In this document: piece by piece, positions 1 through 22,745 of the stretch | How positions within the stretch are numbered: the stretch's first letter is position 1 | Layout of the letters: each line of letters begins with the position of its first letter | Virus record (IMG/VR): IMGVR_UViG_3300008219_000113 | Location: 1-22,745 of that record | Direction: 5' to 3' (one strand) | Length of the DNA: 22,745 bases | Source: a virus | Program-made: the position numbers and the translations under genes | Notes under the pieces: model-generated | Told to the model about the DNA's origin: nothing | What the model saw: only the letters and a program-made list of their open reading frames with translations | The model's database searches: none

Positions 1-8
1 ATATTATA

Positions 9-3000
9 TTATTCGTTTTCTATGAATGATTCACCTGTGTATTCTTCTAATTTACGAATCATTCGTTCCATATTAACTCTTAATTTCTTGCCTGTTTTCT
101 TGTTCACTGAATAATATTCCCATTCACCTTTGTCGTTGTGGGGCGATATTTTAGTAACGTTTCCTGCCTCATCTTTAACAAACACTTCTGATGAAGCAGA
201 TTCATCTTTGGCATATATGAATGATTTGTCTGCACCGTGTGTGGGATCACCTGATTGGTTGTCCAGTTGCACAGCACCAAATCTAGATAATGAATTTGTT
301 GTGTCATAAAATCCAAACTTGTTGGTTGCACCGTTTGAATCTATGTAATAACTGTATCCATTTGTGATTGTGCCGTGATATTTGTTGATCTGTGCCTTGT
401 ATGCAAATGCGTTTGTGACTGTGATTGCTCCGCCGTTGTCATCTGTTTCCACATATGAGAATACACCGTGTGCATTCGTGATGTTGACAGTTTGTGGTGA
501 ATAAAAGTAAGAACCAGCCATCATACCAATTGTGTTACCCATTGTTCCTGCGTTGCTACCGTCTCTGTTTTCCACAGCCGCTTGTCCTTGGGCACCCAGT
601 GCACCTGCAAAATTGTTTGTGGAGTTCACTGTGGCACCATTAAGGTCCACCGCTACACCTACTGTCTGTGCTCTGAATCTGTTGTCTTTGTCTGAACTTG
701 TGAAATTGCCCAATGTGTATTGCTGTCCCACCAAGTGTCCTTGTCGTCTGTCTGAACTGGATGTTAGGGCACTGCCTATGGTTTCTGCTCTAAACATATG
801 AACACCCTTGTTTCTTGATATGCCACCAAAATTATCAGTAAAGGTTGATGTGGCTTGGCTTGAGAATGTGCCATCTGAACTTAGGCTTACAACACCTGTG
901 CCGTTGGCTGATATTTCTAAATCAGCATTTGAGCCATTTGCACTTATGGTGTTATCTGTAACTGTTACACCGTCTAATGTACTTGCACCTGTCACTCCCA
1001 GTGTGGTTGAAACAGTTGCCGCTCCTGTGACTGCAAGTGTTGATCCATCAAAAGTCAAGTTGGCTTCACCTGTTATAGCATTGGCTCCTGTGACTGTTGT
1101 AAGTGTGTTGTTGGTTGAACCTGTTAGTGCAGTACCACCTGATTGTGCTACAAAACTTAAATTGCCTGAACCATCTGTTCTTAACACTTGGTCGGCTGAA
1201 CCATCTGATGTTGGATATTTTATTCCGCTGATCGAAACTTTACCTGATCCGTTTGGAGTAAGTGTAATATCTTGGTTGGATGAGTCTGTTGCAATTATTC
1301 CTTGCTCGCCATCAAAAGACATATTGTCTATGATCACTTTTCCAGTACCCGCAGTGCCTAATACTAAATTTTGATTGGCTGGTGCATTGGTACCATAAGC
1401 ACTGGTTGATTTAATTACAGGCCCACTTGCAGGCAATTCTATTGCCAGCGATCCACCACCATCTGTTTGGCTTGTAAATTGTATATCTGCGTTTACATCT
1501 TTGATTGTGTGTCTGATATCTCCTTCATCTTCGTAAATGGTGAAGGCACCGGTTTGTGATCCATGAGATCCAACAGTTAAAGTCTGTCCTGCAATTCGGT
1601 TCATTACTGTGCCACTACTTGAACCACGTCCAACCTTAATAGTAGGACCAATTGTAATAGTACCACCTCCTGATGCACCGGTAAGAACCGAATCGACTAC
1701 AACGTCTCCGGTACCACTTGCTGAAATTTGTAAATCGGCATTTGAGGCATTTGAACTAATAGTATTGTCTGTGACTGTGACACCGTCTAGTGTGGAAGCA
1801 CCTGTTACAGCAAGAGCACCATCTGTGCTGATGTTTCCGTTTGATTCTAAACCTGTGCCATTTAACAGTTGCAAGTTTGTTGAATTAAGTCTTGCACCGA
1901 TGTTGTTTGATCCTGCTTTCATCAAAGCAAATTCAATTAATCCATCCTCTGTGCTATCCGATGCATCTGATATCTTACCTGTAATTTTTGCATAGTTGAT
2001 TGCTTCATCGGCATCGTTCTCACCTTTAAATTTTAATTGTCCCAAGTAGTCAGCATCTGCTGGTGAACCGCTGTTTCTTTTTAGTGTAATAACAGGAGCC
2101 GCTGTGGCTGAATCTTCTGTTGTTGTGATTGTTAAAGAATCATCTGTTGTTGTGTTTGTGATTGTTTGTGTGCCAGTTACACCAAGTATTGATCCATCGA
2201 ATGTTAAGTTTGCCTCACCATTCATTGCATCAGAGCCTGTTGCTGTAACAACTCTGTTGTCCGAACCATTTGTCAAGAAGTCTGACACATCTACCGAAAT
2301 AGCATCTGCGGCCACATCAATACCTGTGCCTGCACCAATGTTTAGAGTAACATCTGCACTTGTTCCGCCACCTGTCAAACCACTGCCTGCAACAACTGAT
2401 GTTATGTCACCAGTCTGTCCATTAATGGTTACAACGCCTGCAGAATCAGTTGCTGTTGTTATTCCTGTGCCACCTTGTATGTATAATGTTCCTGCTTCAG
2501 GTATATCTACGCCGGCTGAATCATCACCTATTACTTTGAATCCTTGTCCAGTTGCTACTCCACTGATTTGTGAATCCACATATGTTTTAATTGCTTTGGC
2601 AGATGCAAGTGTGTTATCGGACCCACTTACTGAACTTATGTCAGTGTCCAACACACCAGAAGCCAAGTCTGCCACTTCTAAATTTGTAATGCTGTTGCCT
2701 GTGCCATTGGCATCTAAAGTTTTGTTTGTGAATGTTGTGGTTGAACTTGCTGTTACTTCGCCTGTTGCGTTAATTGTAACAACTCCTGCCGAGTCTGTAG
2801 CAGTTGTAACATTATTACCACCCTGTATGTATAAAGTTCCATTAGCAGGTATATCAACTCCAGCACTGTCATCACCTATTACTTTAAAACCTGCACCTGC
2901 TGTAGAATCCACATATGTTTTAATTGCTTTGGCTGAAGCAAGTGTATCATCTGATCCTGATACAGAACTAATGTCTGTGTCTAGCACACCTGATTTTAAA

Positions 3001-3350
3001 TTGGCAACTTCTATGTTGCTTAAATTGTTTCCTGTTGCATCCGCGTCAAATGTTTTGTTTGTGAATGTTGTTGTTGAACTGGCAGTTACTTCACCTGTTG
3101 CATTGATTGTTACAACTCCTGCTGAATCCGTTGATGTGGTTACGTTTGAACCACCCTGTATGTATATGGTGTCACCTGCACCTACCTGTATAGTGGCTGA
3201 ATCATCCGCCGCTATGCCAAATGTTTGGTCTCTTAGGTTTAAAAAATTTGAATCTAATTGATTGTGTGTTAACTGTGATCCCTTTGCTAGGTTATCACTG
3301 GTTACTGTTGAAGTGCTAATGCCTCTGGTTGTAAGTTTGGCTTTTGCCAT
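9..3350 (-). CDS. Long repetitive tail fibre protein, 1113 aa
   Basis: Likely virion appendage for host contact. The N-terminus (residues 20-65: LTHNQLDSNFLNLR followed by an IYIQGG strand motif) resembles the start of marine phage fibre proteins. It carries low-complexity Ser/Thr/Gly/Asp beta repeats. Residues 49-159 and 160-275 are two near-copies (IYIQGG or LYIQGG, TDSAGVVTIN, FTNKT, GVLDTDISSVSGSD, KAIKTYVDS), and a third begins at 276. A second module (GASTLDGVTVTDNTIS) also occurs twice, roughly in the middle. The last ~45 residues are charged (HNDKGEWEYYSVNKKTGKK, then an amphipathic helix), like a conserved C-terminal cap on many phage fibres. No S74 peptidase motif was recognised. 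The ATG at 3350 is preceded by GGAG at good spacing. It is the last gene of the transcribed region and has its own regulated leader. Fibre identity is family-level inference; the receptor is unknown. Confidence 0.85.
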   Translation of the reverse strand: MAKAKLTTRGISTSTVTSDNLAKGSQLTHNQLDSNFLNLRDQTFGIAADDSATIQVGAGDTIYIQGGSNVTTSTDSAGVVTINATGEVTASSTTTFTNKTFDADATGNNLSNIEVANLKSGVLDTDISSVSGSDDTLASAKAIKTYVDSTAGAGFKVIGDDSAGVDIPANGTLYIQGGNNVTTATDSAGVVTINATGEVTASSTTTFTNKTLDANGTGNSITNLEVADLASGVLDTDISSVSGSDNTLASAKAIKTYVDSQISGVATGQGFKVIGDDSAGVDIPEAGTLYIQGGTGITTATDSAGVVTINGQTGDITSVVAGSGLTGGGTSADVTLNIGAGTGIDVAADAISVDVSDFLTNGSDNRVVTATGSDAMNGEANLTFDGSILGVTGTQTITNTTTDDSLTITTTEDSATAAPVITLKRNSGSPADADYLGQLKFKGENDADEAINYAKITGKISDASDSTEDGLIEFALMKAGSNNIGARLNSTNLQLLNGTGLESNGNISTDGALAVTGASTLDGVTVTDNTISSNASNADLQISASGTGDVVVDSVLTGASGGGTITIGPTIKVGRGSSSGTVMNRIAGQTLTVGSHGSQTGAFTIYEDEGDIRHTIKDVNADIQFTSQTDGGGSLAIELPASGPVIKSTSAYGTNAPANQNLVLGTAGTGKVIIDNMSFDGEQGIIATDSSNQDITLTPNGSGKVSISGIKYPTSDGSADQVLRTDGSGNLSFVAQSGGTALTGSTNNTLTTVTGANAITGEANLTFDGSTLAVTGAATVSTTLGVTGASTLDGVTVTDNTISANGSNADLEISANGTGVVSLSSDGTFSSQATSTFTDNFGGISRNKGVHMFRAETIGSALTSSSDRRQGHLVGQQYTLGNFTSSDKDNRFRAQTVGVAVDLNGATVNSTNNFAGALGAQGQAAVENRDGSNAGTMGNTIGMMAGSYFYSPQTVNITNAHGVFSYVETDDNGGAITVTNAFAYKAQINKYHGTITNGYSYYIDSNGATNKFGFYDTTNSLSRFGAVQLDNQSGDPTHGADKSFIYAKDESASSEVFVKDEAGNVTKISPHNDKGEWEYYSVNKKTGKKLRVNMERMIRKLEEYTGESFIENE

Positions 3351-3356
3351 TGTTTA

Positions 3357-3403
3357 ATCTCCAATTGTTATTGTCTTTAACTCCGCAAGTATTTATTGGA
3401 GAT
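3357..3403 (-). promoter_or_regulatory. Fibre gene leader: masked ribosome site and late-type promoter
   Basis: A perfect 9-bp inverted repeat, ATCTCCAAT (3395-3403 on the minus strand) and ATTGGAGAT (3357-3365), encloses 29 nt. The second arm contains the GGAG ribosome site of the fibre gene. AATAAATA (3390-3397), close to the T4 late consensus TATAAATA, overlaps the first arm. A transcript starting about 6 nt after it would lack the masking arm, whereas read-through RNA from upstream would contain it. The repeat and its position are seen directly; the regulatory reading is inference by analogy with T4 genes e and soc. Confidence 0.6.
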
Positions 3404-3421
3404 CAAACTGGTCTAATACTG

Positions 3422-3967
3422 TTACTTTTTCTTTTTCTTTTTCAAGTACCAACCCCATACGTCTTTGAACTTGGCATAGTTGTCATTGATCAATGAGGGA
3501 TCCTGCATAAGGTCCTGTTGTTCTGCTTCACCGTCTCTTCTAATGTCATTGTATCTCTTGACCAATTGATTGCTTAACATTGGTTCAGTCTCTGCCATGT
3601 TCTTAGGTTTGAAATAGTCTGGTATTGATAGTGTGTGTCCAGTCGCTTGTTCCACAGCCTTTTCAACTTTAACCAATGCCTTAAACAATTTTTCAAGTTG
3701 ATATTTTACTATGTCTTTGAATCTACCACCCCTGTGTATGGGTCCTATGTTTTGTGCAATACCTGGAATGACATCATCGTCGTGTTGATTCCAGCCTGGC
3801 AACATATTCATTGTTTGTAGATCGTGGATGTCTTGCTGTGTTTTAGTAAGCCAATCATATGCTTCCAATCTCTCTTCATTGCTTTCACCTACCAACATCA
3901 CTGCATCATTAAACTTGCCTGATGCATCTGTGTAACCTTTGGATCTTGGTGTGTGTAGATAACTCAT
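3422..3967 (-). CDS. Hypothetical phage protein with hexalysine tail, 181 aa
   Basis: Function not recognised. It is a soluble, mixed-charge protein with no signal peptide or membrane segment. The middle (FKDIVKYQLEKLFKALVKVEKAVEQATG) looks helical and amphipathic, so oligomerisation is possible. The protein ends in WGWYLKKKKKK, encoded by three tandem AAAAAG units. The ATG overlaps the TAA of the upstream gene by one base (TAATG), and AAGGAG lies inside that gene's end, so the two are translationally coupled. It is the last gene of the small-protein operon that begins at 5145 and lies just before the tail fibre gene. A role linked to the fibre or to virion assembly is possible but not shown by the sequence. 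Confidence 0.8.
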   Translation of the reverse strand: MSYLHTPRSKGYTDASGKFNDAVMLVGESNEERLEAYDWLTKTQQDIHDLQTMNMLPGWNQHDDDVIPGIAQNIGPIHRGGRFKDIVKYQLEKLFKALVKVEKAVEQATGHTLSIPDYFKPKNMAETEPMLSNQLVKRYNDIRRDGEAEQQDLMQDPSLINDNYAKFKDVWGWYLKKKKKK

Positions 3968-4308
3968 TATGCTTTCTCCTTGTTGCTTTTTGGTTTTTTA
4001 GACTTGTATGAACCATTATCATTTAATTCGTCCAATACTTTCTGTGCAAAACTTATTGGATTGCTTAATATGATGCCTTCCGCTACCCTGTCAGGCATAT
4101 AATGATGGAAGTCTTCTTGATATTGGGCTCCTATCAGTGCCGCTTGTCTGCAGATGCTGATAAACTCCCATTCCGCACCCTGTTTGTTCACCCTCATCTC
4201 ACGTTGTTCATAACTGTCTGGATGAAGCGGGTCTGTAGGATTGCTTCTTTTGATGTTTCTTAATAATTTTAACACGTGTGCTTTTTCACGTCTTGTTTCT
4301 TTTGCCAT
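3967..4308 (-). CDS. Hypothetical small phage protein, 113 aa
   Basis: Function not recognised. The N-terminal ~30 residues are strongly basic (KETRREKAHVLKLLRNIKR) and the C-terminus is also basic (KSKKPKSNKEKA), with an acidic and aromatic middle (EWEFISICRQAALIGAQYQEDFHHYM). This could suit nucleic acid binding, but no named motif is visible. The start is well supported: CAGGAG lies 6 nt upstream of the ATG. It sits between the 66-aa protein (13 bp upstream) and the 181-aa protein, which it overlaps by one base, so it is part of the operon read from the promoter at 5211-5239. Confidence 0.8.
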   Translation of the reverse strand: MAKETRREKAHVLKLLRNIKRSNPTDPLHPDSYEQREMRVNKQGAEWEFISICRQAALIGAQYQEDFHHYMPDRVAEGIILSNPISFAQKVLDELNDNGSYKSKKPKSNKEKA

Positions 4309-4320
4309 ATGTTTCTCCTG

Positions 4321-4521
4321 TTAGTCCTTGATGTATGGTTCTTTTGGTTTTTCTGATGTTTCTGGCACATTTGGTTGTGTGGCTTTTAGTGTGTCCAGTA
4401 TCTTCTTGTGTAGAGCACCCACAGCCAACATTTCATTGGCCCTAAAGGCTCCTCTCTGTGATGACAAATCTATTATCTGTGCCATCAGTTGTAATTCTTG
4501 TGGTTCAAATTGTGTTTTCAT
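4321..4521 (-). CDS. Conserved small phage protein (MKTQFEPQELQLMAQ type), 66 aa
   Basis: Small helical protein of a kind I recall from marine phages, where proteins with an ELQLMAQ-I-D core followed by RGAF-A-E-AVG are common. No biochemical role is known to me. The ATG at 4521 is chosen over longer upstream extensions because GAGGAG sits 7 nt before it. The C-terminal ~20 residues are Pro/Glu/Lys rich and probably disordered. The gene begins 17 nt before the end of the upstream HNH-like gene, so the two reading frames overlap and its ribosome site lies inside that gene. Confidence 0.75.
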   Translation of the reverse strand: MKTQFEPQELQLMAQIIDLSSQRGAFRANEMLAVGALHKKILDTLKATQPNVPETSEKPKEPYIKD

Positions 4522-4966
4522 TATTTCTCCTCTTTTGTTGTTTGTTTCCGTTGGTATTGGTACGCCTAATGACGTTGCCCTCACTGTCTCGTATTTTCTT
4601 TCTCTGTCCTGCTTGACTCTGTGTCATTATGGTCACATTGCCAATGGTCCATCCTTCCGTTTTGTCTGTCCTGCAAAGGTTCATTGCGTCAGCACGATTG
4701 CCCAATTGGTCCTCGTGATCCAACAGCAGATCCCTGTACTGATCCCAACTTATCTGCCATGGTTGATTCCAATACTTGGCTTGGTTTTTTGCCAGCAACC
4801 ATCTGCGTCTCAATCGTTGCACAATTGGATCTGGTCCTGTGATCCATCTGTAGGGCCTCTTGCCCCGGTTCTTGCCCGTGTTGGCTCTGCTTATCTTGTC
4901 TTTGGATTCCTGTGACATGGGTGGCATCTTCATGCCCTTGTTCCATGGTACTTGTTTGTTGGTCAT
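4505..4966 (-). CDS. NUMOD3/HNH-like DNA-binding protein, 153 aa
   Basis: Probable DNA-binding or endonuclease-related protein. Residues 5-35 (VPWNKGMKMPP, then SQESKDKISRANTGKNRG) match the look of NUMOD3, a helical DNA-binding repeat of homing endonucleases. The second half (W-ISWDQYRDLLLDHEDQLGNRAD, then LCRTDKTEGWTIGNVTIMTQ) resembles the degenerate HNH-associated domain of many small phage proteins (RID-GWT-NV pattern). A complete HNH active site is not obvious: few histidines are present, so catalysis is uncertain. The ATG at 4966 is chosen because AAGGAG lies upstream; the longer open frame to 5077 lacks such a site. The ATG overlaps the stop of the 60-aa gene as ATGA. It could be a selfish endonuclease or a regulator. 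Confidence 0.65.
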   Translation of the reverse strand: MTNKQVPWNKGMKMPPMSQESKDKISRANTGKNRGKRPYRWITGPDPIVQRLRRRWLLAKNQAKYWNQPWQISWDQYRDLLLDHEDQLGNRADAMNLCRTDKTEGWTIGNVTIMTQSQAGQRKKIRDSEGNVIRRTNTNGNKQQKRRNNENTI

Positions 4967-5145
4967 TGTGTTAGTTCTCCTTGTGTGGGTGGTTGTGCGT
5001 TGAAACGTGTGCAGTGCCAAGCATCTGATCCTATCTGCCAATCCTGCTGTGAGGGATATGGTAGCACCACGTGCCATGTGCCTGATGTGGGCTCCAGGTA
5101 GGTGGATGCCCCTGCGTTAAAAAAAAATTCCGGGAACTCAGTCAC
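4963..5145 (-). CDS. Hypothetical protein, GTG start, 60 aa
   Basis: Function not recognised. The support for a real gene is positional. A GTG at 5145 follows GGGGAGAG at ideal spacing. The frame ends in a TGA that overlaps the ATG of the next gene as ATGA. A consensus promoter lies about 65 bp upstream. The peptide is rich in Trp, Gln, Ser and Pro (SQQDWQIGSDAWHCTRFNAQPPTQGE), with no signal peptide or membrane segment. It would be the first gene of the operon 5145-3422. It might act as a leader peptide that couples translation of the DNA-binding protein behind it. Confidence 0.55.
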   Translation of the reverse strand: MTEFPEFFFNAGASTYLEPTSGTWHVVLPYPSQQDWQIGSDAWHCTRFNAQPPTQGELTQ

Positions 5146-5205
5146 TGGTGCTCTCCCCTGATGTGCTTCGCCCCTGTTGATTTGAGTGTGTCCATGTGTT
5201 CATAG

Positions 5206-5239
5206 TATTTATTATAACAAAAATATCTGACACTGTCAA
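5206..5239 (-). promoter_or_regulatory. Consensus sigma70 promoter interlocked with AATAAATA
   Basis: On the minus strand TTGACA (5234-5239), a 17-nt spacer and TATAAT (5211-5216) form a perfect consensus promoter with a predicted start near 5204. AATAAATACTAT follows immediately (AATAAATA at 5206-5213), sharing three bases with the -10 box; the T4 late consensus is TATAAATA. It drives the small-protein operon beginning at 5145, with a leader of about 60 nt. Activity and a two-phase role are inference. Confidence 0.85.
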
Positions 5240-5259
5240 CCGGTTCCTGACATAAGAAT

Positions 5260-5342
5260 ATGTCCACAGTATTCAATGAACCGCATTTACGAACTCAACC
5301 ATGGTTTGGGTGTGCCTCCACACCATCTAGCTCTGTGGACAT
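5260..5342. repeat. Inverted repeat ATGTCCACAG enclosing a hairpin
   Basis: ATGTCCACAG (5260-5269) and its exact complement CTGTGGACAT (5333-5342) are separated by 63 bp. Within lies GGTGTG-CCTC-CACACC (5309-5324), a perfect 6-bp hairpin with a 4-nt loop, and the palindrome AACCATGGTT (5297-5306). Together they can form a branched structure in RNA or extruded DNA. The strand is not determined by the pairs. Confidence 0.6.
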
Positions 5343-5349
5343 CATTATT

Positions 5350-5388
5350 TACTGTGGGTACAGCCCGCATGGTTGCAGGCTGGCAGTA
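5350..5388. repeat. Extended hairpin with internal loop
   Basis: TACTG (5350-5354) pairs with CAGTA (5384-5388). After an asymmetric internal loop, CAGCC (5361-5365) pairs with GGCTG (5378-5382), then a single mismatch, then GCA/TGC closing a TGGT loop. That gives 13 base pairs in 39 nt. No T-tract follows on either side, so it is not a simple terminator. It directly neighbours the 5260-5342 inverted repeat, which suggests a joint structure. Confidence 0.55.
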
Positions 5389-5638
5389 GGGTGAGCACAG
5401 TCACACGCCGCGGTGGAGAACCCTGGTTTTCAGTGACGGAGTTTTTGCTGATGGATTTTTTTGGATCTGGGTTTTGAGGCACAGTGCGGATTTGTGCTAT
5501 TTACTACCAAAGGTGTAAAAAAATTTGCAACGTGGCTACGCACATTACCAAACCATATTTCAGGGGACGGTGTCAACCCAGAAAAGAATTCACACCACAG
5601 TGCCCAGAATGGATCATTTTTTCTACTTTTATCACCCT

Positions 5639-5701
5639 ATACCACTGTTTACCAGCGATTACCAACTGTTACCATGGTTCGAATCTGGTTCCAAACGGTT
5701 C
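5639..5701. repeat. Helically phased TTACCA and GGTTC repeat array
   Basis: ATACCA at 5639, then TTACCA at 5649, 5659 and 5669, recur at exactly 10-bp spacing. They run straight into GGTTC at 5676, 5687 and 5697 (spacing 11 and 10). Seven short repeats on one face of the helix suggest a cooperative protein-binding site such as an iteron or operator cluster. The third unit contains GATTACCAAC, the same 10-mer found next to two promoters (6550-6559 and 9156-9165, minus strand). The binding protein is unknown. Confidence 0.5.
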
Positions 5702-5863
5702 ATACGGTGGCTTAAAGGCTGATATCAGGTTGAATTGTGGGTTTGAGTGTGAATGGTAAAGGTGGTGCCAAAAACTACACCATATGCATTACCATATCCA
5801 CAACATCTTCTGCTCTCTCACAGCTCTACAATGTGTGTTACCCAGTTCTTTTGTGTGTGATTT

Positions 5864-6046
5864 TTATGCTGTGACTGTGTGCTTCTCTGTGCTCAATGCA
5901 CTGTCATACTCAGTCATCATGCGTTTATTAATGCTGTCTCTCTCTGCTGTTACAGTTACTTGTTGTACTGCTTCTTGTTCTGATTCTGCATTTACCCACA
6001 CTGTGCTGGTGTGTGCACCTGTTGTTATGGTTATTTTGTATCTCAT
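5864..6046 (-). CDS. Hypothetical small phage protein, 60 aa
   Basis: Function not recognised. The sequence begins MRYKITITTGAHTSTVWVNAESEQEAVQQV, a short beta-strand-plus-helix pattern seen in many tiny phage proteins (V-A-SE-EA motif). A compact beta-alpha fold is likely. No Shine-Dalgarno is visible before the ATG at 6046. Instead TTTAAATA (6055-6062) stands 8 nt upstream, as it does near two other genes here. The gene begins 18 bp after the stop of the 138-aa gene and probably shares its transcript. The coding call rests on the sensible peptide and context, so it is moderately sure. Confidence 0.6.
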   Translation of the reverse strand: MRYKITITTGAHTSTVWVNAESEQEAVQQVTVTAERDSINKRMMTEYDSALSTEKHTVTA

Positions 6047-6064
6047 AGTAGTACTATTTAAAGT

Positions 6065-6478
6065 TTATTTTACTGATTGTAATCGTATGACTTCTTTGAT
6101 GTTTGCCATGGTGTCTTTGTATCCTACAGCATATAAACCATTTGTTCCTGTGCCTATTTCCAAATGAGGTCTACCATCCCTGTTCAACCAAAGATACACA
6201 TATGGGCTATTGCTTCTCCAACCATTAAGTGCTAAACAACTCTTACCATACCGGTCATAATCGTCTTGTTGTCGTTCTAAGCGTTGATTGTATATCTGCT
6301 TGACTGTTAGTTTGTTGTCCTTTGCGAACTTGGTGAACCATTGCTTGGCTCTTAGATGTGTGCTCATTATCTCTTGCATCTGCTTGAGATCCTGTTGTCT
6401 TGCAACTTCTGTGTCAATCAACCTGTGCAATTCATCTGCTCCGTGCTTGAGTATAAGATTTTGTATCGTCTTTGTCAT
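6065..6478 (-). CDS. Hypothetical phage protein, 138 aa
   Basis: Function not recognised. The N-terminal half is helical and charged (NLILKHGADELHRLIDTEVARQQDLKQMQEIM), followed by a segment that may be helix-turn-helix-like (WFTKFAKDNKLTVKQIYNQRLERQQ). The C-terminal half is mixed alpha/beta with SNSPYVYLWLNRDGRPHLEIGTG. The ATG at 6478 is preferred over one 18 bp upstream because AAGGAG lies 8 nt before it. It is first in a transcript driven by the promoter at 6516-6544, with a second promoter at 6612-6639. DNA binding is only a guess from the helix-turn-helix-like stretch. Confidence 0.75.
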   Translation of the reverse strand: MTKTIQNLILKHGADELHRLIDTEVARQQDLKQMQEIMSTHLRAKQWFTKFAKDNKLTVKQIYNQRLERQQDDYDRYGKSCLALNGWRSNSPYVYLWLNRDGRPHLEIGTGTNGLYAVGYKDTMANIKEVIRLQSVK

Positions 6479-6510
6479 TGTGTTTGCTCCTTGCATTTGT
6501 TTATATTATG

Positions 6511-6544
6511 TATTTATTATAGCACATCTCAGCCGCCAAGTCAA
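6511..6544 (-). promoter_or_regulatory. Sigma70 promoter with AATAAATA and upstream ATTACCAA
   Basis: Minus strand: TTGACT (6539-6544), 17-nt spacer, TATAAT (6516-6521), immediately followed by AATAAATA (6511-6518). Upstream of the -35, ATTACCAA occurs twice (6551-6558 and 6568-6575), 17 bp apart. The first is spaced from the -35 box exactly as at the lipoprotein promoter. Predicted start near 6509, for the gene at 6478. Confidence 0.8.
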
Positions 6545-6611
6545 GCACTGTTGGTAATCTTTTTGTTTTGGTAATAGAAATTTTGTCCGCGTGAGCCGTA
6601 TCGTGTTCACA

Positions 6612-6639
6612 ATTATAACACGTATTTGTTGTGTGTCAA
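6612..6639 (-). promoter_or_regulatory. Second sigma70 promoter upstream of the 138-aa gene
   Basis: Minus strand TTGACA (6634-6639), 16-nt spacer, TATAAT (6612-6617). The -35 box overlaps the TGA stop of the 106-aa gene (6636-6638). The spacer differs by only three bases from that of the lipoprotein promoter at 9123-9150, so the two are copies of one element. It would give a leader of about 130 nt. Confidence 0.8.
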
Positions 6640-6956
6640 CCTTTCAGCACATCTATCAGCAGTTGATTTCTGGTTAGTTTTGGTATTTCCAATTCGGTGC
6701 ATTCCAGGATGTATGCTTTGAACTGTGCTGTACTCACATAGTCTTCCACTTCCCAACTCTCATACATGATGTCTCTGCCTGTGCGATGCTGTGTGTGTTC
6801 CACAGTTTGATAATGGAATGCTGGGCCATATGGGTGTGTTTCTATGCCGTCAATGCCCCTGTCCCTGCAGAAGTCCAGTGTGTGCTGTTGTATGTCTGCA
6901 ACTGTGGCATCACTTAGGTCCTGTTGTTGTAGATAACTGCGTAGGTTTAGCCTCAT
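6636..6956 (-). CDS. Hypothetical phage protein, 106 aa
   Basis: Function not recognised. Small acidic protein without signal or membrane segment. Notable stretches are DFCRDRGIDGIETHPYGPAFHYQTVEHTQHRTGRDIMYESWEVEDY and a C-terminal helix (FKAYILECTELEIPKLTRNQLLIDVLKG). Its ATG overlaps the TGA of the DNA methyltransferase gene (ATGA at 6953-6956) and no ribosome site of its own is visible, so translation is likely coupled to the methyltransferase. That coupling suggests a linked role, such as an accessory or control subunit, but no evidence beyond position supports this. Confidence 0.7.
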   Translation of the reverse strand: MRLNLRSYLQQQDLSDATVADIQQHTLDFCRDRGIDGIETHPYGPAFHYQTVEHTQHRTGRDIMYESWEVEDYVSTAQFKAYILECTELEIPKLTRNQLLIDVLKG

Positions 6957-8239
6957 TCAAACAGTGTGTGTTTGGGGTCTGTCACTGTGGCATCTATTCT
7001 CTGCTGTGCCGTGCTCACATAGTTCTTGTCCTGCTCTATGCCTGTGAATGTGTTGCCCAACTCTTTGCACGCCATGCCTGTGCTACCTGATCCACAGAAT
7101 GGATCCAACACGTGTGCTCCTTGTGGTGTGACCAAACGTATCAAATACTTCATCAACTCAACCGGTTTAACCGTGGGGTGATTGTTGCCCACATTTCCTG
7201 CTACTCGGTGTTCATTGCCTAAAGTTTTTTCGTGTTCTAGGATCTTGTGCTTTAATCTCTGGATTTTGGTGCCTATGCTTGAATCCCACAGCGGATGGTT
7301 CTTGACATCGCCCTGTGAATAGTTTGCTAAAGGATCCGGTATGTGATCCTGTTCAAATCCCCTGTGTCTCTCCTTGCGGCTGACTTTGGGACAGTAGAAG
7401 AACTTTTGATAACCTTCTACTTCACCTAATACATTTGATGGGAATCTACCTTGTTGATTTAACAATATGCGTTGTGTTTCGTGTTTACTATCAGCATCTT
7501 CACCAACAGTTGCGTATTTTTCAATACCGCCTCCAACAATTTCTCCTCCAAGTTCATTTTGTCTCTGGATGTTTGCAAGTGCTTTTTCGTCCCAATCAAT
7601 CCTTGTTGCATCTATGTTGAGTGCTCCAACACCGTGAGTCAACACATTGTCTATGGTTGAACCTTTGAAAGGTTTACGAGCCATACAGATGGGTTCGTGT
7701 GCTGGTTTGAGTGCTGTCTTCCAACCGTGCCATTGTTGTCCTTGGGGAGTTTGTGCTGAATATTTTTGTCCACAATCCACTCTATCACACTGATACACTG
7801 CTGTTTGATCTTTCTTACATACTGCACATAATCTCTGACCTGGGTTTTCTCCAAATGTAAGATTGAATGTTTCTGTGCCTTTGAAATTAGGGTCCTTCTT
7901 GCCCTGTCTCTTATCTATTGCTTTGCCTATGTCCTGTGCCTTGGGGAATCCTGAAGCATACAACCACATTATCTGATCCCTGATTTCAAATCCCACTGAT
8001 TCTATGTTGGTGGCAAGATGATGGTATGTTCTTGCCGCTGAGAATGCCAATAGGTAGCCACCTGGCTTCAATACCCTGAAACATTCTGACCATATCTCCA
8101 CTGCTCCTGTGTTTGAGTCCCATTCCTTGGCTAGGAATTCTATGCCATAGGGTGGATCTGTCACCACAGCGTCTATGCTGTTGTCTGCTAATTTTTTTAG
8201 TTCTTGTGCTGAATCGCCGTGTATAACTTTATGAGTCAT
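6953..8239 (-). CDS. Beta-class DNA methyltransferase (N6-adenine or N4-cytosine), 428 aa
   Basis: Transfers a methyl group from S-adenosylmethionine to an exocyclic amino group in DNA. Catalytic motif IV DPPYG is at residues 28-32. Motif I DPFCGSG is at residues 379-385, followed by GMACKELGNTFTGIEQD. This order (IV before I) defines the beta class. The long middle holds the target-recognition part and an insertion with four cysteines (138, 141, 151, 156; LCAVCKK to CDRVDCG) that looks like a small zinc knuckle. HGWKTALKPAHEPICMARKP (about 171-190) is typical of phage members. No restriction enzyme is encoded nearby, so it is an orphan, perhaps for protection against host restriction or timing control. 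The start overlaps the stop of the 93-aa gene as ATGA. The recognition sequence is unknown. Confidence 0.93.
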   Translation of the reverse strand: MTHKVIHGDSAQELKKLADNSIDAVVTDPPYGIEFLAKEWDSNTGAVEIWSECFRVLKPGGYLLAFSAARTYHHLATNIESVGFEIRDQIMWLYASGFPKAQDIGKAIDKRQGKKDPNFKGTETFNLTFGENPGQRLCAVCKKDQTAVYQCDRVDCGQKYSAQTPQGQQWHGWKTALKPAHEPICMARKPFKGSTIDNVLTHGVGALNIDATRIDWDEKALANIQRQNELGGEIVGGGIEKYATVGEDADSKHETQRILLNQQGRFPSNVLGEVEGYQKFFYCPKVSRKERHRGFEQDHIPDPLANYSQGDVKNHPLWDSSIGTKIQRLKHKILEHEKTLGNEHRVAGNVGNNHPTVKPVELMKYLIRLVTPQGAHVLDPFCGSGSTGMACKELGNTFTGIEQDKNYVSTAQQRIDATVTDPKHTLFE

Positions 8240-8517
8240 TGTGAAGCACCCTCAACATTGTCTTTGCTTGGAGTTAAAGAACTTGACGATGCTTCATTAT
8301 TATTTACGTCCCAATCCACCATTTGTGTCCGCTTGGTGTGTCCCCATTTTTCTCTGTCGCTCTGTCCTTTGGATCTATTTTGTACGCAGTTAATTTGTCT
8401 GCTGAGTCGTTCTTGTGCTCGCTTGTGTGTTCTTTTGTCTGTTTCTGCTTGTGCTTCTGCTCTTAATTGTTCACGTACCATTTCATTGTGTGCTTGTATG
8501 CGTTGTTCATTGTTCAT
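8236..8517 (-). CDS. Hypothetical highly charged protein, 93 aa
   Basis: Function not recognised. The first ~55 residues are a charged, alanine/glutamine-rich helix (MVREQLRAEAQAETDKRTHKRAQERL), likely coiled coil or extended. The tail is Ser/Asn/Glu rich (NNNEASSSSLTPSKDN). The ATG at 8517 is chosen because GAAGGAAC lies just upstream. The frame stays open to 8655 and an in-frame ATG at 8577 exists, but neither has a ribosome site. It ends inside the methyltransferase start codon, so the two are co-translated from the promoter at 8655-8683. Confidence 0.65.
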   Translation of the reverse strand: MNNEQRIQAHNEMVREQLRAEAQAETDKRTHKRAQERLSRQINCVQNRSKGQSDREKWGHTKRTQMVDWDVNNNEASSSSLTPSKDNVEGASQ

Positions 8518-8534
8518 TTTGTGTTCCTTCGTGT

Positions 8535-8566
8535 GTGTGCTGGTGGCATCACCCGAACCAGCACAC
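8535..8566 (-). promoter_or_regulatory. Leader hairpin before the 93-aa gene ribosome site
   Basis: GTGTGCTGGT (8535-8544) and ACCAGCACAC (8557-8566) make a perfect 10-bp stem with a 12-nt loop, ending about 8 nt before the ribosome site (minus strand). A second pair, GATCCTG (8567-8573) with CAGGATC (8615-8621), stacks directly on it. No T-run follows, so a terminator is unlikely; translational control or RNA stability is more likely. Confidence 0.55.
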
Positions 8567-8654
8567 GATCCTGTCATGTTAACAGCCCAATGCTCGTTTG
8601 CAAGGAGTAGGACTTCAGGATCATTGACAGACGGACTTATAAGCACCAAATCCA

Positions 8655-8683
8655 ACTATAAATTTAGAGCAACCATCTGTCAA
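8655..8683 (-). promoter_or_regulatory. Sigma70 promoter for the methyltransferase operon
   Basis: Minus strand TTGACA (8678-8683), 17-nt spacer, TATAGT (8655-8660), start predicted near 8648. It lies just downstream of the lipoprotein stop codon and would produce a leader of about 130 nt with two stems. It serves the 93-aa protein, the DNA methyltransferase and the 106-aa protein. Confidence 0.7.
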
Positions 8684-8686
8684 ATT

Positions 8687-8995
8687 CTATTTTACTACAG
8701 AATGCCCTCTGCCTTCAAGACATTTCTGCACCCTTTGTTTGTATTTTAATTCTCTTGCTGGCACTATGCCCAATGTGGCTATGTGGAAGTATTGTCCCCA
8801 ACCCCAATTGAGTGTGTCATACAATCTAAATGTGTTGTCCGAGGCGAATTGTTTGCAGTGCTGTATGTCATTGGTTATTTCAACTGCTTTGGCTTCTGGA
8901 AATGTGCCGGATCTACCTGCTGTGTCTATTTTTGGATTGTAAGCACAGTTGGTAAGCATTACCAATGTGCTGATGGTTAGTATCTTCTTTATCAT
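8687..8995 (-). CDS. Small predicted lipoprotein, 102 aa
   Basis: Predicted to be exported and lipid-anchored. The N-terminus MIKKILTISTLVMLTNC has a KK start, a hydrophobic core and a lipobox-like LTNC with Cys17 as the modified residue (Asn at -1 is unusual). The mature part contains IDTAGRSGTFPEAKAVEITNDIQHCKQFA and a hydrophobic, aromatic stretch (WGWGQYFHIATLGIVPA). I recall similar sequences from marine phages, where they are uncharacterised; superinfection exclusion or envelope modification is a plausible role, not shown here. The ATG at 8995 is chosen over one 27 bp upstream because AAGGAG lies 5 nt before it. It has its own promoter (9123-9150) and a structured leader, which suggests expression separate from its neighbours. 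Confidence 0.8.
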   Translation of the reverse strand: MIKKILTISTLVMLTNCAYNPKIDTAGRSGTFPEAKAVEITNDIQHCKQFASDNTFRLYDTLNWGWGQYFHIATLGIVPARELKYKQRVQKCLEGRGHSVVK

Positions 8996-9000
8996 GTTTT

Positions 9001-9116
9001 CTCCTTGCTTTGTTTTATACAAGGCACTGCTATGAATGTTGGCATACTTGACGGCAGTGCCCTGTAACTTTTTAATTGTAAAGGCGTGCTTAAAAAACTA
9101 AAATGCGCCTTGTACA
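9001..9116 (-). promoter_or_regulatory. Lipoprotein mRNA leader with mutually exclusive helices
   Basis: In the minus-strand leader, segment A (TACAAGGCG, 9106-9114) can pair with CGCCTT (9081-9086, 6 bp) or with segment B (GCCTTGTA, 9018-9025, 8 bp). Segment B in turn also matches the ribosome-site region (CCTTG 9020-9024 with CAAGG 9003-9007). A central hairpin, GGCACTGC/GCAGTGCC (9054-9061 and 9023-9030), shares three bases with B. The A-B pair would free the ribosome site; the alternative would mask it. This is switch-like, but no known riboswitch consensus is recognised. Confidence 0.5.
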
Positions 9117-9122
9117 CTTCTT

Positions 9123-9150
9123 ATTATAACATCTATTTATTGTGTGTCAA
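9123..9150 (-). promoter_or_regulatory. Sigma70 promoter for the lipoprotein gene
   Basis: Minus strand TTGACA (9145-9150), 16-nt spacer, TATAAT (9123-9128). AATAAATA (9134-9141) lies within the spacer. Upstream, GATTACCAAC (9156-9165) overlaps the FkbM gene stop and sits at the same distance from the -35 box as at 6550-6559. Start predicted near 9116. Confidence 0.85.
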
Positions 9151-9164
9151 GTGTGGTTGGTAAT

Positions 9165-9974
9165 CTATTTGAACAGTGTTAGCCTTGGATCCAACTGTTG
9201 TGTGTGTGCGTCTTGTGGTATGAAGAACAGATCCATGTCTCCTTTTTGGTGTACACCTTCGTGTTGTAATTGATTTCTATAACTGACAAAACTACCATCC
9301 AACCATCCTCTTTTTTTAGAACGACATCTATAACCTCTTGCTCTCAGCCAATCAATCATGTCTTCTGCCCAATAACCAAACTTGCGACACTGTGATGCCA
9401 CTATTTCCAATTGTATTATGGGTCGGTGTGCTTGTATGGTTTGTTCTGCACCCTGCAACACAAACCATTCATATCCTTCCACATCTATCTTGACGAAATC
9501 CACATCCTCTAAATGATAACTGTCCAGTGTGACACATTCAACTGTTTGTGTGTGTCTTTGCCTGGGCTTTGTTCTGTTGGGCCGGTTTTCCAAATGATTG
9601 TGTCCTCCATTTTTCCAATGTATAACCATCTGTGTGGTTTTGGCAGTTTCTGCCAGTGCTTGAGTGTGCAGTGTCGCATTTTTTACATCATTGTCTCGCA
9701 CTGTCAAATGCCACAATCGCTGTGCCAGTTGGGTTGGTTCCCAACATTCTACATAACTGAAACGTTCAGCATAATGAATGGCATTACAGGCATTGTTGCT
9801 ACCTATGTCCAAACATCGTCTAAATTTTTGAATGTGTTGTTGTGCAAACAACCAATTGGCTCTTTGGTATTGTCCCACACTCAATCTCTGTTTGTAAAGT
9901 TTGTCTCCTGCGTCAACCCAATAGGTGCGTCCATTACGGCTGTGTATGGCTTCAATTTCTGTGTGCGGCATCAT
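9165..9974 (-). CDS. FkbM-family SAM-dependent methyltransferase, 269 aa
   Basis: Rossmann-fold methyltransferase of the FkbM type, which usually O-methylates sugars or other small acceptors. Counting from the ATG at 9974, the SAM-binding motif CLDIGSNNA lies near residues 54-62, an acidic ECWEP end of strand 2 near 77-81, and the family signature KIDVEGYEW near 162-170. The length is usual for the family. No Shine-Dalgarno precedes any candidate start (TTG 9980, ATG 9974, ATG 9971). Instead TTTAAATATTG runs into the start, which suggests a leaderless or near-leaderless message. It is probably accessory cargo that alters host or virion glycans; the acceptor is unknown. It diverges from the plus-strand RNA region at 10003-10644. 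Confidence 0.85.
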   Translation of the reverse strand: MMPHTEIEAIHSRNGRTYWVDAGDKLYKQRLSVGQYQRANWLFAQQHIQKFRRCLDIGSNNACNAIHYAERFSYVECWEPTQLAQRLWHLTVRDNDVKNATLHTQALAETAKTTQMVIHWKNGGHNHLENRPNRTKPRQRHTQTVECVTLDSYHLEDVDFVKIDVEGYEWFVLQGAEQTIQAHRPIIQLEIVASQCRKFGYWAEDMIDWLRARGYRCRSKKRGWLDGSFVSYRNQLQHEGVHQKGDMDLFFIPQDAHTQQLDPRLTLFK

Positions 9975-10002
9975 CTGCAATATTTAAATTGTATGCTATC
10001 AC

Positions 10003-10644
10003 ACAGTGCTAGTTGTGGTGGCTAAACCCACTGTAACATACCGTTTAACAGCACACAGACGTCTCTACAAGCATCAAACCACATTTAGGTTGCTCTTTGT
10101 ACACATCCACATATATACTTGTGAAAATAGGCACAAATAGGCAAATAAAATTTCCCACAAGGCAACATAGCATCTCAACAAATTAAGAAAAGTTGAACAC
10201 ACCCTTTGATTGTGTAGGTCGGATGCAACCCAAACTGTTGGGCAAGGACAGTATAAAAAAATAGGCAGTTATGCTGATCGTTTTTGTGAAGACTATATGG
10301 CGATTGGATGTTGTACACTTGGACTTTAAGTCAATCATGGTTCACCTGATGTGTGCAATAATGGAAGTCAGACACTGGAAACAGTACGTAAGATATGCAA
10401 ACCCTTTACGTTGCAAAGTTGGATGTAGTGAACCTAACTAGGAAGATTTTACTAAAAGTCTTCTTGTGACTGAAGAGAAGAAAGACAATTGACGCAAGTC
10501 AATTGTGAGTGAGTGCAAACTCACTCCTTGTATACCCACACACACTCTACTAGTAAATACTGATGGAGACAGTTTTGTGAAATGGCCCAGTCTATTTGTT
10601 GCCATACATCCTAACGCAGTCATTTCATCCCCTTAACTGTCTCC
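10003..10644 (+). ncRNA. Candidate large structured noncoding RNA, about 640 nt
   Basis: No gene fits here, yet complementary segments follow one another almost without gaps. Junction 1: GCATC/GATGC (10170-10174, 10222-10226) encloses TCAAC/GTTGA (10175-10179, 10192-10196) and ACACA/TGTGT (10197-10201, 10211-10215). A CCCAA/TTGGG hairpin follows (10229-10242). Junction 2: TTGTACAC/GTGTGCAA (10311-10318, 10351-10358) encloses hairpins 10319-10334 and 10335-10349. Then come ACTG-GAAA-CAGT (10374-10385), a possible pseudoknot (10386-10415), a bulged hairpin (10417-10439), a 9-bp hairpin (10442-10463), two adjacent GCAA-capped hairpins (10485-10506, 10507-10526) and a nested helix (10565-10584 with 10621-10644). 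GNRA loops and G-U pairs fit the plus strand. The ends are approximate. The promoter is unclear; TTGCTC-18-TATACT ending near 10118 is weak. It could be a giant phage RNA such as GOLLD or ROOL, or new. Confidence 0.6.
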
Positions 10645-10708
10645 ACTTTATTTCCCACACACTTTACCAACATTTAAATAACTGTGACCTGCAGGGGTCA
10701 GTGAGCAT

Positions 10709-10978
10709 ATGGATAAAAACACATTCGAAGAGAGACTGCGAGAACTGGGCATTGAATTGCGTCCACCCTCCACTCATGGACCAAGGATAGGCATGCGTAG
10801 GGTCATATTCCCCCAGCACAAGGTTTGCCGCAGGACAGAAAAAACAACCACAGAGACACTGCAAAACAAGTGCAAGTGTGGCAAGAACTATTTCTATTCA
10901 CAGACACACATAATGATGCGTTGTGATGGTTGTAAAATAAGGCGATACATAGACTTTAAATTTCCAAAAAGGCGTTAA
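10709..10978 (+). CDS. Small zinc-ribbon protein, 89 aa
   Basis: The only plausible plus-strand protein gene. It is basic, with an N-terminal helix (MDKNTFEERLRELGIEL) and a C-terminal half carrying CKCGKNYFYSQ, then MMRCDGCKIRRYI, so CxC and CxxC pairs about 14 residues apart. This resembles a zinc ribbon for nucleic acid or protein binding. The isolated Cys40 lies outside. The start is uncertain but reasonable: AGGGG lies 11 nt before the ATG, and TTTAAATA (10673-10680) 28 nt before it. It follows the candidate structured RNA on the same strand by 64 bp and converges on the gene ending at 11041. It might bind that RNA or act as a transcription factor; both are guesses. Confidence 0.6.
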   Translation: MDKNTFEERLRELGIELRPPSTHGPRIGMRRVIFPQHKVCRRTEKTTTETLQNKCKCGKNYFYSQTHIMMRCDGCKIRRYIDFKFPKRR

Positions 10979-11016
10979 ATATTTGTGGTTTTATATCTTC
11001 TCGATTATGACCAGTG

Positions 11017-11049
11017 AAGCACTGATTCATGGATTGTGTGTCAGTGCTT
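11017..11049. terminator. Hairpin between convergent genes
   Basis: AAGCACTGA (11017-11025) and TCAGTGCTT (11041-11049) form a perfect 9-bp stem with a 15-nt loop. The right arm includes the stop codon of the minus-strand gene. No strong T-run follows on either strand (only TTT on plus), so it may be a weak bidirectional terminator or an RNA end-protecting hairpin between the convergent plus gene (ends 10978) and minus gene (ends 11041). Confidence 0.45.
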
Positions 11050-11586
11050 TGCCAAATAATCTTTTGGTGTTTGCCACTTGACGTGTGTGCCCAATATGTC
11101 CCTAGGTTTGTCGTGCACCACTGTTATTGGCACCAATTGTGCCAGCGTGTCAAACAATTTAAATTTTTCTCTGTTGTGTTTGGTAGGCGGAAACTTTCTC
11201 CAAGTGTATTGTTTGTCATACATTGAATTGTTTGTAATGGTCCAGTCACAGCCCAACAGATCTATTTCAGTCGCACCCAATTGCACAGCCAATACCAAAG
11301 CCATTGTGCCAGAGCAGTAACCATTTATGTTGCGTTGCTTTTCATAGCTCACTGTGGAAGTGAAAGTTTTCCAAGGGCCTTGTGTATACAATCTTCTAGT
11401 CCAGTACTCCACGTCTTTACTATAATTTTTGCCTATTGCACGTATGGTTGGTAGATCATAAGCACACACATGATGCACAGTTCTGTTGTTGGATATAAAA
11501 TTGCAACCTATCTCCAAAGGTTGTGGGGGAATATTGTAAAATTGTTCGACCGATGGACCGTTCCACCAAACTGTTGCTTTTGCCAT
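11041..11586 (-). CDS. DUF115/sialyltransferase-like Rossmann protein, 181 aa
   Basis: Resembles small phage relatives of the DUF115 (MptE-like) and GT42 sialyltransferase folds. It opens with VWWNGPSVEQF, then EIGCNFI and VCAYDLPTIRAIGK. The most telling stretch is the nucleotide-sugar-side motif SGTMALVLAVQLGATEIDLLGCDW (about residues 92-115, from codon position), matching the family pattern sG-mAl-lAi-lGa-eI-LlG-D. It is shorter than true glycosyltransferases, so it may be a core domain only. Likely cargo that modifies or masks surface glycans, in line with the FkbM gene. The ATG has no Shine-Dalgarno; ATTTAAATATTG stands 5 nt upstream as in the FkbM gene. Substrate unknown. Confidence 0.6.
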   Translation of the reverse strand: MAKATVWWNGPSVEQFYNIPPQPLEIGCNFISNNRTVHHVCAYDLPTIRAIGKNYSKDVEYWTRRLYTQGPWKTFTSTVSYEKQRNINGYCSGTMALVLAVQLGATEIDLLGCDWTITNNSMYDKQYTWRKFPPTKHNREKFKLFDTLAQLVPITVVHDKPRDILGTHVKWQTPKDYLAKH

Positions 11587-11618
11587 AACAATATTTAAAT
11601 GTTAAATGTAAAAGGTGA

Positions 11619-14360
11619 TTATTTTAGGTCCATTATATCACGTCTGGCTTCAAATGTCTGTCCTTCATCTGTGATATCATAAAATTCTGGCACGTGTCTT
11701 ATGCAACTCAAAGCCACAGTGTGGTCTTCATTGACTGTGGCGGCTGTTACTCTGTACACGTCATCCATTTTTAATCTGTCGCTGGTTACTCTCACAAAAT
11801 CACCTGGCACACAGCCCATTGCTATCGCACTTGCTGTCAAATTCACTATAGGTTGTCCTCTGGACTTTTTCAACAGCAGTGTGGCTATTTTTTTAGCACT
11901 TACTTCATCATAGATGCTGGGAAAACTAAAGTTTCCTTCTAATTTTTTATTGTTGTCTTCTGCAAGATAGTTCACACGTATGCTGGTGCTGTCTTCCACA
12001 GGATCAGGTGACATCACACTGGCTGGTTGCGAGTTATCTATTATGCTGGTGTAATCAATTTTTATTTGATTAAACTTGTCATTAACAGAACTGGTTGCAA
12101 CAGTGATTCCGTCAATCACATGGTCATCTGTTATGGTTGCTGTTATCGGTAGTGCAGTCACAGGCGGTATTGCCTCACTTGCGTCTGGTATACCAGCATT
12201 CTCTAATTGTAAATGGAACTTGCCATCTATCACAGGCATGGTTGCACCTATCGATGCTAGTATGGTGTTAATGTTTTCTAGGTGTGTCCTGTTGGTGTCG
12301 ATTCGGTATATCCTGTCATATGAGTTATTCATTGTTTGTATGCTGGATCCATTGGCGCTAGAACCAGTGGTTGCACCTTCACCATACATGTATTCATTTC
12401 TATCAAACACATTTAACGATCCACCACCGCCCATAAAGAACTGTGTGTTGTCAAAATCATAGTAACTTGGTATTGTGTCACAGGCAATTGATGCTAATTG
12501 GAAACTTTTCTTGTCTATGTCATGCACACTGACGCCGACACCATAATTTGGGTTTAACAAATAATCCAACAGCATTTCCACAGGATTACTGTCACAAGTG
12601 TATGCTTGATATGGTAAGCCTTCTGTCAGATAAACGTTGTCTGCAAAAGCAGTCTCCCATTGGGCACTTATTTTGTCTTTATTTGCCAAACTATTAACAT
12701 TTTGTTCAATTGTTACTTCCGCCCCTATCGGCACAGTGGTATAAAAATTTGATCCAACAGCACTGCTGTCTTCGTTGTGAAGTCCCAGTGTTAAAAAAGG
12801 AGCCGCGGCATCTGAAATATTAGCCTCATTTATAGCAGTTATCTTATAAGTTTGTGTGGTGCCTGCATCGTAATCTCTAATTCTCAAATTGTCGTCGTTG
12901 GGTGAAACTTTATAACCGTTTGCAATTAATTGGCACTGTTCTTGGGTACCATACCATCTGTATTCAGCAGTGGTGCTGTCACCTGTTTGTTCAGCCGGGG
13001 TAACTCCGTTAATTATTGCTTCGGTCATGTTACTGTCATATGCAAAAAAAGTAAGTGTGCTATCTGCCACAGTTGTTAATAGTGTATTTGTGGCTTTGCT
13101 TACAAATTGGTAATGTGAACCACCCACGTGTTTAAGCCATTGTCCTCTGTCCTCATCGCCATATCCAGGCGTGTCGGAACTTGAGTCTGAATTGTAAGTG
13201 TATGAACCCGGTAAGAAATATACGAAAGGATAAGTCCAACCTTTTTTGAACAAAATGTCATGTATGTTTACTGTCTGTGGGTTGTGTGACACAACTTCTT
13301 TTGTTGGTTGGAAGTATCTGTATCTTTCATATTGTATAGTGGTGTCACTTTCTACAGTTTCTGTGTGTTTGTCTACATTGTCAACACCGCCTAGTATTCC
13401 ATCTGCATTTGGCACTCCCAATGGTTTGTGGTGACTAATTCTAAAAAAGTTAGTGGCTGGCTCTGAAAAAAGAGGATAAGATTTTTCAGTATAACCGGGG
13501 TCAACCGCATTACCCGACATAATGTTTGGTGTGTTCCTACCACTGGTTGTGGTTACCACAGCAGGTAATCCGCTGTATGGATTACCAAATGTACCATTTC
13601 CATCTGAACCACCCACAGTAACGTCAGCGGCTTGAATTAAAAATCTTAATGCCACATAGTGCATGCCACTCAGTTTGCTTTGTCCTGTTGGACTCCATTC
13701 GGGGTGTTCATTCAACAATGATGAAACAGGTTGATCCGCACTACCATCAAAATATTGTATTTTTAATCTGTTGGCAAATGTGCCTTTGGTTATTGAATGC
13801 TGTGCGGGTTGTACACCGCCTTTACCTGAGGCAAATATTCCACCATCTGCTTCTTGTAAATTTAATGCTGTGCTACCATCGTAGCCTTGTGAATAATTTG
13901 GATTGGCGGTGTTTGTAATTCCACCTAGGTGCACAGGTTTGCCATTAATGGTCATCCTTGATAAAAGACTGCCCATTCCCGGATCAACTGCTTCTGCGTG
14001 TGAACCGTGGAAGCCTTGTGATATAATTGCCGCCATGTAGAGATATTGTCTGCTGGTATCAGCACTGTTGTCCCCAAATGTTCCAATGAATACAGGGATA
14101 GTTCCTGATTCGATTTTGTGCCCATACAGAACTGGTACAGCACGATTGGCCGCACTAAAGTCCACTGAGGTTGCCGCTTTGATTTCATTTGTGCCTGCGT
14201 CGACATTTACTGAAACATCTGGCAAATCAAAACCACCTGTAAAAGGTGATATGATTGCTTTAAATGTATTTGTAGCAAAATCCAGTACTGGATCAACGAT
14301 TGCTTTTACAATTCTAACAGGTGCTCTAAAAACTTTTTTTACAAAACTACGTAGTCCCAT
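11619..14360 (-). CDS. Tail tip attachment protein (lambda J-like), 913 aa
   Basis: Central tail-tip or hub protein that would sit at the end of the tail and contact the host. The N-terminus has an amphipathic stretch (MGLRSFVKKVFRAPVRIVKAIVDPVLDF), then NRAVPVLYGHK, typical of J-type proteins. The motif DYLLNPNYGVGVSVHDIDKK lies near residue 600, followed by a segment on a parsed hub-like domain (INTILASIGATMPVIDGKFHLQLE). The C-terminal part (GQPIVNLTASAIAMGCVPGDFVRVTSDRL) is also typical. It is somewhat shorter than lambda J and lacks an obvious C-terminal receptor domain, a role the separate fibre may take. The start is supported by GGGAGG. It directly follows the DUF2163-like gene with one base between. 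Confidence 0.85.
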   Translation of the reverse strand: MGLRSFVKKVFRAPVRIVKAIVDPVLDFATNTFKAIISPFTGGFDLPDVSVNVDAGTNEIKAATSVDFSAANRAVPVLYGHKIESGTIPVFIGTFGDNSADTSRQYLYMAAIISQGFHGSHAEAVDPGMGSLLSRMTINGKPVHLGGITNTANPNYSQGYDGSTALNLQEADGGIFASGKGGVQPAQHSITKGTFANRLKIQYFDGSADQPVSSLLNEHPEWSPTGQSKLSGMHYVALRFLIQAADVTVGGSDGNGTFGNPYSGLPAVVTTTSGRNTPNIMSGNAVDPGYTEKSYPLFSEPATNFFRISHHKPLGVPNADGILGGVDNVDKHTETVESDTTIQYERYRYFQPTKEVVSHNPQTVNIHDILFKKGWTYPFVYFLPGSYTYNSDSSSDTPGYGDEDRGQWLKHVGGSHYQFVSKATNTLLTTVADSTLTFFAYDSNMTEAIINGVTPAEQTGDSTTAEYRWYGTQEQCQLIANGYKVSPNDDNLRIRDYDAGTTQTYKITAINEANISDAAAPFLTLGLHNEDSSAVGSNFYTTVPIGAEVTIEQNVNSLANKDKISAQWETAFADNVYLTEGLPYQAYTCDSNPVEMLLDYLLNPNYGVGVSVHDIDKKSFQLASIACDTIPSYYDFDNTQFFMGGGGSLNVFDRNEYMYGEGATTGSSANGSSIQTMNNSYDRIYRIDTNRTHLENINTILASIGATMPVIDGKFHLQLENAGIPDASEAIPPVTALPITATITDDHVIDGITVATSSVNDKFNQIKIDYTSIIDNSQPASVMSPDPVEDSTSIRVNYLAEDNNKKLEGNFSFPSIYDEVSAKKIATLLLKKSRGQPIVNLTASAIAMGCVPGDFVRVTSDRLKMDDVYRVTAATVNEDHTVALSCIRHVPEFYDITDEGQTFEARRDIMDLK

Positions 14361-14361
14361 G

Positions 14362-14946
14362 CTATTCCTCCCACCTTATGTTTGCCGCATTGTTTGCCGA
14401 GAATTCAAAACCTGTGTCCAACGGATAAACTTTGCTTTGGCTCACTGTGTTTGTCATTCCATACAAACTTGTTTTTTCAAAGTTTGATAATATTCCGCCA
14501 CAGAACACAGTTAATGAAGAACTTGTGTCTGTAACCTTTAAACTAAAATTATCCACAATGCCTCTGAATGCAATATAGTTAAAATCAACTGCTCCTGCAC
14601 TTGTAATAAAAACTTTTGATATTGTAACTTCTGCACCTGTTGTGTCGCCATTTGCAAAAGCAGGTCCGATCAAATTAGCAGTGCTGTCTAATTGACTGCT
14701 GTCAAAAGTTATGTCCACTTTCTCTGGTTGTGCCTGTGATGTAGTTGTGATAGCAGAATGGCCCAAATAACCTTGTCCTGTTTTGTATGTGTCTACTGTG
14801 CTACCATCTATGCTGGTTAGTTGTAGGTCTGCTTCGTAGTTTGTGTACAACAGTGTGCCTGCTGTTAATTCTATTTTCACACAGTCAACAAAACGTAGTG
14901 ATCTGCCGCTTAATATTGCTTTTGTTAATGATGTACTTCTTGGCAT
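14362..14946 (-). CDS. DUF2163-like distal tail/baseplate hub protein, 194 aa
   Basis: Tail-tip assembly protein resembling the N-terminal domain of DUF2163 proteins: a beta-rich fold with VKIELTAGTLLYTNYEADLQL near the start. The end GGILSNFEKTSLYGMTNTVSQ, then YPLDTGFEFSANNAANIRWEE, matches a pattern common in phage tail proteins encoded between the tape measure and J genes. Its ATG overlaps the stop of the 235-aa gene as TAATG, with GAGGGAAG upstream, and it ends one base before the J-like start, so translation is tightly coupled. The position and family fit a link between the distal tail protein and the tip. The exact structural role is inferred. Confidence 0.7.
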   Translation of the reverse strand: MPRSTSLTKAILSGRSLRFVDCVKIELTAGTLLYTNYEADLQLTSIDGSTVDTYKTGQGYLGHSAITTTSQAQPEKVDITFDSSQLDSTANLIGPAFANGDTTGAEVTISKVFITSAGAVDFNYIAFRGIVDNFSLKVTDTSSSLTVFCGGILSNFEKTSLYGMTNTVSQSKVYPLDTGFEFSANNAANIRWEE

Positions 14947-15653
14947 TATGCTTCTTCCCTCACACTGAATGATAATGTAAAAAATCCTTCTTCGTCTGTT
15001 TCTGTTACTTGTGGTTCACTGATTAGTGCAACCGTAAAATTTGGATCCCAATTAAGATCTGTACCAGTAGGTACATCTGCCTGCAATGGTGGCCATATGT
15101 AACCATTTTGTGAAAATAATGATCCACCAAAATTTGCACAGCCTACACTGAACCTACTTCCTCTCCAAATGTAAACTTTATCGTGATTAACAAATCTCAA
15201 ATAATCGCCAGTGTTAATAAAAGTTACTCCGCCATCTTCACTAACATCTTGGCTGTTCTCTGTTGAATCGATTCTTGTAAACACACCTACAGATCCTTTT
15301 ACCAATGCAGTTTGTGCCAAGTCGAATGTTCTATTAGAACTGGTGTCAAATATGTATTGGTGTGCTGTTCCTGGTGGTTTAATTGTAAAAGTTTCTGCTG
15401 TGCCGTTTTGGGCACAAAGGAAACTGTACATAGGAGCCATCTCTGCCCTTGTTAAAGGCACAGTTGTAAAGTCAAACTCCCATGCATGACCTAATCCTTC
15501 TATACCTTTTGTAAACCCAAATTCATTGTCGGCACTTTGATTTGTGGACAAAGAGTACAATTTGTTGTTGGCATCAATCTGTGTGAGTTGATTGCTGTCT
15601 GATCTCACAGCAATTGATTTAAATTTTGTTACGTCTGGAAATGTTCCACTCAT
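14946..15653 (-). CDS. Distal tail protein paralogue 2, 235 aa
   Basis: Probable minor tail protein at the tail tip. It shares features with the next upstream gene product: a VPLTRAEMAPMYSFLCAQNG segment (compare PMSQNDFYENFIPAANN), a GDYLRFVNHDKVYIW segment (compare GDLIKFSGHSKVYMI), and a C-terminus ending in LSFSVREEA (compare YEQTFREVV). The two are therefore likely tandem duplicates that have diverged. Beta-rich, with no membrane segments. The ATG at 15653 overlaps the stop of the paralogue. Family-level analogy is to DUF2460 or lambda M/L-type tip proteins, but I cannot name the family with certainty. Confidence 0.65.
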   Translation of the reverse strand: MSGTFPDVTKFKSIAVRSDSNQLTQIDANNKLYSLSTNQSADNEFGFTKGIEGLGHAWEFDFTTVPLTRAEMAPMYSFLCAQNGTAETFTIKPPGTAHQYIFDTSSNRTFDLAQTALVKGSVGVFTRIDSTENSQDVSEDGGVTFINTGDYLRFVNHDKVYIWRGSRFSVGCANFGGSLFSQNGYIWPPLQADVPTGTDLNWDPNFTVALISEPQVTETDEEGFFTLSFSVREEA

Positions 15654-16348
15654 TACACAACCTCTCTAAATGTTTGTTCGTATTCATATAAAAATTGATT
15701 ACTGTTGGTTGTTCCAAGTGAAGTAGATTGGAAATTAGCCGCACTTGCACCTGCAGTTTGCCATTCCTCAAAGTCGCCATCTGGTACCACAGTAAAAGGC
15801 ACATTGGAATATGTTATGGTGTTGCCTCCAACACCTGCAATTAGCCTTGGTGTAAAAGATATTGTGTCTTTGGTTGAACCGTCGAGATTAACATCTGCGG
15901 TAATCATATATACTTTTGAATGCCCACTAAATTTTATTAAATCACCTGCAAGTAAAGTTCCAGTTGCAGTACCGTTTACTCCAACTGTGTTTGATCCTAT
16001 GTCTTTGTTGTATGCTGGTGCTGTGCTGTTTTCATTCAACACAGTAACAGTACCGCTGGCTGTGCCTCTCTTGTCTTTTAACACCGGCAGTTTGAATGCT
16101 GATAGACTTCTTGAAAAATTAGATCCTGCCAAATGCCAAAACAATCCTGTTTGTGCCGCACTGTTGTTTGCGGCTGGTATAAAGTTTTCATAAAAATCAT
16201 TTTGTGACATTGGAATTGTTTTTATTGCAATGGTCCAATAGTTGTTGCCGTAGTCTGCCACAAACGTTTTGCCTGTGATGCTTTTGCTTTTTATGTTATT
16301 GGTGTTGTTGGTTAACTCCACCGATCTTATATAATCTGTTTGTGCCAT
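15653..16348 (-). CDS. Distal tail protein paralogue 1, 231 aa
   Basis: First gene after the tape measure, the usual place for a distal tail protein. Beta-rich. The N-terminus carries a substrate-like strand pattern (YIRSVELTNNTNNIKSKSITGKTF, then NNYWTIAIKTIPMSQNDFYENFI). The middle is a Gly/Thr-rich region with GDLIKFSGHSKVYMITADVN. The C-terminus is NQFLYEYEQTFREVV. It is similar in layout to the 235-aa product that follows. Start and stop overlap both neighbours by one base, showing strict coupling. It is likely to form or cap the ring below the tail tube; the ring order of the two paralogues cannot be decided from sequence. Confidence 0.65.
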   Translation of the reverse strand: MAQTDYIRSVELTNNTNNIKSKSITGKTFVADYGNNYWTIAIKTIPMSQNDFYENFIPAANNSAAQTGLFWHLAGSNFSRSLSAFKLPVLKDKRGTASGTVTVLNENSTAPAYNKDIGSNTVGVNGTATGTLLAGDLIKFSGHSKVYMITADVNLDGSTKDTISFTPRLIAGVGGNTITYSNVPFTVVPDGDFEEWQTAGASAANFQSTSLGTTNSNQFLYEYEQTFREVV

Positions 16349-18327
16349 TAAGCAAATCTCCTACCCTGCTGTCTAAATGCTTGTTGGATAGTACCAATTA
16401 TAAGTCCTTTTCTTGACAATAACAATTCATCAAAACCTGCGGCATCCACTGCATTGATGTTGAAGTTAATATTTGTTTCACCCATTCTACTGCCCATTGT
16501 TTCATTGGATACTATCGTGCCTGCTGAGTTTGGTATGAACAACTCTGGTCCTCTTTCTCCAACCAAGAACGCACCACTGCCTCCTACTGCTCCACCACCT
16601 GCTCGAGCACCGCCAAATCCTATAGCACCACCATTGGCATATCCAACAGCACCGCCGTCGGCTCGACCGCCTAGCAACATTAAAATAAGTTTTAATCCTA
16701 TGGTCTTTTTAAGTTCACTGTTCAGTTTGGCCTGTGCATTGGCTTGGTTTAACACACCATTAACCATGTCAACGTTGAATACTTTTGCCAACCCCAAAAG
16801 TATTGGTCTAACAATCAATAATCTAATAATTCCACCAATAAGTTCTGTCATTATTGCCTTCCCAATTTCTCCTAGGGCCTCTTTCAATGATTTGGTACCC
16901 ATGATTACATCAGTCAACGCTGATTCTGTAGTCTTGGCAAATGCCGTCATCGAACCAATTATGGTGCCAATTACAATATTGTTCAAACTATATTCTTCCA
17001 ACAATTTATTCAATGCCTTGCCGTAGTCTGATACACTTACCTCGGTCTTCTTAACGGCTTGATTCATTTCTTTCTGTTTCATTATCATGGTCTTGGACAC
17101 GAACACACCTTCGGTTATTGCTTTGTTGTTTTCTTTGATGTCCTCGGTAACCGTTTGGTAACCTTCATGAAATAATCTTAAATTTTCTATACGTTTGTCG
17201 TCAAGTTCAATCTGTTCTTTCTCTTGAAATATTAGTTTACCTAGTGCCGAACCTACAGCAACTAAACCATCCACTACCATTTGTAAGAATCTAGATACTT
17301 TTCTTAATCCCTCAATTACTAGGTTTAATACCTTTCCGCCAAACTCTATAAACAGGTCTATAACTTTCTGTATGCCCGAATTAAGTTCATTGTTTAAAAA
17401 GAACTCTTGTACAGCATTGAACATATCTCTAATCACACCAACGGCTATAAAGAATCTTTTGATTACTTCGCCCATTGCTTTAACTAACAATCCTAGTGTG
17501 CTACCAATAAATGTGCCTAGTCCAGCCATTAGGTCTTCGTTGGCTATAACGAACTCTGTTACTTGATCTAATCCGTCTTTGAATGATGGACTAAATTCAT
17601 TTCCCATCCGGTCTGCAACATTCTTAAGTGCGATGCCTAAGTTACTAAATTTTGTTGATGTGTTCTGTAGTAGGTTTGCTGTGGCATCACCATAACGTTC
17701 TTCAATAGTTTCTGATAGTGTTCGTAATATTAATTCTGTGTTGCCTGTTTCTTTACTAAATTTACCTAATTCATTTCTCGTTACACCTAATTTTTCTTTT
17801 AGGATATCATACACCGGAAGACCTCTGTCTTGTAATTTGTCAAACTCCATTAGTTCAACCTGACCCGATGCCAATGACCTTGTGTACACATCTGTTAGTG
17901 CGCCTAACGTACCAACCTGATCTGTAGTTACAGCCGCCGCATTAGAGAATGTTGTTAATAATTTTGCTGTTGGCTCTATACCAGATGTTGATAGTTTAAT
18001 GTATGTTGTTGTAAGGTCTTCAACGCCAAACTGTGTCTTTGTAGCAAATTTACTAATTTTATCAAATGCCGCCGCACCACCTTGTACTGATCCTTCAACT
18101 GTGCTTAAGGTTGTCCTTAGGTCTTCGAATCTAGCATTGGTAGTTACTATGTCTTTGATAACCTTACCTGTAACAAGCACAGCAAGTAATGGTCCCAATG
18201 TCCTCAATGCCGCACCGGCGCCGAATGCAGATGTCTTTATGCCATTAAGGCCAGCGGCAACTCCACCCAAAGCCGCAGTGTTCTTCGCGACTACGTCTAT
18301 TACTAATTTTTGTTTCGCATCGGCCAT
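16348..18327 (-). CDS. Tail tape measure protein, 659 aa
   Basis: Sets tail length and is likely ejected during infection. The N-terminal third is alpha-helical with the TP901-type core pattern (ARFEDLRTTLSTVEGSVQGGAAAFDKISKFATKTQFGVEDLTTTYIKL). Hydrophobic stretches follow (for example TFIGSTLGLLVKAMGEVIKRFFIAVGVI and the LIGGIIRLLIVRPILLGLAKVF region). Residues 553-606 are Gly-rich (GGAVGYANGGAIGFGG) and lead to LVGERGPELFIPNSAGTIVSN, a classic C-terminal segment of lambda H-like tape measures. The length predicts a rather short tail of roughly 100 nm by the usual 0.15 nm per residue rule. AAGGAG lies upstream inside the gpT-like frame, and the ATG overlaps that frame's TAA. Confidence 0.92.
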   Translation of the reverse strand: MADAKQKLVIDVVAKNTAALGGVAAGLNGIKTSAFGAGAALRTLGPLLAVLVTGKVIKDIVTTNARFEDLRTTLSTVEGSVQGGAAAFDKISKFATKTQFGVEDLTTTYIKLSTSGIEPTAKLLTTFSNAAAVTTDQVGTLGALTDVYTRSLASGQVELMEFDKLQDRGLPVYDILKEKLGVTRNELGKFSKETGNTELILRTLSETIEERYGDATANLLQNTSTKFSNLGIALKNVADRMGNEFSPSFKDGLDQVTEFVIANEDLMAGLGTFIGSTLGLLVKAMGEVIKRFFIAVGVIRDMFNAVQEFFLNNELNSGIQKVIDLFIEFGGKVLNLVIEGLRKVSRFLQMVVDGLVAVGSALGKLIFQEKEQIELDDKRIENLRLFHEGYQTVTEDIKENNKAITEGVFVSKTMIMKQKEMNQAVKKTEVSVSDYGKALNKLLEEYSLNNIVIGTIIGSMTAFAKTTESALTDVIMGTKSLKEALGEIGKAIMTELIGGIIRLLIVRPILLGLAKVFNVDMVNGVLNQANAQAKLNSELKKTIGLKLILMLLGGRADGGAVGYANGGAIGFGGARAGGGAVGGSGAFLVGERGPELFIPNSAGTIVSNETMGSRMGETNINFNINAVDAAGFDELLLSRKGLIIGTIQQAFRQQGRRFA

Positions 18328-18488
18328 TATCTACGTCTCCTTGTTGGCATAGGCGGCCGTTGGCTACCCATGGTTGTTTTACTTTCTTTGTGTTCGAACA
18401 AAAAATACCCGGACCACAGTTCTAGTTCCAATGTTGACATCTGCAATATCTCTTCAATAGACTTTTTGAGTCTATCGGCGAGTAACAT
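18327..18488 (-). CDS. gpT-like tail assembly protein, likely made by -1 frameshift, 53 aa from first ATG
   Basis: Short frame between the tail chaperone and tape measure genes. From the ATG at 18488 it reads MLLADRLKKSIEEILQMSTL, then ELWSGYFLFEHKESK and a basic end PTRRRR. The W-x-x-Y-F core is typical of gpT/DUF4035-like tail proteins. The frame is open upstream to 18560, in the -1 frame relative to the 114-aa gene. The ATG has no ribosome site. A slip at A-AAG (18521-18524), where lysyl-tRNA can re-pair with AAA, would give a fusion of about 177 residues, matching the lambda G/GT scheme. The frame relation is seen directly; the slip itself is inferred. Confidence 0.75.
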   Translation of the reverse strand: MLLADRLKKSIEEILQMSTLELELWSGYFLFEHKESKTTMGSQRPPMPTRRRR

Positions 18489-18514
18489 TACAAACCGGAG
18501 TTCAACATTGGATT

Positions 18515-18859
18515 TTATTCCTTTGCGATTGTTTCCTGATCTGCGGAAAGTTTCGCATTGTTAATTGCTGTACCAACTTTCACCACAACAAGTGGATCCG
18601 CTTCGTGCATCAATTTAATCCTGTCTGCGTCATGGAATAATCGTTTGCCATTTTTGTCTCTGGCTTTAACAATTATGCTCTCAACAACTGCTTCAATAGT
18701 TTTCCCTGCGGCCTGCAGTTCCATTACTTTGGCTTCGTCTTTAAGCGGATATGTGGTCCTGCAATATATGTCAGTGTCCCATTCCTCCACGTGTATTTTC
18801 TTCATATCACCACCAATACTTGATTGATAGTGTTTTCCGATTTTGTCCATTATACTCAT
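18515..18859 (-). CDS. Tail assembly chaperone (gpG-like), 114 aa
   Basis: Chaperone that would coat the tape measure protein during tail assembly. The sequence (MSIMDKIGKHYQSSIGG, then KKIHVEEWDTDIYCRTTYPLKDEAKVMELQAAGKTIEAVVE, then ARDKNGKRLFHDADRIKLMHEADPLVVVKV) closely follows a common phage tail assembly chaperone family. The start is supported by GAGGAG 7 nt upstream. The C-terminus is followed by the -1-frame gpT-like extension, so two products are expected: the short form and a low-abundance frameshifted form. Directly upstream of the tape measure, the conserved position for this pair. Confidence 0.85.
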   Translation of the reverse strand: MSIMDKIGKHYQSSIGGDMKKIHVEEWDTDIYCRTTYPLKDEAKVMELQAAGKTIEAVVESIIVKARDKNGKRLFHDADRIKLMHEADPLVVVKVGTAINNAKLSADQETIAKE

Positions 18860-18871
18860 CTTATATCTCCT

Positions 18872-19147
18872 CTATTTTCCTATTTTACTTAATGTTGGTC
18901 CAACGATACCACGTGGGGCCTGTCCACTCCTGCCATGTTCAAGTGCGTGTCCGTATGACTGTGGATTGCTAATGGTACGTTTTGTACCACTACCACTCAT
19001 ACGCCAACTTTTTTTGAACAGGCCTGAACGCACCGGTGATCTACGTTTGACCTCTTTAAGTACCTCGTTACTGGTCTTCTGAATTTGGCTTTCAACGCCT
19101 TTTGTCAGAGCCTTTGTAAGCAATAATGACTTAAAGATTACCTTCAT
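18872..19147 (-). CDS. HK97 gp10-like head-tail/tail completion protein, 91 aa
   Basis: Resembles the HK97 gp10 family of head-tail joining or tail-completion proteins. Visible signature: basic helix SNEVLKEVKRRSPVRSGLFKKSWRM, then ISNPQSYGHALEHGRSGQAPRGIVGPTL. The SPVRSG-L-SW and Y-EHGRSGQAP-G-V-PT elements are the family hallmark. It is shorter than many members. In most phages this gene precedes the tail tube; here it follows it, between the tube and the chaperones, which is unusual but seen in some marine phages as far as I recall. No Shine-Dalgarno is clear, and the start is 4 bp after the tube stop, so translation is coupled. Confidence 0.75.
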   Translation of the reverse strand: MKVIFKSLLLTKALTKGVESQIQKTSNEVLKEVKRRSPVRSGLFKKSWRMSGSGTKRTISNPQSYGHALEHGRSGQAPRGIVGPTLSKIGK

Positions 19148-19151
19148 GTTA

Positions 19152-19568
19152 TTAAAGGTCTGCTTTGGTCAGTGCTCCGCTACCTTGGAAACTGACTTCT
19201 GCTGTTACTGCCCCCGCATTATCCGCCGAAATTTCGTGGCTGGTAATGATTACTTCTCCAGATAATTTAACACCTGTTGTTCTGCCTGATGGAAACAGTT
19301 CTACTGATGCCGCCGCGGCTCCTGGTGCTGAAAACAATGCAGATTGTGCCGCATCATCGTCTCTGAAGTACAAACTCATCGAACCAGTAAAGTTTGTTAA
19401 TCCTGGTAGATAAGTTCTTGAAGTTGATCCCATCGCTGAAGTCTCAATCGCATCACCTGTTTGTGATACAGAAAAAGATATAATGGAAGCAACTGGTGTT
19501 ACAGAACCGCCCACGTCAAAATGTGCGACTCCTTGTGTTCCTGAATAGACTGCTGTGTTTGTAGCCAT
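19152..19568 (-). CDS. Major tail tube protein, 138 aa
   Basis: Probable tube subunit stacked as hexamer rings around the tape measure. The sequence is beta-rich without Cys and has the tail tube pattern: N-terminal VYSGTQGVAHFDVGG, then SFSVSQTGDAIETSAMGSTSRTYLPGLTNFTGSMSLYF, acidic DDDAAQSALF, and an ISADNAGAVTAEVSFQGSGAL end. The ETSAMGS-R-YLPGL-FTGS motif is common in gpV-like and related tube proteins. Length is normal. It lies three genes upstream of the tape measure and directly after a small 71-aa gene. High expression would be expected for this structural subunit, and its codons resemble those of its neighbours. Confidence 0.82.
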   Translation of the reverse strand: MATNTAVYSGTQGVAHFDVGGSVTPVASIISFSVSQTGDAIETSAMGSTSRTYLPGLTNFTGSMSLYFRDDDAAQSALFSAPGAAAASVELFPSGRTTGVKLSGEVIITSHEISADNAGAVTAEVSFQGSGALTKADL

Positions 19569-19571
19569 TTT

Positions 19572-19787
19572 CTATTCCTCCTCTTTGTTGTTGTTAATGA
19601 CTTCAGCGTCTGCCTTCAATATTCGCATACGCCTTTGTCTTGGTTTTGGTTTAGTTTGGATTTCTTCCTGTGGCTTCTCAGTCACAGCAGGTTTTTTAAA
19701 TTTCCAGCCTGATCTCAAATGGTCTTGAACCTGTGGGTTCTCGACTATTTTTGAATTCCCTTCTTTATCATACATTTGTATTGACAT
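19572..19787 (-). CDS. Small hypothetical tail-region protein, 71 aa
   Basis: Function not recognised. The N-terminal ~30 residues (MSIQMYDKEGNSKIVENPQVQDHLRSGWKF) form a compact pattern with the DHLRSGWKF motif seen in small proteins next to tail terminator genes. The rest is Pro/Lys/Arg rich and ends in an acidic run (NNNKEEE), so it is probably disordered. It starts on the stop of the tail terminator gene and ends 4 bp before the tail tube, so it belongs to the tail operon. It may bind a virion protein by its short folded part. Confidence 0.7.
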   Translation of the reverse strand: MSIQMYDKEGNSKIVENPQVQDHLRSGWKFKKPAVTEKPQEEIQTKPKPRQRRMRILKADAEVINNNKEEE

Positions 19788-20224
19788 TATGCATTACCTC
19801 TCTTGTAAACATAAGTCACTGAAAGTGTTGCATTGAACTGCCCTAGTGGTTGTTGTCTTTCAACGACTTCTATGTTGTTAATTGATGATTGTACGTAGTG
19901 TGTGGCAGTATTGTCAACAGTTATATTTCTATCTCTGCTTAACTCCAATGTTTCTTCTATTTTTTCAATTAGATTGTTTCTTGCTGTGTCCAGTTCACTG
20001 CCTCTGACAAAACATCGTAGTTCTATTTCAAGTGTGCCTTGTCTTTCTGACATACTGATGTCTTCTCTTTCCTCATTGCCACTGACAACAAGTATTGCTG
20101 GAAACTGTGTGATTGCTAGTTTTTCAAAATCAAAGAATTCTCTGCTAACCAAGACTGCTCCTGGTTTAGACATATTCTTTAATTGTTCAACGATATCTAT
20201 CGCTATGTTTTCTCTTGCACTCAT
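19787..20224 (-). CDS. Tail terminator protein (gpU-like), 145 aa
   Basis: Likely caps the tail tube and joins it to the head. Pattern: N-terminal helix NIAIDIVEQLKNMSKPGAVLVSREFFDFEKLAITQFPAILVVSGNE, a middle strand RQGTLEIELRCFVRGSELDTARNNLIEKIEETLELSRDRNI, and the end INNIEVVERQQPLGQFNATLSVTYVYKRG. The helix-strand layout, the NLIEKIEETL segment, and the terminal P-G-F-x-V-Y strand agree with gpU/tail completion families. It is placed between the connector and the tube genes as expected. The gap to the upstream gene is 4 bp. The assignment is by pattern and position. Confidence 0.7.
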   Translation of the reverse strand: MSARENIAIDIVEQLKNMSKPGAVLVSREFFDFEKLAITQFPAILVVSGNEEREDISMSERQGTLEIELRCFVRGSELDTARNNLIEKIEETLELSRDRNITVDNTATHYVQSSINNIEVVERQQPLGQFNATLSVTYVYKRGNA

Positions 20225-20228
20225 TCAA

Positions 20229-20675
20229 TTATCTTACAAGACGATTGAAGTGTGTGGGTTTATCTTCTCCTACTGAGATATCTCCGGAACTATCAAAATC
20301 GTACTTGACTCCTACTCTTAGAATTTTGTCAAATTCATTTTTGTATTCTTGTCTGTAATATGCCATTTTTTCTCTGAATACATCACCTTCTGGAGAGAAC
20401 GTGCTTAGACGTGGGTAGATGTAATGTCCCAATACATGGTACACTGCACATCTTGTCCATTGGCTGTCCACAAGCAAACTGTCTTCGAATGTTGTTGTAG
20501 TACCTGCAGATAGATCATAACGACCATAGTTTGCTCTAGGCCACCATTCTATTTCAATGTCTCTTTTTACGTCTGCTGTTGATAGTGTGTGGAGATCCGA
20601 ATAATCCTGGATTCCATAGTTTTTGATGTCAGGCTCGTATTGTTCAAGATCTGCATCTGTTGTAAAGTTAGCCAC
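20229..20675 (-). CDS. Head-tail connector/adaptor protein, 148 aa, GTG start
   Basis: Probable adaptor between portal and tail. The first part (FTTDADLEQYEPDIKNYGIQDYSDLHTLSTADVKRDIEIEWWPR) has the DL-x-EP-I motif and helical character of phage connector proteins. The middle (SQWTRCAVYHVLGHYIYPRLSTFSPEGDVFREKMAYYRQEYKNEFDKIL) is a long helical segment. The start codon is GTG at 20675, preceded by AGGAGG. It is the first gene after the terminator at 20759-20788 and has an AATAAATA site 49-56 bp upstream, so the tail operon may be started here independently of the capsid transcript. Confidence 0.72.
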   Translation of the reverse strand: MANFTTDADLEQYEPDIKNYGIQDYSDLHTLSTADVKRDIEIEWWPRANYGRYDLSAGTTTTFEDSLLVDSQWTRCAVYHVLGHYIYPRLSTFSPEGDVFREKMAYYRQEYKNEFDKILRVGVKYDFDSSGDISVGEDKPTHFNRLVR

Positions 20676-20723
20676 TTAAGAGTCCTCCTGTTAAAGTGTG
20701 TGCAAGTCCTTCTTGCTAAAACT

Positions 20724-20731
20724 TATTTATT
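20724..20731 (-). promoter_or_regulatory. AATAAATA late-promoter-like site before the tail operon
   Basis: AATAAATA occurs on the minus strand in the short gap between the terminator (20759-20788) and the connector gene start (20675). No convincing sigma70 promoter is seen beside it (TTAACA further upstream is weak), so this may be the sole start site for the tail operon. A small GCAAG/CTTGC hairpin (20702-20716) lies in the leader. It is read as a late promoter only by likeness to T4. Confidence 0.45.
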
Positions 20732-20758
20732 GCGTGTGCCTATGTGTTAAGCACTAAT

Positions 20759-20788
20759 AAAAAAGGGCGACACTGGGCCGCCCTTTTT
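20759..20788 (-). terminator. Rho-independent terminator after the capsid gene
   Basis: AAAAAGGGCG (20760-20769) and CGCCCTTTTT (20779-20788) form a perfect 10-bp stem with a 9-nt loop. On the minus strand a run of six T (20759-20764) follows the GC-rich part. It begins 37 bp after the capsid stop codon. It would end or weaken the capsid transcript before the tail operon, so capsid RNA can exceed tail RNA. Confidence 0.88.
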
Positions 20789-20824
20789 GTAATATGAGCG
20801 AAGGTATAAACCTCCAATCAATTA

Positions 20825-21688
20825 TTATGATATAGTTGCGTCTACTGGTATTTGTACACCGTAAGTGTCATGTAATTCAGACACACCGTATACAGCCGTT
20901 GCAACAACTTCTGTAGCTCTTAAAGATTCATCTCTTTGAGTAGCAATTTTCATGTCAGAGCCCATAGCCATTGCAAGTGCATCTCTGCTGAACACAGAGT
21001 TTACGGCACTTGTAGCCGAGTCAGCCACAACATTTGAAGTTTCGAAAATATCGATACCTGCTATTCTTCCAACATAACCTTCAGTCATTGCCGCGTTGAC
21101 AACTCCTGTGTTACCTTGCGGTACGAATGTTGAAGTCATAGTTTTCTTCATGTTGAAGATTGACGCTGGGTTGAAAACACCAAAGTATGGTCCTGGTACT
21201 CCAGCATTCTTTAATTTTGCCGCCGCCGCAAATAAGTGAGCCGCAGTCATTTCTGTCTGCGTGTCAGTTGCGTTGCCTAATGCAAAAGTTGAGAAGCCTG
21301 AGAATAAACCAGTTAAGTCTTGGTCAATTTTCTTAGCGATTGCTTCACCAAAAAGTCTACCAATGTCACTGATAACGTTCTGTTTTGAGTAGTTTAACGC
21401 CAAGTCAGTTACAGTAGTCATTACACCTACTTCGCCAAGTGTAATATCTTTTTTGGATGTTGTTACAGCAGTGTTTGCCAAGTCAACAGTTTCTGCAACT
21501 GCCGCCGCCGCTGGTGTTGAGTAGATCGGCACTTGTAATACCGTTCCACCGTTGTTTTGTGGGATCGTAAAAGTCTTAACAAGATTTCTCATTACAGATC
21601 TTTCAGCCGCCACGAATTGTGCTTCCGCTACGATTGATGATATTAAATCATCAACACCACCGGATGCTAGTTTTACTTCATTAGCCAT
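20825..21688 (-). CDS. Major capsid protein, HK97-fold type, 287 aa
   Basis: Likely the main head subunit. The N-terminal region (ASGGVDDLISSIVAEAQFVAAERSVMRNLVKTFTIPQNNGGTVLQVPIYSTPAAAAVAETVDL) and the GVMTTVTDLALNYSKQNVISDIGRLFGEAIAKKIDQDLTGLF segment are typical of HK97-like capsids from marine siphoviruses, with spine-helix and P-domain layout. The C-terminal part contains MTEGYVGRIAGIDIFETSNVV and LRATEVVATAVYGVSELHDTYGVQI, classic P-domain and A-domain strands. No delta-domain protease processing site can be seen with certainty, and a separate scaffold gene precedes it. The ATG is preceded by AGGAG. A strong terminator lies directly downstream. Confidence 0.88.
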   Translation of the reverse strand: MANEVKLASGGVDDLISSIVAEAQFVAAERSVMRNLVKTFTIPQNNGGTVLQVPIYSTPAAAAVAETVDLANTAVTTSKKDITLGEVGVMTTVTDLALNYSKQNVISDIGRLFGEAIAKKIDQDLTGLFSGFSTFALGNATDTQTEMTAAHLFAAAAKLKNAGVPGPYFGVFNPASIFNMKKTMTSTFVPQGNTGVVNAAMTEGYVGRIAGIDIFETSNVVADSATSAVNSVFSRDALAMAMGSDMKIATQRDESLRATEVVATAVYGVSELHDTYGVQIPVDATIS

Positions 21689-21720
21689 TTTGTTATCTCC
21701 TATAGTCTAACGTGTTAATG

Positions 21721-22437
21721 TTAACCTATGCCTTGTGTTTTTCTGTACTCAGCATAGATTGCTCTTTGTGCTGGATCTTTCATATCCAACTTGGTGATAT
21801 CAACTGGTTTCACGCCGTCTGTTTGTGTATTTGATTTTGCTCCGCTACCTGATGGGCCTGCACTTATAAAGTGCAAATTATTATCTAAGAACTCTTTTAC
21901 CAACATATCAACCGATAAAGGTTCTCCAGATTCAGCATAGCGTGGAGTTCCATTCTTATCCACAACTTCAACATCTCCAGTGTCATTCAATTTAACTTGG
22001 TCTTTAACTAGCCTTACGACTTGCTCCGGATTAATAGCGCCGTATTTGCTACTAGCCTGAAGCAGTGAATCATCAACCTTGATTGAATTCAACTGTGCGT
22101 GTAATTGAGCAATCCTTTGGTCTTTCTTTTCAGCAGTTTCCTTAAGTATTTTCTCAAATTCACCTCGTTTCTTCTGTTCCTCAAGTACTACTTCTTCTTC
22201 CTTTTCTAACATAGAACGATACTTTTCAACGTCTACTCCTTGGAATTTTTTAAGCACATTGGATTCTGTCTTTTTACGTACAGCCGCCATTGCGTCATTA
22301 AACTCGTCTTGAGTAAATGTTTTAGGTGTTGATACCTCTTCTTGAGATTGGTTGTTAGTTGGACTAACTTTAGAGTCATCTGCTTTGTTCTCAATGTTCT
22401 CGGCAGTTTTGACTTCTGGATTTGCATACTGTTCCAT
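21721..22437 (-). CDS. Head scaffold-like coiled-coil protein, 238 aa
   Basis: Likely scaffolding protein guiding capsid assembly. It is acidic and strongly helical: residues about 40-115 (VRKKTESNVLKKFQGVDVEKYRSMLEKEEEVVLEEQKKRGEFEKILKETAEKKDQRIAQLHAQLNSI) form a long coiled coil, as in gp20-type scaffold proteins. The N-terminus is disordered and the C-terminal part contains a folded tail (PLSVDMLVKEFLDNNLHFISAGPSGSGAKSN, then KLDMKDPAQRAIYAEYRKTQGIG). The position just before the capsid gene is the standard one. GGAGG precedes the ATG at 22437. A protease may act with it, but no protease motif is seen in this chain. Confidence 0.8.
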   Translation of the reverse strand: MEQYANPEVKTAENIENKADDSKVSPTNNQSQEEVSTPKTFTQDEFNDAMAAVRKKTESNVLKKFQGVDVEKYRSMLEKEEEVVLEEQKKRGEFEKILKETAEKKDQRIAQLHAQLNSIKVDDSLLQASSKYGAINPEQVVRLVKDQVKLNDTGDVEVVDKNGTPRYAESGEPLSVDMLVKEFLDNNLHFISAGPSGSGAKSNTQTDGVKPVDITKLDMKDPAQRAIYAEYRKTQGIG

Positions 22438-22511
22438 TATCAGTTCCTCCTTTGGAGTTGTGTGTTTATTTACCTGTGTATTTACGTGTTTAATGTACGT
22501 ATGAATATATT

Positions 22512-22745
22512 TTAGGTTTTAGGCTGACGTTTTGGATCAATAGTGTACAATGTTAAAAGTTCAAGTTTTCTTAAGTGTGCAAGGTCCTTTATTTTTTTCA
22601 ATGCCTTCCTTGCCTTGAATGCACTCTGTTTGGATTGCCATTCTATTGTGCGTCTGTTAAGTTCTTTGTACTCTCTGTAAGCATTGTCCAATGCTATGCT
22701 TACTGACGTTTCAATTGCTTGTCCGTCTAGTTTTCCTTTGTATGG
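22512..22745 (-). CDS. C-terminus of a hypothetical phage protein (partial)
   Basis: An open frame runs in from the right edge and ends with TAA at 22512-22514, giving 77 visible residues: PYKGKLDGQAIETSVSIALD, then NAYREYKELNRRTIEWQSKQ, SAFKARKALKKIKDLAHLRK and LELLTLYTIDPKRQPKT. It is basic and helical. I do not recognise a family with certainty, and the protein start lies outside the window. The gap to the scaffold-like gene is 74 bp and contains two TAAATA hexamers, but these have G before them, so they are weaker matches to the AATAAATA element. Confidence 0.7.
   Translation of the reverse strand, partial: PYKGKLDGQAIETSVSIALDNAYREYKELNRRTIEWQSKQSAFKARKALKKIKDLAHLRKLELLTLYTIDPKRQPKT

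Follow-up and report, generated by a model that had tools for sequence, protein, structure and literature searches.

Phage noncoding RNAs as large as the one described here are a rare but known kind, of which GOLLD and ROOL are the best-described examples. A ROOL example measures 659 nt; GOLLD is also known from a marine sample, has many members longer than 800 nt and is universally conserved in its 3' region, and both RNAs build RNA-only cages (PMC12286853). Phage RNA of another sort is represented by HK022 put, a nascent-RNA element acting in cis on early phage transcription (PMC9378689).

The sequence studied is an IMG/VR virus record, and the window, meaning the whole stretch analysed, covers 22.7 kb of an incomplete genome. 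Its capsid protein is 46-51% identical to those of the Pelagibacter phages HTVC112P, 026P, 202P and 111P and 43% identical to that of phage DSL-LC06; the phage is siphovirus-like and known from metagenomes only. Every head and tail gene of the window lies on the minus strand. Between genes, the original prediction had placed a large, structured plus-strand RNA at 10003-10644, and this was borne out: helices were kept in relatives, compensatory changes affected both sides of pairs, and paired columns were less variable. The interval itself had to be corrected to about 10126-10645, since the first ~120 nt (10003-10125) are upstream DNA. The RNA thus delimited is about 520 nt long, with ends predicted from an island conserved in the related records L107 and L230 and from covariation. 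It resembles ROOL in being borne by phage or prophage, encoding no protein, having a similar size and many helices and lacking an assigned function, but it differs in having no Rfam match, no tRNA genes in the window and, as far as resolved, another set of helices. With GOLLD it shares large size and carriage by phage; however, it has neither an Rfam match nor tRNA genes in the window, and its most conserved part is central, whereas that of GOLLD is the 3' region. GOLLD and ROOL are of the same kind without sharing a sequence family with the present RNA, for which assembly into particles is not implied.

No Rfam family matched at gathering scores, and relaxed thresholds gave weak matches far below the curated cut-offs. 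The size range of GOLLD and ROOL had been pointed out earlier without a match to either; in agreement with this, the covariance models for GOLLD, ROOL and OLE gave no match in the window, L107 or L230, either at gathering score or when the limit was relaxed to E<=5. ARAGORN and Rfam searches matched no tmRNA, tRNA, group I or II intron or riboswitch. GOLLD and ROOL often lie near tRNA genes, a position that is common, not obligatory; ARAGORN found no tRNA in the 22.7-kb window of this incomplete genome. The alignment of IMES-5 (RF02995) to P11-P13 of L230 (19.7 bits, E 0.14-0.36, gathering score 96.1) was attributed to chance and was not seen in the window or L107. A preQ1-like likeness of P2 in L230 (15 bits against a 39-bit cut-off) and matches to FasX and ES173, far below threshold, were also rejected.

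The RNA core was present in seven other IMG/VR records. Six of them (L014, L021, L026, L028, L030 and L107) were retrieved with an exact core pattern and the seventh, L230, with the P1b pattern; L026 is identical to the window and adds no independent sequence, leaving seven distinct sequences, drawn from separate contigs, in three divergent lineages. L230 is the more divergent relative (nhmmer E 8e-108). When the 89-aa protein encoded to the right of the RNA was used for scanning, L002-L005 and L007 were recovered, carrying the whole region at 95-97% identity (100% for L007), and a tail-protein scan recovered L100, which belongs to the contig of L107, is 80% identical over window 10113-10716 and lacks the FkbM gene found to the left. 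No homologue appeared in BLAST searches of the region against phage records and plasmids or in exact-pattern searches of bacterial genomes, and the core was absent from the other records searched, including HTVC026P and DSL-LC06. L006 shares the conserved DNA upstream and the hairpin at the 3' end, but has two protein ORFs of 221 and 65 aa, neither with a clear family, where the core would be; this record also has the 89-aa gene, without the RNA core upstream of it.

Compared with L107, the core at 10340-10530 was 92% identical and 10126-10530 was 83% identical, whereas identity fell to 51% over 10060-10159, 56% over 10531-10660 and 58% for the 89-aa gene. Identity is also high elsewhere in the phage (18.3-19.9 kb, mostly above 91% and up to 100%), but sharp edges distinguish the RNA island. 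That other stretch, 18300-19900, is at 91-100% identity closer to L107 than most of the shared genome, perhaps as a result of recent recombination. The segment had been described as free of plausible genes, and it holds one medium plus-strand ORF, 10271-10441, which is partly open in L107. By comparison with L107 this ORF is not a gene, because substitutions were spread 3/3/3 over the codon positions and indels shift the frame.

Upstream of the RNA, a conserved DNA element at 10001-10105 (plus strand) was 87% identical to L006 6690-6586, where it precedes the 221-aa gene; it is probably an operator or other control DNA lying outside the RNA. A sigma-70-like promoter, TTGCTC-N18-TATACT, is predicted on the plus strand at 10090-10119, and transcription would be expected to start near 10126. 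The promoter position is shared: L107 has TTGACA-N18-TATACT, L230 has TTGACA followed by TATAAA, and L006 has TTGCTC-N18-TATACT. The automatic scan left the window promoter out of its list because the -35 element is weak; those of L107 and L230 are good ones. Both this promoter and the ends of the RNA are predictions from sequence. AGGCA has three copies close to the RNA 5' end (10130-10165), and L107 and L230 retain them with spacers that vary.

All helices described below are on the plus strand. The 5' domain (10170-10226) contains P1 (10170-10174/10222-10226) and P1b (10197-10201/10211-10215), both invariant in the seven sequences and so beyond the reach of a covariation test. A three-way junction had been drawn here; its two stems were retained, while the third arm (10176-10179/10192-10195) was broken in L230 and was dropped. 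Hairpin P2 (10234-10252) has an invariant stem and a variable loop. The 9-bp hairpin P3 (10274-10307) pairs in all seven sequences, with the pair types C-G/U-A/U-G and G-U/A-U/G-C. P4 (10311-10318/10351-10358) is a possible pseudoknot helix, in which U-G became C-G in L005 and one pair was broken in L230. The helices of a second proposed three-way junction were present, but they are better drawn as a four-way junction (10339-10434) closed by P6 (10339-10345/10428-10434, U-A to U-G in L100) and enclosing P7 (10346-10371, two G-U changes), P8 (10374-10385) and P9 (10386-10411, A-U to G-C in L230). Six sequences cap P8 with a GAAA or GAGA loop, and L230 has a longer, rebuilt hairpin (UUGUC/GACAA).

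Farther 3', the hairpin first placed at 10442-10463 corresponds to P11 (10439-10466, 12 bp) and gained strength from L230, where three outer pairs had changed on both sides and remained fully compensatory. P12 (10485-10506, 9 bp, two fully compensatory pairs in L230) and P13 (10507-10526, 8 bp, U-A to U-G in L230) are adjacent twin hairpins. GNRA caps had been assigned to them; this did not hold in the relatives, where the loops follow GNNA (GCAA, GUUA or GCCA in P13). The combinations in P12/P13 were GCAA/GCAA, GUUA/GUUA, GUCA/GCCA and GUUA/GCCA, and in L004 and L005 both loops were altered together. Such paired changes may mean that a single partner reads both hairpins. Two other pairings were discarded: the helix AGUUGG/CUAACU (10417-10422/10434-10439), broken in L230, and 10366-10370/10467-10471, which has one compensatory pair in L100 and is not kept in L230. 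The long-range fold that RNAalifold returned for the whole alignment contained few compensatory pairs and was replaced by the helices kept in L230.

Across the seven sequences, 99.3% of cells in the named P1-P9 structure were standard pairs, compared with 25-39% when the partner was slid by 1-3 columns; this control is biased towards any structure that was drawn from a sequence in the set, and weight was therefore placed on changes. Rather than losing the pairing, homologues mostly kept the helices, and both-sided changes were found at one pair in P3, one in P9, two in P12, three in P11 (hand-aligned) and five in P14. These counts are small because there are only three divergent lineages. Shuffled alignments matched the both-sided pair count in 22 of 500 runs for the core, 20 of 500 for P12/P13 and 7 of 500 for P14. 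Variable columns made up 21/152 (14%) of paired and 54/173 (31%) of unpaired positions (Fisher p 2e-4). Pair types in the helices included 21 G-U and 2 A-C, one of the latter due to a shifted alignment, showing that the RNA strand is the plus strand, as G-U pairs in the original drawing had implied. The comparison of folding energy with shuffled sequence succeeded in part. For the whole region the plus strand reached a z of -1.77, with 0/20 shuffles as good, against -0.67 for the minus strand, and 150-nt plus-strand windows reached -4.6 at 10380-10529 and -4.3 at 10500-10649; however, the 5' half was no more stable than shuffles, so that folding energy backs the 3' half only. Taken from these sequence comparisons, the fold and the plus strand are well supported.

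The 3' end of the RNA is formed by P14 (10564-10645, plus strand), which consists of P14a, P14b and an apical loop with the invariant TTGTTGCCATA. Its five pairs changed on both sides gave a covariation score of 0.295, compared with 0.176 for shuffled alignments, and neither this score nor the number of cells with a both-sided change was reached in 500 shuffles. P14 stands after the protein genes in L006 and after a 95-aa ORF in L230, and the unit ends there in every relative. We take P14 to be a shared 3'-end element, because in L006 it is the terminus of a protein-coding unit as well. No second copy was found in the relatives searched, HTVC026P or DSL-LC06, and a pairing of the P14 loop with late-gene start codons was dropped as not conserved. 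Complementarity between the P14 loop (10590-10603) and the 5' arm 10130-10142 on the same strand suggests a long-range helix, P15. Its duplex energy was compared with shuffles and with the contig background, and the four sequences combined gave p ~4e-4 against the latter, a post hoc value, as the complementarity was spotted by inspection before the test. The pairing in L107 is different but equally good, and those in L230 and L006 are weaker.

The RNA region is flanked on the left by an FkbM methyltransferase gene (9165-9980, minus strand) and on the right by the 89-aa ORF (10709-10978, plus strand). A leftward phage promoter with a perfect sigma-70 consensus (TTGACA-N16-TATAAT) lies at 9150-9123 on the minus strand, and a leader with two hairpins separates it from the ORF at 8687-9022. 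The two divergent promoters are separated by the FkbM gene, an insert that is absent at that place in L006, L107 and L230; in L014, a second FkbM-like gene (L014 10407-11339) adjoins it. L021 441-2350 is 94% identical to window 9179-11055 over the FkbM gene, the RNA and the 89-aa gene, whereas the flanking genes are 65-80% identical, which suggests that this block was exchanged by recombination. The motif TTTAAATA occurs at 9981-9990, 10671-10680 and 11592-11601, directly upstream of the FkbM, 89-aa and 182-aa accessory genes, and may be a late promoter; the window holds no more copies of it than chance would give.

A small gene always lies downstream of the RNA on the same strand, as it would if the RNA were a 5' untranslated leader acting in cis on that gene, as a put-like antiterminator or attenuator. 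In L230 the 95-aa ORF adjoins the core directly, standing between it and P14, so that a shared transcript is possible. The twin hairpins also recall the nascent-RNA element HK022 put (PMC9378689), itself a phage RNA with adjacent hairpins, transcribed from an early-region phage promoter. Put-type antitermination acts in cis before a long early operon; here one plus-strand gene, of 89 aa, follows the RNA, and the genes beyond it turn to the minus strand, so that antitermination would have no long operon to act on. Moreover, P14 intervenes between core and gene in the window and L107, and 520 nt with such conservation exceed a put site. We consider a cis leader rather unlikely, because the downstream gene varies (no clear homology was found between the 89-aa gene and the 95-aa ORF of L230) and because L006 has the 89-aa gene without the RNA.

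A role for the segment at the DNA level, be it as an origin, in packaging, or as a palindromic site of recombination or protein binding, would agree with the near-palindromic P12-P14 and with the exchange of the block between phages in L021. Palindromes in DNA should show no preference for G-U over A-C, yet the ratio of 21 to 2 indicates that plus-strand RNA pairing was kept, and the upstream promoter was retained as well; a DNA element is thus highly improbable. Descent from L006-type genes, leaving a decayed or short coding unit, is brought to mind by the 221-aa and 65-aa genes that the same 5' element and P14 enclose there and by the partly open ORF in L107. A remnant would not be conserved, but the core is better conserved than the DNA on either side, and the substitution pattern and frame-breaking indels largely refute a long ORF. 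The ORF test leaves room for a very short peptide; as a whole, a coding remnant is barely credible.

The RNA extends over hundreds of nucleotides, is conserved and noncoding, and keeps its plus-strand pairing through compensatory change, as large structured phage noncoding RNAs do. On the present sequences it is best read as a new family of this kind. With a probability of about 0.78, we interpret 10126-10645 as a stand-alone structured noncoding RNA made from the promoter at 10090-10119, folded as P1-P14 and serving as a trans-acting scaffold. Rightward transcription would diverge from the leftward promoter, with the FkbM gene inserted between them, and the transcript would fold into the 5' domain, P2, P3, the four-way junction P6-P9, P11, the GNNA twins and P14, whose loop would probably pair back to the RNA 5' end. 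During infection, the RNA would most likely be a folded, trans-acting scaffold that binds a host or phage protein or assembles with its own copies through invariant unpaired stretches and the GNNA loops. Trans action is favoured because the downstream gene is not constant and L006 has protein genes in place of the RNA, and we give early expression together with trans action about an even chance. A bolder proposal, conceivable but doubtful, is an ornate phage RNA that founds its own class, with its 5' end locked to the P14 loop, forming an RNA-only particle or inactivating a host factor or defence, while the promoter and 3' element would serve RNA or protein cargo alike in related phages.

Few known phage RNAs reach this size, and even the best-described, GOLLD and ROOL, have no settled role. 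Here, an RNA without detectable kinship to either occupies a slot that is held by protein genes in L006. This swap offers a natural comparison for the role of such RNAs, while chemical probing and structural studies could start directly from the conserved core.

Follow-up and report, generated by a model that had tools for sequence, protein, structure and literature searches.

Positions 10126–10527 on the plus strand of a viral DNA record almost certainly make up a gene for an RNA that encodes no protein. The record (IMGVR_UViG_3300008219_000113) was analysed over 22,745 bases, and this whole stretch is called the window, or W, below. The RNA lies in a 728-base gap between two genes, an FkbM methyltransferase gene on the minus strand to the left (9165–9980) and a small Cys-rich ORF of 89 amino acids on the plus strand to the right (10709–10978). 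Two compact three-way junctions picked out by a sequence-only reading sit inside this gap; they are not separate motifs, both being parts of one RNA of about 400 nt with two pseudoknots. The decisive evidence for the structure is comparative, and the alignments described below establish a real, folded RNA, the predicted fold being kept while the sequence changes.

Along the RNA the elements run in the order leader, P1/P3/P3b, P4, P5, P6 with P6a and P6b, P7, P8, P9 and the 3′ hairpins, all on the plus strand. The leader (10126–10166) holds three AGGC repeats, recognised by repeat counts and comparison of upstream stretches. Junction 1 (10170–10226) comprises P1 (10170–10174/10222–10226) and P3 (10197–10201/10211–10215), which are supported by covariation, and the arm P2 (10175–10179/10192–10196), which the swap test shows not to be conserved. 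Hairpin P3b (10217–10230) pairs GGT at 10217–10219 with ACC at 10228–10230, and the 3′ strand of P1 lies inside its loop, forming the first pseudoknot. The hairpins P4 (10234–10252, ACTGT/ACAGT, with the conserved loop TRGGCNNGG) and P5 (10274–10307, CTGATCG/CGATTGG) covary, as does junction 2 (10311–10358), which is built from P6 (10311–10318/10351–10358), P6a (10322–10325/10329–10332) and P6b (10335–10337/10347–10349). In the second pseudoknot (PK, 10339–10434), also supported by covariation, the loop of P6b (GGTTCAC, 10339–10345) pairs with a strand downstream of P8 (GTGAACC, 10428–10434). Both junctions are therefore tied by pseudoknots. Hairpin P7 (10375–10384, CTG-GAAA-CAG), whose loop is GARA in the clade of W, has both-side changes at all three of its pairs in the core alignment A4. 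P8 (10386–10411, ACGTAA/TTACGT) covaries and has the nearly invariant loop GATATGCAAACCC, this is followed by hairpin P9 (10442–10463, GAAGATTT/AAGTCTTC), which rests on the swap test. The unpaired core formed by GATATGCAAACCC, TRGGCNNGGAC and GGAAGT is nearly invariant. Two back-to-back hairpins (10485–10506 and 10507–10526) pair at the 3′ end. The tetraloops of these two hairpins change together by lineage (GCAA/GCAA, GTTA/GTTA, GTCA/GCCA), and they do not obviously pair with each other.

The helices read from W were scored on A3, a MAFFT alignment of 23 sequences made without structure. The helix set was picked after reading the sequences, a selection that the swap and slide controls address in part; over its 61 pairs, 89.1% of 1352 cells are paired and 40 pairs show changes on both sides. 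None of 500 shuffles reached the observed pairing and double changes, and sliding the partners by 1–3 columns gave 34–44% paired cells and 13–20 double-change pairs. In A4 92.9% of cells are paired, with double changes at 32 of 43 pairs. In the swap test, an independent check, 5′ strands are matched with 3′ strands taken from other lineages, in 20000 reassignments. No reassignment was as good as the true pairing for P1, P3, P4, P5, P6 or P8, nor for P3b, which was first proposed by RNAalifold; 5/20000 were as good for PK and 28/20000 for P9. The arm P2, expected to hold, was rejected, as 14683 of the 20000 do as well. Among lineages P1 occurs as GCATC/GATGC, GTAAC/GTTAC, ACAGC/GCTGT and GTTAC/GTAAC, and P6 as TTGTACAC/GTGTGCAA and TCAATAAC/GTTATTGA. 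PK is found as GGTTCAC/GTGAACC, GGTTAAC/GTTAACC, GGTCCAC/GTGGACC, GCACAC/GTGTGC and ACAACG/CGTTGT.

The strands of the two junctions lie where the sequence-only reading had placed them: GCATC 10170–10174, TCAAC 10175–10179, GTTGA 10192–10196, ACACA 10197–10201, TGTGT 10211–10215 and GATGC 10222–10226 in junction 1, and TTGTACAC 10311–10318 and GTGTGCAA 10351–10358 in junction 2, enclosing hairpins at 10319–10334 and 10335–10349. The wording for junction 1 needs one correction: two of its three joints are free of linkers, but at the third six bases (AGGTCG) separate TGTGT from GATGC. The geometry was defined after seeing this junction, as three-way with exact 5-bp arms, two joints without linker and a third of at most six bases; it occurs once on the plus strand of 9985–10708, and of 2000 dinucleotide shuffles 3 contain it. 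That the junctions are RNA is supported by compensatory changes in homologues, the check which had been proposed. The outer helix and both hairpins of junction 2 are conserved across homologues and this junction survives in full; in junction 1 covariation is strong for the outer helix and for ACACA/TGTGT, whereas the arm TCAAC/GTTGA lacks conservation.

The folding energy of 10170–10358 is ordinary on both strands (z = +0.70 on the plus strand and +1.00 on the minus), and the plus strand of the whole intergenic region gives z = −2.46 from only 20 shuffles, a value to which no weight is given. Junction 2 is present in the minimum-energy and centroid structures of 10170–10358, but junction 1 only partly, the mean pairing probability of P1 being 0.11 in this fold compared with 0.69 in that of 10126–10527. 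Absence from minimum-energy folds had been named as grounds for refuting the junctions; it would have been a misleading criterion, the energies are ordinary and the structure is real. A folding-energy screen would have overlooked this RNA; a by-eye search for junctions found it.

The gene corresponds to a conserved alignment block. Its 5′ end is placed at about 10126 because of the AGGC repeats and a −10-like hexamer, TATACT (10114–10119, plus strand), and its 3′ end at about 10527 because the last hairpin ends there. The homologous TATACT in L016 is preceded by TTGACA-N18; in W the −35 is poor, only TATACT is kept, and a promoter scan found no promoter-like site at 10114–10119. Sigma-70-like promoters lie close upstream of the RNA in L063 (12/12), L064, L016 and L060 (11/12). 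Strong promoter-like sites are thus present in four of 19 lineages, and several lineages have no good match. In the 19 upstream stretches AGGC was observed 54 times against 3.4 expected, with none in their reverse complement, and spaced AGGCA..AGGC pairs number 23 in leaders versus 14 elsewhere in 341 kb. The repeats have a spacing near 10 bases and are missing from L063. The two 3′ hairpins are likely to be a terminator or to give end protection; no classic U run follows them on the plus strand of W, and a terminator scan of W gave nothing decisive.

Protein and DNA-pattern scans of a viral collection revealed the RNA in 27 further viral contigs, representing 18 distinct lineages, with one copy per carrier record. 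The first sign came from L004/L016, which shares about 77% identity with W in the tail protein and keeps 10146–10527, the identity of the RNA being far above that of the flanking non-coding DNA. In L022 the RNA is present in surroundings quite unlike those of W. Homologues were found by conserved-core patterns, so the conservation of the core is partly selection; in a final scan with only the P4 region as pattern the P8 core was still seen, with changes. Pattern matches in L023, L024, L027–L029, L032–L034, L036–L051, L054, L056–L059 and L070 were discarded as coding or chance. Blastn gave no convincing homologue in GenBank phages (with the W, L026, L060 and L061 regions) or in plasmids (with the L004 region). 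Exact-pattern scans of bacterial genomes found none, or chance matches in coding sequence. A covariance model detected no copy among 398 Pseudomonadota genomes, which is not proof of absence, as no positive genome is known. No long reading frame common to the RNA loci was found.

Within the complex phage RNAs of unassigned role, this RNA of about 400 nt is, by its sequence and predicted fold, a new family. Rfam 15 has no match in W above gathering score, and scans with permissive E-values, run on the region and on eight divergent carriers, gave only chance matches far below gathering scores. IMES-1 and IMES-2 (RF02034, RF02035) are marine environmental RNAs; the present RNA is likewise marine and known from environmental sequence, but their models, of 191 and 141 positions, match nothing in W, a weak difference as control genomes gave no match either. 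The permissive all-family scan also found no IMES-1 or IMES-2 match in the region. No description of this RNA was found in the open-access literature. The anti-sRNAs of enteric prophages are phage-encoded, short and base-pairing (PMC4104026). The present RNA is similarly an accessory phage RNA gene, but its defining feature is a pseudoknotted core that is conserved.

Carriers of the RNA belong to different phage types, labelled by marker genes on partial contigs. W, L016, L060, L068 and L072 are siphophages (J-like tail protein), and L025/L026, L030/L035, L052, L062 and L065 are T7-like podophages (terminase phrog_38 or relatives). The two types are interleaved in the RNA tree. Neighbouring genes lie on either strand and vary between carriers, and no protein family is shared by every RNA locus. 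The RNA is absent from L003, a sister contig of W, and from the relatives HTVC112P, HTVC111P and DSL-LC06. L003 shares with W the tail, sialyltransferase-like and 89-aa genes and has other ORFs at the place of the RNA. The tree, the context and the absence from relatives together show the predicted RNA gene to be an accessory gene ('moron') passed between unrelated marine phages.

Several further features were observed near the RNA. In L003 (9458–11118), compared with W (10550–11600), the block of sialyltransferase-like and 89-aa genes is turned around with respect to the tail gene. Six siphophage-type lineages have the sialyltransferase-like gene (11044–11586 in W, minus strand) close to the RNA, on one strand or the other; the further lineages include L060, L068, L071 and L072. 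Small Cys-rich ORFs are found beside the RNA in W, L016, L030, L065 and L071, and on the opposite strand in L022 and L060. They share an N-terminal look (F, [IL], LG) and paired cysteines, and judging from these sequences may be one fast-changing family; the protein of W (10709–10978) has no Pfam or PHROG match.

The structural genes of W (capsid, tape measure and lambda J-like tail protein) are on the minus strand. The capsid protein is 46–50% identical to those of the Pelagibacter phages HTVC026P, HTVC111P, HTVC112P and HTVC202P, and W is for this reason most likely a marine siphophage. Naming a host from the capsid relatives was rejected, as the identity of the major capsid protein to Pelagibacter phages and the lake phage DSL-LC06 (43–50%) is too distant. 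Within the FkbM methyltransferase gene, 9372–9503 has a second copy, about 70% similar, nearby in the relatives L012, L011 and L013, in which this gene looks duplicated. The sequence TATTTAAAT at 9981–9989 has its complement at 10672–10680, flanking both ends of the RNA-bearing gap; the pair is possibly due to chance, being short and self-complementary. Positions 10564–10645 (plus strand), 3′ of the RNA, contain a perfect 11-bp inverted repeat with a 60-base loop, and a piece 75% similar is found elsewhere, inverted, at L003:11022–11118.

The best overall explanation, to which we give about an even chance, is a self-contained accessory RNA gene acting in trans on the infected cell. Action in trans is by itself probable; host-directed binding or titration is a more tentative proposal. 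An RNA of about 400 bases would be read from its own start; its fold, shown by comparison, is a compact core with two pseudoknots, followed by two terminal hairpins. Loops of the core that are unpaired and conserved, together with the row of AGGC motifs in the leader, would then attach to a protein or RNA of the host, and this partner may be sequestered or redirected during takeover or counter-defence. The poor −35 in W, the lineages lacking a promoter match and the missing U run count against this explanation, and the AGGC repeats, absent from L063, might instead be a DNA element. A CsrA sponge, suggested by many GGA motifs, was dropped because most GGA are not conserved. There is room for a cis role, because a small same-strand ORF follows 21–234 bases past the RNA block in seven lineages (W, L016, L030, L065, L066, L071, L072), several of these ORFs being alike in their Cys pairs and their F..[IL]..LG pattern near the N terminus. 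A cis-acting, riboswitch-like leader or partner RNA of the downstream Cys-rich gene is nevertheless unlikely: the next gene is on the opposite strand in L022, L025, L052, L055, L060, L061 and L067, so that carriers have no constant same-strand gene downstream, two 3′ hairpins stand between RNA and gene, and L003 has the protein without the RNA.

With their spacing near 10 bases, the AGGC repeats resemble binding-site arrays. For the whole locus, an origin or packaging site with RNA-like hairpins, or chance pairing, is the least probable reading of all; strand-specific conservation of the core and long-range pseudoknots fit RNA, and chance pairing is excluded by controlled covariation at 40 pairs. 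The packaging RNA of phi29 is 174 nt and, like the present RNA, phage-encoded and folded. A packaging role would suit the position between tail fibre and terminase genes in T7-like phages, but it is very improbable, because phi29 RNA is tied to one motor and the carriers here have unrelated packaging types, the sister phage has no RNA, and in W the RNA is far from head genes. The nearly invariant unpaired core inside a pseudoknotted fold is what makes a ribozyme conceivable; with no match to any ribozyme or intron of Rfam at E values as high as 5–10 and no flanking exons, we regard this as quite improbable. The RNAs ROOL and GOLLD, of prophages and phages, are large, pseudoknotted and phage-encoded, have no assigned function or constant protein partner, and assemble into homo-oligomeric cages (PMC12286853). 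The present RNA resembles them in being pseudoknotted, phage-encoded and without a constant protein partner, and by analogy the fold itself might be the product, a self-assembling particle, which could be combined with the trans-acting explanation. This is about as doubtful as the cis leader, as the RNA has about 400 nt rather than 659 or more than 800, a different fold, and lies away from tRNA genes (none in W or in 21 carrier loci). Covariance models of GOLLD and ROOL in the Rfam library, where they are expected because their study took its profiles from Rfam (PMC12286853), have no match in W, the region or the eight divergent carriers.

Few large structured RNAs have been described from phages, and their roles are still open. 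We tentatively suggest that this RNA may stand for a new class among complex phage RNAs, an RNA-only device directed at the host and shared by siphophages and T7-like podophages of the ocean, whose nearly invariant core is possibly catalytic or protein-capturing. At about 400 nt it is small enough to make and probe, with a well-resolved covariation model, and its exchange between unrelated ocean phages and absence from a sister phage provide a clean comparison of gain and loss.
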